From: Prevotella sp.
GTDB taxonomy: Bacteria > Bacteroidota > Bacteroidia > Bacteroidales > Bacteroidaceae
NCBI GenBank assembly: GCA_017478025.1
Contig: JAFVGZ010000030.1
Location: 25,288-89,287, forward strand
Direction of reading: 5' to 3'
DNA: 64,000 nucleotides
The notes beneath the pieces were generated by a model. That model ran no database searches. It saw only the letters and a list, made by a program, of their open reading frames with translations, and was not told the DNA's origin. The number at the start of each line of letters is the position of its first letter. Position 1 is the first letter of the stretch. Below are positions 1 through 64,000 of this stretch, in pieces. The translations under genes were made by a program, and so were the position numbers.

Positions 1-1058
1 TGATTTTCCATCGTAACATTATAGCCATCGGCGGTCATACTTGACAAGACACTTGTCAGCGTGCTTGACAGATTGGCTGGATGGGAAGCATCAGTCTTTG
101 CGGGATAGGGGTCAAGGACATTGTTCGTGGTTGTCTCGTCATGCAGGTAAGGGTTTGTTGCGTCGTCGGTGCGCTTGATGAGATATTCGTTACCCGTATT
201 GAGGTTGAACGGTGTTATACTGGTCAATACAAAATGGTCTGTAGTTGAACCCACTTGATAGACGTATCCACTGTGGTCGTATGCGGTGGAGTATTCAGCA
301 CCATTTGCCCAGTAGTCTATACGCGCCGCCATGCGTTCCACATGGATATTGTCAAAGATGAAGGTGCGCTTGTTTAGGGCTGGTTCGTATGTGGAATAAG
401 TGAAGTCAATGACATTGTCCTCTTCCGATGTCATAACAAACTTAGTGGCATCTGTTGCTTTACCCGTGCCGGTATATACCGCCGCCTGTACCTGCTCGCG
501 GACATCGGCAAGGGTGGATGAGGTAGTGATTGAACTGGTCAGGTCTGCATTTGCCACCACTATGACATGATATGTCTTTTCCATATCCAATGTCGTTGTG
601 CTTAACTCTTGTTCGCCTGTAGTGTAGTATATCTCGCCTGGATAATGACTTCCGGTTTTGGGGGTGTAGGCATCATCGCGTGTCGTCGTATAGTAGGCAA
701 CGAAATCCATTGTCGTAGCAGCTGCCGACTCGGCTGTAGCATTGATACCCGCAGCATTTTGGTAGAAGATTACTGTCACGCCGTCAACCTCATTCTCGCG
801 TGTGTCAATGCCGTTCTCGCGTCCATCACCCTCCTCACCGCCTGCTGGCGCATTGGCACGGGTTAATTGTTCGTTGCCTGCGCTGACTGACAGCGTGATA
901 TTAATATAATTGACAGCATCCGCTCTGTTCTGCCACTCATCATCGCCAGACGTGCTGCACGAGGCCAAAGGCAGCAGCAGGAGCAATAGTAAGGGACAGC
1001 CCACCACCTTCCCCCAGGAGGGGAAAGATTGGAATAGAGATATGTGATGGGAGAACAT
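1..1058 (-). CDS. Fimbrillin-family lipoprotein, 3' end outside window
   Basis: The frame is open from an ATG at 1058 to the window edge (at least 352 codons). The leader has a long Leu run and a lipobox LASC (Cys34), predicting an outer-membrane lipoprotein. A Thr-Arg site (LTRANA, Arg67) follows 33 residues later, as in type V pilus subunits that are cut before polymerising. It starts 20 nt after the stop of the Mfa2-type anchor gene, so it is probably the next gene of the same operon and a minor or tip subunit. Odd feature: residues about 10-22 of the leader are encoded by a GC-rich hairpin (about 1001-1035) resembling the duplicated hairpin element at 4334-4431, so the signal peptide may carry an inserted repeat. 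The exact pilin family cannot be fixed without the C-terminus. Confidence 0.75.
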   Translation of the reverse strand, partial: MFSHHISLFQSFPSWGKVVGCPLLLLLLLPLASCSTSGDDEWQNRADAVNYINITLSVSAGNEQLTRANAPAGGEEGDGRENGIDTRENEVDGVTVIFYQNAAGINATAESAAATTMDFVAYYTTTRDDAYTPKTGSHYPGEIYYTTGEQELSTTTLDMEKTYHVIVVANADLTSSITTSSTLADVREQVQAAVYTGTGKATDATKFVMTSEEDNVIDFTYSTYEPALNKRTFIFDNIHVERMAARIDYWANGAEYSTAYDHSGYVYQVGSTTDHFVLTSITPFNLNTGNEYLIKRTDDATNPYLHDETTTNNVLDPYPAKTDASHPANLSSTLTSVLSSMTADGYNVTMEN

Positions 1059-1078
1059 GGATTGAGGGATGAAGGGGA

Positions 1079-2245
1079 TTAGTCGAGTGTTACGTTTTGG
1101 ATACGGATAGCGTATGGCAATAAATGGATATGCATACTGACATACTGCCAGCTGTCGCCCTTGAGGAAGAACTCTAAACGGTAGTCATATTCACGATCCA
1201 GATACTCCTGCGGCATGTAGCTCTGACCTTCAAAGTAGGTGCGGGCGTTGCACAGCAAGCTGGGCAGATTGATCATTACGACATCTTTGCCCGTTGACTT
1301 TTTGCGGACGCACAGCACTGCGTTCTCTTTCATCGTGGTGCTGTACATCAGGCGGTTGAACATCAGATCGTAGTGGGCTGACTGTTGGTTTTGTATCTCG
1401 CCGTTGCCATCATAGTTAGTTGTCCAACTGGCATAAGGGCGATATATCAGGGTTTTGCCGGGTGTCACGACTTGGTTGTCACAGTTCACTGTGGCATTAC
1501 GGTCAAGGATAAACACCTCATAGTCCTCATCATTCACATCGGCAAAACTGTTGTCGCCATTCAGTTCATATAGTGACAGGTTCAGGTGGTTGGTGTCGCG
1601 GATCAGGCTGACGGTGGCATAGGTAGGCTCGCCACTTACCAGACTGACACGTTCCACGCCATTGGTTCTTACCGAACCGTCGCTGTTCAGATGATAATTG
1701 GTTGCGGCAGGACGGTCTGCTGCTGTTGCCTGCAGAGTGGCGAGCGTATGCCAGAGTGTGTCCAGGGGTGCTGTGGCAGGCACTTCATAGTAATCAGAGG
1801 CGGCAATCGGTTGGTGGTCGAGGGTGACGGAGAGCTTCTCGCGCTCATCGCCTGCCTTCATTTCCGGGTGGCGATACTTGGCACCAGCCTTACTCAACTG
1901 CTGATCCCAGTCGTTCTGCAGGGCAATTGCCGTCAGTCGGTACTGATGACCGGGAGCCAGTTCTTCCTCTGTGAAATGTATGTTGTACCCATACACCGAG
2001 AGCTGGCTGCCGCTGACCGTACGCTGGGCAACAAGACGATCCGACTCATCATACACATAGAGTGTCACCGAGCCTACATGATCCTTAAACATGTCTGCAT
2101 GGTCGATGTTGTAATCATAGACAAAATTGACATAGAGCCCCGTAGGACAGTCGCTCAGGTCATCGGTCACTAACTTGCAGCTGTTCAAAAACAATACGCT
2201 GACTATCAGCAACAGACTATTGTATATGATGTGTCGGATTTTCAT
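1079..2245 (-). CDS. FimB/Mfa2-family fimbrial anchor lipoprotein
   Basis: 388 aa. The signal peptide ends in lipobox LNSC (Cys23), followed by the family hallmark DDLSDCPTG with a second Cys ten residues later (Cys33), then beta-rich sequence (YVNFVYDYN, VTLYVYDE). It ends in a beta strand of the form HIHLLPYAIRIQNVTLD. Known role of the family: Mfa2 and FimB sit in the outer membrane, cap the base of the pilus and limit its length. No Thr-Arg processing site follows the lipobox, which separates it from the polymerising subunits. It lies 41 nt downstream of the Mfa1-type major subunit gene and 20 nt upstream of another fimbrillin, the usual operon order. Confidence 0.88.
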   Translation of the reverse strand: MKIRHIIYNSLLLIVSVLFLNSCKLVTDDLSDCPTGLYVNFVYDYNIDHADMFKDHVGSVTLYVYDESDRLVAQRTVSGSQLSVYGYNIHFTEEELAPGHQYRLTAIALQNDWDQQLSKAGAKYRHPEMKAGDEREKLSVTLDHQPIAASDYYEVPATAPLDTLWHTLATLQATAADRPAATNYHLNSDGSVRTNGVERVSLVSGEPTYATVSLIRDTNHLNLSLYELNGDNSFADVNDEDYEVFILDRNATVNCDNQVVTPGKTLIYRPYASWTTNYDGNGEIQNQQSAHYDLMFNRLMYSTTMKENAVLCVRKKSTGKDVVMINLPSLLCNARTYFEGQSYMPQEYLDREYDYRLEFFLKGDSWQYVSMHIHLLPYAIRIQNVTLD

Positions 2246-2286
2246 TGTCGTCTATAGAATCTTAAAACAATCTATCGTTATTTTGT

Positions 2287-4182
2287 TTAGAAGTTTATGC
2301 TCTGGGTGCGAATAACCCAAGGCAGGATATGAACGTGAGCAGAGATATAGTACTCCTGTTCAATTTCATCGTCCGGTGTTGGGTCGCCTGTCACATTAGG
2401 AGGCGTTGCTGAACCTAACTTGGTGATGCCGTCGATGCTCAGCTTGTACCAGTTGTCACGGACGATACCGTAACGTCCAAGGAAGTAATTGTCACCGTAG
2501 GTTGCGTTGGACACCTTGTAGATTTGCTCTGTTGTGGTGCCAGGCTTTGTCACGTATGCGCCAGAAGGGGACCAAGGAGTCTCCACGTCACCGAAATGCT
2601 TGATGCGAACATTATAGTATGCATAGCCGCCCTTGTAGAGGGTCACAGTATAATCGGCCTTGGCTGTGTTAATAGCAGTAGTAACGGCACTACTTACGGT
2701 TCCATCAGTGATGTCGGCTAAGGTATAATCGACAGATGCCCCATCAGTAAATGAAGGCGTTACCGTATAGGCTACCTCGCCGGCAGCTGTTCCGGTAATC
2801 TCTACCGTCAACGAGCCAGTCACAGGAGCTGTCACACCTGTTTGTCCTGCAAGCGATGTTGCTGCAGCTGTCATTTTCTGATTCACTTCATAATCAGCCA
2901 TTAACTTGGCAGCTACTTTGTTTTGTGCATTAGCCTTGGTGTAGTACAGAGCATCATTGCTGATGGTATAGAAGTCTGTACCGTTGTTGAACTTCACACG
3001 GATAGTAGCCTGTGTGGTGTTCTGGCGGGTCTGATACTGTGTGGGGAATGTGTTCTCAGGAACGTATGCGCGCTTGCCTGCCTCTTCTGCTGTATAAGGT
3101 GAGAGCCATTTTTCAGCAGCGTCAGTTGCTACAGGCTTGTTTAGCGTCAGAGCAGCTGATGCTCCGGTATAATCTGTAGTATAAGCAGGATCCATAGCAA
3201 AATAGGTGCGATAGCCTGCCGTATGGTCTCCTGTGCCGACCTGTGGCGAGAAGAGATCGTTGGACACAAAGCGATACTTTGAGTTCGCATTGGTTGCATT
3301 GTCGTTGATATAAGGCAGCCAAGTGCTCACGTTAGCCTGACGTCCGTTATAGAAATTACTCTCAGTGTTTATAATCTGCCATTTTATGTCACTGGTGCTG
3401 AGCTTCAGTTTAGTGTCGCTTCCATCCACCATATCGATGTCTGTGGCTGTAGCTGTCACTTCGAGTGTCACCTTCGCTGCAGCACGCTCCACATATACAC
3501 AACCCGCTGGAGCAGCCTCTGCCTCGCTCTGAGTTGGCTTGATGAGACTATTGTTGAGTACTGCTGCCAAAGTGATGTTTGCACCTTCAGGCTTAACAGA
3601 GCCACCCTGTTTATCGGAAATAGGAGCATTTGTCATCAGCAGACCGTTTGATGAAATCGCACCTTCCAATGAGCCACCAGTCTGTGCAGCAGCAAGTACC
3701 TGCTTGCTATAATCTTCAAAAGGAGTGTTTGCAGCTGGATTGGTTGCCAGGGCTGTGCCCTCGTAGTTCAGCACTACGTATGCGTAAAGTTGGTCTGTAG
3801 GAGAAAATGTTACTTTGTCCAACTTTGCCACTGCCGTCTTGGTTGAGGTTACCTTGGTAGAACCGTCATTATTCCAACCCGTTGTTGGGTCAATGATGTT
3901 CTGAGCCTGAATGAATTTAGCTGTTGCCTCACTTGCTCCCTTGAAGAACAGAACCTTACCTGTCTTAACAGCATACTCCGTTGCATCACCGTCATGGTAA
4001 GTGTCATTACTACGAGTAGGCAGCGAAGGGGTTGTCGCATTTGGAAGCTGCACTGAGAATCCGATGTAGCCTACAGTACCGTAGCTACCAGAATCCACAC
4101 CACCACCTGCTGCGCCATCATCCGACGAACAAGAAGCTAATAGCAGACCTGCTGCCATTGCTAAAAAACTTAATTTCTTCAT
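2287..4182 (-). CDS. Mfa1-family major fimbrial subunit
   Basis: 631 aa, precursor lipoprotein. Signal peptide with lipobox LASC (Cys18), an SSDD spacer, then a Thr-Arg site (LPTRSND, Arg57) where family members are cleaved to free the N-terminal groove for strand exchange. The C-terminus (ISAHVHILPWVIRTQSINF) is the Mfa1-type terminal strand, which acts as donor strand in assembly. The middle is low-complexity Ala/Thr-rich sequence, typical of variable pilin surfaces. It lies between the DUF3868/OmpA gene and the Mfa2-type anchor. The 249-nt leader upstream is filled by repeats (4237-4431), so expression could depend on that region. Larger than P. gingivalis Mfa1; the start at 4182 gives a standard leader. 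Confidence 0.88.
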   Translation of the reverse strand: MKKLSFLAMAAGLLLASCSSDDGAAGGGVDSGSYGTVGYIGFSVQLPNATTPSLPTRSNDTYHDGDATEYAVKTGKVLFFKGASEATAKFIQAQNIIDPTTGWNNDGSTKVTSTKTAVAKLDKVTFSPTDQLYAYVVLNYEGTALATNPAANTPFEDYSKQVLAAAQTGGSLEGAISSNGLLMTNAPISDKQGGSVKPEGANITLAAVLNNSLIKPTQSEAEAAPAGCVYVERAAAKVTLEVTATATDIDMVDGSDTKLKLSTSDIKWQIINTESNFYNGRQANVSTWLPYINDNATNANSKYRFVSNDLFSPQVGTGDHTAGYRTYFAMDPAYTTDYTGASAALTLNKPVATDAAEKWLSPYTAEEAGKRAYVPENTFPTQYQTRQNTTQATIRVKFNNGTDFYTISNDALYYTKANAQNKVAAKLMADYEVNQKMTAAATSLAGQTGVTAPVTGSLTVEITGTAAGEVAYTVTPSFTDGASVDYTLADITDGTVSSAVTTAINTAKADYTVTLYKGGYAYYNVRIKHFGDVETPWSPSGAYVTKPGTTTEQIYKVSNATYGDNYFLGRYGIVRDNWYKLSIDGITKLGSATPPNVTGDPTPDDEIEQEYYISAHVHILPWVIRTQSINF

Positions 4183-4236
4183 AAGATTAAAAATTGTGGG
4201 TTATTGAGTTAATAAATTTAGATTTGTTATATTGTT

Positions 4237-4332
4237 ATGTCGGTATGTCGTTATGTCGTCATGTCGGTATGTCGTCATGTCGTTATGTCGATATGTCGTC
4301 ATGTCGATATGTCGATAATTCGTTGATTCGCG
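4237..4332. repeat. Octamer tandem array ATGTCGNN
   Basis: Ten consecutive 8-bp units (ATGTCG plus GT, TT, TC or AT) followed by two degenerate units. The array fills the gap just upstream of the Mfa1-type gene. On that gene's coding strand the units read CGACAT. It is the same family as the arrays near 6.03, 10.2, 21.1, 22.3, 23.3, 26.8 and 32.8 kb. Confidence 0.9.
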
Positions 4333-4333
4333 C

Positions 4334-4431
4334 TCCCTGTTTACGTCCCCCTCCCTTAGGGGGAGGGCTGGGGTGGGGCTACTGTCCCTGTTTACGTCCC
4401 CCTCCCTTAGGGGGAGGGCTGGGGTGGGGCT
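4334..4431. repeat. Two direct copies of a GC-rich hairpin element
   Basis: Two 47-bp copies (4334-4380 and 4385-4431) separated by 4 bp. Each contains CCCTCCC-TTAGG-GGGAGGG, able to form a 7-bp stem with a 5-nt loop, followed by CTGGGGTGGGGCT. The second copy abuts the stop codon of the DUF3868/OmpA gene (4432-4434). No U-tract follows on either strand, so it is not a classic terminator; it could slow transcription or protect the upstream mRNA. Confidence 0.85.
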
Positions 4432-5895
4432 TTAATTCGTCATTTCCTTTATCGCTTCGCGGTTCTTGCTTACGTTCACGCCCTTCTGTTCTGCCTTGTC
4501 CAGCAGGGCTGCGGCATCTGCGTAGCGCTCCTGCAAGATTGCCAGCACGGCGCGCGACTGATATGCCTCTCCCGACTCGCCGGCCTTCTCAAGCAGCGAC
4601 GCGGCCTTCTGCAGGTCCTTCTGGCGGATGGCGACATTGGCAAGATTGAGGTTCGCCACAGGGTCATCGGGATAGACATTGACTGCCGTCTGCAACACCT
4701 TATTATATTCGGGACTGCCCGGCTGCATCGTGTGAGCCACGTCCCACATCTCCCTGACAGACAACTGATATGGGCGCGTCTTGTATATCTCCTTAGCCTG
4801 CTCGAGCGTGAAGTCGCTGAAATTGAACGATATATCATAATCCGAACGGCGCAGCGCTGGATATACCTCACGCAACAGGTAGCGGTACTCCTCGGCATAG
4901 CGCGTCTTGATGCGCTGCTCCTTTGGGTCGGGAGCCAGCGATCCGTCGTCTATGATGTCAAGTATCTCTGCCTTATGGGGCAGCACGCTCTCGCCCAGCT
5001 CTGCGACTGCCTTGCGCAGACCCTCCCAGTTCTCAGCCGTGGCCTCTGCCGGAGCAAAGACATTTGCCGGCAGGCTGTACTGCTGTCTCAGCCAGTCAGT
5101 CAGCGACTTGGCGCGGTTCGTAGCCAGCATCTTGTTGTGCGCGTATGGGCTCTCCGGTGAGGCATAACCGTGTATCTTTATCTCGCGTACGCTGACGTTA
5201 GGATCTTGAGCCATCACGGAGAGCGTATCGGTTATCTTGCGCAGCTCGGCGCGGTTGTTCATGTAGTCGGGCTTCATCTCCCATTTGTTCACCACAAACG
5301 TGATATATGCTGAGCCGTGCAGGTTCCGTTCTTTCTTCACCGCAGCCGGCACCACGTCCGTCAGCGCTATCAGTTCGTATGGATCAGGAGGCAGCAGGGA
5401 TGTCAGGAAGGTCTCCTGGTTCTTCATCCTGTCGCCGCAGCCACATAGGTCACTCTCCATATATACATCAGCAGCCCGATGCCAGGGCTGGCTCTCTATG
5501 ACATCGCTATATGCATACTGCTGCGCCTCGCCGTTATGACGGCGCACATTGTCGCAGTTGCCGGCATAGAGCGGGTCTATGCCATCACGCTGGAACACGA
5601 TATTCTGCCTGCGACCGCTCACGATGAGGGTCTTCAGGCGCTGTGACTGCTGGCCGTCCTTGCTCTTGATGACAGGCGTGAAGGCACGGTAACGATTGGA
5701 GGGCACCCTGAGCGAGTCCAACACAAAGTCCATCGAGACGACGGTCTTGGCTTGCGCACGATCCACCTGAACGTTCTTCACGCTCAGTTGACTGTCGCTG
5801 CCCTCCTTCTCACCGGTAAGACGTATTACCTCCTGAGCCGTCACAGCAGGGGCGAAGACCATCAGGACTAATAATATAATAAGGTATCGTTTCAT
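4432..5895 (-). CDS. DUF3868 / OmpA-like / TPR periplasmic protein of the pilus operon
   Basis: 487 aa with a cleavable signal peptide (ends AVTAQ). The N-terminal ~170 residues (ending in a Cys-rich DLCGCGD segment) resemble DUF3868. Residues ~195-300 are OmpA-like (AYITFVVNKWEMKPDYMNN..., then IHGYASPESPYAHNKMLATNRAKSL, matching the usual GxxDxxG...N..L...RA pattern). The last ~90 residues look like TPR-type helices. Proteins of this kind commonly lie between DUF3575 and the major pilin gene in Bacteroidales fimbrial operons; a peptidoglycan-linked assembly or scaffold role is inferred. DUF3575 lies upstream across a 200-bp repeat-filled gap and the Mfa1-type gene downstream. Confidence 0.82.
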   Translation of the reverse strand: MKRYLIILLVLMVFAPAVTAQEVIRLTGEKEGSDSQLSVKNVQVDRAQAKTVVSMDFVLDSLRVPSNRYRAFTPVIKSKDGQQSQRLKTLIVSGRRQNIVFQRDGIDPLYAGNCDNVRRHNGEAQQYAYSDVIESQPWHRAADVYMESDLCGCGDRMKNQETFLTSLLPPDPYELIALTDVVPAAVKKERNLHGSAYITFVVNKWEMKPDYMNNRAELRKITDTLSVMAQDPNVSVREIKIHGYASPESPYAHNKMLATNRAKSLTDWLRQQYSLPANVFAPAEATAENWEGLRKAVAELGESVLPHKAEILDIIDDGSLAPDPKEQRIKTRYAEEYRYLLREVYPALRRSDYDISFNFSDFTLEQAKEIYKTRPYQLSVREMWDVAHTMQPGSPEYNKVLQTAVNVYPDDPVANLNLANVAIRQKDLQKAASLLEKAGESGEAYQSRAVLAILQERYADAAALLDKAEQKGVNVSKNREAIKEMTN

Positions 5896-6095
5896 ACGAA
5901 TTAACGAATTAACAAATTAACAAATTTTGTTCTTATCCCTGCATTACAGCCGCCCCTTATCAAGGGGCTCTAAATGCTCCACGATGTTACGCAAGCGTCA
6001 CAAAGTGCCGAGCGAGCGAATTAACGAAATGTCGAGATATCGAGATGTCGGTATGTCGAATTTTGAATTTTGAATTTTGAATTATGCATTCTGCA
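5896..6095. repeat. Gap made of four different short repeat families
   Basis: 200 bp with no gene. In order: CGAATTAA octamers (about 5897-5928); a perfect hairpin CCCCTT-ATC-AAGGGG (5953-5967); a fragment of the ACGCAAGCGTC...GCCGAGC element (about 5988-6017); ATGTCGNN octamers (6029-6060); and ATTTTGA/ATTATGC heptamers (about 6060-6098), which run to the stop codon of the DUF3575 gene. Confidence 0.85.
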
Positions 6096-6683
6096 TTAAA
6101 ACAAGTACATCATGCTGACGGCAAGCTTCGTCGGCCCGATATAGAACTTATTGCCATCGTCCAACTTCTTGCCGCACTCGCCGCATCCATATTTATCATA
6201 CCTGATATAGGCGGCACCTACACCGACGGCAGCCTCCAGGTTCCAATGGCGGGCAAGGACCCATTGGTATCCGTAGCTCACACCGCCACCTATGAACCAA
6301 CCCTCAAAGCGGTTGTCCTCCAGCTCCTTCCACCAGCCAAAGGGCATCTTTATCTTTGCCGCATTATACTGACCGCCAAAGGCATGAATGCCAAGGAAGG
6401 AACCGTTGAAGCGATGGCAGAACCAGTGACGCCACTCCGGGTTCACCACCCAGTGCTTCAAAAACTTCACGTCTTCACCATGCCCGAACTTCCAGGGATT
6501 CAGCCCATAGAACACCTGCACAGAGTGCTTCTCCCCAACCCCAATCTCTATACCGAGGTTTGGAGTGGTAGCAGCATCATATAGCAGGTTGGTCTTTAAC
6601 GCAACCTGCTGAGCATGACATGATATACAGCCCCAAAAAGCCATGACAGCAACGGCTGCCAACAGTTTTAGTCTTATCCGCAT
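6096..6683 (-). CDS. DUF3575 outer-membrane protein, first gene of pilus operon 1
   Basis: 195 aa. Signal peptide to about residue 24 (ends CHAQ), then the DUF3575 opening VALKTNLLYDAATTPNLGIEIGV and alternating aromatic strands (FGWW, WFIGGGVSYGYQW) to a C-terminal YLF, consistent with a small beta-barrel. A Cys pair (GCGECG) near residue 167 recurs as CATC in the paralog at 28648-29238. DUF3575 proteins head many Bacteroidales fimbrial operons; their biochemical role is not established. This is one of three paralogs in the window, each first in a pilus operon. A TAACTTTG -7 box lies about 36 nt upstream. Confidence 0.85.
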   Translation of the reverse strand: MRIRLKLLAAVAVMAFWGCISCHAQQVALKTNLLYDAATTPNLGIEIGVGEKHSVQVFYGLNPWKFGHGEDVKFLKHWVVNPEWRHWFCHRFNGSFLGIHAFGGQYNAAKIKMPFGWWKELEDNRFEGWFIGGGVSYGYQWVLARHWNLEAAVGVGAAYIRYDKYGCGECGKKLDDGNKFYIGPTKLAVSMMYLF

Positions 6684-6718
6684 TTTTGCTAAAAGTATTA
6701 GTAGAAATCTAAGTTGTG

Positions 6719-6726
6719 CAAAGTTA
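6719..6726 (-). promoter_or_regulatory. Bacteroidota -7 box (TAACTTTG) for pilus operon 1
   Basis: On the minus strand TAACTTTG matches the TAnnTTTG primary-sigma -7 consensus, about 36 nt before the ATG of the DUF3575 gene. No clear TTTG was seen 19-20 nt further upstream. Confidence 0.6.
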
Positions 6727-6874
6727 ACAATTTTGTCCGGAAATTATCCATAAACAGAATATTTTTAACATAATTTATATCCAAGATTTATCCATAAACA
6801 GAACATTATTAACATGATTCTACAAACAAACCCATAGGTTGGTTCTCTTTTTAAACCGTGTCATGGATGCAAAT

Positions 6875-7063
6875 GAAGCCCCCGGGCTATAGGCAGATCC
6901 CTGTAATGCAAACGCCCTGTGCTCGGCCCTCTGGGACGCTTGCGTAACAACCGTGGATCAAGAAAGGGCAAAAGCATATAGCCCAGGGCAGCTCGGCATC
7001 CCGAGGGGTGACGCTTGCGTAGAGAAACGGAACAAGAACGCCCTGGGCTATATGCTTTTGCCC
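6875..7063. repeat. Two adjacent copies of a dispersed palindromic element
   Basis: The copy at about 6875-6965 contains (reading minus strand) TTCTTGATCCAC, TTACGCAAGCGTCC and GGGCCGAGC. The copy at 6966-7063 is bounded by a perfect 24-bp inverted repeat (6966-6989 and 7040-7063, starting GGGCAAAAGC) and holds an ACGCAAGCGTC core plus a CTCGG-CATC-CCGAG hairpin. A third copy bounded by a different inverted repeat lies at 28289-28390. They resemble MITE or REP-type elements; no transposase is present. The rest of the 6684-7149 gap holds the promoter, an AT-rich stretch and the heptamers at 7091-7146. Confidence 0.8.
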
Positions 7064-7090
7064 TTGCAGGGCATTTTTCTACTTGTGAAA

Positions 7091-7146
7091 ATTGAATGCA
7101 TAATGCACTATAAATTCTGCATTATGAATTCTGCATTATGCATTAA
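7091..7146. repeat. Heptamer array ATTCTGC/ATTATGA/ATTATGC
   Basis: A 7-bp periodic stretch directly after the stop codon of the 307-aa secreted protein gene. Period and sequence match the tail of the 5896-6095 gap. Confidence 0.75.
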
Positions 7147-7149
7147 GAT

Positions 7150-8073
7150 CTACTTTCCGAAATACTTCTTGCCGTCCTGTATGTAGAGTCCGTTCTGTGC
7201 ATTACCGTTCATGCGAACGCCAAATACGGAGTACCTCTCACCCTTTTTTCCATTCAGGCTACTGTTCTGCTTTACAGTCAGGATTCCGGTCGTCTCCGTT
7301 ACAATGACAATGTTGGGGCACTTTGCTTTAATGACATTCAGATCCTCATCCCAGCGTCCTGCGCCACTGATGTCCAGCTTTGTAGCCGTAGGAGCCAGCT
7401 TGGCAGCCAGCAACGCCCAGTCATCATAAGCCTCAGTATGCCAGTCACCGCTCCACGTATTCTGATATGTTCCCTTACCAATGACACCGGTCACTACCAC
7501 CTCACCGGTCAGAGAGTTGTCAGGCAGCGCACGCACAGCACGGTCGTTCACCATCGGGCCCTCTACCTTTATGTCATCAATATACACGGTCTTGCCCTCG
7601 CCCTGGGCTGTCTCCTCATACGGCCAGATAGCCAACACATTACTACCTGTTTCGGTAATCTTCTCACTCTCTGGGCCTAAGGCAAACTCATAAACCATCA
7701 CCTGCCATTCGTTCGGGGTGTCATACCAGAAAATGCGCTTCGCATTGTATGCACCGTCCTTACCCTCCAGCTGCACCATCACATTGTGCGTGTCAGCCAT
7801 TTTCAGGCGGAATGTCACGCGACGCAGGCCTTTGATGTCAGCATCACCGATAGGCAGCGCAGCATTGTGATGCTCCTGATCCCAGCCGCCCGGGTTGCCC
7901 CTCAGAGTCACCTTCAGACATTTGTTGCCGTCATCCTCCACAACCGTCGGATCGGCACGGTTCCAGAAACCACCGTCACTATTCAATTCTTTGTCATCTC
8001 CGTTCCAGAGGACTACCTGTGCATTACAAATTGTTGCAGCAAACAACATTCCGAGTAAAGATAATTTTTTCAT
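7150..8073 (-). CDS. Secreted protein with jelly-roll-like N-terminal domain and short sorting-like tail
   Basis: 307 aa. Signal peptide ends at CNAQ (about residue 19). Residues ~20-175 (VVLWNGDD..., FRLKMADTHNVMVQLEGKDG, YIDDIKVEGP) look like a galactose-binding or carbohydrate-binding-module-like beta sandwich. Residues ~215-265 have an alternating leucine-rich feel (APTATKLDISGAGRWDEDLNVIKAKCPNI). The C-terminus (YSVFGVRMNG...NGLYIQDGKKYFGK) resembles the short T9SS-type tails of Prevotella secreted proteins. No catalytic motif was recognised. The gene stands alone with its own -7 box (8132-8139). Function unknown; a glycan-binding role is only inferred. Confidence 0.65.
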   Translation of the reverse strand: MKKLSLLGMLFAATICNAQVVLWNGDDKELNSDGGFWNRADPTVVEDDGNKCLKVTLRGNPGGWDQEHHNAALPIGDADIKGLRRVTFRLKMADTHNVMVQLEGKDGAYNAKRIFWYDTPNEWQVMVYEFALGPESEKITETGSNVLAIWPYEETAQGEGKTVYIDDIKVEGPMVNDRAVRALPDNSLTGEVVVTGVIGKGTYQNTWSGDWHTEAYDDWALLAAKLAPTATKLDISGAGRWDEDLNVIKAKCPNIVIVTETTGILTVKQNSSLNGKKGERYSVFGVRMNGNAQNGLYIQDGKKYFGK

Positions 8074-8131
8074 AAGCGTTTGTTAGAATTGTTATTATTA
8101 AGATGATAATTTGAAAGCGAGTATTGTTTCG

Positions 8132-8139
8132 CAAAGATA
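8132..8139 (-). promoter_or_regulatory. Bacteroidota -7 box (TATCTTTG)
   Basis: Minus-strand TATCTTTG about 60 nt before the ATG of the 307-aa secreted protein gene. No convincing -33 element was seen. Confidence 0.5.
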
Positions 8140-8318
8140 TACATTATATCCTATCTGGAATTAAAAAAATCGTTCAATGCCTTTACATATAGAAAATTTA
8201 CATGCTTTTGCATCAAATTTGATAGAAAATGACTTAGCATCTAACAGCGAAGAAGAGGATTTCCGCATATCTCACACAAAAAACAAAAGACCATAGTGAG
8301 ATATTCAGAAAGTCTTTG

Positions 8319-8326
8319 TATCTTTG
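8319..8326 (+). promoter_or_regulatory. Bacteroidota -7 box (TATCTTTG) for the small-ORF/MATE operon
   Basis: TATCTTTG followed by GCA, about 105 nt before the first small ORF. No other gene lies between it and the small ORFs. The rest of 8074-8431 is AT-rich and shows nothing else. Confidence 0.55.
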
Positions 8327-8431
8327 CACTCAGGTATTATAAATGGCAACAAAACGTCAAAGACACATAAAGAAATAAATATCACGGTGGGAATTAACAG
8401 AACCCACTTAAACAATTATTATTCAATCATT

Positions 8432-8614
8432 ATGGCACACAATTGTGAAACATGCAAATTCAGGGCTCATTACGACAAGAAGCCCGATTCTTTGTTAGGT
8501 AAGTTCTGGCGTTGGCACATCAACTTCTGCCCAGGCTGGAAGGGTTACTTCACGTCTCAGAGCGAGGAGAAGAAAGCAGAGCTCAGGGAAAAGTACAACT
8601 TCACCAAGTACTAA
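8432..8614 (+). CDS. Conserved small protein with CxxC and His/Cys residues, 60 aa
   Basis: 60 aa starting MAHNCETCKFRAHYD and ending at a TAA in 8612-8614. An upstream in-frame ATG at 8324 would overlap the promoter box, so the start at 8432 is preferred. The CETC pair, His44-type HINFC segment and Trp-rich middle (FWRWHINFCPGWKGYF) suggest a small metal-binding fold, but this is unproven. I believe similar small proteins occur in other Bacteroidales but recognise no function. The next small gene begins 5 nt after its stop and MATE follows, suggesting one transcript. Confidence 0.65.
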   Translation: MAHNCETCKFRAHYDKKPDSLLGKFWRWHINFCPGWKGYFTSQSEEKKAELREKYNFTKY

Positions 8615-8619
8615 CCCCT

Positions 8620-8760
8620 ATGGCACATTTCGAACAATCAGAAGCCTATCGTCGAGAGGAGTTGATACGCATCATCGAGCGCTCTGTGGAGAAACTGACT
8701 CTGCAGGAGCTCGAGGCCTTGTATTACGACATGTCAACAAGGAGCTATATAAATGATTAG
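8620..8760 (+). CDS. Small helical protein, 46 aa
   Basis: 46 aa (MAHFEQSEAYRREELIRIIE...). The ATG at 8620 is 5 nt after the previous stop; an overlapping longer reading from 8512 would run over the preceding gene and is rejected. The sequence is strongly helical and charged with a heptad-like Leu/Ile pattern. Function unknown. Tight spacing to its neighbours supports translation as part of the small-ORF/MATE operon. Confidence 0.5.
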   Translation: MAHFEQSEAYRREELIRIIERSVEKLTLQELEALYYDMSTRSYIND

Positions 8761-8790
8761 GAAGAAGTACCCACCACAAGGCTGCATATC

Positions 8791-10149
8791 ATGGCAAAAA
8801 GGATGAAAGACCTGAAAAGGGATAGTATAGACTTTGGCAAGACAAAGATTGAGCCGCTATTTCACAGCATCTTCTTCCCCACGCTGTTGTCAATGGTGTT
8901 CGCCTCGCTGTTTACTGTGGCCGACGGCATCTTCGTGGGTCAGGGTGTGGGCAGCGATGCGCTGGCAGCTATCAATATCGTCGCACCGCTGTTCCTGATG
9001 ACCACAGGCATCTCGCTGATGTTTGGCGTGGGTGTGTCTGTCGTGGCAAGCATTCACCTCTCGCAGGGCAACACCAAAGCGGCAGACATCAATATCACCC
9101 AAGCCATTGAGGTAGCTTCGCTGCTGATGGTCATCGTCGCGGTGGCGATATATCTCTTCCGCGTACCGTTCCTGCGACTGCTGGGGTGCAGCGATGCTCT
9201 CATGCCGTTAGCCCTGGAGTATCTCATCTTGATACTCCCAGGTTGCGTCTTCATTATCAGCCAATTGGTGGGCACCTTTGTCATACGTCTCGACGGATCG
9301 CCTAAGTATGCCGCTTCATTGGAGATTATCCCGGGCTTGATGAATATCTTCCTCGACTGGCTCTTTGTCTTTCCCATGCAGATGGGCATTGGCGGCAGTG
9401 CCCTGGCGTCAACACTCAGTTGCGCCGCAGCCTCAGCTATGGCAATGTGGTATATGTTCTTCCGCACCAACACGGTTCATCTCCGTCGCCTGAAGCTCAG
9501 CCTCACCAGCCTCTACCTCACTGGGCGAAACATCTACTACATGGCTCGCAACGGTTTCTCCTCCATGCTGGGCGAGTTAGCGATGTCGATGGTTCTGCTT
9601 GCAGGCAACTATGTCTTCATACGCGAACTGGGCGAGGACGGTGTAGCGGCCTTCAGCGTGGCGTGCTATCTCTACCCTATAGTGTTCATGGTCAACAATG
9701 CCGTAGCCCAGTCAGCCCAGCCCATCATCAGCTTCAACTACGGTGCCGGCAATCAGAAGCGCGTTAGCGAAGCCTTCAGGCTCAGCCTACGCACCGCCAC
9801 CATCTGCGGAGTGTTGGCAACACTCGTGCTCACACTTGGGGCAAAGCCTCTCATTGGACTATTCCTTCATGCAGGCACACGAGCCCATGAGATTGCCACA
9901 GCGGGACTGCCGCTCTTTGCCGTCTCCGCCATATTCTTTGCTTTGAATGTTGCTATCATAGGCTATTATCAGTCCATTGAGCAGAACACCCGCGCCACGG
10001 TATATATGCTCCTTCGCGGTCTGATATTCCTCATTCCGGCATTCATCCTCATGCCCATGCTCATCCTGCCGCAAGGCATGTGGCTCGCAGTCCCCGTGTC
10101 AGAGGGCCTGACACTCGCGGTGATACTACTGACAAAGAAACAAAAATAA
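8791..10149 (+). CDS. MATE-family multidrug/cation antiporter
   Basis: 452 aa, inner membrane, about 12 predicted transmembrane helices. The first helix region (FFPTLLSMVFASLFTVADGIFVGQGVGSDALAAINI) is the classic MATE N-terminus, with a second pseudo-symmetric half beginning near residue 250 (GFSSMLGELAMSMVLLAGNYVFIRELGEDGVAAFSVACYL) and the QSAQPIISFNYGAGN segment common to the family. Family members export drugs or metabolites in exchange for H+ or Na+; the substrate here cannot be told from sequence. It is the last gene of a short operon closed by a strong terminator. Confidence 0.93.
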   Translation: MAKRMKDLKRDSIDFGKTKIEPLFHSIFFPTLLSMVFASLFTVADGIFVGQGVGSDALAAINIVAPLFLMTTGISLMFGVGVSVVASIHLSQGNTKAADINITQAIEVASLLMVIVAVAIYLFRVPFLRLLGCSDALMPLALEYLILILPGCVFIISQLVGTFVIRLDGSPKYAASLEIIPGLMNIFLDWLFVFPMQMGIGGSALASTLSCAAASAMAMWYMFFRTNTVHLRRLKLSLTSLYLTGRNIYYMARNGFSSMLGELAMSMVLLAGNYVFIRELGEDGVAAFSVACYLYPIVFMVNNAVAQSAQPIISFNYGAGNQKRVSEAFRLSLRTATICGVLATLVLTLGAKPLIGLFLHAGTRAHEIATAGLPLFAVSAIFFALNVAIIGYYQSIEQNTRATVYMLLRGLIFLIPAFILMPMLILPQGMWLAVPVSEGLTLAVILLTKKQK

Positions 10150-10154
10150 GCGAA

Positions 10155-10190
10155 GCGGCCTTGACTTCTCGTGAGTCAAGGCCGCTTTTT
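10155..10190 (+). terminator. Rho-independent terminator after MATE
   Basis: Perfect 12-bp stem GCGGCCTTGACT (10155-10166) and AGTCAAGGCCGC (10174-10185), 7-nt loop, then TTTTT. It lies 6 nt after the MATE stop. The giant gene converges from the right and may share it. A second hairpin, CTGGCCG/CGGCCAG (10252-10278), without a U-tract lies nearer the giant gene. Confidence 0.93.
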
Positions 10191-10199
10191 CGTTGGGGA

Positions 10200-10245
10200 G
10201 GCGCCGTTTCCTTTTCGACATGTCGATATGTCGATATGTCGAGAC
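10200..10245. repeat. Single copy of the GGCGCC/ATGTCGNN composite repeat
   Basis: GGCGCC, a T-rich spacer, then TCGACATGTCG and two further ATGTCG units. It lies 43 nt beyond the stop codon of the giant minus-strand gene. Confidence 0.8.
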
Positions 10246-10287
10246 AGCTCCCTGGCCGCCACTAATCGGGACGGCCAGCCACCGCCA

Positions 10288-13200
10288 TCACTTCCCTACA
10301 TAAACCTTCTTTCCTCCTATGATATAGAGGCCCGGTGCCACGTTATTCCTCCATGAACCGTCAAGCACATCTTCACCAATGGCGATGCATCTGCCCTGCA
10401 CGTCATAGACCTTGTCGGCACTCACATCAACAGTCTGCGGCTTAGCCTTCATCTCCTCTTCTTCCTCCATATCCTCATCGAAATCGAAGATGAGAGGCAC
10501 GAACTCCGCAGCCCCGCCCTTGGCACTACCGCTACCGCTTTCTCTATAGTAAATCTTGTTGTGCAGCACATAGCGGTTGTTTCTGTACCATAATGATTGC
10601 GAAGGACTATTTTCTTTGTTAGGATTAGCATTGATGTAGAATCCTAAACCGTTCTTCGCTTTTTCTGGTAACTCTGCTGTAACAGCACCTGTAGCTCTAT
10701 CTATAGTTACGGGAGTCGTAAACGGAAGTCCCATCGTATATACATCGCGAGACGCATCTGCTTCAAGCATCTGCTCCAGATATTTTCCAGAGAAGATGTT
10801 ATTTTCCAATGGATTTTCTTCTGGTCCATTGCTTGGCAGAGCCAACTTCATGCTACCACTTTCGTCAGAAGTACGGATAATGACAGGAGTTCCTGCTGGC
10901 ACGAACTTGCCTTCTTTATAAGTGCTGACTGCAGGCACAGGAACTGGGTTGACGCCCTCGTTGTACCACTTTTTACAGATGTAAGCATTATATGTTTTGG
11001 GGGATGCATCATTAGGCAATAACACATCAAATGGAGCATAGAAAGTAGCGTAGTAGTAATCATCACCACCTTTGTTTGTCTTAATCGTCAGCGGCATCTC
11101 ACCAGCTCCTGCTGTGTTACCCTTCTGCACAGGCTGCATACACCACTTAGCATCGTCGGTCGGACTGTCGTGGTAATATTTCAAATCGTAAATATCTGCA
11201 GCTTTTTTCCATTCTGTCTCATCGGAAGATTCAGCTACGCCATCTAAAGTAGCATCCGTTTCAGATGATGCATCATAGCCTGAAGTAACTGTAAGTTTCT
11301 TGTATGTACCATCATCTAACTTGAAGTAATATGTTCCTTTTGACGTAAGCTTTAAAGCTTTAGCATTCATATCAGTCTCATCTGTTGCCGTCCTTTGGAA
11401 GAAATTACTCTGGTCGAAGTTGAGGTATCTTCTTTGAGCAGGATCTTCACCATCGTGTATCAGCAAAACTGCCCCACCAATATCCATTAAAGTGAAAGTG
11501 ATGGCATCTTCAGAATCCTCTGACATAACAGCCCTTTGCAACCTGTTGGTTCCTTTTCCATCTTTTTCATTATCTGTTCCTGTTGTGTCTCCATTCGGAT
11601 TAGCAGCGACATATAGTCCCTGTGTTTGCATAGTTGAACAAGGATTGCCATCTAAAGTCGTAGTACCATTGAAATAGAATATCGTTGATGGATCTTGTTC
11701 TGTAGGAGCAATAGGAATCGCGCCTCGAGTGGCAGCAGAAATTGTATAACCAGATTCCAAACTGCCTTCACCAGCAAACGTTGTACTTACTCCATACTTG
11801 CTATAGAAGTGCATTGGGATACCACCACTAACCGCAGTCTTCTCAATTTCGTGCAGATAGCCGCTGGCATAGCGTACAGGGGCGATATCCGACACATCAG
11901 GTTGGTTGTGCAAACGGTAGTAACCTGGCTCGTATTTCACGATATTATCATCATTATAGACAATTCCCTGAACTGTTCTCATTTCGTCATAGCTGGCGGT
12001 ACCATTCTTTACCTTATCCAAGAGAGCCTTTCGAAACTTATATTCAGTTTCCTTCAAACCTCCCACATAACCTACACGCTCAACGTAAGGAGCCAACAGG
12101 GTTGCGTCCAAGCCAAAGGTCCACTCAGAATAGCTTGTACTGAGTTTTGCATAGTCGTCACTTGGGTCTTTCCTGATGTAGTACTGAGTTCCCGTATTAT
12201 TGATGACAGGATGGATACGGAAGTAACCTGGATTATTAGAGCCCAACAGTTCATATACTTCATTACCTTCATTACCACTGTCTGGTACCGCCATCTTCAG
12301 ATTCCGTCCGTCAGAAATATCATCAGTTGTCATCACATTCTCCACGCCTCCGCTATTCTTAATCATGTAGCGATTGTACATTCTGAATCCATAGACGTCA
12401 CCGAGCGGAGTCCAAAGATAATCGTTGGTATAGCGTGTCTCACGTCCTTCCATCGACTGCAGTCCCCCTGCATTGGTATAGTGAGCCAAATATGGTGTCG
12501 CAACATCTTGTGTCTCGAAGGTGTACCACAGATTCTGGCCTACACTTGTAACGAAGCCCTCACCGGCATTGGTCTCCAAGCCAGTTTGGAATGCGTATGC
12601 CACATTCACCTTTACAACACTGCCAATGAGTTCTGAATCAGACATCAATTTTGTAATTTCAAGACCTTTATATTTATTGTTCAGACTTTCGCTATCTTGC
12701 CATACATTCGTCCAGTCGTCATTAGTACAATCAACAACAGTATATGTTACAGGAGATACTGCCGTTACTTGAACTCTCTTATATAAATCTATAGTACCTA
12801 TCTTATAGAAGTAATCTCCCGTAGCAGTTTTAGCATTTGCGGATGTAATCATAGCGCTTCCGGTAGTCACTTCTTCTTTGGAAGTTCCTTCACTGTAGGT
12901 TGCTTCTGTAATTGCAGAAATCTCATAGGCCGCATCTTTTGCTCCATCATTAGCTTCTGCCACGTGTACCTTTCTATATATATACTGTTCCGTAATCTTA
13001 TAGTAATAATTACCCACAGCAGCAAGCGATGAAACATCTGAGTTCATTGCATCTTCACTGGCTACCGTTTTCTGATGGGGATCAGCAGTTCCGCCTGTCT
13101 GGATATCATCTACATAGAAGAAGAAGTTACAGTTTGGTCTGTTGAATACTGTTGGCACCTTCAATACATCACCGATGCTGACCTCACCTGCGTCATAGCA

Positions 13201-16200
13201 GTAGGTCTGACCCCAAATAGTTGTGCCCAACTGGTATCTGTCACCTGCAACACCCATAGTAGCATCAGTCAGATTACGTTGCGTAGTGCCTGGAATATCT
13301 TTTTTATCAGAATCCTTCCATGTGTAACTTGTTCCATATGTAGTTTCATTTCCTTCACGATAAGGAATACTTACGTTATCACCTGTTGCGGCAATCACCA
13401 GATGATAAATCAATTTATGCGTAGACAGACCGAAGATGATGAAATATTTAGGTGTAGCATCTGTTGTCAGTGTTTCGCCATAGTCTGTCAGTTTATTACC
13501 ACTGGCATCACCTGTTACCTGCAATACTCCATATTCACAGTCGGCATGTCTGAGCAACATAAAGGTATTTGTTGGTGTTTCACTTAACGTTTCAGTACCA
13601 TCAACATATCTTCCATTGCTTCCATTTCTAATTTCGATAGCGTATGGATCATTGCCATAGAACCTCCAAACATATTCTTTTGCGCCTTCAAGGGGTTTAC
13701 TACCACCATCAGCAATCTGGTCATCAACCCCATCAGCATTGGTATCTATAGCCTTCATCATGTGGTCACCTTCCCATATGATGTTATAAGGCAATTTACC
13801 ACTTATATTTAGGGCTGCAACTTTCGCATCATCTGCTTTCGTTCCTGAGGCATTACGCTTATTAGGCACCGCATACTCCGTATTATCTTCATTGTATGCG
13901 TTATAGCGCACATACACTTTATCATCGTAAAGACCATACAGGGTGAAGAGCTTAGTCAAATCGACAACGGTATAAGTATCATCGCTTGGGTCATCCGGTG
14001 TCGAATTGTTGTTTACGGTTGCACTACCATAATACAGATAGTCGGTCATATTCAGCAATGGTGACTGAATGTTATAAGGCAACGTCGGCGTAAAACCATA
14101 TTCTGTAGCTTCCGCGTTTGTCTGCGTGCCGCTGATGGCCTGTTTCTTGGCGTTATTAATGACGTAATAAGTGTATTCATGTGTCACATCGTCATTTATG
14201 ATAAGTTGGGCGCCTGCGGAGATTGTACCCGTCTTGATCTTGAAGTCCGCCTCTGTAACAGTAGTAGCAGGATAATCATCGTCCATACTTGCTCCATTAA
14301 GGAAGTCATAGGAATACGTGCCCAAACCATTCACAGCAAGAGCATAGCCACCATCAGGATGAGACAACAGGGAGAAACAATCGTGGGTATTTACCTTGAT
14401 AGGTATTCTCATCGGATTGGGTTCTCGCATGTCTTCACAGTAGTTAGCCTGACGATTAAACAACTGTATTGCATACGGGTCTGGAGACTCATGCAACTCA
14501 GATGATTGGTCTATGGGCGCTACCAAGAACTTCCATTGCCACTTTCTGTTACCATCAGTAGTACCATCTACAGTCGGAGTAGGCTTACCTGTTCCTTGCA
14601 AGAGCGATACGCCCATGCCAGTTGTAGTGTTAATTGCATCGCTATCACCACACTTCACATCCTTACCTGCCAGATTGACGGTGAACCACTTGCCTTGCAG
14701 TATTCCGAGTTCGTCAGCACTTGAGTCGTAGCTATAGCGCACATAGACTTTATTGGTCATTCCTGTGAGATCTGCGTCAGCAAACGAACCAGTAATCTCT
14801 CTGTCTGAGATGTCATTACCTGCAGCAATGTCTGCAGACAAAGTCGCATTACTGCCACTCACAACTACTTTCTGATAGTTGTATAATGGACCAACTTTAT
14901 AATAATAGTCCCCATCGCTTGAGAGTGCCTTAGCTTTCTCGTCAAGGTCTTTCTCATCAGTTGCAGTTAGCGAAGAACCAGAAGTTGTGTAGTCTGATTC
15001 GGTACATATTCTGATTGTATTTTTTCCATCTTCTCTTTTTACTTTCTTATAAGCATAGTGCGCTGAACCTAACTGATAGTAGTAAGTACCTTCGGTAAGA
15101 CTCAAGATGGCAGTTTGCATTGTAGCTTCATCTGCTGCACTTCTCGGAGATGCTGACGCATTTTCCCAATCTGCCTGCTTACAGTCTGTCGTAGTATATG
15201 TAGCATTTGTCGTACCCGAATGAGCTTTAGTCACTGTTACCTTCATGTATTCATAAGGTTCGCTTCCACCTATTCTGAAGTAATAGTCATCCAGTACAGT
15301 CAGTGCGTTTGCTGCAGTTGTCATATCACTCTCACTGGCAACGCTCTTCTTGAAGTAATCAGAAGTTGCCGCAGCATTGTAAGATTCCTTATTACTTGCA
15401 GAAGTCGTTGATGCAGCGTGGTCAAAATAGTACTTGAAGTCAGTAGCCAACGGACTCTTGAAGTGCTCGGTAATAGCCGGGAAGTATTCACCTGCTCTCT
15501 TATAGCGCAAAGCCTCCTGTCCATTGTTGTCTAAGATATGATATTCAATCACCTGCGGGCGTACAAAGAAAGTAGTTTGCGGACCCATAGAAGAATTGTT
15601 GTCAACACTTGCTTTAGCATGATCTTTAGGATTCTCTAATGTTGTATTATATGAACTTGCATCGGCATTTATACGCATGCTATGGTCGAAACGGGGCATC
15701 AGTTGCATATTGCCATTGGCATCAGATACCGCCATGAAAGTTTGGTTGGTCATCTTAATATTCGAGTGGTCATGACCTTCATCAACGATTTTACCACCTA
15801 TTACTATGGGTTCATCAGTATTTACATCTTTTCTGTCAACCCAGGTCTCCAAAGTAATATTTGTATTGCCATCCGTACCTGAATAATCGCCCACCATAAC
15901 ACCTCCGCTCAATGCTGTAGTAGTCATGTGGGAGGTCAAATACTTACCTGTGTCAGCATTCTTCAGCTGAATGTTATAAGGGTCAAAACCAGTTTTTTCC
16001 TTATAGCCTTTCTTTGTCTCATATTCTGTCCATGGTTCTCCAGTGTTTCCTCCTTTCTCAGCCCACCTGATACCCATCTCCTTGTCGATATTCAGGTTAG
16101 GCTGAATATACCATAAATGTAAATCATCTATTATGCCATCTCCATCCTTATCAGGAGCAAGATATCCCTGGTCTGGATAACCATTTTGGCTTGGTGAGAG

Positions 16201-19200
16201 TATCATGTCATATACATTACCCCCAGTTGGTTCGGTTGCTTCAGAAATAGGTTTACTAAGATAACTGGTTACCTTATCATCGTTTTCAACTTTTCTAAAG
16301 TATCGTCCATTCTGCAATATCAGGAACTTTGATGGAGTTCCAGACTCCGTATAGGTAGAGTCTTCCTCGTGCAGTTCCAGGTGATATTTATAACTGTTCT
16401 CGTATTCCTCTTTTACGGTATAGGTGACATACAGGTCCTGAACGGCTCCACCGCTGATGACACCAGATGCCGCACGAGGAGGCAGCACCGCCAGCGATGA
16501 GGAGGTATAGTGCTTCCCATTGTATTTTATCTGGTCTCGTTCTGCTCCATTCTGCATTCTGAGTGAATACTTATGGCAACCAGATGCCTTTGATGCATTG
16601 TTGTAGAACTTATATTCCTTCACCAACGGGCTGTCGTAAACCTTTAGTGCTGTCAGTTCGTCACCGTAAGGATATGTCGCCAACTTAGGCAGGGGCTTAC
16701 GCATAATCTCCCAGCCGTGACGGTCGAGCAACACGAGTACAGGCGGAATGTCAGCACTCTCTATTTCGAAGGAGCCGTCGCCCATTTCGAAGGTCTGGAA
16801 CCAGTGCTCCAGTTTCTCTACCACCTTCTTCTCGTGACCACCTGACTTATCGTTGTATCCGTTCCAACGTGTTGCATTGGCAATAGCATCGTAGCTGTGC
16901 CATGCTCCACTGCCTATGCCTAATTCCTGCAGTTTCGTATTCAACTCATCCCTTTTTTCTGCAGGAACTACCCATGTATCTTCATCATTATCGAACTTAT
17001 CCGTTGATTTTGATATTCCAAGCACATGCAACTTTACCATGTTATAGGTCTTCCAATACTGCTCGAAGGAAGTTACATCCTGACGCACATTCTCTTCTGC
17101 ATCATCCGTATCCTCATCACCATTAAGGTCAACAGGCACAGGATTGGTGGTTCGCAACTTGTAGTTTCCTATGGTACCAAGTATCATGTATTCGGTCGGA
17201 TCAGTTGATGCAATACCTGGCAAAGCTCCACCTGTGACTACACGTTGTTTTTTTGCGTCTGCTCCTGTATCTTGATTGAAGTGCACAGCGTATGTCTGCA
17301 GATAAGTGGGGTGCTGAACACCATCATACGTTATATTACTCTTAGAGTGTATCGTGACATGGTATGGGTCATCGTTATCGCTGTCGAAGTACCATATCCA
17401 GCGCGGACGGGCGCTGGAGCCACCATTCATCTGCTCCGCGTTCAAATCCTCTCCATAGATGTTGAGGTTACCGTCACCGTTGGTATATGGATACATCGCT
17501 TTGATTGGATCACTTGTCAACTTGTCACTACCATCCTCCAACTTGTAGCTGCTACCGTTCTTAAACCTCAGCATATAGGGACTGTTGTCATCGTTGAACT
17601 TCACGAGGTTGTTCACAGTATATGTGACATATACCTCAAAAGGTCCATTTTCCGGATTAATCTCTGTGATGTTGCCTGTATGCAATCCATCATCTACATC
17701 ATCTTTTGCCAATGCTTCTGTCGGAAAATAATAATAAGTATCTACCAGTGGACTGACAAATTCAGCGGGCAATGCAAGACGTGGGTTGTTTGATGAAACT
17801 TGTAGTAAATCAACTTTAGCCTTGTCTATCAAATGATAAGTAATGGCTTTTTTGCCAGACAACTCAAAGCGTAAAGTGGGGTCTCCATGTGCATAGCCAG
17901 CGGTATTAACACTATATACCTTTGTTTCAGCATTTTCTGTCGAAGGGCGACCTATGTGATAGTAATCTGTAGTACCAGTTGCAGCCAAGACCTCATAAAC
18001 ACCGATGGTGATGCTATTACTCAGCATGGCTACAAAACGTGAAGCGGCCTCTCTGTCGTTGACAAATGTCAAAGCCTTGTCATTATCCCAAGTGCCACCA
18101 TCTACCTGAACAAACATTCCATTATCGACTTGTTCTGTAGTGTTAGTACCGTCGCCTTTGGTATCATAGACATTGATTGTTATTCGCGGCTCTGTATGCC
18201 CAAAACTCGCTCCAACGTTATCTATACGCATAGCATAAGGGTCGCGGCCTCTCAGGTGCCAGAGGTACTGATCTTTTGCAAGATCATCTGTCGTAGCACT
18301 TACATTACTCATAATTTTTCCGGATGAACTATCCCAATAAATGTACTCGCCGTTCAGCTTGACATTAAACTGTTGACTATAAATCAACTTAATACCCTTG
18401 CTCGTCAGAGTCGATGTAGTATATGCCACAAAGATGTCTGCGTTATTCGTAGCAGGAGTTTGTGTGAGAGGTGTCTGTTCATAAGACGAATAGGTAGATG
18501 TACCGGAATCATAATTATAATGCCAGTCTCTACGGTCTCTATATCCATCTCCATTTATGTCCGTATAACTGTCATAGAAAGTAATCTCCTCGTCTGCCAG
18601 GAACGGGCTGCGAATTACCTCAGGAATGCTGGTATAACCCGTAAGATTCGAGAAGATAGTCTGAGTGGCAGTTGCTTTTATAGCAATATTACCCGCCAAG
18701 TCAACGACATTATAAGTGTAAGTGAATTCCGGCAGTTCCATCACCTTGATGCGGGTAGGATCTGCATCACCAAGGGCTACATTGTGGCCAGCAGATGTAG
18801 CATCCCACTTCCAATAACTGGATGTAGTGCAAAGATTACTTCCATATTGTTGCAGCACAAAACTGCCGTCTGTTTCATCTACAGGTATTTCCCAACTGTA
18901 GGCATTAGCCAACTGATTGATAGTAATTACAGTAGGTGTTCCTGAAGGAGTCGTGCCGTCACTTTCGTACTCCTGCACGGTAATAGTCATTGTCTTTGCT
19001 GTACCGTCATTGGCATTTAGGGTAACAGTTATGGTTTCTATTGTACCTATTTCGTCTGTAGCTGTATCAAGCGTTGGAGTAGTTGATTCAACTTGAGCTG
19101 TGCCATCGGTGCCTCCTTTTGTGACTTTTATCTTTTTCTCACCATTTAATCCACTGATAGTGAATGTCAGAGTCTTTTGCCCCGAAGCAAGGTTTTCTGT

Positions 19201-20964
19201 ATCAAATGTATAGCTTGTGCCATACGTAAAATTAGAAGTATTATTGGGGGTATAGGCAGACCCTGCTATACCTAAGGTGTAAGAACCTCCGACATAGCGA
19301 TTCCTTTCTGCCGTTTCTGCCGTTTCTGTTGCGTTGCGGTAAAGCACTCTCAGCTCGTAAGGGTCACCAACAAAGGCGAACTCACTCAGTTTATTATATT
19401 CAGCATTGCCGCCATTGTTCTTGAAGGCGGAACTTCCGTCCCATTTTAACTTCTTTCCGCTACTTTGGTCGCTTTCTGCATCTGTCAATTCATACCAAGT
19501 AGCTGTGGTGTATGATTCCGCAGGCTTTATGGTTTTGAATGGTAAAGTGATAGACACTTCATAGCCTACATAGATAGTATTCCCTTCTGCCTCAGAATAT
19601 TTGGTGATTTCCTCCGTGAGAGCAGCATCCTTATAGAACTTACCAGTATAGTTGATGTATTTTCTGTCTAACGCAGAAGGTATGTCCTCAACTTTTATCT
19701 CATCATGCTCTATGGTGTATCTACTACGTTTGATAGAAGACGTAACATTGCTACCAAACGGAGTAACAACCTTGAAATAGACATCCTCAGGTTCATACAT
19801 CTCATCGTCAGTAGCATAATTATTTGCGGCAGTTTCAACAGGCATGGCCACAAACTTAACTACTGCATAGTTGTTTTGAAGGAAGAAATATTGTTGATTG
19901 TTTGCAGGAACTTCAATATCTCCGTTACTTTTAACGTTTTTACTTGCCATGAAGACATACTTGTTATTTTTGTCTTTCGCGTTCAGCAAGGCAAACGAGT
20001 TCCAAACAGGAACAGCGAGATTACGGAAGTAATCTTCCTTGGCCTCAAAGCCAACAGGCCACTTAGGATCAGAGGTGTTTGTGTATATTACATTATATTT
20101 TTTGTCGTCGTCACTAGCTATAAGCATCTCGTCGGTTGATTTTGAAAAAATACGAGCTTCCTTATAATACTTGTTTACTTGCCCAATATCATTGGCATAT
20201 TTTTCTATGTAATGTGTGTCCTTATTGTAAGCAGTACGTATGGTAATATTGTATGGGTCATTTCCCTCATATTTAAAGAGAAAATGAAATTGAGAAGCTA
20301 CATCTTCTCTCTTGTTTTTGTTATTTGTGGCATCATTCCAATATGTCTTATCCTTAAGATTTTGAACATTGGAAACATTTACATAGACAAAGTCTTCGCT
20401 GACGAGTTGTTCTGCTGAAACATGATCTTTTGGAACGACAGCTACACGGTTGTTACGACCTCGGTTAAACGCGAGGAAGCCATCGCCCATTGAGATGTTA
20501 TAAGTCATACCTCCATTGAGGTCAATTGGACTGGTAGCATTATCGTAAGAGTAGGTAACATAGATGTCGCAGTCCTCGGATATAGAAGATCCTGACGTCA
20601 AAGGCGTGGCTCCATCATTAATTGTATAGGTGTAATACTTGGTACCGTGGTTTTTATAAATAGCCTGTGCAGAACCGCTTTTGGTAATATCCTTTTTTGC
20701 ATAGTATGTGTAATCAGTAGCCAATGGACTTTTGAACTGATCAGGCAATTCTACTGCATAACCATTCGTCACAAAAACTCTGATGGCCTCCGTACGTATA
20801 TCAGATACATTGGGAGTAGTTCCATCATCCTGATACGTTGTAAACGGCAACGTCAGCACATGGTATGTTACTTTATGTGCCCACGCCTTATTCGCCGCGC
20901 CGCAGAGGAGCAGCAGGGTCAGGAGAAAAGTGTATATTCGGGTATGTTTGAACAATATCTTCAT
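10288..20964 (-). CDS. Giant secreted modular protein (3,558 aa) with T9SS-like C-terminal tail
   Basis: The start is placed at the internal ATG at 20964: MKILFKHTRIYTFLLTLLLL then a signal-peptidase site at KAWA|HK. A large module is repeated about eight times, each with a W...DPYxIxIxN core (near residues 238, 538, 909, 1200, 1661, 2161, 2438 and a weaker one at 2855) preceded by a 'SPL...YYYF' and 'VYVRYxY' segment; beta-trefoil or lectin-like folds are a guess. A ~40-residue unit of the type A-S-x-x-x-M...GxYYYKIGxxYxYKKVxV recurs about six times in the second half. Residues ~640-700 end in a BACON-like TITINQL strand. The end has a domain seen in Prevotella exported proteins (YYATFYAPFDVLLP...PAGTPVIIRT) and then VYDVQGRC...NVAPGLYIIGGKKVYVGK, a type-A-like sorting tail. 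It follows a fimbrillin gene; surface adhesin role inferred. Confidence 0.85.
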   Translation of the reverse strand: MKILFKHTRIYTFLLTLLLLCGAANKAWAHKVTYHVLTLPFTTYQDDGTTPNVSDIRTEAIRVFVTNGYAVELPDQFKSPLATDYTYYAKKDITKSGSAQAIYKNHGTKYYTYTINDGATPLTSGSSISEDCDIYVTYSYDNATSPIDLNGGMTYNISMGDGFLAFNRGRNNRVAVVPKDHVSAEQLVSEDFVYVNVSNVQNLKDKTYWNDATNNKNKREDVASQFHFLFKYEGNDPYNITIRTAYNKDTHYIEKYANDIGQVNKYYKEARIFSKSTDEMLIASDDDKKYNVIYTNTSDPKWPVGFEAKEDYFRNLAVPVWNSFALLNAKDKNNKYVFMASKNVKSNGDIEVPANNQQYFFLQNNYAVVKFVAMPVETAANNYATDDEMYEPEDVYFKVVTPFGSNVTSSIKRSRYTIEHDEIKVEDIPSALDRKYINYTGKFYKDAALTEEITKYSEAEGNTIYVGYEVSITLPFKTIKPAESYTTATWYELTDAESDQSSGKKLKWDGSSAFKNNGGNAEYNKLSEFAFVGDPYELRVLYRNATETAETAERNRYVGGSYTLGIAGSAYTPNNTSNFTYGTSYTFDTENLASGQKTLTFTISGLNGEKKIKVTKGGTDGTAQVESTTPTLDTATDEIGTIETITVTLNANDGTAKTMTITVQEYESDGTTPSGTPTVITINQLANAYSWEIPVDETDGSFVLQQYGSNLCTTSSYWKWDATSAGHNVALGDADPTRIKVMELPEFTYTYNVVDLAGNIAIKATATQTIFSNLTGYTSIPEVIRSPFLADEEITFYDSYTDINGDGYRDRRDWHYNYDSGTSTYSSYEQTPLTQTPATNNADIFVAYTTSTLTSKGIKLIYSQQFNVKLNGEYIYWDSSSGKIMSNVSATTDDLAKDQYLWHLRGRDPYAMRIDNVGASFGHTEPRITINVYDTKGDGTNTTEQVDNGMFVQVDGGTWDNDKALTFVNDREAASRFVAMLSNSITIGVYEVLAATGTTDYYHIGRPSTENAETKVYSVNTAGYAHGDPTLRFELSGKKAITYHLIDKAKVDLLQVSSNNPRLALPAEFVSPLVDTYYYFPTEALAKDDVDDGLHTGNITEINPENGPFEVYVTYTVNNLVKFNDDNSPYMLRFKNGSSYKLEDGSDKLTSDPIKAMYPYTNGDGNLNIYGEDLNAEQMNGGSSARPRWIWYFDSDNDDPYHVTIHSKSNITYDGVQHPTYLQTYAVHFNQDTGADAKKQRVVTGGALPGIASTDPTEYMILGTIGNYKLRTTNPVPVDLNGDEDTDDAEENVRQDVTSFEQYWKTYNMVKLHVLGISKSTDKFDNDEDTWVVPAEKRDELNTKLQELGIGSGAWHSYDAIANATRWNGYNDKSGGHEKKVVEKLEHWFQTFEMGDGSFEIESADIPPVLVLLDRHGWEIMRKPLPKLATYPYGDELTALKVYDSPLVKEYKFYNNASKASGCHKYSLRMQNGAERDQIKYNGKHYTSSSLAVLPPRAASGVISGGAVQDLYVTYTVKEEYENSYKYHLELHEEDSTYTESGTPSKFLILQNGRYFRKVENDDKVTSYLSKPISEATEPTGGNVYDMILSPSQNGYPDQGYLAPDKDGDGIIDDLHLWYIQPNLNIDKEMGIRWAEKGGNTGEPWTEYETKKGYKEKTGFDPYNIQLKNADTGKYLTSHMTTTALSGGVMVGDYSGTDGNTNITLETWVDRKDVNTDEPIVIGGKIVDEGHDHSNIKMTNQTFMAVSDANGNMQLMPRFDHSMRINADASSYNTTLENPKDHAKASVDNNSSMGPQTTFFVRPQVIEYHILDNNGQEALRYKRAGEYFPAITEHFKSPLATDFKYYFDHAASTTSASNKESYNAAATSDYFKKSVASESDMTTAANALTVLDDYYFRIGGSEPYEYMKVTVTKAHSGTTNATYTTTDCKQADWENASASPRSAADEATMQTAILSLTEGTYYYQLGSAHYAYKKVKREDGKNTIRICTESDYTTSGSSLTATDEKDLDEKAKALSSDGDYYYKVGPLYNYQKVVVSGSNATLSADIAAGNDISDREITGSFADADLTGMTNKVYVRYSYDSSADELGILQGKWFTVNLAGKDVKCGDSDAINTTTGMGVSLLQGTGKPTPTVDGTTDGNRKWQWKFLVAPIDQSSELHESPDPYAIQLFNRQANYCEDMREPNPMRIPIKVNTHDCFSLLSHPDGGYALAVNGLGTYSYDFLNGASMDDDYPATTVTEADFKIKTGTISAGAQLIINDDVTHEYTYYVINNAKKQAISGTQTNAEATEYGFTPTLPYNIQSPLLNMTDYLYYGSATVNNNSTPDDPSDDTYTVVDLTKLFTLYGLYDDKVYVRYNAYNEDNTEYAVPNKRNASGTKADDAKVAALNISGKLPYNIIWEGDHMMKAIDTNADGVDDQIADGGSKPLEGAKEYVWRFYGNDPYAIEIRNGSNGRYVDGTETLSETPTNTFMLLRHADCEYGVLQVTGDASGNKLTDYGETLTTDATPKYFIIFGLSTHKLIYHLVIAATGDNVSIPYREGNETTYGTSYTWKDSDKKDIPGTTQRNLTDATMGVAGDRYQLGTTIWGQTYCYDAGEVSIGDVLKVPTVFNRPNCNFFFYVDDIQTGGTADPHQKTVASEDAMNSDVSSLAAVGNYYYKITEQYIYRKVHVAEANDGAKDAAYEISAITEATYSEGTSKEEVTTGSAMITSANAKTATGDYFYKIGTIDLYKRVQVTAVSPVTYTVVDCTNDDWTNVWQDSESLNNKYKGLEITKLMSDSELIGSVVKVNVAYAFQTGLETNAGEGFVTSVGQNLWYTFETQDVATPYLAHYTNAGGLQSMEGRETRYTNDYLWTPLGDVYGFRMYNRYMIKNSGGVENVMTTDDISDGRNLKMAVPDSGNEGNEVYELLGSNNPGYFRIHPVINNTGTQYYIRKDPSDDYAKLSTSYSEWTFGLDATLLAPYVERVGYVGGLKETEYKFRKALLDKVKNGTASYDEMRTVQGIVYNDDNIVKYEPGYYRLHNQPDVSDIAPVRYASGYLHEIEKTAVSGGIPMHFYSKYGVSTTFAGEGSLESGYTISAATRGAIPIAPTEQDPSTIFYFNGTTTLDGNPCSTMQTQGLYVAANPNGDTTGTDNEKDGKGTNRLQRAVMSEDSEDAITFTLMDIGGAVLLIHDGEDPAQRRYLNFDQSNFFQRTATDETDMNAKALKLTSKGTYYFKLDDGTYKKLTVTSGYDASSETDATLDGVAESSDETEWKKAADIYDLKYYHDSPTDDAKWCMQPVQKGNTAGAGEMPLTIKTNKGGDDYYYATFYAPFDVLLPNDASPKTYNAYICKKWYNEGVNPVPVPAVSTYKEGKFVPAGTPVIIRTSDESGSMKLALPSNGPEENPLENNIFSGKYLEQMLEADASRDVYTMGLPFTTPVTIDRATGAVTAELPEKAKNGLGFYINANPNKENSPSQSLWYRNNRYVLHNKIYYRESGSGSAKGGAAEFVPLIFDFDEDMEEEEEMKAKPQTVDVSADKVYDVQGRCIAIGEDVLDGSWRNNVAPGLYIIGGKKVYVGK

Positions 20965-21062
20965 GATGCTATTGATTTCCTGTATCATCTTGATTTCCAT
21001 TCGGATATATTTCGTTCGTCTGTACTGAATGCTATTCCTATCTTTGTGACGGGACGTCCGTC

Positions 21063-21200
21063 GAGGGGTGGCGCCTTTTTCTCTTTCGACATGTCGTTAT
21101 GTCGTTATGTCAGTATGGCGAGGGGTGGCGCCGATTCCTCTTTCGACATGTCGTTATGTCGTTATGTCGATATGGCGAGGGGTGGCGCCGATTCTTCCCT
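21063..21200. repeat. 57-bp tandem repeat (GAGGGGTGGCGCC + ATGTCGNN), three starts
   Basis: GAGGGGTGGCGCC begins at 21063, 21120 and 21177, a strict 57-bp period. Between copies lie a T-rich spacer, TCGACATGTCG and three 8-bp ATGTCGNN-type units. It fills the gap between the giant gene and the fimbrillin gene. Confidence 0.92.
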
Positions 21201-21213
21201 CTTCCCTCATCAA

Positions 21214-21241
21214 ATTGTACATTGTAAATTGTAAATTGTAC
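21214..21241. repeat. Heptamer array ATTGTAM
   Basis: Four consecutive 7-bp units (ATTGTAC, ATTGTAA, ATTGTAA, ATTGTAC) just after the stop codon of the 333-aa fimbrillin gene. Confidence 0.85.
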
Positions 21242-21249
21242 ATCTTCCC

Positions 21250-22251
21250 TTACCATTGCTCGGTGAACTTGCTGATATTTACCTTTAGTCCGTACTTGTC
21301 GAGGGTCAGGTTGTAGGTGTAGATGTATCCTGGTTCCCAGTTGAAGTCCACATTGGTGCCGTAGTCGCTGATTGTTACGTCGCTCCAGTCGTCCCAAGTG
21401 GCGTTGACGGTGAGGTATTTCGAGCCGTAGTTGTAGGGGATTACAAGGAAAGGAGTGGATTCTGTAGTTCCACCGTTTTTCAGCACTTGAGCTATCGTCA
21501 TTGTGGCGCTGCCGGAGTATGAGCCCCACGTCATTGTACTACCATTATAGGTGCATGTGCCGCTGGTTTTCAGGTCGCTAATGCTGATACTGTTTATCTG
21601 GACATGTGTGCCGCTGGCAGCAGTAATGGTAAACTTGATGAGGGCAAGCGGGTGCTTGAATACCATCGGCAAAGCGCCTCCAGCTGCTGTCTGTGTGGCA
21701 AGGGTTTGGTTGGTCAGCACAGATACCAGGAATTCCTCCATGTTTGCCTGCTGAGCGAGAGTCATATAGCTACTCATGTCACAGGTGAAGGATACAGCCC
21801 CTGTGCTATGGTCGTATGTTGGAGCACCGATATATGATGGCTTTGTGTAAGGGCAGAAGCCCACGAAGTCGAGAGCTGACGCTGTTGTTGGTTCACCAGC
21901 TATTGTTACTGTAGAGCCTTCGAAGGGCCAGTAGTAATGAGTCTGAGCGCCAGCAGCCCAGAACACCCAAGCCGGATCGCCGCCGGTGTAATGCAGCATA
22001 CTGCCATCAAAGTACTTTTCATTTGTACCGCGATAGTATGCATCTATCTTTAGGTCCTTTGTCTGCAGTGAGGCAATGTTATCGACAGTAGCGGCGCGAG
22101 TCTGCATTGTTGCCAGGTTGGTCCGGACACATATTTCCGTCGGAATCAGATTCTGCTGACTACCTTCGCCGCCGTCGTCAGAGCCGCCGCATGCTGCCAG
22201 CAGCATTGCTGCGAGCATCATTATTCCTTTTATATATATATAGTGTTTCAT
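21250..22251 (-). CDS. Fimbrillin-family lipoprotein (Mfa-like)
   Basis: 333 aa from the ATG at 22251. Lipobox LAAC (Cys21), GGSDDGG spacer, and a Thr-Arg site (MQTRAATVD, Arg52). The body carries Mfa_like_1-type features: ALPMVFKHPLALIKFTITA, FLVIPYNYG, YIYTYNLTLDKYGLKV. An in-frame ATG at 22431 would add 60 residues that are nothing but the translated 57-bp repeat (RHTVITTSRHVEKG-type), so the internal start is preferred. It sits between the four-helix gene and the giant gene; a minor or tip pilus subunit that might present or anchor the giant protein is an inference. Confidence 0.82.
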   Translation of the reverse strand: MKHYIYIKGIMMLAAMLLAACGGSDDGGEGSQQNLIPTEICVRTNLATMQTRAATVDNIASLQTKDLKIDAYYRGTNEKYFDGSMLHYTGGDPAWVFWAAGAQTHYYWPFEGSTVTIAGEPTTASALDFVGFCPYTKPSYIGAPTYDHSTGAVSFTCDMSSYMTLAQQANMEEFLVSVLTNQTLATQTAAGGALPMVFKHPLALIKFTITAASGTHVQINSISISDLKTSGTCTYNGSTMTWGSYSGSATMTIAQVLKNGGTTESTPFLVIPYNYGSKYLTVNATWDDWSDVTISDYGTNVDFNWEPGYIYTYNLTLDKYGLKVNISKFTEQW

Positions 22252-22253
22252 TT

Positions 22254-22490
22254 CGTTATGTCGATATGTCGGTATGACGGTATGTCGAGGGGTGGCGCCT
22301 TTTTCTCTTTCGACATGTCGAGATGTCGTTATGTCGGTATGTCGAGGGTGGCGCCGAAGTCCTTTTTCGACATGTCGAGATGTCGTTATGACGGTATGTC
22401 GAGGGGTGGGGCCGGGGTCCTTTTTCGACATGTCGAGATGTCGTTATGACGGTATGTCGAGGGGTGGCGCCGGGCTTTTTTCGAGCGGCG
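22254..22490. repeat. 57-bp tandem repeat, four copies, upstream of fimbrillin
   Basis: GAGG(GG)TGGCGCC-type starts at 22287, 22344, 22401 and 22459 (period 57, 57, 58), each followed by a T-rich spacer, CGACATGTCG and ATGTCGNN-like units. The minus-strand frame stays open across 180 bp of it because 57 is a multiple of three. Confidence 0.92.
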
Positions 22491-22505
22491 CGGGGCAGGG
22501 CGCCG

Positions 22506-23249
22506 CTAGGTTATTCTCCTGGTCCCTGTGCATTCTGGGTATCTGCTGCAGCTCCAGAATTCCTTGCCTGAGTTGATGCCTTTCTTTGCCACCCTCTTTA
22601 TCATGGGTTTGCCGCAGATGGGGCATGTCGGTGCATCGTTGGTGATGCTCTGCTGCGTGCGGTGTGCCAGTCGCTCAGCTGTGAGGCCTTCGGTGAAGCC
22701 GCCTGCTTCTCTGAACTGTTGCAGCTGGCGCTCCATCTGACGGTTAAGCATCAGCACGAGGCGGTGGCAGAGTATCAGCAGGCAGTTGGCTGCCGTTATG
22801 GAGTCATCGCCATTGAGCCAGGCGTCGAACTTCTCTTTCTGTTTCAGTATGTGGATGCTGCATTGGTGCAGCACATCGTCCTTATAGTCGGGTCGGTCCA
22901 GCTGTATGCTGTTTACGGTCTTATATTCCGCATCGTTCACGGACCAGGGTATGCTCTTCTGTCGCAGCAACCAGTTCAGGTAGTCGTTACCCAGTTCTGA
23001 GAGTGTTGCCCTTGCCACATCGGTCAGCTTCATCTCCGTCTCCTTCGATGTGGAGTGCCGTGAGCTTCCCTCTGCGATATTCGCAGGTGCTGAGCGTGCT
23101 GCCTGCGTCATCTGGTCATATTGTCTGCCGCCGGGATCATTACTATGGTTCAGATAGCGGAGGCAGAAGTCCTGCGTCGCCAGCTGTATCACATTGGCCA
23201 TCACCCATGTGTCCAGCCAATAATATCCGAAGCGGCTGATTTCTATCAT
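22506..23249 (-). CDS. Four-helix-bundle protein with C-terminal zinc ribbon
   Basis: 247 aa. Residues ~15-110 have the four-helix pattern of the 23S-intervening-sequence family (QAARSAPANIAEGSSR...KLTDVARATLSELGNDYLNWLL). Residues ~110-200 continue helical, and the end is a topoisomerase-type zinc ribbon with Cys209, Cys212, Cys234 and Cys240 (CPICGKP...WSCSRYPEC). This matches the 'four helix bundle suffix domain' architecture. Function is not established; nucleic-acid binding is plausible. There is no signal peptide, so it is a cytoplasmic protein embedded in a run of surface-protein genes and flanked on both sides by octamer repeats. Confidence 0.85.
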   Translation of the reverse strand: MIEISRFGYYWLDTWVMANVIQLATQDFCLRYLNHSNDPGGRQYDQMTQAARSAPANIAEGSSRHSTSKETEMKLTDVARATLSELGNDYLNWLLRQKSIPWSVNDAEYKTVNSIQLDRPDYKDDVLHQCSIHILKQKEKFDAWLNGDDSITAANCLLILCHRLVLMLNRQMERQLQQFREAGGFTEGLTAERLAHRTQQSITNDAPTCPICGKPMIKRVAKKGINSGKEFWSCSRYPECTGTRRIT

Positions 23250-23264
23250 AGTTTCTTTTCGTTA

Positions 23265-23336
23265 GGTCGTTATGCCGAGGAGCGGCACTGAGGCTTTTTT
23301 TCGACATGTCGGTATGTCGGTATGTCGAGGATGGCG
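23265..23336. repeat. Composite GGCGCC/ATGTCGNN repeat copy
   Basis: One copy of the composite unit (T-rich run, TCGACATGTCG, two ATGTCG units, GAGGATGGCGCC) upstream of the four-helix gene start. Confidence 0.85.
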
Positions 23337-23342
23337 CCGATT

Positions 23343-23440
23343 CTTCACTCTTCACTCTTCACTTATCACTCTTCACTTATCACTCTTCACTTATCACTCT
23401 TCACTCATAATTCTTCACTCTTCACTCTTCTCTCTTCACT
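23343..23440. repeat. Heptamer array CTTCACT/TATCACT
   Basis: Fourteen 7-bp units in strict register: mostly CTTCACT with TATCACT alternating in units 4-8 and two degenerate units. No coding function on either strand. It lies within the 327-bp gap 23250-23576. Confidence 0.92.
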
Positions 23441-23469
23441 TATATAGTGTGGCTTTTTCTTTTTTTTAT

Positions 23470-23531
23470 AAGCCAGGTGGGGAGTCGTCATCGACTCTGT
23501 CACTTGCCTGAGCAAGTGCCCCACCTGGCTT
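23470..23531. other. Perfect three-way-junction-like palindrome
   Basis: An outer 13-bp perfect stem (23470-23482 with 23519-23531, AAGCCAGGTGGGG) encloses two perfect hairpins: AGTCG-TCAT-CGACT (23483-23496) and CACTTG-CCTGAG-CAAGTG (23501-23518). It lies 46 nt after the stop codon of the 475-aa fimbrillin gene. Neither strand has a U-run after the stem, so it is not a standard terminator. It could be an mRNA 3' structure or a mobile hairpin. Confidence 0.85.
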
Positions 23532-23576
23532 GTTAGGTTATACTAGGATGGTTGTCCTATAAGATAATCAGAGCTA

Positions 23577-25004
23577 TTAGTGAGCCTGAGTAACTGTAAT
23601 TGTATTAACATTACCAGTACCATCATCACCATTATCTGTTACTGTAATCTTGTATGTCTTATCTGCATCGGTCGTGTTGGCAGGAATCTCGAAAGAAACC
23701 ACTGCTACACCACCGCTATAGGATTCAAGGCTAGGATCGGTTTCGAAGTCTGCAGATGGAGATCCTTTAGCTACAGTAGGATTGGTTGTACTGTCCATTC
23801 CAGTTATAGCAAAAGTATAGATTCCAGCACCTGCTCCTGCACTAATAGCATTTTCTGCTGCTGCTGCACTTGCAAATGATGTCTGTGGAATGTTTACATA
23901 GCTTGTAGCAGCTTCTGTCCATGCAGCAACAGTAGGCTGAATGAGAATCTCTGTCAGGGTGATGCTAATGTCAAAGGTGTACTTCTTACGCTGTTTGAAT
24001 GCCTTCTCCAAGTCTGAGAATGTATAAGTATATTCGTATGTTGTTTCCTTACCATTCAAAGAGATTGTGTAATTGATAGTGAAGCCATCAGCCTCACCAT
24101 CAGGGATAATAAGTATACCTGAACCAAAGTCTTGAGCTGAGGTTGTCAACGTAATAGTACCCTGTGCAGCAGTGCGACCTGCATTAGGAACAAGCCTATT
24201 CGTTTTAGAACCACTGTATCCAGTCCAAGCACCTACAAGATTTGCCCATTGCTCTTGCGTCACTGCATCGGCTGCTACTTTTTGATAACCACCAACGTAA
24301 TCATTACCATCATAACCTGTGCCTGTTCCAGGTACATTGTTGATTGTGTAGGTACCATTGTAGCACGCATTGTTCAATGTTATGCTATTTACTTTAATTA
24401 CTAAATCACCAGAAAGATCATTGGTAGTCTTAACTTTGAAATTAATCCAAGCAAGTGCGTGCTGGAATTGAAGAGGGACGTTATTGCCATAAGACAATGT
24501 GTTACCTGCCTGTGAAACTTTACCCTGGCCAGCTGCATACATCAAATCTGCCTGGTCGAATACAGCATTGTCGCTCAGAGTAACAACAGCTTTACTTGCA
24601 TAGTTAGCACCTGCATCGCCAAAATCTGTTGCAACTTTTCCTGCTACATTTCCAGACTTTTTTGTAACAGCCAAGAAATTAAGCGTAGAGGCAGATAAAG
24701 GCCAATAACGAGGAGTACTACCATGCCAAATTGCGCCACTTTGGTTTACAAAATTGGTAGAAGCGAAGTAATCACCTGCTGCTGAACCACCTTCTGCAAG
24801 ATAAGCTACTACATCAAAATTATCATTAGTATTGAATGTAGGACCTACCTGAGGAGCACGTGTAGCAACCTGGCTAACTGGATTAAGCGCAATTTCCATT
24901 GGCTGTCCGCCCTTGGCTGCGGCGTTCTCAGAGATGAGGTCGTCGCTGCTGCAGGAAGCAAGCGCAACGGCTGCTGCTGCAAGGATAAATAAATTCTTTT
25001 TCAT
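23577..25004 (-). CDS. Fimbrillin-family lipoprotein with C-terminal BACON-like domain
   Basis: 475 aa from the ATG at 25004, which gives a standard leader (MKKNLFILAAAAVALASC, Cys18); the longer in-frame start adds a non-signal-like segment. A Thr-Arg site (VATRAPQVG, Arg49) follows. The body shows Mfa_like_1 features (YWPLSASTLNFLAV, PLQFQHALAWINFKVKT, LIIPDGEADGFTINYTISLNGKE, FKQRKKYTFDISITLTEI). The last ~110 residues form a beta domain ending TITVTQAH, like BACON-type domains. Its neighbours are GxxExxY upstream and the four-helix gene downstream. Probably an accessory pilus subunit exported to the cell surface. Confidence 0.83.
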   Translation of the reverse strand: MKKNLFILAAAAVALASCSSDDLISENAAAKGGQPMEIALNPVSQVATRAPQVGPTFNTNDNFDVVAYLAEGGSAAGDYFASTNFVNQSGAIWHGSTPRYWPLSASTLNFLAVTKKSGNVAGKVATDFGDAGANYASKAVVTLSDNAVFDQADLMYAAGQGKVSQAGNTLSYGNNVPLQFQHALAWINFKVKTTNDLSGDLVIKVNSITLNNACYNGTYTINNVPGTGTGYDGNDYVGGYQKVAADAVTQEQWANLVGAWTGYSGSKTNRLVPNAGRTAAQGTITLTTSAQDFGSGILIIPDGEADGFTINYTISLNGKETTYEYTYTFSDLEKAFKQRKKYTFDISITLTEILIQPTVAAWTEAATSYVNIPQTSFASAAAAENAISAGAGAGIYTFAITGMDSTTNPTVAKGSPSADFETDPSLESYSGGVAVVSFEIPANTTDADKTYKITVTDNGDDGTGNVNTITVTQAH

Positions 25005-25230
25005 AATTTGATTTGTTTTAAAGATTAATAAAATAGTTTGTTCGTTTTTTGTTTTGGCGGCCATTGCTTTTTATCGCAATATGTCGTCGTGACTATATGT
25101 AGATATCTCTCTCCGGTCCGCCCATCTGGTTGATTGAGTTCTTAATGTTAATGTACTGTCTGTTTCGTATCGGGTCCTTTCTTTGTTAGTGGGTTGGTAA
25201 TTATCTTAACTCACTCTTTTGTTTTTTTTC

Positions 25231-25302
25231 TAGGGAATTTAGGAATTTAGGAGTTTTCCTTCTCTGAAACTTCTTCCTTAGTTCCTTGATTCCTTAGACT
25301 TA
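25231..25302. repeat. GGAATTTA/TTCCTTAG inverted octamer repeat, copy 1
   Basis: The left arm CTAGGGAATTTAGGAATTTA is an imperfect inverted match to the right arm TTCCTTAGTTCCTTGATTCC, about 20 nt apart, both with 8-bp period. The right arm runs into the last codons and the stop of the GxxExxY gene (KESRN plus TAA). A degenerate ATGTCG stretch lies at about 25078-25098. The rest of 25005-25277 shows nothing definite. Confidence 0.82.
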
Positions 25303-25679
25303 TCATATCGGGAGTTCACCACTGGGTGGATTTCCTCTTTTATGTTTTCTGTATTGAAGTTTATGACATATCCCATTTCGCAGTTCGTCAGCCTCAGGTA
25401 GGTGAGCAGCTGTTTCTCAAACAGTTTGCGGTATTCCACAACCGACTTCAGTTCCAAGATGAGCCGGTCATCCACGATGAGGTCGAGTCTTAGGTCAGGG
25501 CAGATCAGCTCTCCTTTGTAATAGACGGGGACCGGCACTTGGTTCCTGACCTTGAAGCCCTGATGTGTCAGCTCACGGATCATGGCTTGCTCGTATATTG
25601 ATTCGAGCAGTCCCGGCCCGAGGGTCTTGTAAACCTCGTACACGCATCCGAGTACCTTGTATGTGTAGTCTCTGTCCAT
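25278..25679 (-). CDS. GxxExxY protein (PDDEXK_3-like)
   Basis: 133 aa, cytoplasmic. It carries the defining motif GPGLLESIYEQAM (residues ~21-33), then YYKGELICPDLRLDLIVDDRLILELKSV, in which Asp and Glu-Leu-Lys match the PD-(D/E)xK nuclease-like core, and LLTYLRLTNCEMGYVINF. The biological role of the family is unknown. It is bracketed by copies of the GGAATTTA/TTCCTTAG repeat, and its C-terminal codons lie inside one copy, which suggests that gene and repeats moved or were duplicated together. It interrupts an otherwise surface-protein operon. Confidence 0.9.
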   Translation of the reverse strand: MDRDYTYKVLGCVYEVYKTLGPGLLESIYEQAMIRELTHQGFKVRNQVPVPVYYKGELICPDLRLDLIVDDRLILELKSVVEYRKLFEKQLLTYLRLTNCEMGYVINFNTENIKEEIHPVVNSRYDKSKESRN

Positions 25680-25686
25680 TTTTTTT

Positions 25687-25813
25687 CTAGGGAATTTAGG
25701 AATTTAGGAGTTTATTTTCAACGGTTGATTGGACTTAGTCTAGGGAATTTGGGAATTTAGGAGTATTTTTTTTCTCTGAAACCTCTTCCTTAGTTCCTAG
25801 GTTCCTTAGACTT
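25687..25813. repeat. GGAATTTA/TTCCTTAG repeat, partial copy and full copy
   Basis: A partial copy (25687-25713, left arm only) and a full copy (25740-25813) including the TTCTCTGAAAC spacer and TTCCTTAG right arm seen in copy 1. Direct repeats therefore flank the GxxExxY gene. The stop codon of the DUF5119 gene lies 13 bp further on. Confidence 0.85.
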
Positions 25814-25825
25814 GGTTTCTTAGAC

Positions 25826-26926
25826 TTAGCCTATCGGGACGTCTGTGCGTTCCTCTTCCCATTGTTCCACCGTGGGGGCTATGCCGGCACCGCCTTCTGG
25901 CTTTGGAACGTTTATCGGGGTCTTGATGTGTATGTGGTGGTCAGGGTTGATGAAATCATCTGTTATGTCCTCGGTGATCAGTATCTCCTCGCCTCCGGTG
26001 CTGGTTATCAGGATGTGGAGGAAGGCGCGGCTCTCGCCAGGCAGCTTGCCGAAGGTGTTGAAGGTGGTGCTGATGCCTATCGTGTTCGGCTTCACCTCTA
26101 TGGGGAAATAGATGGTGGCCGGCTCCGTGTTCTTCTCTCCGCGACCGAAGAAGTTGCTGCGGGCCTGATTGGTGACAAACGCCTCGATGCTTTGTATGTA
26201 CTGTATGCCCGTGATGTTATGGATAGAGAAGTCATAGGTCTCTATGATGGTCCTCATCTGCGCATCTATGACATATATGCCGCTCTCCACCTGCTTAGGT
26301 ATCTCCACCTGTTTGCGCACCACCAGCAGGTGGTCGGGGGTGTAGATGATAGGCCCGGGTGCCTCAGACTCTCCGCCTCGGGTGAAGCGGCTCAGCGCGC
26401 TGGCCTTCTGTCTGGTGATGTCGCTGGTGAACGCCTCGAGGGTGTTGATGTCGCCCTCGCCGCGCACCTGTGTCCACTCCGTGCCGAAGGAGTATGCCAC
26501 CATGTCGTATGTGCCGGGACTGATGTATATCGGACCGCGGTCGCCCTTGACAAACTCCGATCTGTTCAGCGTGCCGCTCTCCGGGTTGTAGAAGTTCGCC
26601 TTCGTGTATTCCGGGATGTCGATCTTCGTATGCGTCTCGTCGTCAACGGGGAAGTCATAGTCCGTGTCGATCTCGAAATGCAGCTGGAGGATCAGGTCAT
26701 AGTCCGTGCCGTGAGTGTGGTCGTAACACAGGTCCTTGTACTGGCAGGAGGTGAGGAGGACGGCGGTGATCGACATAACGGCATATCGGCATATCGAGGC
26801 GAGGCGCCAACTGTCGGCATATCGGCATATCGGCATATCGACATATCGACGACCCACGGCGCCTATCGACATGACGACATATCGACATATCGACATAACG
26901 ACAAGGAAAAAGGCGCTTCTTCTCAT
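25826..26926 (-). CDS. DUF5119 lipoprotein whose signal peptide is split by a repeat array
   Basis: 366 aa from the ATG at 26926. That ATG overlaps the TGA of the upstream DUF3575 gene (ATGA) and has AAAGGAGG just before it, so this start is well supported. The lipid Cys would be residue 61, in the motif CQYKDLCYDHTHG typical of DUF5119. Residues 11-50 are translated octamer repeat (MSICRYVV-type). Removing them joins MRRSAFFLVV to MSITAVLLTSC, a normal lipoprotein leader. The mature part is beta-rich with two apparent repeats (YDFPVDDETH..., IEVKPNTIGISTTFNTFGKL). DUF5119 proteins occur in fimbrial loci, but their function is unknown. Secretion with the 60-residue leader is uncertain. Confidence 0.82.
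   Translation of the reverse strand: MRRSAFFLVVMSICRYVVMSIGAVGRRYVDMPICRYADSWRLASICRYAVMSITAVLLTSCQYKDLCYDHTHGTDYDLILQLHFEIDTDYDFPVDDETHTKIDIPEYTKANFYNPESGTLNRSEFVKGDRGPIYISPGTYDMVAYSFGTEWTQVRGEGDINTLEAFTSDITRQKASALSRFTRGGESEAPGPIIYTPDHLLVVRKQVEIPKQVESGIYVIDAQMRTIIETYDFSIHNITGIQYIQSIEAFVTNQARSNFFGRGEKNTEPATIYFPIEVKPNTIGISTTFNTFGKLPGESRAFLHILITSTGGEEILITEDITDDFINPDHHIHIKTPINVPKPEGGAGIAPTVEQWEEERTDVPIG
26776..26905. repeat. Octamer array inside the DUF5119 reading frame
   Basis: ATGTCGNN and ATGCCGNN units (coding strand) interrupted by two GGCGCC blocks, the same composite element as in the intergenic gaps but here in the opposite orientation relative to the gene. The 11-bp sequence GTTATGTCGAT occurs at both ends of the inserted 120 bp. 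Confidence 0.9.
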
Positions 26927-27708
26927 TTCCTGCCTCCTTTCTTCTTGCGGGCCGGGCCCAGTATCCATTTCAGCGTCACCTCTGCCTTGGTGGGGCCCCA
27001 CCAGTGGCGTTTCTTTGTTGCCAGCCAGACGTAGTGGCCGCTATCATCGTCGGCAGGCTCATACTCCTTGTACTCACCGTCCTGAAAGCCTACGCCCAGG
27101 GAGAAGTCGAGGTCCAGACGCTTGCCGATGCGCTTGGAGTAGCCGTACTCTATGCCGCCACCGAAGCCGAACTTGGCTGCCTGATAGCCCTTGCCGCCCC
27201 ATTCCACGTCGTATGTAACGCCAGTCATATACACGCCCAGATGGTGTCCGGTGGGGAACGGAGAACATTGACCATTGACCGTTGACCGTTGACCATTGAC
27301 CGTTGACCGTTGACCATTGACCGTTGACCGTTGACCATTGGCCTGTTTTCCGAAGTATTTTCTGACGCCGAGGTAACCGCCATAGCCCTGCCAATAGCGG
27401 TGGCGCGAGTCGTTCTTGAACCATGTATAGAGCCAGTCGAGGCCCACGGTCCATCGCTTGCCGAGGTTCACCTCAATGCCCACATTCGGCACCAGTACGG
27501 CATCATAGAGCAGATTGGTCTTGAGGGCTATCCTATTTGGCTTTGGTTTATCAGATTTATCCTTCCCGTAACTCTCACTGTCATAAACAGATACGCCCTT
27601 CTGTCCGGTGTCCTCAGCACTCGTTGACTGAGCCATCGCCGTGCCTGCTAAGCTTACCGTAAGCAGGGCAACCATCAAGCATATCTTTATGTTTTCGATG
27701 AGGTTCAT
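26923..27708 (-). CDS. DUF3575 protein with internal heptamer-encoded repeat, first gene of operon 2
   Basis: 261 aa. Signal peptide to TAMAQ (about residue 27), then NRIALKTNLLYDAVLVPNVGIEVNLGKRWTVGLDWLYTWF, the DUF3575 core, and barrel-like aromatic strands. Residues 124-147 are NGQRSTV repeated three times plus NGQ, encoded by a heptanucleotide array and lying between two predicted strands, so probably in a loop. The protein ends in a basic tail (ARKKKGGRK) not seen in the two paralogs, overlapping the next gene by 4 bp for translational coupling. A strong promoter lies 37 nt upstream. Confidence 0.86.
   Translation of the reverse strand: MNLIENIKICLMVALLTVSLAGTAMAQSTSAEDTGQKGVSVYDSESYGKDKSDKPKPNRIALKTNLLYDAVLVPNVGIEVNLGKRWTVGLDWLYTWFKNDSRHRYWQGYGGYLGVRKYFGKQANGQRSTVNGQRSTVNGQRSTVNGQCSPFPTGHHLGVYMTGVTYDVEWGGKGYQAAKFGFGGGIEYGYSKRIGKRLDLDFSLGVGFQDGEYKEYEPADDDSGHYVWLATKKRHWWGPTKAEVTLKWILGPARKKKGGRK
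27267..27343. repeat. Heptamer array RTTGACC inside a DUF3575 gene
   Basis: Ten perfect 7-bp units (ATTGACC or GTTGACC) plus one degenerate unit, with a superimposed 21-bp period (A,G,G) that yields NGQRSTV in protein. Loss or gain of one or two units would shift the frame. Confidence 0.95.
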
Positions 27709-27744
27709 CTGTTTCTTTTGCTGTTAATATAGTATTATAGAAGG

Positions 27745-27775
27745 CAAAGTTACAAAAAAATCTGAAATGTGCAAA
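27745..27775 (-). promoter_or_regulatory. Bacteroidota promoter for operon 2
   Basis: Minus strand: TTTG (27775-27772), a 19-nt spacer, then TAACTTTG (27752-27745). This is a full match to the -33/-7 consensus, about 37 nt before the DUF3575 ATG. Confidence 0.8.
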
Positions 27776-27902
27776 CTTTTTACCGGAAAAATAACAAAGC
27801 AATCCCCCAGAAGACATAAATCAGACTGGAAAATGAAAGAAAGCAAAGGAAGTCTGGAGGAAATTAGAGGGGATTGAAAGAAATTGGCAATAATAAGAAT
27901 AA

Positions 27903-27936
27903 CGCAAGCGTCCCTTAGGGCCGAGCGCAGGCCGTT
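27903..27936. repeat. Fragment of the ACGCAAGCGTC palindromic element
   Basis: ACGCAAGCGTCCC, TTA, GGGCCGAGCGCAGG: matches the core of the elements at 6.9 and 28.3 kb but lacks their outer inverted repeats. Confidence 0.75.
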
Positions 27937-27974
27937 ACATCACCCAATTTGACGTAGAATTTCCAAATTTTAAA

Positions 27975-28282
27975 AATCTACCTTCACCTTCACTTTTTAT
28001 ACGTAACTTATTGTCTTACAGTGAATATCACGCGTGAAGGTGGACAAAGGCACCTTCACTTGACCTTCACTTTTTTGCGAAGCAGGAAAAACAAAACAAG
28101 TTGTTTTGAGGCGTGAATGCTATGCTATCACGATGTAATAGAGGCTCTTTTAGAGACCAAAACAAGTTGTTTTGGTTATGAAGGCAGTGAAGGTGAAGTG
28201 AATGTGAACTTTCCCACCTTCACCTTTCTAAACCTTTGTTCCACATGATGTTACGAGCATTTAGTGAAGGTGAAGGTGATTT
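27975..28282. promoter_or_regulatory. Divergent control region with CCTTCAC/GTGAAGG motifs and twin palindromes
   Basis: CCTTCAC-type words in both orientations cluster at about 27979-27993, 28035-28072, 28180-28228 and 28262-28280. Two near-identical palindromes lie at 28092-28108 (CAAAACAAGTTGTTTTG) and 28157-28175 (CCAAAACAAGTTGTTTTGG), centres 66 bp apart. The region has no credible ORF. It lies between the promoters of the two divergent pilus/giant-protein operons, so these are candidate regulator sites. The wider gene-free stretch is 27709-28647. Confidence 0.5.
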
Positions 28283-28288
28283 CTTAAA

Positions 28289-28390
28289 GTTTCGCATGTG
28301 CGCCCTGGGCTATAAGCAGGCTGCCCCTTCTTGATCCACATTGTTACGCAAGCGTCCCTATGGGCCGAGCGCAGGGCGCACAAGCGAAAC
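28289..28390. repeat. Palindromic element bounded by 19-bp inverted repeats
   Basis: Arms 28289-28307 (GTTTCGCATGTGCGCCCTG) and 28372-28390 match as an inverted repeat with one mismatch. The interior carries GGGCTATA, TTCTTGATCCAC, TTACGCAAGCGTCC and GGGCCGAGC, as in the pair at 6875-7063. Confidence 0.82.
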
Positions 28391-28520
28391 TTCCCTTTTT
28401 TGTCTAAACACATTCTCATTTATTACCGTATAATTCACACTTTTTACTACCAAAACGCATTAAAAGTGTTAACCTTTGTGAAATGCCCCCCCTAATAGTC
28501 AAGGAATTTATTTTTTTTTA

Positions 28521-28528
28521 TAACTTTG
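28521..28528 (+). promoter_or_regulatory. Bacteroidota -7 box (TAACTTTG) for operon 3
   Basis: TAACTTTG after a T-run, about 120 nt before the ATG of the plus-strand DUF3575 gene. No clear -33 element. Predicts a leader of roughly 110 nt. Confidence 0.6.
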
Positions 28529-28647
28529 CAATCTCAGATAAACACTAATTAAGTAAATTTCTGTTCAGGAAACGCACACACGGTACAGTGAGAAACGTTA
28601 CGAGAGATAGATAGACAGAATAAGAACTTAACTTTACACAATAAGAA

Positions 28648-29238
28648 ATGTTGAGAATCCAGAGAGTATCGATATTATTATTTGTAAGTTTGTTTTGCGT
28701 AACAATAGTTCGCAGCCAACGAGTTGCAGTACGAAACAATCTTATGTATGACGCAGCATTGTCGCCAAACTTTGGCATGGAGTTGCGACTAGACTCAACA
28801 TGGACAGTTGGAATGAACGTAGGCTTCAACCTGTGGGACTATAATAAGGCCAAGAACCAGAAGTGGCGTCACATCATGGTGTCGCCCAACCTGCGTCACT
28901 ACAACAAGGAGCTGTTCCGCAAGTCCTTCTGGGGCATCCACGCCGTATATAGCCACTACAACGTGGGCAACGTGAAGTTTCCGTTCGGCCTGTATAAAGA
29001 GGTGCGCGACAAGCGTCGTCAGGGTGACCTCGTTGCCATTGGCGGCAGCTGGGGCTACAACTGGTGGCTCACGGGGCGCCTGCACATAGAGGCGGAGATC
29101 GGCATGGCGCTGGGTTACACATGGTACAAGGAATATGAATGTGCCACCTGCGGCACCTTCCTGGGCAAAGAATGTAAGTTCATCCCACTGCCAAAGTTAG
29201 GAATAAACCTGGTATGGACGATAGGGCCTAAGAGGTAA
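28648..29238 (+). CDS. DUF3575 outer-membrane protein, first gene of operon 3
   Basis: 196 aa. Signal peptide ends near VRSQ (residue ~24), then VAVRNNLMYDAALSPNFGMELRLDSTWTVGMNVGFNLW, the DUF3575 core with a YD-A-x-x-x-P-N motif shared by all three paralogs here. A CATC pair lies near residue 170 and the C-terminus is INLVWTIGPKR, barrel-like. It mirrors the DUF3575 gene that opens the divergent operon on the other side of the 0.9-kb control region. Role in pilus biogenesis is inferred from context only. Confidence 0.87.
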   Translation: MLRIQRVSILLFVSLFCVTIVRSQRVAVRNNLMYDAALSPNFGMELRLDSTWTVGMNVGFNLWDYNKAKNQKWRHIMVSPNLRHYNKELFRKSFWGIHAVYSHYNVGNVKFPFGLYKEVRDKRRQGDLVAIGGSWGYNWWLTGRLHIEAEIGMALGYTWYKEYECATCGTFLGKECKFIPLPKLGINLVWTIGPKR

Positions 29239-29267
29239 GGAGTTAAAAAGTTAAGGAGTTAAGAAGT
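29236..29267. repeat. Octamer array TAAGGAGT/TAAAAAGT
   Basis: Four 8-bp units starting at the stop codon of the DUF3575 gene. The rest of the 29239-29359 gap shows nothing else. Confidence 0.8.
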
Positions 29268-29359
29268 CTTGCTACGCAAGTGGCTTATAGGATGTATGTC
29301 TAAAACATCAACTCAATTATAGATAAAAAACAACAGTATTAACAAAAACCAATAGAACT

Positions 29360-31624
29360 ATGAAGAAAAAGACAATCACCAACGCGCTATTCGGTACAAT
29401 GATTACCGTTAGTGCCATGTTGTTCGCAGGATGTTCCTCTGACGATGGTCTGAGCGGAACAACCAACGGTGGAAGCGGCGCAAAGGCTTCTGAAGTAGCT
29501 GTTGACCTCGTTCTCAACGTAGCAACAGGAAACACCGCAACAACACGTATGACAGCTGCCAACACTCAGGCTACAGAAGATCAGGTATTCCGTGGCATTG
29601 AGAATGCAGTAGTAGTAGCATTTACGCAGAAAAATGGCGACGCCCTGCAAGACGGCAAGCACATCTCTTCTCCTGTTGTAGCCAACAAGGTTTACGACAT
29701 GGGTACCATCATGAATGCAGGTGAGATTGCCCCCAACTCTACTGGTGCGACTCCAAAGTCACGCCGTGTCATTGAGCTGTCACTGCCTACAGAGACCAAC
29801 ACGCTGATGTTCTGGGGTAAGGCTATCAAGACTGCCGCTGACACCCACATGGGCAACAACCAGCAGGGTGCTGTGGACTGGACAATGGACAAGGACCTCA
29901 ACAACATCCGATTTACACTTAAGAAGCGTATCCCAGTAAGCACAACAGACCCTGCAGGAGATACTGCATTCAAGCAATATGAGAACCTGATTGCTGATGT
30001 TCTGACCCAGCTGCTGGACAAGGAATATGAATGCCAGGCAGATTATCAAAATGTGACTTATTCTGAGACCAGAGCATGGAAGGACTATATTACTTGGGAT
30101 GCAGGGAACAACAAGATGGTACCTAAAGCAAACCTCAGCACATTGGGTGGCATCGTTGCTGGCGCATTCATATCCATGAATACCTTCCAGCCAAACGAGG
30201 TGCGTGCCGGTTCCGGCCCTTCTGTTGCCATGATGCTTAGCGACCTGTGTGAGGTCATTGATAAGTGTAAAGGCGCAGTCCCCACATCTTCAGGAGAAGC
30301 CATCACCAAAGCTTTTGCCGGTCACCTGAGAGCCGACCTGGGCATATTAGTTGACCCTTCCAGCAAGAAGTGGGTAACTACCATTAACAACATCAAAGAG
30401 AAGACAGGCAAAACTTCTGAACAGATTGCTCAAGACTATAGCTTAGTAACAAAGGACTTGAACGATTTCCCACGCGGTATCTTTAACGTACCACAGGGTG
30501 CTACCATACTGGATTTAACCATCCAGAATTCGACTGATGACGACGCAAGAAATTTCGTTTATTCTTATAAGACAGAAATTCCTACATACGCTATGGACGG
30601 TGGCACTGGCGGCTCATTCAACCCACTGAACTACCGCTACCCTGCAGAGCTTTGCTACTTTGGCAACAGCCCTATTCGCGTAACAGACGACACTCACCAG
30701 ACAGCCGAGTATCCTGACGGTACAACCAATTGGGATACGGACGCATCATGGGCAGCAGGAGCTACCGGCACCGGCTCAAAAGCATGGACAAAGAACGCTC
30801 ACGTGCTCTCTTCTACTCGTAGTGTAGCTATGCAGGAGAACATCAACTATGGTACAGCCCTGCTGAAATCCACCGTACGCTATGGAGCAGCCCAGCTCAA
30901 GGACAACAATAAAGCTATCCAGCAGCGTAATGGTGCCACCGAGGAGGACAACACCATTGATGTCGGCCCAGGTTCATTCACCCTGACAGGAGTCCTGATT
31001 GGTGGCGTAGAGCCAACTGTAGGTTGGAACTATGTACCTGTTGCAGCAAATCCTGACTACAAGTCATTTGTATATGACACCGACCTGCCCAGCACAGCTA
31101 TACCTGATTACTCTTCCAATGAAGGTGGAAACAAGAGCGTACCAAACTACACTCTATTGTGGGACAACTGGAACAAAGTAAACCAGGGCTCAAAGCAGAA
31201 TGTCGTGTACATAGCACTTGAGTTCGTAAACAATACAGGCAAGAACTTCTGGGGTATGAACAACATGATCCGTAACGGTGCTACATTCTATATCGCCGGT
31301 AAGCTGGATCCAGATGAGGGTCATAGCACGACAGACCGGAGCGATGGCATCACCTGGCCTCTGGCAACAGGCGAAGCAAAGGTTGACGGAAAATCATACT
31401 ATGCCCTGCCTCCATACAACGCCGATGGCACAACCATCAAGGAACGTCGCGTATTCATTCAGGACTTCATGACTACCGCTGACTTCGTTATCGGTGCGAA
31501 CTCTCTGAAGTATGCAATCGTTGAGGTACCAGACCTCCGCTCTTCACAGATCTCACTCGGACTGAGTGTTGACCTCAAGTGGCAGACTGGTCTGAACTTT
31601 AACAATATCATCCTCGGAGAATAA
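29360..31624 (+). CDS. FimA-type fimbrial subunit with Fimbrillin_C-like end
   Basis: 754 aa lipoprotein precursor: lipobox FAGC (Cys25), Thr-Arg site TTRMTAAN (Arg63). The N-terminal domain includes DQVFRGIENAVVVAF, as in FimA-type pilins. The C-terminal ~150 residues contain FVNNTGKNFWG, TFYIAGKLDP, RRVFIQDFMTTADFVIGANSLKYAIVEVPDLRSSQISLGLSVDLKW, matching the C-terminal region of P. gingivalis type IV major fimbrillin. It is about twice the usual FimA length. First pilin of operon 3, followed by the FimB-type anchor, so probably the major subunit. Confidence 0.87.
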   Translation: MKKKTITNALFGTMITVSAMLFAGCSSDDGLSGTTNGGSGAKASEVAVDLVLNVATGNTATTRMTAANTQATEDQVFRGIENAVVVAFTQKNGDALQDGKHISSPVVANKVYDMGTIMNAGEIAPNSTGATPKSRRVIELSLPTETNTLMFWGKAIKTAADTHMGNNQQGAVDWTMDKDLNNIRFTLKKRIPVSTTDPAGDTAFKQYENLIADVLTQLLDKEYECQADYQNVTYSETRAWKDYITWDAGNNKMVPKANLSTLGGIVAGAFISMNTFQPNEVRAGSGPSVAMMLSDLCEVIDKCKGAVPTSSGEAITKAFAGHLRADLGILVDPSSKKWVTTINNIKEKTGKTSEQIAQDYSLVTKDLNDFPRGIFNVPQGATILDLTIQNSTDDDARNFVYSYKTEIPTYAMDGGTGGSFNPLNYRYPAELCYFGNSPIRVTDDTHQTAEYPDGTTNWDTDASWAAGATGTGSKAWTKNAHVLSSTRSVAMQENINYGTALLKSTVRYGAAQLKDNNKAIQQRNGATEEDNTIDVGPGSFTLTGVLIGGVEPTVGWNYVPVAANPDYKSFVYDTDLPSTAIPDYSSNEGGNKSVPNYTLLWDNWNKVNQGSKQNVVYIALEFVNNTGKNFWGMNNMIRNGATFYIAGKLDPDEGHSTTDRSDGITWPLATGEAKVDGKSYYALPPYNADGTTIKERRVFIQDFMTTADFVIGANSLKYAIVEVPDLRSSQISLGLSVDLKWQTGLNFNNIILGE

Positions 31625-31687
31625 AGTACTTTCCGAAGTAGTCATAAAGGACTTGGACTATTAATATAATAAGGTATAGCGTAATAG

Positions 31688-32740
31688 ATGAAACAGTTGA
31701 AGAGTCATATTGCCGTTGTAGCGAGTCTGTTGCTATGTGCTGTTGTCCTGTCGTCGTGCTCTATGATAGACGACGACCTGGAGAACTGCGGCAACGACTA
31801 TGAGCTGAACTATGAGCTGCGCCTTGTCACCAACATGACAACGGAGCTTCAGACACAGCTGACCACAGAGACAGAAGCCGCTGTGGCACAGGCTCTGCAG
31901 CAATTCCTTCAGAACATCTTCAGCGACTATGCCCATGACGTGGACCTTTCATTCTATGATACTGGCGTAAACGACATACGCCAGTATCATGAAGCGCCCA
32001 CGATGAACGCAAACCAACGCAGCTATACTATCTATTTGCCCGTTCAGAAGTACATGCACTTGGCTGCTGCCAACCTGAAGGACAATAGCATAGTATCGCT
32101 GAGTGGTGACGAGTACTGTCACTCCTCACACCTGAGTCAGACGGAGGCCGGGGCGGACAATATCCTGCCGTCACACACCACGGGACTGTTCACAGCCCGC
32201 CAGCCGATGGAGGTGCTGTCAGGACAGGACCAGACATTCAACGTAAGGCTATATATGGCCAACTGCGCCGTTGCCCTGGTGCTGGAGCCACGTGAACATC
32301 AGACGAAGGACATCCAGGTATTTGCCACCGGTTTTGCCACAAGTTTCAATGTCAAGGACAGCACCTACGTCTATAGCGACAACCCGCCGCTGATAAGGGC
32401 GGAGAAGGTGCCCACGCCGGAGAGCGACCTGCTGACGTTCTGCTCCGTGAACTTCCCATCGCGTGACACGGAGACGCGCGTCGTCATAGAGACCGAGGAC
32501 CCCTTCGTGGCCAAGGAAGCAGAGGAGAAGATATGGGAGTTTCAGGTCTTGGTAACCAACGACGACAACACCGTGACAAAGACCGTACTTGGTATCAGAA
32601 AGCCTTTACGCGCTGGACAGCTGATGATTATCAAGGGCTTCATTGATGACGATGGCGCCGTTCGCTCATTAGACAACACAGTAGGCGTCAGTGTGATGCT
32701 GGACTGGAGCGAGGGTGAACATCATGATGTGGAACTGTAA
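31688..32740 (+). CDS. FimB/Mfa2-family fimbrial anchor lipoprotein
   Basis: 350 aa. Lipobox LSSC (Cys24) followed by SMIDDDLENCGNDYELNYELRLVTNMTTELQTQL, the FimB/Mfa2 hallmark with a second Cys at position 34, spaced ten residues as in the anchor at 1079-2245. There is no Thr-Arg processing site, as expected for a base anchor. The C-terminal half is beta-rich (FNVRLYMANCAVALVLEP, GQLMIIKGFI). It lies directly after the FimA-type gene and before a second FimA-type gene, suggesting that it caps the pilus made by the former. Confidence 0.86.
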   Translation: MKQLKSHIAVVASLLLCAVVLSSCSMIDDDLENCGNDYELNYELRLVTNMTTELQTQLTTETEAAVAQALQQFLQNIFSDYAHDVDLSFYDTGVNDIRQYHEAPTMNANQRSYTIYLPVQKYMHLAAANLKDNSIVSLSGDEYCHSSHLSQTEAGADNILPSHTTGLFTARQPMEVLSGQDQTFNVRLYMANCAVALVLEPREHQTKDIQVFATGFATSFNVKDSTYVYSDNPPLIRAEKVPTPESDLLTFCSVNFPSRDTETRVVIETEDPFVAKEAEEKIWEFQVLVTNDDNTVTKTVLGIRKPLRAGQLMIIKGFIDDDGAVRSLDNTVGVSVMLDWSEGEHHDVEL

Positions 32741-32745
32741 GGAGC

Positions 32746-32838
32746 GGTGCCACGCTCGACATAACGACATGTCGAAAAAAGATAGAAGCGGCGCCACACT
32801 CGACATAACGACATATCGACATAACAACATGTCGAAAA
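32746..32838. repeat. Composite GGCGCC/CGACATNN repeat, two copies
   Basis: GGTGCC (32746) and GGCGCC (32790), each followed by CACxCTCGACAT octamers and ending ACATGTCGAAAAA. The orientation is reversed with respect to the left half of the window, so on the coding strand the units again read CGACAT. Confidence 0.88.
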
Positions 32839-32870
32839 ATGATAACAATAATAAACAAATAATATAAGGT

Positions 32871-34622
32871 ATGCGCGCGAGGAATGATATCATATACATC
32901 CTGTTTTATCTGCTGCCGGGCATGACTGTTGTGTCGTGTTCGTCGTCAGACGACATGGGTTATGATGTCGTGGACTCAGCGGTGGCGACAGCACAGCCCA
33001 TAGACCTGCTGGTCAGCGTCGGCGAAAGGGCTATGAAGAACAGCCAGGCAACACCCGTCACACGCAGCGGAACGTCAACATTCCCAGGCATAGAGCTGAT
33101 GGTGGCGATACCTTTCCACACCAACGGCAACAACACAAAGGTAGCGGTGACCGACGAACCGCTGATAGACCTTGTGGGAGCAGATGAGGGAGACATAGCA
33201 AAAGAGTACGAGACAGAAAAATATAACACTTACTACGTGGACCGCTGCCACCTGATGACCGGCACGAACCGCATGCTGGTCTATGGCAAAGCGAAACCCG
33301 CACACACCGACCAAGCATACAACCCCGCCGTCCACGGTAAGTTGAGCAACCTGCCCACCATTCGCACTAAGACAGAGAACATCACATTCAGCCTGTCATC
33401 GATACGCGAATCAACGGAGGCACACGCTGATGCCAAAGCATTGGCAAGCTATATGACCACAATTGCCAACACCACGGGGTGGAGCATGACGGAAGACCCC
33501 ACGCTGCTGAGCCACTATAAGCACTTCATCAATGCCGACAATGAGGGGGGCAGCGGACTGATGAGCGGTGCGGCAGCAAACATCAAGGCCTTCGTGGCAG
33601 AGCTGAAAACAAAGCTGCTGGAAAGACAGGCTACTGCTGACAGCGAGCTCAGCACATTAATCAGCGCCATCATCACAAATATAGGCGACGGTACAGCCAT
33701 CAGCAGCAACACCTACCCACGCTCTATCGGGCTGCCTGACGGAGCAGCAGTCATGAGATGGACAATAGACCAGAATACAGGAAATGGCAAGTTTGAGGTA
33801 AGAACCACAACGACACACCTTGACAACATCAACGGCATCAACCGCTATACCTATCCCGCCGAGATGATGTTCTTTACCGACAGCCCCATACGCACATCAG
33901 CAGAGGAAGTGCAGAAGGCTACCTATCAGAATAATACGGACAAGTTGTGGCCCGCCTTCCTCGATACATATTACAAAGGCCCCACAGCCGTCAATACGAA
34001 TACGAAGGCCGTAGCAGTGGAGAATCCCCTGCAGTACGGCGTTGCACAACTGAAGCTGACGCTGACAACCATGAGCTCACCGCTGAAGGATGCGAAAGAC
34101 GAGACAGTGACCGATGCCAGCATGACAACGCTGCCCATGACGGGGCTTATCATAGGCGGACAGCACACCGTGGGTCACGACATGAAGCCGCGTGGAGCTC
34201 AGACCGATGTCGATGGGCGCTTCATATATGAGTCAACCGTAGATGGCACGAACTATTCGACAGAAGGTTACAAGACCAGCACGCTGGTGCTGCAGTCATA
34301 CGACGGCGAGAAAGTGCCGGTCATACTGGAGTTTGAGAACAATACAGGCCACGCCTTCACCGGCAAGGACGGCACCGTCTATCCCGGAACGCGCTTCTAC
34401 CTCATCGGTATGACAGACCCTGCCGACCCCACCGTAACAGGTTCGGGCGAATGTGCCGGCCGCGTGTTCACACAGGACTACACAACCACCATGACGATGA
34501 AAGTGACATCGCTCGCCAAGGCCTATACGTGCATGCCCGACCTGCTGGCACCACGCCTGGAAGTAGGCGTACAGGTGGTGACGAAATGGATACAGGCAAC
34601 AGCTGTAAACGTACCATTATAG
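32871..34622 (+). CDS. Second FimA-type fimbrial subunit (Fimbrillin_C-like)
   Basis: 583 aa. Lipobox VVSC (Cys23), SSSDD spacer, Thr-Arg site PVTRSGTST (Arg65) and FPGIELMVAIPF. The C-terminal region (FENNTGHAFTGKDGTVYPGTRFYLIGMTDP, RVFTQDYTTTMTMKVTSLAKAYTCMPDLLAPRLEVGVQV) matches the same domain as the subunit at 29360-31624. It is a paralog of that gene separated by the anchor; it may be an accessory subunit or an alternative shaft protein. The composite repeat fills the 130-bp gap upstream. Confidence 0.85.
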   Translation: MRARNDIIYILFYLLPGMTVVSCSSSDDMGYDVVDSAVATAQPIDLLVSVGERAMKNSQATPVTRSGTSTFPGIELMVAIPFHTNGNNTKVAVTDEPLIDLVGADEGDIAKEYETEKYNTYYVDRCHLMTGTNRMLVYGKAKPAHTDQAYNPAVHGKLSNLPTIRTKTENITFSLSSIRESTEAHADAKALASYMTTIANTTGWSMTEDPTLLSHYKHFINADNEGGSGLMSGAAANIKAFVAELKTKLLERQATADSELSTLISAIITNIGDGTAISSNTYPRSIGLPDGAAVMRWTIDQNTGNGKFEVRTTTTHLDNINGINRYTYPAEMMFFTDSPIRTSAEEVQKATYQNNTDKLWPAFLDTYYKGPTAVNTNTKAVAVENPLQYGVAQLKLTLTTMSSPLKDAKDETVTDASMTTLPMTGLIIGGQHTVGHDMKPRGAQTDVDGRFIYESTVDGTNYSTEGYKTSTLVLQSYDGEKVPVILEFENNTGHAFTGKDGTVYPGTRFYLIGMTDPADPTVTGSGECAGRVFTQDYTTTMTMKVTSLAKAYTCMPDLLAPRLEVGVQVVTKWIQATAVNVPL

Positions 34623-34635
34623 AAAAAACATAATA

Positions 34636-35796
34636 TTGAAGAACAGAACACTAACATACCCGCTATGGCTCCTGACCTGCATGCTGGTGCTGATGCTGGC
34701 AGCCTGCAGTTCCTCAGACGGGGGAGAGCTGGGTGGCGGCACGGAGAGACAGTCCGCCAAGCTGGCGATATATGTCTATGCTCCTGAGCAGGCCTCAGCA
34801 CATACCCGTGCCGACGAGGGAGAAGTGGACCCTGTCAACAACACCGCCAACGAGGGCATCATCAAGAGCCTGAAGCTGTGGATATATGAAACGGAAACGG
34901 GAAACAAAGTAGGCTATTTCAATACTGAGGATGTGGAAGCGCTGAATGAAGGTCAGGGAGCTACGTACCAGATACCCGTCAGCGATGAGTTTGCTGCCAA
35001 CAAGCCCGAAGTGGATGTCTATGTGATGGCTAATGTGACAGAGAGCAACTGCGGCGTAGGCACGCTGAACGAAAACACCAGCCGCGCAGACCTGATAGAA
35101 GGTGCCAAGATATCCGGGCACTTCGGACTGGGTGACAGAGTGAAAAGTGTTCCCGCAGACGGACTGCCGTTTGCAGGAAAGCTGACAACACAGTCGGTGG
35201 TGGGCGATGCCCCGGCATTGCGTGTGGGAACAGAAGCGGAGCCATCTACTGTAGAGCTGACCCGCGCCGTATCAAAGCTGCGCTTCGTCTTTTCAAAGGC
35301 GACAGGCTCACCGGAGGTCAGAATTACCGGCATCAAGATAGATGCCGAGATGATACCCAATGAGGAGTATCTGTTCAAGGCACCGGAAACTGTGATCTAT
35401 AATGCTTCGGAGTCTGAGCTGCTGTCATCTGCCATTGCCGACGTTGCAGAGACAGCAGACCCGTTAGTGTATAGCTATGATAGCCAGGACGCTCAGGACT
35501 ATGAAGACCTGATAAACGGAGCGGCAAGTAAACAACCCGATCCTGAGGTGACAGTATATGGGCCCATCTACCTGCGCGAGAGCGACAAAAAGCTGACAGG
35601 CACCATTACATACAGTCTTGACGGCGGCAGCGAACAGAGCCAGCCGTTTGAGATGAATCTGGCAGGCGACTTCAAACGCAACCACACATGGATAGTCTAT
35701 GCCTACTATGCCGGCAGCGGCGACCTGAAGGTGCAGACCATCTACGTCAAAAACTGGAAGGGCAGAGAAGTCAATCGGGACTTTTATAATTGGTAA
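34636..35796 (+). CDS. Fimbrillin-like lipoprotein with TTG start
   Basis: 386 aa. No ATG gives a usable leader: the first in-frame ATG lies only nine residues before the lipid Cys. The TTG at 34636 yields MKNRTLTYPLWLLTCMLVLMLAAC, a good lipoprotein signal (Cys24), so a TTG start is called. A Thr-Arg site (HTRADEGE, Arg58) follows. The body has FimA-like features (IIKSLKLWIYETETGNKVGYF, VDVYVMANVTE, ELTRAVSKLRFVF) and ends YAYYAGSGDLKVQTIYVKNW. It starts 13 nt after the previous stop, so it is co-transcribed. Likely an accessory or tip pilus subunit. Confidence 0.82.
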   Translation: MKNRTLTYPLWLLTCMLVLMLAACSSSDGGELGGGTERQSAKLAIYVYAPEQASAHTRADEGEVDPVNNTANEGIIKSLKLWIYETETGNKVGYFNTEDVEALNEGQGATYQIPVSDEFAANKPEVDVYVMANVTESNCGVGTLNENTSRADLIEGAKISGHFGLGDRVKSVPADGLPFAGKLTTQSVVGDAPALRVGTEAEPSTVELTRAVSKLRFVFSKATGSPEVRITGIKIDAEMIPNEEYLFKAPETVIYNASESELLSSAIADVAETADPLVYSYDSQDAQDYEDLINGAASKQPDPEVTVYGPIYLRESDKKLTGTITYSLDGGSEQSQPFEMNLAGDFKRNHTWIVYAYYAGSGDLKVQTIYVKNWKGREVNRDFYNW

Positions 35797-35822
35797 TGAT
35801 TAATGCAAAATGCAAAATGCTT
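35795..35822. repeat. Short heptamer array AATGCAA
   Basis: About four 7-bp units (AATGATT, AATGCAA, AATGCAA, AATGCTT) between two lipoprotein genes. Confidence 0.75.
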
Positions 35823-35827
35823 AACGA

Positions 35828-36865
35828 ATGAATAAAATGAGAGTAAATAAAGACGTTATCAGCATCCTGCTTATGGCTATGGCCATGTTGCTGAATGCCT
35901 GTTCATCGGATGATTCCGATGCAGGGGCAGACGCTACGATGACACAGGTGCAGGTGATGGCCTATGCTCCCCAATATATAGACAAAGAGGCATCCACCCG
36001 TGCCGTGCCTTCAGGCTTCAGCGCCTACACGCCTGACAGGGGTACGACCATGAGCATGTATATGCTACAGGCGGGAGACACGGCACCATACGCGGAGAAA
36101 CGACTGAGATACAACTCCAGTTGGAGTGCCTACTTTGACGTATTGAATAACACAGACTATACCGTCTATGGCTTTATGCCCAAAGCAGAGGGTATGACAA
36201 GCAGTCTCACAGGCGTCACCGCAAACGGCGCCACCCTGACCATCACCGGCGTCAAGCCCGTGACCACCGATGACATCTGCGTAATAACAGGTGTAAATGA
36301 TACTGAGGCAAACCTGAAGGAAGGCATCTTCAATTGGTATCATGATGTCAATAACGCTAACTTCTACATGTATCTGCTGATGGATCATGTCTTTGCCTCG
36401 GTAAAGTTCAGTATGAAAATAGATGCCAACTTCGCCAAGATACGCAGCATCAAGCTGAAGACCATGACGCTGAGCGTCAACAAAGGAAGCGTCAGCGTCA
36501 CCGTGCCTCTGACCCACAACACAACAGGTGCGAGTCCTGTGGGCGACGTCACGTACGCTTCTTCCGGCACAAGCTATCAGTCGGAGATATTCAACAATAC
36601 AGAGGGTCTGCAGCTGAGCAGCACGCCCACCGACATAACGGCCTGCTTCGCCCCCACCCTGTCCGATGAACTGACACTGGTCAGCACATACGACGTGTAT
36701 GACAGCAAGGGAAACCTGATACGTCAGAACTGCACGGCAACAAACAAGCTTCCCAACCTGAACGCACAACGCGGTGAGAGGGTACAGCTAAACATAACAG
36801 TCAACCCGACCTATCTGTATGTGATGTCAGACAAGGATTTAGACAACCTGTTTGTCATTCAGTAG
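35828..36865 (+). CDS. Fimbrillin-family lipoprotein (Mfa-like) upstream of giant gene
   Basis: 345 aa. Lipobox LNAC (Cys25), SSDDSD spacer, Thr-Arg site (ASTRAVPSG, Arg58). The body has Mfa_like_1 traits: TDYTVYGFMPKAEG, FYMYLLMDHVFASVKFSMKID, LNAQRGERVQLNITVNPTYLYVMSD. It is the last small gene before the 3,906-aa protein, 75 nt upstream of its start, and so occupies the same position as the fimbrillin at 21250-22251 relative to its giant neighbour. A tip subunit or a carrier for the giant protein are possible roles. Confidence 0.83.
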   Translation: MNKMRVNKDVISILLMAMAMLLNACSSDDSDAGADATMTQVQVMAYAPQYIDKEASTRAVPSGFSAYTPDRGTTMSMYMLQAGDTAPYAEKRLRYNSSWSAYFDVLNNTDYTVYGFMPKAEGMTSSLTGVTANGATLTITGVKPVTTDDICVITGVNDTEANLKEGIFNWYHDVNNANFYMYLLMDHVFASVKFSMKIDANFAKIRSIKLKTMTLSVNKGSVSVTVPLTHNTTGASPVGDVTYASSGTSYQSEIFNNTEGLQLSSTPTDITACFAPTLSDELTLVSTYDVYDSKGNLIRQNCTATNKLPNLNAQRGERVQLNITVNPTYLYVMSDKDLDNLFVIQ

Positions 36866-36940
36866 ATAGACGCGACTTTGGGCGGGGCTCTGTTAATTCC
36901 CGCCTTTAGAACGAAACAGAATCAGAAAAAGAAAAGATTG

Positions 36941-39900
36941 ATGAAGAGAATAACAACCATACTACTGCTGCTTTGTCTGTCTGCATCGCTGATGCAGGCG
37001 CAGATACTCATTGGCGGCAACGTGTATGGTGGTGGAAATGCCGGAAATACGGGGGGCAGCTCAAAGGTAAATATCTATTCCGGCAACCTGCATGCTGTTT
37101 TTGCCGGTGCCCGCATGGCTGATGTCGGCGGTTCTTCCTTCGTACACCTTGACGGTGAACACGCCTCTGACTATATCCTCATAGATTACGTCTATGGCGG
37201 TAACGATATCGCCGGAACCATCGGCACTTCTGACGAAATACCAACAGAACTGACGAAAGTAGGCAAAACAGCAGGCCTTAATAACATTGACAACACCTGG
37301 AACGCCTTTGTGCGCATATCCACCAAGATGGATGGTGATGCCGAGGCTGCTGATGCCCAGAAGATTTATGTAGGCCAGCTCTTCGGTGGCGGTAACGGCT
37401 ACTATACCTACGAGCCACAGCCCTCTGGACCTGGTACGGTTGTCAAGAATGTGGATACGGGTGAAGTGGAAGTTTCCAGTACGAATGAATTGTCATCACC
37501 GAAACTCGGTAAGACCTACCTGGAACTTCTTGGCGGCTCTATCGTCTATGCCTATGGTGGAGGTAATGATGCCACTATCACCGACAAGACGGTCATTTGC
37601 CTCGACAACCCAAGCGAGGTGGTCAATAGCATCAAGGACACTCGCGTAACGACAGAGGGGGGAGGTGAACTGCTTACCGAAGAGCGCTTCCAAACAATGA
37701 GAATCAATACCACCCTCTCCTATCCAAGCAGTGATGCCTTCCAGATAGGTCGTTTCTTTGGCGGAAACAACAAGGCAGATATGGCTATCCGTCCCCGATG
37801 GAACCTGCAAAGGGGTAAAATCCGTAACCTCTACGGCGGCGGTAACGAGGGACGCATGACCAGTCCTGAGGGTCTGCTGCTACAGGTAGAAGGTGCCGGA
37901 ATGGTAGTCGATAATGTCTTTGGCGGTTGTCGTAAGGCAGATGTGAAGCCTCTCTATAATAACGACGATGATACCCCCGTGCCTTACAACGAGGTGGCAT
38001 TGGATCCTGAGGATAACCCGAACAACATTCCGGCAGGCTATGCAGCCCGCGTCAGAGTGCTGGCAGGTCACGTAAACAATGTCTATGGCGGTAACGATAT
38101 CTCAGGCAACGTATATGCCGGTAACACCGTAGGTATCCGTACCCGCATCTACGGCGATGTATATGGCGGCGGTAACGGCTCGTATGCCTATACTGACAAC
38201 CCTGAGCTGAAGAATGATCCACGTTGGAGCGACTTATACTACAATCCTGATGAGGTTCTTACGGCAGCAGGCATAACAGGAGTTCCAAATGATCTCAAGT
38301 CAGTCACAGCCCTCAACCTTATCCGTCCTAACGCGGAGAAGGTGTCTATCCTCGTCAGAGGTGATGACGAAGACCATCTTGCCATCGTGGATGGCGGTCT
38401 CTATGTGGGTGGTAACAGCGCCTCACTGCGACAGAATGTTGAAGGCATTCCAGCGGCTGACCAGACGCACATCAAGATCGGTTCATACTCCATCATCGAC
38501 AACGTGTTCCTCGGCAACAACGGTGAGAACATGATCAAGTACGGTCCGGCTGACGCATCTGGTCATAACGAAGGTGTGCTGCGTACAATGAAGAAGCAAC
38601 TCAATGAAGTAGATCCAGATAAGTATGCAGGCAACACCAGTTCATTCAGCTCCATAAATTTGCTGGACGAGGATGTCTTTGCCAAATACATGGAAGGCTG
38701 CGCCATGAAGGTGAAATCAACCGTTGTCTTCGAGAGCAGAGCTAACGGAGACGCAGTCGATTACATACCTTATACCACCATGTTCGGATCTTTCGTCTGC
38801 GGCGGTAACGTGGGAAGCATGATTACTGAGGGTAAGACGACTATCAACTTTAACGACGAGGTGGTTATATATAACAGAGTTGTAGGCGGCTGTAACAACG
38901 CTTTGGTGAAACCTACATCATATAATGCCATCTATGAAGGCGGACTGTTAGGCGCCCCCGACCCGGCACCGACAGGTTCACCTAATGGAGCTATCGGCGA
39001 CAAACTGGAGCTGAACTTCGCAGGTCTGAAGATACAGCCCAAGCGTTGGAATACTGATCACACAAAACTGATATGGAACACCATCAGTTCTTCAACAGAA
39101 GAGCCTGTCACTCCCGTAACAGAAGGCCCGGCAACCATCAGTAGCGATGAGGACCTTGACCGTCGTTTCGATGGTGGTAATATCTATGGCGGTTGCTACA
39201 CCAGCGGTATCGTAAACGGTAACGTCGTAATAAACATCAACAGTGATATCGTTGACCGCGATATTCTCTTCGACAAAGTGGAAGAGGACGATACCGGTGA
39301 GGACAAGCTCTATGGTAACGACCAGTATCACATACAGGAGCGACGCAGCGGCGTCATACTTTCCGAGCAAGGTATGGATGTGTTAGGTAAAGCGCTCAAT
39401 GTCTTTGGCGGCGGCAAGGGTATAGATACCGAGATATGGGGTTCTACCACCATCAACCTGAATCGTGGCTATATGTTCCAGATATTCGGTGGCAGCGAGG
39501 AAGGCGCCATCGGTAAGGGAGTACACAGCGGGACGGAGAGGAGTTACACCTATGACTCAAGGTACAGCACCTACATCAACCTGAAGGGCCCTATTGCCGG
39601 TGACTCAAGAAAAAACAAGAAAAGTGAGGACATCGCTGAATGCGAGTTTATGTATGGCGGCGGTTTCTTAGGTCTTACAGCGGGTAACTGTATCATCAAC
39701 CTGGGCAACGGACGTATCTTCGACTCCTTCGCCGGAGCATGTAATGCCGACGTCCTCGGACATACAGAGACATACGTCGGCACCAACGGTTTCCCATACG
39801 TCCGTGACTTCGTATATGGCGGTAACGACCTCGGTGGAAAAATCCAGGGAACAGCCAACTTTGACAGCCGCCTGCGCAATGCGACAGTTCGCAGCAAGGT

Positions 39901-42900
39901 GTATAATACCGATATGCTCAACGCCTCTGCATATATAGAATATGTACAGGGACGCGTGGAAAAGATATTCGGTGGCGCATACGGTGTGTATGACTATAAG
40001 GACACTCACTTCCGTACATACTTCGACGAGGACGGTCACGCAAAGACCGGCTACCATAAGCCATTCCTTGAGAGGGCCTTTATCAACTTCCGTCCTAACG
40101 AGTCGAACAACTCACTGAATACCGTAAAGCAGATATACGGTGCCGGTCAGGGATACCTCGGTGAGGAAGAGGAGGACCTGATGCAGAACAGCAGCTATAT
40201 CCTCATCGACGTGCCACAGACCATGGGGACCTATCATGACACCGAGATATTCGGTGCCGGAGAGAGTGGTGGTGTAGGTATGGGTGTAGAAAAAGCCACT
40301 GCTGACGCACCAGCAACAGCACATAAGGCATCAGCAATCATCGACCTGCTGAGCGGACAGTTCAAGGCGGTCTATGGCGGTAGTTATCAGGAGGGTGTGA
40401 CACGACGTACGGTGGTAAATGTGCCTGCGGGTTCTACATTCAAGGCAGAGGCTATCTTCGGCGGCGCTTACGGCCTGTATAACGAATATCCGTGCGACGT
40501 ATATGAGGCAAATGTCAACTGGAACAGTAGCGATGCCATCGTGGGTGGCTACCGCACGGGGCTCTATGGCGGCAACAACAACTGCCGCCGCACATTCTAT
40601 GGCCGTGTGAACGTCAATGCTCCGGTATATTATGACAAGGAAAATGAATACTACGCAACCGTCTATGGTGCCGGTTTCGGTAAGGACACCTGGTCACAAT
40701 ACACAGAGGTGAACCTGAACAACACCGCTCGCGTATATGAGGTATATGGTGGCGGTCAGCTTGGGCGCGTGATGAACAAGAAGTCCGTTGATGAATGGGC
40801 AGCAGAAGCTGATGCGGCAGCCGCAGCAGCCAGCACTACAGCCCAACACATTGACCTCTCTCTCGGTACAGGCTATACCGACACTGGTTTGGATAATCCT
40901 TTGGCAACAGCCAGAAACGGCAAGAAATACAACACCAACGTAATCATCAACCAAGGTGCTGATGTCTGTGGATATATGTATCAGGGGAGCCTCAGCGGTG
41001 CCTACGCATACGGTGGCGGATTAGGTGACGAGAAAACTCCGAATACCGGTGACGTTCACGGAACAACCTACATAGCTCTGCTTGGCGGTAAGGTAACAAA
41101 GGACCTCTACGCCGCAGGAACCGTGGGTTCGGTGAACAATAAGTATTCAGTAGCTACTGATGACTTTGATCAGACATTTATCGCCTCAACCAATGCCTAT
41201 ATCGAGGGCGGCACGGCGCGTAACGTCTATGGCGGCGGCTGGAAGGGTAGCGTAGGCTATCATGTGGGCGCTATCAGCGACACCCCAACAGGTGATGTCC
41301 TTGGTGAGACACACGTCGTCATCGGCAAGAAAGACGGTGACAGCTTTATCAACGGCATCCCTGCCATCGAACGTAATGCATACGGCGGAGGCGAGGGAGG
41401 TGCTGTCTTCGGTACTGCAAATATCACCATGAACAAGGGCTTTATAGGCTATCGTCGCTTCTCAAGCACACCGACAACGGATACAGACCTTGACTATATA
41501 CAGGTAGGCTCTGACTACTATCAAGAGAAGCTGCACGACGAGACATGGTCTGGCGATGGCACAAACCGCCTTTATGACAGTGGATGCATCTTCGGCGGCG
41601 GATATATCGACAACAGTAGTGTTGACCGGACCAAAGTCAAGATGTATGGCGGTCACGTGCGCAACGCTCTCTTCGGCGGCGGAGAGATTGCCGCTGTAGG
41701 CCGTGGTGTCATTCTTGCTACCGGCCAGGACAACAGCATTCGCACCCTGAAGGGTATCTATAAAGCTGGCAAGTCGTCAGTAGAACTCTTTGAGGGCAAC
41801 GTACACCGCAACGTATTCGGTGGCGGCCGCGGATATAACAACCTCGGTGAGGGCGGCACACTCTACTCTGACGGTTACGTATTCGGACAGACAGAGGTGC
41901 ACGTGCACGGCGGTACTATTGGTACAGCCAAGGAACTGGCACGCGAGAACGGCAACGTCTTCGGTGGCGGCGATATCGGTTATGTGTATAGCGCATACGA
42001 GGAAAACGGTAAGCTCTTTGTCGGCATCAAGGACGGTAAACGTTACGACAACAAATATGAGGGCTACTATTATGCCTATGATTTGGAGCAAGGTCTATCC
42101 CCTGAGAATTATAAACCTTACATTCCAGCTGATTTCGTCTATGACGAGCACGACCAAAAATGGGTTATGGATAATGGCGAGTATGTGCTTACCGAGGACT
42201 GCAAGGTGCTGATTGAGCCTTATTGTAGGGCAACGTCTGCCGTTACCATCAATGGTCATAACTATGCCGTAGGTGACTATGTCCCTACTACCGACCTTCA
42301 TTACTTAGGCAACAAGAACGATGATAAAACCCGTTGGGAGAGTTTGGATGATACAGGTATCACCATCTTCAACGCTGTATTTGCCGGTGGTAACACATCT
42401 TCGGGTTCTTCTACCGTCTATGCCAACACCACTACGGTATTCGGCAACGCTACGGCATCTATACACGACGTATATCACCGCGACCTGATAACGCTTGGTA
42501 CAGGACATACGGGTGGCCTGTATGGCGATGGTAACCTCACCTTCGTGGATGGCTATCGTGGTCTGAACATTACAAACTATGGTACAGACTATTATAACAT
42601 TTCCAAAGAGATTACGTATAACCAATATAAACTCCTTCCTGAACGCGAGGCAGACTACTATCAGCTGAAGTATAAGTGTATCCTGCAGTGTCAGGATAAG
42701 GATGGTACATACTACTATCCGGCAGGTGGTGAGCACAGTAAGGCTTCTACGCTGACCATTGACGACTTGCTGACGTTGTTTGAGGGAGTCAAGGACGGCA
42801 GTGTCGATCTCCTTCTTACTAATACAACAACGGGTGAGAAGTATCCTAACCCCGCCTATTGGGAGCAAAACGGTGTTGTTCCTGTCTATGCTGGCCGTCT

Positions 42901-45900
42901 GATGAACACCATCCAGCGTGCAGACTTCTGTGGCGTCTTCGGTAGCCGTATGGTGATGCAGGGAGCACAGGATCGTGTGCCAGAGATAGTGGATCACACC
43001 AACTACACCATCAACCGTGTGCGTGAGGTATCACTCAACCATAAAACATCCGTTATCGAAAGCGACAAGGCTTTGAAGGAAGGCAAAAGTGAGGCAGCTG
43101 ACATCATGGACCAGAATCCTGAGGATTTCGTGGATAAGGACAAGGCTATTCACGGCAACTACTTCGGCATCTACAGCATCGTGAACTACTTAGGAGCCCT
43201 CACCAGTGACGCATTTTTCCTGCCTGAGAAGAATATACGCTACACCGAAAACGCCTCGAATGACGACTACAAGACAGATTCCAAGGCATACAACAATGGT
43301 GGTACAGCAGTCGCTGCTAAGCAATACGGCACAGCATCCTTCTATGACTGGAAGGCAGGCTTCGTCAATGACCGCAAGCGCAACAACGGTACCAGTCATA
43401 ACAAGGTGGCGTTGGCATCAGGTGTATATCTGGAGCTGACGACAGAAAAGAGTACGGGCAATGAACTGTATGAGAAAGACTGGGGCTACATCACTGGTGT
43501 CGTAGAGCTCGACCTTATCAACGTGCAGCCAGGTATGGGTGGCGGCTTCGTATATGCAAAGAACGTACACAAGGTAGGTTCATATACAAAGCATAGCCAC
43601 AACACACTGACAAAGCTGAATGCTGATGCTGTCACCCGACGCGACTTTACATTTGATGGTGCTGAGGTGGAATGGGAGACCTCCGGTAACTTCATCCACA
43701 GTACGCAGACCATTATCGACGACTGCTACAACGTCAGCGGTAAATATAAAGGTAGTGATGCCGTTCCTGCACACTACTGGTTCATCAAGGGTTCGGTATA
43801 TGTCTATGACCAGTATATCTCAGCATACACCGGAGCGCCTAACGCATACAGCGAGACCGTTGACATCCCGCTGACCATCACCGCTGCCTCACACGGTACG
43901 ATGAAGCTGCTCAACGTGATGCCAAACAAGTATGCATACTACTCTACTCCTGGCACGAAACTGGAGGAGGGCAAGAAGATGGTCATCAACGATGTGGAGT
44001 ATCAGCTGAACGATCCTATCAACTACTGGGATTGGTACTTGCTGACTCCAACAGAGAGGAGCCTGTTTGTGAATGAAACATACGTCACCACCGCAGACTG
44101 CAAGTACAGCAGCGAGGATGCTACTGTCATCCCTGCTGGTACAGTAATGTTGCCTTCTGAATACACTGAAGCAAAGGCAGCGCACCCAGATGGTGTTTAC
44201 CATGTGGAGAAGCAGCAGATGGTGGACTTCGACTTCGTATATCGCTCTTCCAACAACATGAGCCACGATATGGGTTACATGCTGACATATAAGGTGAACA
44301 ACCCGACAGACTGGAACACATGGTACACCCTGGCAGAGAGCGCTACTGCAGAAAAGAACCAGACGGGAGGTACAGGCTATGAAGACGGTCCTACCTATCA
44401 TCTGAAGAACAACAGTACAGGCGGCATCCTCGGACAGCGTGAATATGTGGTGAGCAACCTAATCCCTCAGGGTATTTACAACACTTACCAGACGATGAAG
44501 TCGAATCATTCTTCTGCTATCCCTGCTACCGGACAGGCAGAGTTTGAACAAGCATATATAGTCACAAAGGAATATACCAGTGGTGATGTTCATCTGAATG
44601 TCGGTAGCACAGTACCAGAAAACAAGAAGGATGCAATGACCGGCTATGTGGAGCCTGCGTATATCTGCACAGGTACCATACAGCTCAGCAAGACAGAGTT
44701 CATCTATGTGGGCAATCGCATGACGGAGGCAGATAAAGAATCATACAAGACAGCTTATCCTTCGTTGGCTTCTATAATCGAGTCGGATATCGTGCCTGCC
44801 TACTACTGTACTAAGGACGGTAAGTATGGCGGTAACTACTATGAACCGAACAAGAACTATCGTGGATTGGAGGTATGGAGCTCTATGTCGAAAAGTGACC
44901 GCGAGCAGTTTGAATTCAACTATGATGCGTTCGATGTGCTCATTGATCCTCAGTACAGTAACGATGAGAGGAAGAAATACCAGTATGACTCTGCCGCAGG
45001 CACAGAGGCAGCCGCTAAACTGAATCCTGCCGGTTACTCACTTGAAAAGCCTGTTGACTACCAGGCAACATATAATGGTAGTGAAACATCTAAGCATAAC
45101 GGTGTAAAGTTGGAAAATGGTAAGACATATACACGCACAGATTTCGAGAAGCTGCCTAACGAGAAGCGCCACTACACTACTATTGACGTGAAGGAGGCAG
45201 GCGATGTATATGTTGTCAACGAGACATTCCAGGTGGGCAGCACGATATACGTTGTGGGCACCGTAATCTCTGCAAGCACGTATAGCAGTTTGGGTGACTC
45301 TGATAAGGAAAATATCACCACCCTGAAATTTGACACTACGGAGACGGGCACATATCACTACTGCCGCGAGAACTACACCGTAGGTGAAAATACAGAGGGT
45401 GTCACTGTTACAGGCGTTGAAGGTATTAATGCTAAAAAAGTTGGCACCTACAGCGATGGTGCTAGTGTCCCTGTAGGTCTCGTTATCACAGATAACAACT
45501 ACACTGCTCTTAAGAACTGGCAGACGGACTTCACCATCCACGGTATAGCTCCTACGGAGACCAGTACGCTCTATGTGAGCCGCTTCTCTGACATCTTCGA
45601 CCTCTCGAAGGAGAAGATTATCACCGTAATATATGAGTACAACTATGAGGAGACCAACTTATCTGGTACGACCGTTACTCCTGTCACTGAGCGCCACGTG
45701 GTGAATATCCACGTGCTGTTCAAGAGCGGTATCCCAACCGTTGAGGACATCAAGGCTCCGCAGATTGTGCTGCCGGGTACATTTGTCGGCGTACGTGAGC
45801 CACACGTCACACCGGGTGCTTACGAGGTGACAGGCGGTGGATGGAAACTCTTTGAGAAAGCCAGTGATGCAGAGAGCCATATCAACGGTATAGAATACAC

Positions 45901-48661
45901 ACCTACCGCTGACCCACTCTACTGGTATCAGCACGGCTATTATCTGGCATACTATGCCAAGACATATCTCGGTGAGACATACTCTAACACCGTTCAGGTG
46001 AGTGTGGCTAACTACCACGACCTGACAAAGGTGCTTGACGATACCGAACACTACTACTATGTGGACAATCCTACCGTCAAGCGTAACTCTAAGATATACA
46101 TCACCGACGCTACCAACGGCGCTTCGCAGCTGAAGCAGTTCTATGACCTCACCGTGCCAAGCGGTACACCAGCTACAACGGTTCTCGACGAGCACGTCAA
46201 AGACTGTCAGAACCTCGAGTTCATCATGCACACCAACGTCACAGTGCCAAGCGGTTCACCCGCTTGGACCCCAATCGGCACTGCAGGCCACTGCTTCGCC
46301 GGCAACTTCCACGGTGACGGCTACCGCATCGACGGCCTCGACAACTCTCTCTTCGGTCACCTCTGCGGCAACGTCTATAACCTCGGTGTAACAGGCTCGT
46401 TCACCTCTGCCGGTATTGCCGACACGGGTTCCGGCTATGTAGAGAACTGTTGGATCAATACCACAGGCACACCTGCAAATGGTGTAAGGGCTGTCTTCGG
46501 TACGCCTACAGCCACTGGCTACAAGCGTGTCAACTGCTACTATCCAAATACATTGGCATACAACACCACAGACGACAACCACGGCATGGCTCGTCCTATG
46601 CCAGCGGATGCGTTCTATAACGGTACGGTGGCTTACGACCTGAACGGCTTCTACCTGTTCAAGCGTTACAACGACCACATCGGCGGTTCGGCCAATGAGT
46701 ATCAGTATTACGGCATCAAGGATGACGGCACACTGACCGATCCTCAGACACAGCACTATAGCAGCCATCCAGAGTACTGCTCATCAGGCTACGACAACAA
46801 GTATGCTAACGCAGGCTATGTTGAGGATCGCTATGGAGACGGAGACTTCCGCTACGCCGACGGTGTGATACCAGAGAGCGAGGATGAGCGTACGCTTGTT
46901 GATGCTAACGGTGTGAGTCATTTCTATCCTATCTGGCCGGATGACTACATCTACTTCGGACAGATGCTGACATACGGCTGGAACGGCCAGCGTCCGCATG
47001 AGGATGTGCCTTCACACATCGCGAAGAACAGCAGCCGTCTGCCAAATACTGATGAGAGCAACCGTGTATATCGTGCTCCGGCTTACTATCAGTCGAAGGA
47101 GATGAATGTGGCTCACTTCAATCCGGCTGTGAACCTCGTGGCTTACTCTAAGCCAAAGAATGCCAATGACACGGACCTCAATCCGGCTTATCCAGGCATG
47201 ACAGCCATTGACTTTGCTGGTCATAACGATACCGAGTGGAAACTCGGCAGAGTGCCCAGCGGTTCACCCGCTGGAGTGGATAAGTTCTACCAGCCACTGC
47301 TCGATGATGACGGCATCATCAGCATAACCAACCGCGATGAGACATCCAACCTCTTGGCCTATGCTCCTTCTGAAGAGAACAACAAGAAGACCAACGGTGT
47401 GCTGACCAGTGCATTCACTGAGCCGGAATATAAAGACTACTACAACGCCAGCGATCCATATCGCCGCGTTGAAGCAGCAGAATACTGGACCGTATTCGGC
47501 CACCTGGTACAGAGCACCCTCAAGGCTACCAACGACCACTTGCTCGTGGATAAGCAGGACTTCAACTGTCCTATCAGCTACCAGTTCACAGATGGTATGC
47601 GTATGTGGTATCAGCGTCAGCCAGACCTCTTCGTTGACCTTACACAGGGTTGGGAGACTGTCAGCCTGCCATTCACTGCCGAGCTCGTCTCTACTCAGGA
47701 CAAGGGTGAGATAACCCATTTCTACAGCAAGAGTAAGACCGCTGACGGTACAGAGAACGGTGCAAAGATAGGCCATGAGTACTGGCTGCGTGAATATAAG
47801 GGCATCGGTACTGCTACCAGCACTTTGCCTGCTGGTGTCAAAGCCACCTTCGACTATCCTAACGCAACAGGCAGCAACAGAACTGTTGACAACACCTTCC
47901 TCTGGGATTACTACTACAGCCAGAATAATCAGTGGGATGCCAACAAGGATACCTATCAGACCTACTATCAGACATCTCGCCTGTTAGAGCAATATCCATT
48001 GCTGACAACCGCAAAGCCGTATATCATCGGCTTCCCGGGCAAGACATTCTACGAGTTTGACCTCAGCGGTGAGTGGACACCACAGAATACGGCACCTGTC
48101 ACACCTGCTAAACTGGACAAGCAGACCATCAGCTTCGTCTCTGTTCCTGGCATCACTATTGGCGTCAGCGACGATGAGTTGACAGCTTCCACCGCTAACG
48201 GCTACAGCTTCATGCCTAACTACATGAGCAAGAAGGTGAACGGCTATCTGATGAATGCTACGGGCAGCGAATTCGATAAGACTCCTGAAGGAGGCTCGGC
48301 TACAGTACCGTTCCGTCCGTACTTCGTCGCTGGTTCTCCAAGTTCTTCGGCAAAGGCCAAGGAAACTGTTCAGTACATCATCTTCGATGACAGCGACTCC
48401 CCGTTCGCCTTCAGCGACCAAGATCCGTCAAAGGGCGCTGCAAGAGGCACACTGACATTCAGCACCAGGGGCAAGGCCATCGTCACAACATCATCACTCG
48501 GTGAGGATGTCGATGTACAGATCGTCAATGCCGGCGGACAGCTCATAGCCACCTTCACCATCCAGCCCGACGAGACCATCGTGACACCTGTCAACAACGG
48601 TGGAGTCTATATCATCAGCGCAGCCGGCCGCCGCTACACCAAGAAGCTGGTAATAAGATAA
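36941..48661 (+). CDS. Giant YGGG-repeat surface protein (3,906 aa) with T9SS-like C-terminal domain
   Basis: Starts at the ATG at 36941 (MKRITTILLLLCLSASLMQAQ, cleavage after MQA); the frame extends upstream without a good leader. Residues ~1-1,850 hold about 37 copies of a [N/x]-[VIL]-[YF]-G-G-[GN]-x-x-G motif spaced 25-70 residues apart (NVYGGGNAG, NVFGGCRKADV, EVYGGGQLGRVM), probably rungs of a beta-solenoid. Residues ~1,850-2,950 have a different repeat with YxxGxxVxxxxYxxL. Near 3,110-3,150 is a GLUG-like FHGDGYRIDGLDNSLFGHLCG. The end has a VSLPFTAELV domain and then VQIVNAGGQ...NNGGVYIISAAGRRYTKKLVIR, a type-A-like sorting domain. Two REP-like hairpins lie within it. Inferred role: secreted adhesin tethered to the surface or to the pilus encoded upstream. 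Confidence 0.87.
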   Translation: MKRITTILLLLCLSASLMQAQILIGGNVYGGGNAGNTGGSSKVNIYSGNLHAVFAGARMADVGGSSFVHLDGEHASDYILIDYVYGGNDIAGTIGTSDEIPTELTKVGKTAGLNNIDNTWNAFVRISTKMDGDAEAADAQKIYVGQLFGGGNGYYTYEPQPSGPGTVVKNVDTGEVEVSSTNELSSPKLGKTYLELLGGSIVYAYGGGNDATITDKTVICLDNPSEVVNSIKDTRVTTEGGGELLTEERFQTMRINTTLSYPSSDAFQIGRFFGGNNKADMAIRPRWNLQRGKIRNLYGGGNEGRMTSPEGLLLQVEGAGMVVDNVFGGCRKADVKPLYNNDDDTPVPYNEVALDPEDNPNNIPAGYAARVRVLAGHVNNVYGGNDISGNVYAGNTVGIRTRIYGDVYGGGNGSYAYTDNPELKNDPRWSDLYYNPDEVLTAAGITGVPNDLKSVTALNLIRPNAEKVSILVRGDDEDHLAIVDGGLYVGGNSASLRQNVEGIPAADQTHIKIGSYSIIDNVFLGNNGENMIKYGPADASGHNEGVLRTMKKQLNEVDPDKYAGNTSSFSSINLLDEDVFAKYMEGCAMKVKSTVVFESRANGDAVDYIPYTTMFGSFVCGGNVGSMITEGKTTINFNDEVVIYNRVVGGCNNALVKPTSYNAIYEGGLLGAPDPAPTGSPNGAIGDKLELNFAGLKIQPKRWNTDHTKLIWNTISSSTEEPVTPVTEGPATISSDEDLDRRFDGGNIYGGCYTSGIVNGNVVININSDIVDRDILFDKVEEDDTGEDKLYGNDQYHIQERRSGVILSEQGMDVLGKALNVFGGGKGIDTEIWGSTTINLNRGYMFQIFGGSEEGAIGKGVHSGTERSYTYDSRYSTYINLKGPIAGDSRKNKKSEDIAECEFMYGGGFLGLTAGNCIINLGNGRIFDSFAGACNADVLGHTETYVGTNGFPYVRDFVYGGNDLGGKIQGTANFDSRLRNATVRSKVYNTDMLNASAYIEYVQGRVEKIFGGAYGVYDYKDTHFRTYFDEDGHAKTGYHKPFLERAFINFRPNESNNSLNTVKQIYGAGQGYLGEEEEDLMQNSSYILIDVPQTMGTYHDTEIFGAGESGGVGMGVEKATADAPATAHKASAIIDLLSGQFKAVYGGSYQEGVTRRTVVNVPAGSTFKAEAIFGGAYGLYNEYPCDVYEANVNWNSSDAIVGGYRTGLYGGNNNCRRTFYGRVNVNAPVYYDKENEYYATVYGAGFGKDTWSQYTEVNLNNTARVYEVYGGGQLGRVMNKKSVDEWAAEADAAAAAASTTAQHIDLSLGTGYTDTGLDNPLATARNGKKYNTNVIINQGADVCGYMYQGSLSGAYAYGGGLGDEKTPNTGDVHGTTYIALLGGKVTKDLYAAGTVGSVNNKYSVATDDFDQTFIASTNAYIEGGTARNVYGGGWKGSVGYHVGAISDTPTGDVLGETHVVIGKKDGDSFINGIPAIERNAYGGGEGGAVFGTANITMNKGFIGYRRFSSTPTTDTDLDYIQVGSDYYQEKLHDETWSGDGTNRLYDSGCIFGGGYIDNSSVDRTKVKMYGGHVRNALFGGGEIAAVGRGVILATGQDNSIRTLKGIYKAGKSSVELFEGNVHRNVFGGGRGYNNLGEGGTLYSDGYVFGQTEVHVHGGTIGTAKELARENGNVFGGGDIGYVYSAYEENGKLFVGIKDGKRYDNKYEGYYYAYDLEQGLSPENYKPYIPADFVYDEHDQKWVMDNGEYVLTEDCKVLIEPYCRATSAVTINGHNYAVGDYVPTTDLHYLGNKNDDKTRWESLDDTGITIFNAVFAGGNTSSGSSTVYANTTTVFGNATASIHDVYHRDLITLGTGHTGGLYGDGNLTFVDGYRGLNITNYGTDYYNISKEITYNQYKLLPEREADYYQLKYKCILQCQDKDGTYYYPAGGEHSKASTLTIDDLLTLFEGVKDGSVDLLLTNTTTGEKYPNPAYWEQNGVVPVYAGRLMNTIQRADFCGVFGSRMVMQGAQDRVPEIVDHTNYTINRVREVSLNHKTSVIESDKALKEGKSEAADIMDQNPEDFVDKDKAIHGNYFGIYSIVNYLGALTSDAFFLPEKNIRYTENASNDDYKTDSKAYNNGGTAVAAKQYGTASFYDWKAGFVNDRKRNNGTSHNKVALASGVYLELTTEKSTGNELYEKDWGYITGVVELDLINVQPGMGGGFVYAKNVHKVGSYTKHSHNTLTKLNADAVTRRDFTFDGAEVEWETSGNFIHSTQTIIDDCYNVSGKYKGSDAVPAHYWFIKGSVYVYDQYISAYTGAPNAYSETVDIPLTITAASHGTMKLLNVMPNKYAYYSTPGTKLEEGKKMVINDVEYQLNDPINYWDWYLLTPTERSLFVNETYVTTADCKYSSEDATVIPAGTVMLPSEYTEAKAAHPDGVYHVEKQQMVDFDFVYRSSNNMSHDMGYMLTYKVNNPTDWNTWYTLAESATAEKNQTGGTGYEDGPTYHLKNNSTGGILGQREYVVSNLIPQGIYNTYQTMKSNHSSAIPATGQAEFEQAYIVTKEYTSGDVHLNVGSTVPENKKDAMTGYVEPAYICTGTIQLSKTEFIYVGNRMTEADKESYKTAYPSLASIIESDIVPAYYCTKDGKYGGNYYEPNKNYRGLEVWSSMSKSDREQFEFNYDAFDVLIDPQYSNDERKKYQYDSAAGTEAAAKLNPAGYSLEKPVDYQATYNGSETSKHNGVKLENGKTYTRTDFEKLPNEKRHYTTIDVKEAGDVYVVNETFQVGSTIYVVGTVISASTYSSLGDSDKENITTLKFDTTETGTYHYCRENYTVGENTEGVTVTGVEGINAKKVGTYSDGASVPVGLVITDNNYTALKNWQTDFTIHGIAPTETSTLYVSRFSDIFDLSKEKIITVIYEYNYEETNLSGTTVTPVTERHVVNIHVLFKSGIPTVEDIKAPQIVLPGTFVGVREPHVTPGAYEVTGGGWKLFEKASDAESHINGIEYTPTADPLYWYQHGYYLAYYAKTYLGETYSNTVQVSVANYHDLTKVLDDTEHYYYVDNPTVKRNSKIYITDATNGASQLKQFYDLTVPSGTPATTVLDEHVKDCQNLEFIMHTNVTVPSGSPAWTPIGTAGHCFAGNFHGDGYRIDGLDNSLFGHLCGNVYNLGVTGSFTSAGIADTGSGYVENCWINTTGTPANGVRAVFGTPTATGYKRVNCYYPNTLAYNTTDDNHGMARPMPADAFYNGTVAYDLNGFYLFKRYNDHIGGSANEYQYYGIKDDGTLTDPQTQHYSSHPEYCSSGYDNKYANAGYVEDRYGDGDFRYADGVIPESEDERTLVDANGVSHFYPIWPDDYIYFGQMLTYGWNGQRPHEDVPSHIAKNSSRLPNTDESNRVYRAPAYYQSKEMNVAHFNPAVNLVAYSKPKNANDTDLNPAYPGMTAIDFAGHNDTEWKLGRVPSGSPAGVDKFYQPLLDDDGIISITNRDETSNLLAYAPSEENNKKTNGVLTSAFTEPEYKDYYNASDPYRRVEAAEYWTVFGHLVQSTLKATNDHLLVDKQDFNCPISYQFTDGMRMWYQRQPDLFVDLTQGWETVSLPFTAELVSTQDKGEITHFYSKSKTADGTENGAKIGHEYWLREYKGIGTATSTLPAGVKATFDYPNATGSNRTVDNTFLWDYYYSQNNQWDANKDTYQTYYQTSRLLEQYPLLTTAKPYIIGFPGKTFYEFDLSGEWTPQNTAPVTPAKLDKQTISFVSVPGITIGVSDDELTASTANGYSFMPNYMSKKVNGYLMNATGSEFDKTPEGGSATVPFRPYFVAGSPSSSAKAKETVQYIIFDDSDSPFAFSDQDPSKGAARGTLTFSTRGKAIVTTSSLGEDVDVQIVNAGGQLIATFTIQPDETIVTPVNNGGVYIISAAGRRYTKKLVIR
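46247..46267. repeat. REP-like hairpin embedded in the giant gene
   Basis: Perfect 8-bp stem CCAAGCGG / CCGCTTGG with a TTCAC loop, read in frame as part of VPSGSPAW. A degenerate relative lies at 46157-46176. Confidence 0.75.
47256..47274. repeat. Second REP-like hairpin embedded in the giant gene
   Basis: Perfect 7-bp stem CCAGCGG / CCGCTGG with a TTCAC loop, in frame as part of VPSGSPAG. It has the same GG-N5-CC geometry as the hairpins at 49183-49233. Confidence 0.75.
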
Positions 48662-49030
48662 AAGCCCCACACCGGCTCAAATCAGTGCCCACCACCCCAG
48701 CAGCGGCAGCGATGCCTTGAAGAGGCCGCACGTGGCACCATCCTCGTATCGCCGCGCATCGCCGCAGGCGAACAGGAAATCATCAACGAAGCCGTGAATC
48801 ACGGTCTCCCCGTGATTACCATCTCAGACAACGGCTTCCCCTAACGCTACCACCCCTCCACGACGCGCCTCGACCTATGCGCCGCAGGCCGTCTGCTACT
48901 GGTCACCCCGTGGCAATACCAATACCGCGGCAAGAACGAGCAGGTCACCATCCCCCTCTGCAAGGCGATGAACTGCGTAGCGCAAGCCCTATGCCGCCAA
49001 AAAGACGATTGGTGGAAAAACAGCGAATAA
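48662..49030 (+). pseudogene. 5'-truncated gene remnant with internal stop, possibly transposase-associated
   Basis: A frame beginning right after the giant gene reads RGTILVSPRIAAGEQEIINE, then VNHGLPVITISDNGFP, a TAA at 48842-48844, and continues in the same frame: STTRLDLCAAGRLLLVTPWQ...MNCVAQALCRQKDDWW to a TAA at 49028. The pattern (LVSP...GE...E...PVI...NGF...C..GRLLL..PW) resembles a domain I recall from Bacteroidales proteins linked to REP-type hairpins, but that assignment is from memory. There is no start codon and the N-terminal part is missing. Adjacent hairpins at 49035-49282 fit a decayed mobile element. Confidence 0.6.
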
Positions 49031-49034
49031 CGTG

Positions 49035-49282
49035 TTCAATGGTTTCCCCATTGATAATCGGCAACCCGCGTTCAATGGTTTCCCCATTGAACAATCGGCA
49101 ACCCGCGTTCAATGGTCTCCCCATTGAACAATCGGCAACCCGCGTTCAATGGTTTCCCCATTGATAATCAGCAAACAGTGTCCAGCGGTCCATCCGCTGC
49201 TAAAATAAAACCGTGTCCAGCGGTCCATCCGCTAAAAAACCCAAAAAGAAGAAAACCCACACCTCAATGGCTCCCCCATTGA
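49035..49282. repeat. Array of seven 5-nt-loop hairpins (REP-like)
   Basis: Four ~37-bp direct units each contain TTCAATGG-TTTCC-CCATTGAA or a close variant (49035-49054, 49071-49091, 49108-49128, 49145-49164). Two AGCGG-TCCAT-CCGCT hairpins (49183-49199, 49219-49233) and one TCAATGG-CTCCC-CCATTGA (49264-49282) follow. Stem sequences differ but the GG-N5-CC apex is constant. The array ends 17 bp before the next giant gene. Confidence 0.9.
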
Positions 49283-49298
49283 AAAATACAAATAGAAT

Positions 49299-52200
49299 AT
49301 GAACAACAAAATGACATATCGCCTCCCCTCTCGCCTCCTGGCCCTCCTCCTACTGCTCATCACATTAGGAACCGTCGGTGTGTGGGGACAAAGCCCTGTT
49401 GAAATAACAACTGATACTAACGGGAATAGTACTATCGAAGATAGCGAGAAGAAATTCTATCTGATTCAAACGAATGCGTTCCCAAGTTTCTACATAGCGC
49501 CTCATTATAAAAGTAATAATTGGACTATTACGACCAATAATATACTTGGTGATTATATGTTGTGGTATTTCTTGGATGCAGGTGAAGATGGTGGTACTCA
49601 ATATTACTATATTGTTAGTGAATCCGAGAATAAATATATATGTCATGCTGGTGGTACAGATAACAACAAAAGAACTGTTACATTGGTAGATAAAACTTCA
49701 GATAACGAGGAGAGGTGTAAGTTCAAGGTCGTTTTGGACGAATCAAATGGAACAACTGGCTTTTATAATATTGATGCTAAAGGGAATCTGGCCTATTATG
49801 GTTTGAACAAGCAAAATGGTAGTGAGGCTAATGCCAATCCTATTAGATTGACAAATGATGCTTATATCAATGATGTCAACTCTAAGTGGAAGTTTGTACC
49901 CTTTAATGGAACATATGTCTGGCCAACCCCTCCTTTTACGCCATCAACTGATTCAGACCGAAGTTTTTACAAGATTCGTAATATACAAAACAACACATTT
50001 TATTTATCAACTGACGAAACGCCAGACAAAGTAACCTATGCAAGTACCGAAACTGACCGCATGGTATGGTATCTTAAAGAGGCTTCATCAGATTCATGGT
50101 TTAAATACTATTACATTATTAATCCTTCAACAGGAGGCCGTTACATGTATTATAACGGTACTGCTACCAATGGAAGTAACCAAACAAATGCTGTCAGTGT
50201 AAAAGAGTATAATTCCGAAAATGAAGAAGACCGTTATCAATTTGTTGTAGTAAGGACAGCAAAAGGTGACTGGCCTATCGGTAAATCTGATGGCCGTGTT
50301 GAATGTTATGCCATCATACCAAAACTACTCAAAGAACAATTTTGGGGAAGTAATAGCATAGGTTCTGCGAGCATTAGTGATGGGGCCAATATGGGTATTA
50401 TATCCAGCAGAGGAGCAAACAACACAGCCCAATGGAAATTTGAGGTTACAGATTATAGCACAGAATGTGCCAACCCGACTATTACCTTCTCCAACACTTC
50501 TGGAAAGGTAACCATAACTACAACGACTTCTAATCCATCCATCTATTATACCACAGATGGAACAGAGCCTTCTTCCAGTAATGGAACACTATATAGTGAA
50601 CCTTTTGATGTGACAGAGGAGGCCACCATTAAGGTTATTGTCACAAGACCCGGTTTCACAGATTCAGAGGTGACAACTAAAACGATTTATAAAGTTGCGA
50701 CTCCCTCTATTCAGGACAATGGCAACTATGCCGTTTCCATTACATCTGAAACAGATGGCGCAACTATTTACTACACTATTGACGGCTCTAATCCAACTAC
50801 CTCATCCACAGAATATACTGCTCCATTAACAGAGAGCATTTCGGGTGTAACAATTAAGGCAATAGCAGTTAAGGATGGAATGATAAATTCTTCCATTCGT
50901 TCAGGTGCTGTAACACTTAGTTGTGCTACTCCTGTCTTCACTAAGAACGAAAACAGCATTTCTATCAGTTGCCCATCTCCTTCAAGTGGAGTTACTATTT
51001 ATTACACAACGAATGGAGATGAACCTTCAACTTCAAGTACACCATACACAAGTCCTATCTCAGTTGAACTTGGTGATGTTATCAAAGCTATTGCCGTTGC
51101 TGCAGGGTATAACAACTCTGAAGTAGCTACGAAAACGATACACAATGAGTTGACACCTACTGATGGGAAATATCTCATAACAAGTCAAACGGACTTTGAG
51201 GTATTTGTGGATATGGCCAGCACCACAGAAGGAGCAACTTATCATTATGTTCTTCAGACAAATGTTGATGCAGGTTCTGCTATCACGATACCTTTTACTG
51301 GCACCTTTGACGGAGGCGGCTACACCATTAGTGGACTCTCCCACCCACTTTTCAACACCGTCAATGGTGGTGTGGTAAAGAATGTTATGCTTAAGAATGT
51401 CATGATTAGTGGCAGTGGCAATGTGGGGGCTATTGCAGGAGTAGCAAGTGGATATACTCGTATCTACAACTGTGGTATCCTGCCAAGTAACAATAAATAT
51501 GAAAATGAAAGTTCATATGTATCAAGCTCTGATGGCTATTGTGGCGGTTTGGTTGGTTGGCTGAAGGACGACTCACGTGTCATCAACTGCTTCAGCTATG
51601 CTAACATTACAGGTGGAGAAACAGTAGCCGGCATCGTAGGATATAATAATTTCGCATCAACCGCAGAAGAAACTGACGGGAAATATACTAAGCTTAAGAC
51701 GGCTGTGGTCAACTGTATGTTCTATGGTAATATTACAGGTGGTACAACACGATATCCCGTATATGGTGGCGAACTGATTACCAATGCCAATGAAACAGGT
51801 ATCAGCAGTTATAACTACTATCGCGCAGAAGCAAACTTGGGGTTAGCTGATAATAATCATTATAACTGCTCATTCCCCGCCGATGAGCGCTATCTTACAC
51901 AGGTGGAGTTCCACCGTAGCCTGCTGAACAGCAACCGCGAACTCTGCGGCTGGTGGGTAGGTTCCGATGTAACACCAAGCACACTGACCACTGATGAGGT
52001 CCAAGCAATTCCTAAGGATGCCTCACTGATGTATAAGTGGGTAGTTGACCCCAATGTTGCTCCTTATCCGATATTAAAGCCTTTCGGTAAATATGCTTCT
52101 GTCATTAATGGCAACACTGGTACACCTTGGGTTAATCGTGCTACTGCCAATCCATACGAAGGCAAGCAACTTGGCACTTTGAGTGTCACCGTAAACTCTG

Positions 52201-55200
52201 GTAGCCACTCGTCCGCTGCAAGCCAGATACTATCTATCCCTATTACCGATATGGACACGCTGCGCTATGACTTTGGTTATCGCAAGATACAATTGCCATA
52301 TTATAACACTGTTTTCGGAAATCCTGTAGCAGACACATGGGCAGAGAAATATGCAAACAACTACACCGACCAGGTCGTAACAGGTTGGAAGATTACCAAT
52401 GTTACAACAGATGGAACAGTCCAGACCTACAACAGTTTTGTAGCTGATTGGCAGGACGGCTACAACTTCGCCGACCGCAAAAGTATCGACAAGGATATTT
52501 ACTCAAGTACTAATCCTCGTGTCTTTGCGCAAGGTGGTAACTATTATGTCCCAGATGGTGTCTCCTCAATTACCATAGAGGCATATTGGGGCGATGCCAT
52601 TTATGTTCGAAATGATGGAAACTACTACGACCGCGTGAATATCACGGCAGGTAACACAGGATCTCCTTTTGCTCCCGCTGGCACCCGTGGAACTCTCGAC
52701 AATGGAAAGACAGTCTTTACTACCAAAATTAGAGACGTAATTGATAATATCAAGCAGAAGAAGTCTGTTTATGATTATGCTATCGTATTGGTAGGTAATG
52801 TACAAGAATCCAATGGCAACAACGCTGTAACTGTAACTGGTGATAATAACACCCGAGGTTTCACCATTATGAGTGCAGACTTCGACTTCGATGAGGAACC
52901 CGATTACTGCCTTGAGTGGCAACTCGGTACAGGAACGACTCGTAACACCATTGCTCCTATCCGATTCGACTTTCTCCCTGTTGTCGAATTGGGTATAGCA
53001 GGCAAGTTACACAACTCACAGAATTTCTTCTCGTTGGGATGTTTCCGTTCCTTTGGACATTTCGAGGTTACAGAGACAGCCTTTATCCGCTTTGGACAGT
53101 TTGAGTTTGAACTTCCTACTCGTGACATTGGTCCTATCATCCTCAATGGTGGTATCTTTGATCAGTACACCCGTGGACGTAATAATGAAACGGAACAACA
53201 TATCAATTACGTCATAGTAGGTGGTCATCTTGTTATGCCTTCATTTACCCCAGGTGCGCACGTTGGCGCTAGTTATCAGACGCGTCATTGCGCTGTCAAT
53301 GCTTTGGGCGGTGATTTCTCCAGCTTCTATCTTACCGGTGGTTATAACGAAAAAGTTGACCCTTACGATGACAATCCTCACTGTTATATTGACGGTGGCC
53401 GTTTTGGAACTGTTGCCGCTGCCTACAAGGAGGGTATCAAGGGCAATGTCACATGGCGCATCAATCATGCACTTATCCGTGAGTTTTACGGGGGCGGTGT
53501 TATGTCTGACGATAACAAAGTTGTGAAAGGTAATATTGATGTGGTCATTGACAACAGTATTGTTGGTAAATACTGCGGTGGTCCTAAGTTCGGTGATATG
53601 GTATCAGGCAAAACCGTCACCACTAGTGCCACAGGAACCACCTTTAATCAATACTTTGGAGCTGGCAACGGTGGTACCAACTATGTGCAATATGCCAATA
53701 CCGATAAAGTTGAAGCACCTATAAGTGATTGGTCCACTACGATTAACAATAATTATCACATAGGACAATATCGCAGTAAATCTCAAGGTTATGAGGCTAA
53801 CTACGACTATGAAGTAATCAACACCTCCGCTGGTACAGATAACAACTCTGTAGTTGATCGTAGTTACTACTATTCTGCTCAGTTTGCAACCACCAACACT
53901 GGTAATGTTACAAGTACGTTGACAGATTGCACCATCAATACCAATTTCTATGGTGGTGGTTTCCTGGGTGGTGTCACGGGCAACGTCACCTCCACACTTA
54001 ACAATTGTACGGTAAAAGGTGCGGTCTTCGGAGCAGGCTACTCAGCTTCTGCGGGTACAGTTACCATCAGCAACAAGGATAAGACCCCACCTGTGGCTAA
54101 TACTTATACTGGTATAATCAAGCCACAAACAGGTGGAACATCCACTACTTATTACTGGACACACGATAAAGGCTCAACCAGTTCACCAATCACGGCAGCA
54201 ACGGAAACAGATTCCAAAAACTATTTCTACACAGAGATTCCTCTTGACAACTTAGGAACAGTTAGCGGTGATGTAGCCCTCACCATCAACGGCACAACCA
54301 CTGTAGGCGAGAGCATTTACGGTGGTGGTGAGGAATCTGTCGTAAATGGTAATACTACTGTGACCGTTACTGGCGGCACCATTGGTACGACCGGTAAGGG
54401 CGGTGCTACATGGGGAAACGTCTATGGCGGTGGTAAGGGTAAGGATGATGATGTCAATGCAGGACTGGTGAAAGGTAATACTAACGTCACCATCTCTGGT
54501 ACTACGGAGACTACGAAGATTATACACAATGTCTATGGCGGTGGAGCGTTCGGTTCTGTGGGTACATTCACCGCATTTGATGCTAAAGGATTCCCGACTG
54601 CTTGTACAGAGAATACCGGTACTGCTAATATAACCATCACAGGCGGCCTCTTTGGTAGCAACGGCCATGAGAACGGCATGATATTCGGTTCTTCCCGTGG
54701 TTCCGAAGGCGACCCCGAGATAGATACGAATATCGATAAGGTGGCCTGGGTCAACGAAACAAATGTGATTATTGGAACCCAGAATGCAGAGTCAAACACT
54801 AATCCATGGATTAAAGGCTCTGTCTATGGTGGCGGCGAGAATGGACACAACCTCACCAAAGGTCATGTGACGGTGCATAGTGGAACCATCGGCATCACGG
54901 ATAGCAACATTGACGGCGGCGCCCGCTACCCCACCCGTGGTAATGTATATGGCGGTGGTTGTGGTACGGATACATACTCAAAGGATGGAAAGAAATACTA
55001 CAACTTCAACGCCGGTATCGTGATGGACAATACCAAGGTAGATATCGACGGCGGTCATATCGTTCACAACGTTTATGGCGGTGGCGCTATGGGTACTGTG
55101 GGTACATATACCTTTGACGCCAACGGTAAGCCTATTTCCTGTGCTGCGAATACAGGTCTGTGTACCATCAACATCACGGGTGGTAAGATTGGTATGACCA

Positions 55201-58200
55201 ATGCTACGATGACGGGACATGGTAATGATGGTCCGGACGACTTCGGTCATATCTTTGGTGCTGGTAGAGGTTATTCTAAAGACCCTAACGTGTATCCCGA
55301 TATCGAGTCCTATGCTTTCTTCAACAACACGGATTTGACAATCGGTGGCACGGCATTAGTCTGCGGCTCTGTCTATGGTGGCAGTGAGAGCGGACACGTG
55401 TTGAACAACACCAATGTCACCATCTCCGGCGGACAGATAGGTTGTGGCGAAGGACGCTCTGCGGCTTATACCGATAGTGATTTTGCATCAGAGAGTCTGC
55501 CAACGACTAACCACTGGACATATACCGAAGCGGGAATGGGTGCTCCTTACGACCAGTATGCCAGCTCGAGTGGAACGTACAGTTACACTGGCGACTTTGC
55601 ATATATTCCCGAGGCAGACAGAAAAGCGACATCAGAAGGCGGATTGCCCGTAGCTACTGATGGCCGCACGTTCTACGGCAATGTCTTTGCCGGAGGCTCC
55701 GGTTACTATCCATACGCTCCTGGCTTGTGGCTGAAATCTGCCGGCCATATCGGAGGTACAGCCACAGTCACCGTCTCTGGCGGACATATCCTGAACAACC
55801 TCTATGGCGGTTGCGAGATGGCGGATATCGATGGAGCAGTTACCGTCACCATGACAGGAGGTACCGTCGGTGTGCCTCGCACATCGGCTCAAATTAAGGC
55901 GAACCCCAACAGTGGTAATATTTATGGCGCTGGCATGGGTGATAAGCGTATCTTCTTCAATACAAGCACCAACGTAGCTTCTGCAACGGTAGATATCTCT
56001 AATGGTACCGTATATGGTGCTGTCTATGGTGGTGGTGAGGATGGTCACGTAATGGGTAGTACTTCCACTACTATCAGCCAGCCTGCAGGAAAGACCACAG
56101 TGATTGGTCGTGACGGCCAGTCCGGTTACGACGGTAATGTCTTCGGTGCCGGACAGGGTCACACGGGAGCACTGACTGCTGGTGTGGTTGGCGGTAATGC
56201 GAGTCTGACCATCACTGGTGGTACTCTCAATGGCTCTGCCTATGGCGGCGGACGTATCGCTTCGGTGGGTACATACTTCGCTATGGCAACCATTGACGAT
56301 CCAAACAATCCTGGACAGAAGATTCCTAATCCCCTTTATGGTAAGATGCAGGACGGCGATGATCACGGATGTCTCACTGTCAGCCTGACGGGTGGCACTA
56401 TAGAGCAGAATGTATATGGAGGCTGTATGGGTACAACAGCCGATGTTTTGTATGGCGAATCAAAGAATGTTCTTGTAGAGCTCAACAAGAATAAGACGGC
56501 TACAGATAAAGGTTGTGCTGTCAAAGGTGACATCTTCGGTTGTAACAACGTCAACGGAACGCCTCAGGGCGATGTGGAGGTGCATGTCTATGCCACACAG
56601 AACGCTGCGGCTACTCAGATAGCTAATTCGGGTGAGATTACCACTGCCAAAGTGAAAGGCCGCTATGATGTCAACGCTGTCTATGGCGGAGGTAATCTGG
56701 CTACGTATAATCCGGTGACAGCCTATAATGGCACTTCTGGTTCTAAGACTCGGGTCATTATTGAGGGCTGTGATCTCTCAAGTATTGAGACCGTCTATGG
56801 CGGTGGTAATGCCGCTGCTGTGCCAGAGACAGACGTGACCATCAAGTCAGCTTATGAGATAGGCTACCTGTTTGGTGGTGGTAATGGTAAGGATGATATT
56901 GCACCAAGTGTTCCGAATCCTGGTGCCGATGTCGGCACGCCTGACCACGGCGCATCGACTTACGGTACGGGTAATGCCAACACTCTGATGGAGGGAGGAT
57001 TGATTCACGAGGCCTACGGCGGTAGTAACACGAAGGGTATCATCAAGGGTTCTATTTACCAGATAACCGATCCAAAAGACCCATCAGTTGACCCTGATTG
57101 CTGTGTATTGGAAGTGGAAAAGATTGTCGGTGCCGGTAAGTATGCGGACATCGACGGTGATGTGAATATGACCTTGAGCTGTCAGCCTGACAGAAAGGTT
57201 AACCTGCTGTTTGCGGGTGCCGACGAGGCGAACGTAAATGGTAATATTACCCTGAACATCACCAATGGCCACTTCGGCAAGGTGTTTGGTGGTAACAACT
57301 TGGGCGGTGCCATCAAGGGAAAGATCACGGTGAACGTAGAGGAAACAGGCTGTCAGCCTATTAAGATTGACGATCTCTACCTGGGTAGTAATGAGGCAGC
57401 GTACTCTGTATTCGGCTATTATGAGAGTGAAGATCCGGTAACCGGCAAGAAGATTCTGAAGCCGAGAACGTCGGCAGATGATAGTCACACTCCAGTGGAG
57501 AATCCGGCAAAAGACGCAACTCATACCTTCCCATATGCTCAGCCCGTACTGAACATCATCTCCTGCACCTATATCGGCAACGTATTCGGTGGAGGCTTTG
57601 GTGAAGGTGCTATCATGTATGCCGACCCGAAGGTGAACGTCAATATGGTACCGGGGCGGTATGCAGAAACAGCCGTTCCTGCCATGATGGAAGAACTGGG
57701 GCTTGATGTTACTAAGACTGCGCCGAATCCTGATAAACTTGGTATTATAAGAAATGTATTTGGTGGTGGTGATGCTGCCAATGTCGCTGGCGACACCTAT
57801 GTGAACATCGCTACGGAAGCAAATAAAGGTGCTTATATCATCGGTAGTATCTTTGGTGGCGGTAATGCTGCCGACGTGCTGGGTAACACCAATGTCACAG
57901 TGAGTGGCGGCTATGTCTTCAACGGTATCTTTGGTGGCGGCTATGCTGGTAATGTGGGTACATTCATCGAAAGAAGTTATACCGAAAAGACGGATGTAGG
58001 AACAGATACAGAATTTGACCATTCATCATCAACACATACATGTATTGGTAAGCCAACAAAATGTAAAACAGGTACTGGTAAATGTACTGTTGTCGTCAAC
58101 GGCGGTCAGATAGGTCCTATTTCTGTGGCATTGAAAACAGAGGGTATGAACAGACCTGATGAATACGGCGGTCCTGTACCAGAAGGTTGGGTATGGGGTG

Positions 58201-61200
58201 CAGGTCAGGGTCTTGTAGAGGATCCTGCGGAGCATCCAGACACGCACTTCTCGTCATACGTGGGAAGCACGGATGTGACCATTGGCGGTACGGCTCTCAT
58301 CATGGAATCCATCATCGGTGGTGGTGAGTTCGGACGTGTGCTTGGCAATACATTGGTCAAGATAGAAGGCGGTCAGATTGGTATCGGAGAGGGAAAGGTT
58401 GATGGTGACAACAAGCCCATACGCTATACGGACGACCAGTTCGTCAATCCTCTCACAACGACTATCACCGATGCCAATTCTTTGACCGAATGTTCGCACT
58501 ACCCATACGGAAGGAATATCGGCACGACCAAGAACCCCAATTGGGTTTACCTGCCATACGACCCGTATTGCGAGAAGTATCCTGACTATTTTGCTGCTCA
58601 TCAGGAATTTGCTCCTGCCAGCACTTCAAATCCTTCAGACGGTAAGACATGGATTGGCTGTGTATTCGCGGGCGGCTCTGGTTACATGCCGTATCTGAAA
58701 AAGGATGGAAGTGGCAATCCTATCGGTTACGACTGGTGTCCTTCAGCAGGTTTGGTGGAAGGTGATACCGAAGTGCGTATCTCCGGCGGTCATATCCTGA
58801 CAAACGTCTATGGCGGCAACGAGATTACCGACGTCAAGGGTAAATCTATCGTGAAGATGACTGGCGGTACGATTGGCGTGCCGCGCACTCTGAAACAGAT
58901 TGTCGAGCACCCATTGACCTGCTACCTCTTTGGCGCAGGTAAGGGTGACGAGCGCTCTCGCTTCTATAACTACACCAATACGGGTAGTGTAGAGGTAGAG
59001 ATATCGGGTGGTATCATCTACGGTTCCGTCTTCGGTGGCTCGGAGGACGGTCACGTGACAGGCGATATTAAAATGGATATCAAGCCTGGAGCAATCATCG
59101 GTACCTGGGGCACCTCATACGTTGACGGTAACGTCTTCGGTGGTGGTCGCGGCTTCTCCGGCAACACCCTCACGGCTGGTAATGTCGGCGGAAATGTGAC
59201 TATGAATATCTCTGGTGGCAACATACTCGGTTCTGTCTATGGCGGTGGACGACTCGCCTCTGTGGGTACATACCTTGTAGAAACAACTGATGACAATTAC
59301 GGCAAGCAGATTCCTGACAACGGAAATGAAAAGCATGGCCACATCACCATCAATATCAGTGGCGGTACCATTGGTAACGATAAAGAATATATCTATAATC
59401 CTACTGCTGAACAGAAGGCAGCGATACCAAACACCACTTTCGACTATCAGAACCATCTGCAATACGCCAAGGGTGGTAATGTGTTTACAGGCGGTATGGG
59501 CCGACTCTATGCACTGGATGGCAAGACCGTCCTGACATCATGGCAAAAACTTGGTCAGTGTAAGCAGACCACGCTGAAAATGACAGGCGGTACCGTTAAG
59601 AGTAGTGTCTATGGCGGTGGTGAAATCGGTATTGTAGCTCAAAACGCAACGGTGAATATCGACGGCGGTACTGTAGGTACGAAGGTCGTTGATACGGGAG
59701 ATGCTACTAAGTATTACTACTTCGGCAGTGTGTTCGGTGGCGGTAAGGGTAGCAAGGAAAACATCACCGATATTAGTGCGGCAGGAACCACACAAGGTAA
59801 TGTGGAGGTTCATCTGAATAAAACTGTAGCATCAGACGATGATGCAAAGGGTGCTATCGTGCATCAAGTATTTGGTTGTAACGATATGAACGGTTCGCCT
59901 AAGGGCAACGTCACCGTACACGTCTATGCTACACAGAATGCGGACAAAGACAATATCAGCACAAAATATGATAAGGAAACCAATCAGTTTGATGTCGAAG
60001 CAGTCTATGGCGGTGGCAATCTGGCGGCCTATGAGCCAACAAATCTGGAAACGGGTAAGACCAATGTCATCATCGACGGCTGTAGATTGACGAGTATCAA
60101 ACAGGTGTATGGCGGTGGTAATGCTGCTTCTACACCCGCCACCAATGTGACCGTCAATGGTACCTACGAGATTCTGGAACTCTTCGGAGGCGGTAACGGT
60201 TTTGACAAACTTCCTGACGGAAAACCGAACCCCGGTGCCAACGTAGGTTATAAGAACTATACGGTTTATGAGCAAGCCGGGGACGATTGGAAAGCCAAGG
60301 ATGACCCTGCTTATGACACGAAAGAAGAACGAACAGCACCAGGCAGTGCTATCTCCTATGGCACAGGCCAGGCTTCCCTGAATGTCTATGGTGGCACTAT
60401 TCACCGTGTATTCGGTGGTTCAAACACCAAGGGTAATGTACGCCAGACAGCTGTCACCCTTATGGATGAAAAGAGTGAATGTCCTTTCAACGTTGACGAG
60501 GCCTACGGTGGTGGTAAGAGTGCTCCGATGGATGCAGAGGCTAAGTTACTGATGGCATGTATCCCAGGACTACGGGCGGCATACGGTGGTGCAGAGGCTG
60601 CCGCTATCAAGGGTAATGTAACATTGAACATCACCAATGGCACCTTCGACCGCGTGTTTGGCGGTAACAACCTCAGCGGCACCATCGATGGTTCTATCAC
60701 GGTGAACATTGAAGAAGTGAGCTGCCGCCCCATCATCATCGGCGAGCTTTATGGCGGTGGTAACTTAGCTGGCTACTCTGTTAATGGCTATAATAATGAC
60801 GGTACTCCGAAAGAATCAGGTCCTAAGCTCTATGATGATCCTCAGATCAACGTGATGTCGTTCACCAGCATCGGTAAAATCTTTGGTGGTGGCTATGGTG
60901 AACGTGCTACGATGGTGGGCAATCCGACAGTAAACGTCAATGAGGTATATGGAAAATACTATGATGATGATGCATCTGTTGTCGGTGAGGATGCAAAGAC
61001 TTCCGGCAACTATCCTATCCCATCTCATGCTGTAGGTAAGATGGGCGCTATCCATACTGTCTTTGGTGGAGGTAATGCTGCCAAAGTCATCGGCAATACT
61101 ACCGTCAACATCGCTACACTCTCTGATGTCTATATCGTGAAGCAGGTGACAGCAGATGCAGCTTTGCCAGAAGGTTGCTACACCCGCAGCGGAGCAGGTA

Positions 61201-61379
61201 CGACCGCAAGTCCGTACGTCTATACTCCAGCTTCAGGTACTGCCTCAGCAGATGTCACCTACTACGAAAAGCAGAATGTCCTCGGTGTCGATATCCGCGA
61301 CAACGTCTATGGCGGTGGCAACAATGCCGAAGTCACCGGCAATACAAACGTCAACATCGGAAAGAAAAAAACTGAATAA
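49299..61379 (+). CDS. Giant YGGG-repeat secreted protein (4,026 aa) without sorting tail
   Basis: Signal peptide MNNKMTYRLPSRLLALLLLL...VWG|QS. Residues ~30-390 form two trefoil-like blocks (FYLIQTNAFPSFYIAPH; FYKIRNIQNNTFYLS). Residues ~390-620 are three chitobiase C-terminal-type repeats (ATIYYTIDGSNPTTSSTEYTAP). Residues ~660-800 have GLUG-like segments (FDGGGYTISGLSHPLF; GYCGGLVGWL). From ~1,330 to the end there are about 57 [YF]GGG/YGAG-type motifs alternating with GNTNVTISGGxIG strands, a likely long beta-solenoid. Two ~1,000-residue blocks (nt ~55060-57600 and ~57915-60950) are diverged duplicates. The protein stops inside a repeat (NVYGGGNNAEVTGNTNVNIG) with a KKKTE tail and no T9SS-like domain. 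Probably an exported adhesin or matrix protein; function inferred. Confidence 0.87.
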   Translation: MNNKMTYRLPSRLLALLLLLITLGTVGVWGQSPVEITTDTNGNSTIEDSEKKFYLIQTNAFPSFYIAPHYKSNNWTITTNNILGDYMLWYFLDAGEDGGTQYYYIVSESENKYICHAGGTDNNKRTVTLVDKTSDNEERCKFKVVLDESNGTTGFYNIDAKGNLAYYGLNKQNGSEANANPIRLTNDAYINDVNSKWKFVPFNGTYVWPTPPFTPSTDSDRSFYKIRNIQNNTFYLSTDETPDKVTYASTETDRMVWYLKEASSDSWFKYYYIINPSTGGRYMYYNGTATNGSNQTNAVSVKEYNSENEEDRYQFVVVRTAKGDWPIGKSDGRVECYAIIPKLLKEQFWGSNSIGSASISDGANMGIISSRGANNTAQWKFEVTDYSTECANPTITFSNTSGKVTITTTTSNPSIYYTTDGTEPSSSNGTLYSEPFDVTEEATIKVIVTRPGFTDSEVTTKTIYKVATPSIQDNGNYAVSITSETDGATIYYTIDGSNPTTSSTEYTAPLTESISGVTIKAIAVKDGMINSSIRSGAVTLSCATPVFTKNENSISISCPSPSSGVTIYYTTNGDEPSTSSTPYTSPISVELGDVIKAIAVAAGYNNSEVATKTIHNELTPTDGKYLITSQTDFEVFVDMASTTEGATYHYVLQTNVDAGSAITIPFTGTFDGGGYTISGLSHPLFNTVNGGVVKNVMLKNVMISGSGNVGAIAGVASGYTRIYNCGILPSNNKYENESSYVSSSDGYCGGLVGWLKDDSRVINCFSYANITGGETVAGIVGYNNFASTAEETDGKYTKLKTAVVNCMFYGNITGGTTRYPVYGGELITNANETGISSYNYYRAEANLGLADNNHYNCSFPADERYLTQVEFHRSLLNSNRELCGWWVGSDVTPSTLTTDEVQAIPKDASLMYKWVVDPNVAPYPILKPFGKYASVINGNTGTPWVNRATANPYEGKQLGTLSVTVNSGSHSSAASQILSIPITDMDTLRYDFGYRKIQLPYYNTVFGNPVADTWAEKYANNYTDQVVTGWKITNVTTDGTVQTYNSFVADWQDGYNFADRKSIDKDIYSSTNPRVFAQGGNYYVPDGVSSITIEAYWGDAIYVRNDGNYYDRVNITAGNTGSPFAPAGTRGTLDNGKTVFTTKIRDVIDNIKQKKSVYDYAIVLVGNVQESNGNNAVTVTGDNNTRGFTIMSADFDFDEEPDYCLEWQLGTGTTRNTIAPIRFDFLPVVELGIAGKLHNSQNFFSLGCFRSFGHFEVTETAFIRFGQFEFELPTRDIGPIILNGGIFDQYTRGRNNETEQHINYVIVGGHLVMPSFTPGAHVGASYQTRHCAVNALGGDFSSFYLTGGYNEKVDPYDDNPHCYIDGGRFGTVAAAYKEGIKGNVTWRINHALIREFYGGGVMSDDNKVVKGNIDVVIDNSIVGKYCGGPKFGDMVSGKTVTTSATGTTFNQYFGAGNGGTNYVQYANTDKVEAPISDWSTTINNNYHIGQYRSKSQGYEANYDYEVINTSAGTDNNSVVDRSYYYSAQFATTNTGNVTSTLTDCTINTNFYGGGFLGGVTGNVTSTLNNCTVKGAVFGAGYSASAGTVTISNKDKTPPVANTYTGIIKPQTGGTSTTYYWTHDKGSTSSPITAATETDSKNYFYTEIPLDNLGTVSGDVALTINGTTTVGESIYGGGEESVVNGNTTVTVTGGTIGTTGKGGATWGNVYGGGKGKDDDVNAGLVKGNTNVTISGTTETTKIIHNVYGGGAFGSVGTFTAFDAKGFPTACTENTGTANITITGGLFGSNGHENGMIFGSSRGSEGDPEIDTNIDKVAWVNETNVIIGTQNAESNTNPWIKGSVYGGGENGHNLTKGHVTVHSGTIGITDSNIDGGARYPTRGNVYGGGCGTDTYSKDGKKYYNFNAGIVMDNTKVDIDGGHIVHNVYGGGAMGTVGTYTFDANGKPISCAANTGLCTINITGGKIGMTNATMTGHGNDGPDDFGHIFGAGRGYSKDPNVYPDIESYAFFNNTDLTIGGTALVCGSVYGGSESGHVLNNTNVTISGGQIGCGEGRSAAYTDSDFASESLPTTNHWTYTEAGMGAPYDQYASSSGTYSYTGDFAYIPEADRKATSEGGLPVATDGRTFYGNVFAGGSGYYPYAPGLWLKSAGHIGGTATVTVSGGHILNNLYGGCEMADIDGAVTVTMTGGTVGVPRTSAQIKANPNSGNIYGAGMGDKRIFFNTSTNVASATVDISNGTVYGAVYGGGEDGHVMGSTSTTISQPAGKTTVIGRDGQSGYDGNVFGAGQGHTGALTAGVVGGNASLTITGGTLNGSAYGGGRIASVGTYFAMATIDDPNNPGQKIPNPLYGKMQDGDDHGCLTVSLTGGTIEQNVYGGCMGTTADVLYGESKNVLVELNKNKTATDKGCAVKGDIFGCNNVNGTPQGDVEVHVYATQNAAATQIANSGEITTAKVKGRYDVNAVYGGGNLATYNPVTAYNGTSGSKTRVIIEGCDLSSIETVYGGGNAAAVPETDVTIKSAYEIGYLFGGGNGKDDIAPSVPNPGADVGTPDHGASTYGTGNANTLMEGGLIHEAYGGSNTKGIIKGSIYQITDPKDPSVDPDCCVLEVEKIVGAGKYADIDGDVNMTLSCQPDRKVNLLFAGADEANVNGNITLNITNGHFGKVFGGNNLGGAIKGKITVNVEETGCQPIKIDDLYLGSNEAAYSVFGYYESEDPVTGKKILKPRTSADDSHTPVENPAKDATHTFPYAQPVLNIISCTYIGNVFGGGFGEGAIMYADPKVNVNMVPGRYAETAVPAMMEELGLDVTKTAPNPDKLGIIRNVFGGGDAANVAGDTYVNIATEANKGAYIIGSIFGGGNAADVLGNTNVTVSGGYVFNGIFGGGYAGNVGTFIERSYTEKTDVGTDTEFDHSSSTHTCIGKPTKCKTGTGKCTVVVNGGQIGPISVALKTEGMNRPDEYGGPVPEGWVWGAGQGLVEDPAEHPDTHFSSYVGSTDVTIGGTALIMESIIGGGEFGRVLGNTLVKIEGGQIGIGEGKVDGDNKPIRYTDDQFVNPLTTTITDANSLTECSHYPYGRNIGTTKNPNWVYLPYDPYCEKYPDYFAAHQEFAPASTSNPSDGKTWIGCVFAGGSGYMPYLKKDGSGNPIGYDWCPSAGLVEGDTEVRISGGHILTNVYGGNEITDVKGKSIVKMTGGTIGVPRTLKQIVEHPLTCYLFGAGKGDERSRFYNYTNTGSVEVEISGGIIYGSVFGGSEDGHVTGDIKMDIKPGAIIGTWGTSYVDGNVFGGGRGFSGNTLTAGNVGGNVTMNISGGNILGSVYGGGRLASVGTYLVETTDDNYGKQIPDNGNEKHGHITINISGGTIGNDKEYIYNPTAEQKAAIPNTTFDYQNHLQYAKGGNVFTGGMGRLYALDGKTVLTSWQKLGQCKQTTLKMTGGTVKSSVYGGGEIGIVAQNATVNIDGGTVGTKVVDTGDATKYYYFGSVFGGGKGSKENITDISAAGTTQGNVEVHLNKTVASDDDAKGAIVHQVFGCNDMNGSPKGNVTVHVYATQNADKDNISTKYDKETNQFDVEAVYGGGNLAAYEPTNLETGKTNVIIDGCRLTSIKQVYGGGNAASTPATNVTVNGTYEILELFGGGNGFDKLPDGKPNPGANVGYKNYTVYEQAGDDWKAKDDPAYDTKEERTAPGSAISYGTGQASLNVYGGTIHRVFGGSNTKGNVRQTAVTLMDEKSECPFNVDEAYGGGKSAPMDAEAKLLMACIPGLRAAYGGAEAAAIKGNVTLNITNGTFDRVFGGNNLSGTIDGSITVNIEEVSCRPIIIGELYGGGNLAGYSVNGYNNDGTPKESGPKLYDDPQINVMSFTSIGKIFGGGYGERATMVGNPTVNVNEVYGKYYDDDASVVGEDAKTSGNYPIPSHAVGKMGAIHTVFGGGNAAKVIGNTTVNIATLSDVYIVKQVTADAALPEGCYTRSGAGTTASPYVYTPASGTASADVTYYEKQNVLGVDIRDNVYGGGNNAEVTGNTNVNIGKKKTE

Positions 61380-61388
61380 CAACAAAGG

Positions 61389-61415
61389 AGGAGGGCCAAC
61401 AACCCTCCTTTTTTT
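61389..61415 (+). terminator. Rho-independent terminator after the 4,026-aa gene
   Basis: Stem AGGAGGG (61389-61395) / CCCTCCT (61403-61409), loop CCAACAA, then a run of T. It closes operon 3, 9 nt after the stop. Confidence 0.9.
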
Positions 61416-61508
61416 ATTTGTGTCCCGGTAAAAAGATTTCAGGGCGTTATTATATGTTAACAAAGCGTAATTTGTTGTTAAATATAAAGAAAAAACAAAT
61501 AGTTAATC

Positions 61509-61538
61509 TTGTATTTTTATAACATTATCATAAATTTG
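61509..61538 (+). promoter_or_regulatory. Bacteroidota promoter for the OmpA-family gene
   Basis: TTG (61509-61511), exactly 19 nt, then TAAATTTG (61531-61538). Full consensus match, about 108 nt before the ATG; the leader is A/C-rich and unstructured. Confidence 0.8.
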
Positions 61539-61646
61539 CACCTTATACAATTAAACACATAACACAACTCACATTTTCAACTCAAAATCTCAAAAACCAA
61601 CCACCAACTAATCAACATTTGAAACACGTCTCATTATCCATATCTT

Positions 61647-62873
61647 ATGCATAAAACACTCATCCTACTAACACTATTTTTAAGCGTTACTCTGGCTGTC
61701 AAGGCACAGCAACCACAGCAGGTACAGCAACCACAGCAGGTACAGCAAGCACAGCAGGTACAGCAAGCACAGCAAGGCCAGCAGATGGAACGACGCTTAG
61801 TCAGTGTACCAAGAGCATTTTTTGTTCCTCATTGGTACGTCAAGGCACAAGCCGGCGCATCTTATGATGTCGGCGAGGGCAAGTTCTATCAACTGATTTC
61901 TCCAAGCATACAATTGGCGGGAGGCTACAAGTTCAACGAGTTCTTCGGCCTCAGGGGAACCATCAGCGGTCTCTGGGCAAAGAACCGCTACTCCTTCCCT
62001 GAGACAAAGTATCAGTGGAACTTCATCCAGCCGGCAATCGAAGCTGAGTTTGACCTGACACAGCTCATCCTGGGACGCAACCCAGAGCGTGTTCACAGCG
62101 TTTACGCCTTTGTAGGCGGCGGTGTGGCACTCTCATTCGGCAACGATGATGCCGTAGAGGCCAACGCAGCATACTACAAGATGAAGAACTACATCATACA
62201 GGACTACCCACTCACCCGTGCTCCGTATGAGAAGCTGTGGAGCGACACACGCTGGAATCCTGTAGTACGTGCCGGCGTAGGCTACGACTATCGTATCACC
62301 GAAGATATCTCACTCGGCGCAGAAGTGAACGCAAATATGCTGCCTGACCACTTCAACTCCAAGCTGGGCAAGAGCGACAACAAGGACTGGCATTTCAATG
62401 CATTGCTTGGTATCAAGTTCAACATCGGACCAAGCCACGGCCGCACAGAGCCTGTCTATGAGGATGTGCCTAAGGCAGAGCCGCCAGCCCAGTTCGTGGA
62501 TGTGCCTGCAGAGCAGATTTCATTCAACGTGAACATCTACTTCATCATCAACCAGAGCATCATCCGTGCCAATCAGCTGCCAAAGCTCACACGCCTGCTG
62601 CAGTATCTGAACGAGCACCCAAGAGCATTCGTCCGCCTGTCAGGTTATGCCGACAAAGGGACGGGTAACCCAACCATCAACATGAGACTCTCCATCGAGC
62701 GTTCTCAGGCTGTGTCTAAGTATCTGCAGGACGCAGGACTGGCAGAGTGGCGCATACGCCGTTTCGCAAAGGGTGACAGAGTGCAGCCATTTGATATACC
62801 GGAAGAGAACCGCGTCTGCATCTGCTACGTGTATGATCCAGACAACCCAACAGCACAGCGATTCGAGTATTAA
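61647..62873 (+). CDS. OmpA-family outer-membrane protein with Gln-rich N-terminus
   Basis: 408 aa. Signal peptide ends at VKAQ (residue ~21). Residues 21-46 are a QQPQQVQQAQQ-type tract encoded by an ~18-bp tandem repeat. Residues ~60-260 look like an eight-stranded barrel (WYVKAQAGASYDVG, LAGGYKFNEFFGLRGTISGLWAK, VVRAGVGYDYRITEDISLGAEVNAN, FNALLGIKFNIG). Residues ~290-400 are an OmpA-like peptidoglycan-binding domain: FNVNIYFIINQSIIRANQLPKL, then LSGYADKGTGNPTINMRLSIERSQAV, with the Asp and Arg that bind peptidoglycan in the family. It has its own consensus promoter; the next gene follows 66 nt on. Probably structural anchoring of the outer membrane. Confidence 0.9.
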   Translation: MHKTLILLTLFLSVTLAVKAQQPQQVQQPQQVQQAQQVQQAQQGQQMERRLVSVPRAFFVPHWYVKAQAGASYDVGEGKFYQLISPSIQLAGGYKFNEFFGLRGTISGLWAKNRYSFPETKYQWNFIQPAIEAEFDLTQLILGRNPERVHSVYAFVGGGVALSFGNDDAVEANAAYYKMKNYIIQDYPLTRAPYEKLWSDTRWNPVVRAGVGYDYRITEDISLGAEVNANMLPDHFNSKLGKSDNKDWHFNALLGIKFNIGPSHGRTEPVYEDVPKAEPPAQFVDVPAEQISFNVNIYFIINQSIIRANQLPKLTRLLQYLNEHPRAFVRLSGYADKGTGNPTINMRLSIERSQAVSKYLQDAGLAEWRIRRFAKGDRVQPFDIPEENRVCICYVYDPDNPTAQRFEY

Positions 62874-62939
62874 AAAAAACACAACCCAATTAACCAAAGG
62901 AGTTAATCACACATAGTGTCAGAATAAAACAATAAGGAT

Positions 62940-64000
62940 ATGAAAACATTAAGAAAATTCCTCGTACTGGCCATCATTCCACTAATGGCAGCTACTGTTA
63001 GTTCATGCACTGACTATCAAGACGAGATTGACGCGCTGGACAACCGCGTAACGAGGCTTGAGGACCTTGCCAAAGTAATCAACTTCAAGCTGGAGGCACT
63101 GCAAGTCCTTGCTGATGCACTGGAGAAGGCTGACTACATCATCGGTGTCACAGAGAACAGCGAGGGATGTATCATCACCTTCAAGAAGGCAGGCGCCATA
63201 TTCATACGCAACGGTATAGACGGAATCGACGGCACAGATGCACAGATGCCAAACATCTCAATGGCACAGGCTCCTGACGGAAACCTCTACTGGACTCTGA
63301 ACGGAGAATTTGTTCTCTCACCCGAGGGCAACCTGATCCGTGCCAACGGTAAGGACGGTAAGGACGGTAAGGACGGCGTGGCAATGGCACCACAGATACG
63401 CATCAACCCAACAACCCTCTACTGGGAAGTGTCATACGACGGCGGCAACACATGGATCAGCACCGCTGTATTTGCAAAGGGTAAGGACGGTAAGGATGCC
63501 GAGGCTCCTGAAATCACTATGAAGGAAGGCGGCGACGGTAACTACTACTGGACTGTCAACGGCGTATTTGTCCTCACTCCTGACGGCAGCATGATACGCG
63601 CCAACGGTAAGGACGGTAAGGACGGTAAGGCTATCGGCCCACAGGTACGCATCAACCCTGAGACCTACAACTGGGAAGTGTCATACGACGGCGGCGTAAC
63701 ATGGATCAGCACTACTGTTTATGCAAAGGGTAAGGACGGTAAGGACGGCAAGGATGCCGAGGCTCCTGAAATCGGTATCAAGCAGGGAGACGACGGCAAC
63801 TTCTACTGGACTATCAATGGTACATTCATCATGACCAGCGATGGCAAGATGGTACCTGCTAACGGTAAGGACGGTAAGGACGGTAAGGCCGTTGCTCCAA
63901 AGGTGCGCATCAACCCGACAAACCTGATCTGGGAGATTTCCTATGACGACGGCAATACATGGGTAAGCACCGGTACCCAGGCAGTCGGCAAGGACGGCAA
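62940..64000 (+). CDS. DUF4988-type lipoprotein with collagen-like GKD repeats, 3' end outside window
   Basis: At least 353 codons, open at the right edge. Lipobox VSSC (Cys23), then a coiled-coil YQDEIDALDNRVTRLEDLAKVINFKLEALQVL as in DUF4988 (PL29-lyase-type N-terminal) proteins. At least four ~80-residue modules follow (GDGNYYWTVNGVFVLTPDG...NPxTxxWEVSYDGGxTWIST) joined by GKDGKDGK linkers encoded by GGTAAGGAC 9-mers. Predicted surface lipoprotein; the coiled coil may make it a trimeric or fibrous stalk. Whatever domain the stalk carries lies beyond the window. Probably co-transcribed with the OmpA-family gene. Confidence 0.8.
   Translation, partial: MKTLRKFLVLAIIPLMAATVSSCTDYQDEIDALDNRVTRLEDLAKVINFKLEALQVLADALEKADYIIGVTENSEGCIITFKKAGAIFIRNGIDGIDGTDAQMPNISMAQAPDGNLYWTLNGEFVLSPEGNLIRANGKDGKDGKDGVAMAPQIRINPTTLYWEVSYDGGNTWISTAVFAKGKDGKDAEAPEITMKEGGDGNYYWTVNGVFVLTPDGSMIRANGKDGKDGKAIGPQVRINPETYNWEVSYDGGVTWISTTVYAKGKDGKDGKDAEAPEIGIKQGDDGNFYWTINGTFIMTSDGKMVPANGKDGKDGKAVAPKVRINPTNLIWEISYDDGNTWVSTGTQAVGKDG

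Follow-up and report, generated by a model that had tools for sequence, protein, structure and literature searches.

In Neisseria, CTCTT repeats lie in the leader-coding region of the opa genes, which vary in phase at a rate of about 1e-3 per cell per generation (opa passages of PMC3960869). The Prevotella lipoprotein signal peptide described here resembles opa in that short non-triplet repeats code part of a surface-protein leader and the other frames soon stop. It differs in that its units are diverged and belong to a composite module of 54 to 57 nucleotides that also lies outside genes, the protein is a Bacteroidota lipoprotein, and the units vary by species. The pil1 pilus locus of Streptococcus gallolyticus also has repeats of a non-triplet unit, GCAGA, within a leader-coding sequence; there they belong to a distinct regulatory leader peptide upstream of a terminator (PMC3894217), whereas the repeat in the window lies in the exported protein's own signal peptide.

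Rickettsia palindromic elements are in-frame insertions in protein genes (relevant section of the review PMC10969869). Similarly, the module has dispersed copies (eight pattern matches, two of them in this leader) and occupies, in frame, a gene whose three nearest relatives do not carry it. Unlike the spread of the Rickettsia elements across many unrelated genes, only one confirmed gene is found here among 25 array loci; the site is a signal peptide, and the inserted unit is an octamer-based module that is local and arranged in tandem. TAACTGA heptamer direct repeats, mostly intergenic, occur in Beggiatoaceae and some Bacteroidetes (excerpts of PMC4679880), and G-rich heptamer repeats in Xanthomonas and Nostoc (excerpts of PMC4692102). 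Our arrays share with these intergenic repeats dispersed short units, a position mostly outside genes, and a patchy distribution among lineages, but they use other units, of 8 nucleotides in the window, and recur in signal-peptide codons. Type V autotransporters have extended signal peptides. The leader studied here is likewise long and has two hydrophobic stretches, but it owes this length to repeats and belongs to a lipoprotein. In a survey of short tandem repeats, bacteria were on average not enriched and Bacteroidota were among the high-density phyla (extract of PMC12699852). No report of octamer or heptamer arrays in Prevotella, or of repeat-coded signal peptides in Bacteroidota, was found in the open-licence literature, among the matches listed.

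A fimbrial-locus lipoprotein gene with repeats in its leader

The window, meaning the whole 64,000-nucleotide stretch of DNA that was analysed, comes from a draft Prevotella genome of 2.93 Mb in 43 contigs (84.68% complete). Two features define the gene of interest:

25826..26926, minus strand: DUF5119 / Mfa2-like lipoprotein gene, 366 codons (assigned by Pfam and by orthologues with the same gene order)
26744..26926, minus strand: signal peptide (leader), codons 1-61, the last of them the lipobox Cys (from sequence and hydropathy)

This open reading frame (ORF) matches Pfam PF17145 (DUF5119) with an E value of 8e-21 and 75.2 bits against a cut-off of 27, and falls just below the cut-off for Mfa2 (PF08842; E 4e-4, 20.5 bits versus 21.2). 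Together with neighbors matching PF12099 and PF13149, the DUF5119 score places the protein among the Bacteroidales Mfa/Fim-type fimbrial accessory lipoproteins. Same-strand neighbors are a DUF3575 gene (26923-27708), two fimbrillin-like genes, and an ORF of the PD-(D/E)XK family; the opposite-strand neighbor is a second DUF3575 gene. The two nearest relatives in one search are uncultured Prevotella records at 62% and 57%, one of them RUG124, so an uncultured Prevotella-like bacterium is the probable source of the window; the three nearest relatives compared share 64, 58, and 50% protein identity. Four stretches matched a pattern in a search for the DUF5119 gene on viral contigs; none encodes a relative, and this candidate was set aside.

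The start codon is well fixed, because AGGAGG (a Shine-Dalgarno sequence, SD) precedes the ATG and a 4-nucleotide ATGA joins the start to the stop of the DUF3575 gene, an overlap common to relatives (the same in L054 and L036, as GTGA in L055). The start proposed on these grounds in the initial annotation thus holds. From this ATG, the leader comprises 60 residues before the lipobox Cys and is read through ATGTCGNN octamers. Hydropathy indicates two hydrophobic stretches, at about codons 4-19 and 48-60.

The leader contains three tandem copies of a composite module

The pentamer GCGCC recurs at gene nucleotides 11, 65, and 120, defining tandem modules spaced 54 and 55 nucleotides apart. The leader repeat is three tandem copies of a composite module (GCGCC, a tract, and octamers), and what had been taken for the native first half of the leader is largely module:

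26863..26916, minus strand: module copy 1, GCGCCTTTTTCCTT and then octamers ATGTCGNN; 54 nucleotides to the next GCGCC
26808..26862, minus strand: module copy 2, GCGCCGTGGGTC and then octamers ATGTCG/ATGCCG; 55 nucleotides to the next GCGCC
26769..26807, minus strand: module copy 3, short, GCGCCTCGCC and then octamers, running into ITAVLLTSC
26769..26899, minus strand: 120-nucleotide interval of the initial annotation plus the second direct copy of GTTATGTCGAT (gene nucleotides 28-38 and 148-158)

The observations that drew attention to the gene largely stand, namely the start, the in-frame ATGTCGNN octamers inside the signal peptide, and a 120-nucleotide interval bounded by direct copies of GTTATGTCGAT at gene nucleotides 28 and 148; the interpretation is partly supported, and the proposed extent and architecture need revision. 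The repeat is not confined to codons 10-51 but begins upstream of codon 10, and codons 4-8 (SAFFL), previously considered native, fall within the composite module. Similarly, in place of a single homogeneous octamer array there are three modules with two unlike spacer stretches. A 51-nucleotide match (82% complementary) between 22295-22345 and 26866-26916 covers GCGCCTTTTTC (codons 4-7) and the codons that follow. Since this match takes in codons 4-7 and GCGCC recurs, deleting the 120 nucleotides would leave repeat-derived codons in place rather than restore a textbook leader.

The lag-8 self-match score of the leader is 26, and its longest perfect period-8 tract spans 27 nucleotides (3.4 units). 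Among 91 DUF5119 leaders, neither 200 rounds of codon-order shuffling (lags 7, 8, 10, and 11) nor 100 rounds of dinucleotide shuffling (lags 7-11) produced a leader at a score of 14, indicating that leader periodicity does not arise by chance.

The module clusters at the fimbrial locus

A pattern describing the module has eight matches in the 2.93-Mb draft, all on one contig (C4) within window 10201-32794 and thus inside 22.6 kb of the fimbrial locus; two are in the DUF5119 leader, and the reversed control has none. Copies outside this leader, together with one related stretch, are as follows:

10200..10243, plus strand: single module copy, downstream of a giant ORF
21062..21194, plus strand: tandem module copies (57 nucleotides), between two minus-strand ORFs
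22251..22474, plus strand: tandem module copies (57-58 nucleotides), located where the minus-strand fimbrillin-like ORF 21250-22431 begins and coding the first codons of that ORF
23280..23338, plus strand: module-like stretch, 62% to the reference copy and unmatched by the module pattern, followed by a TCTTCAC heptamer array (23342-23440)
32760..32830, minus strand: module copy with an octamer array, flanked by two plus-strand ORFs

A looser octamer pattern has 80 matches in the genome (47 + 33; control 0), which we grouped into 25 loci, arguing against the octamer array as a purely local invention. Eight of the 25 loci lie inside 28.6 kb of contig C4, where 0.24 would be expected. Apart from the DUF5119 leader, the 24 other loci are outside long ORFs, in short ORFs of at most 154 amino acids, or, for one locus, in the array-coded extension of ORF 21250-22431, a placement that rests on lists of ORFs of at least 100 amino acids. 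Three exact octamers in a row occur 33 times in the window's genome and once each in 3 of 199 other genomes of the genus. The octamer is therefore nearly private to the window's genome.

Repeat arrays recur in the leaders of DUF5119 relatives

At an E value of 1e-6, the DUF5119 profile is present in 90 of 398 genus genomes, with each species represented by a single genome. The leader set was built from 88 of the 109 listed matches (21 weak matches, with E above 1e-9, were left out) and five further loci; removing the duplicates L130 and L077 from these 93 gave 91 leaders, whose starts and lipoboxes were assigned by script and may in some cases be wrong. An array was called at a score of at least 14 at any lag from 7 to 11.

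Arrays are present in nine of the 91 leaders, and their units are mostly different: 7 nucleotides in L054, L057, L069, and L140, 8 in the window, L099, and L119, and 9 in L114 and L116, whose units look alike. Leaders hold 10 arrays in 7.3 kb, the 700 nucleotides upstream hold 10 in 60.9 kb, and the mature DUF5119 coding sequence (74.3 kb, from partial-length stretches of relatives) holds none. The absence of arrays from the mature sequence, together with both shuffles, excludes a low-complexity artefact. The orthologue comparison that the initial annotation had called for shows that the long leader is not shared and that some orthologues carry other repeats. None of the three nearest relatives has the window's module.

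A dispersed palindromic element is found in three more leaders (L086, L087, and L090). Its arm has 12 matches in genome G034, two of them in DUF5119 leaders, two in G083, one of them in a leader, and none in the window's genome. By eye, weaker repeats below the scoring threshold are visible in the L055 and L058 leaders, and a longer one in L102.

Leader change in paired relatives and arrays in control lipoproteins

For eight pairs of relatives chosen by us, 400 nucleotides upstream, 500 nucleotides of mature sequence, and the leader were compared. L069, which has a heptamer array, and L068, for which none was scored, are 97.2% identical upstream and 92.2% in the mature part but 73.9% in the leader. 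Similarly, L099 (8-mer) and L102 share 90.5% upstream and 85.4% in the mature part, versus 53.6% across the leader, where the alignment has 57 gap columns. The L114/L116 pair, both with 9-mers, shows no excess leader change (leader 61.5% versus mature 59.7%, 15 gap columns). In the five array-free pairs, leader identity equals or exceeds mature identity (leader/mature, 92.6/92.0, 95.4/90.2, 72.6/69.0, 86.9/78.0, and 83.3/79.0%; the first of these has 39 gap columns from the assigned start). Arrays thus accompany fast leader change in two of three array pairs.

Among control lipoproteins, leader arrays were found at 2 of 49 SusD loci (both L148) and at none of 52 fimbrillin loci. The comparison of 9/91 DUF5119 leaders with 2/101 controls gives a Fisher P of 0.027 with relatedness ignored, the control leaders having been extracted by a different rule. 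Applied to the DUF5119 loci, the control rule recovers 80 of the 91 leaders and eight of the nine arrays, which excludes the stricter rule having hidden arrays in the controls; a looser rule gives 78 DUF5119 leaders with all nine arrays and 2/51 and 0/56 in the controls. Because leader arrays also occur at SusD loci, they are not private to DUF5119, and the excess of arrays in DUF5119 over other lipoproteins is modest.

Origin of the leader repeat

The idea that a repeat has invaded the gene gains support from nearest relatives without the module, from module copies outside genes elsewhere at the locus, and from an octamer nearly private to this genome. We consider it likely that a module confined to the locus was copied into the DUF5119 leader, where it would now stand in three tandem copies, having replaced or split the older leader in frame; for the window's leader, capture from the local module appears to be the simplest reading. 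Specifically, the fimbrial-locus module, with its GCGCC, tract, and ATGTCGNN octamers, would have been copied into signal-peptide codons, at a guess by slippage or by recombination between copies. The signal peptide may well be the tolerant part of the gene, as it is cleaved off and would need no more than a positive N-terminus, a hydrophobic segment, and a lipobox, so that a stop-free and sufficiently hydrophobic repeat on the coding strand could persist. The last stretch, RYAVMSITAVLLTSC, probably still directs export, which would make for a long leader, and on/off switching, if any, would be a by-product. An Arg and an Asp within the repeat part of the 61-codon leader count against capture by a tolerant leader.

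Capture need not apply to every relative. In the L054 genome, triple units of CAATTGT match nowhere but in the leader array (two overlapping matches), suggesting that this array likely grew in place. Across the leaders, the best reading is that short repeats have been repeatedly captured by, or have grown in, a tolerant signal peptide.

An opa-like phase-variation device, in which octamers would be gained or lost by slippage, the frame lost, and fimbrial assembly or anchoring switched, is in our assessment quite unlikely. As predicted in the initial annotation, a change of one 8-nucleotide unit would shift the frame, and the alternative frames of the DUF5119 gene stop at nucleotide 228, or at 62 and 233. 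The repeats also occupy the leader position known from opa (as given in the excerpts of PMC3960869), the neighbors are fimbrial, and cleaner arrays exist in some relatives (L069, L054, and L099). The leader thus shares with opa its location and a non-triplet unit followed by early stops, but not a homogeneous perfect tract: the octamer units have diverged, no perfect tract exceeds 27 nucleotides, and one module spacing, of 54 nucleotides, is in frame. Further, ATGs in frame inside the array (gene nucleotides 31, 55, 91, and 151) could restart translation, and all but one of the 25 octamer loci fall outside long ORFs or within an ORF extension. The same ATGs could mean that translation really starts within or beyond the array, the repeat being an ordinary spacer in an over-long ORF, much as the neighboring ORF 21250-22431 has an array-coded extension ahead of a plausible start. 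We find this very improbable, since the SD and the DUF3575 overlap sit at the identical spot in relatives, a start at the last ATG would leave 10 residues before the Cys, and the inner ATGs, judged by eye, are without an SD.

Control at the RNA level, with a long hairpin in the sense leader transcript tuning translation or transcription as in the GCAGA leader of S. gallolyticus pil1, likewise has a very slim chance of being correct. The folding energy of the 158-nucleotide leader RNA is -66.4 kcal/mol (z -4.3 relative to dinucleotide-shuffled sequences; z -3.7 for the 183-nucleotide leader), and control of a pilus operon by repeats through a leader peptide is known (described in excerpts of PMC3894217). 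The shuffles lose periodicity, however, and the array may pair with itself for that reason alone. Only one of the eight other array leaders is similar (L119, z -4.6), the rest ranging from -1.8 to +1.7. A z of -3.7 also occurs in one of 79 array-free leaders. With the signal absent from seven of eight other array leaders, we reject an RNA hairpin function common to array leaders. Terminator function was also considered for the module and set aside, as the region has 13 terminator-like sites versus 9.5 (standard deviation 3.0) in shuffles, not clearly above expectation. Finally, an assembly artefact, with repeat reads misjoined within the gene, is hardly credible. The draft assembly is rich in repeats, and such repeats reportedly cause assembly breaks in a different Bacteroidetes genus (PMC4679880), but the 366-codon frame stays open across all three dissimilar modules and on into the mature protein, which is conserved, and leader arrays are found in other species too.

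Significance of repeat-coded leaders

Capture from the local module, the preferred reading, would make the window's leader a well-anchored case of repeat entry into a signal peptide and an example of a pattern that several species of the genus show, in which repeats seem able to rewrite the leader quickly. A bolder proposal is that signal peptides of Prevotella surface lipoproteins are a genus-wide, recurrent home for arrays of 7- to 9-nucleotide units that differ among species, that their leaders are rewritten far faster than the exported proteins, and that the cleaner arrays are opa-like contingency switches of fimbriae; as a whole, we regard this as doubtful. In several species, and with units that differ, short repeats that are otherwise extragenic become coding sequence at a single defined and tolerant site, the leader. 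They offer a clean system for asking how repeats enter genes and how relaxed the requirements for a signal peptide are, and for asking whether commensal Bacteroidota own Neisseria-like, leader-based switches of surface fimbriae. The data also suggest that, for genes with array leaders, gene-calling programs may put the start in the wrong place.

Additional repeats in the window

The DUF3575 gene upstream of the lipoprotein gene contains a repeat of its own:

27268..27340, minus strand: TTGACCG heptamer array, 73 nucleotides, perfect at period 21, in frame in a loop of the DUF3575 gene 26923-27708

The higher-order unit of 21 nucleotides preserves the DUF3575 reading frame. This heptamer loop is absent from the relatives compared (L054, L055, and L036), and TTGACCG has 40 triple-unit matches in the window's genome.

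The TCTTCAC heptamer array at 23342-23440 directly adjoins an octamer array, and the TCTTCAC unit also codes part of the L140 leader. A looser TCTTCAC-type pattern has 50 matches in the window's genome. TCTTCAC-like heptamers match in all 13 genomes tested, with the reversed control also scoring in 12 of the 13.

Several other elements were noted. A single ORF of 3570 codons occupies window 10288-21000, beside the fimbrillin-like genes. Direct repeats at 25222-25313 and 25679-25839 (80-100% alike) flank and slightly overlap the small PD-(D/E)XK family ORF 25278-25679, and the ORF with its repeat borders looks like a cassette. Nearly two perfect copies of a 51-nucleotide repeat with a palindrome-like CCCCCTCCC..GGGGGAGGG core lie at 4334-4431, beside an octamer array; by eye, this repeat resembles the element in leaders L086, L087, and L090. 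At 63276-63971, tandem 258-nucleotide repeats (75% matches) contain embedded ACGGTAAGG nonamers.
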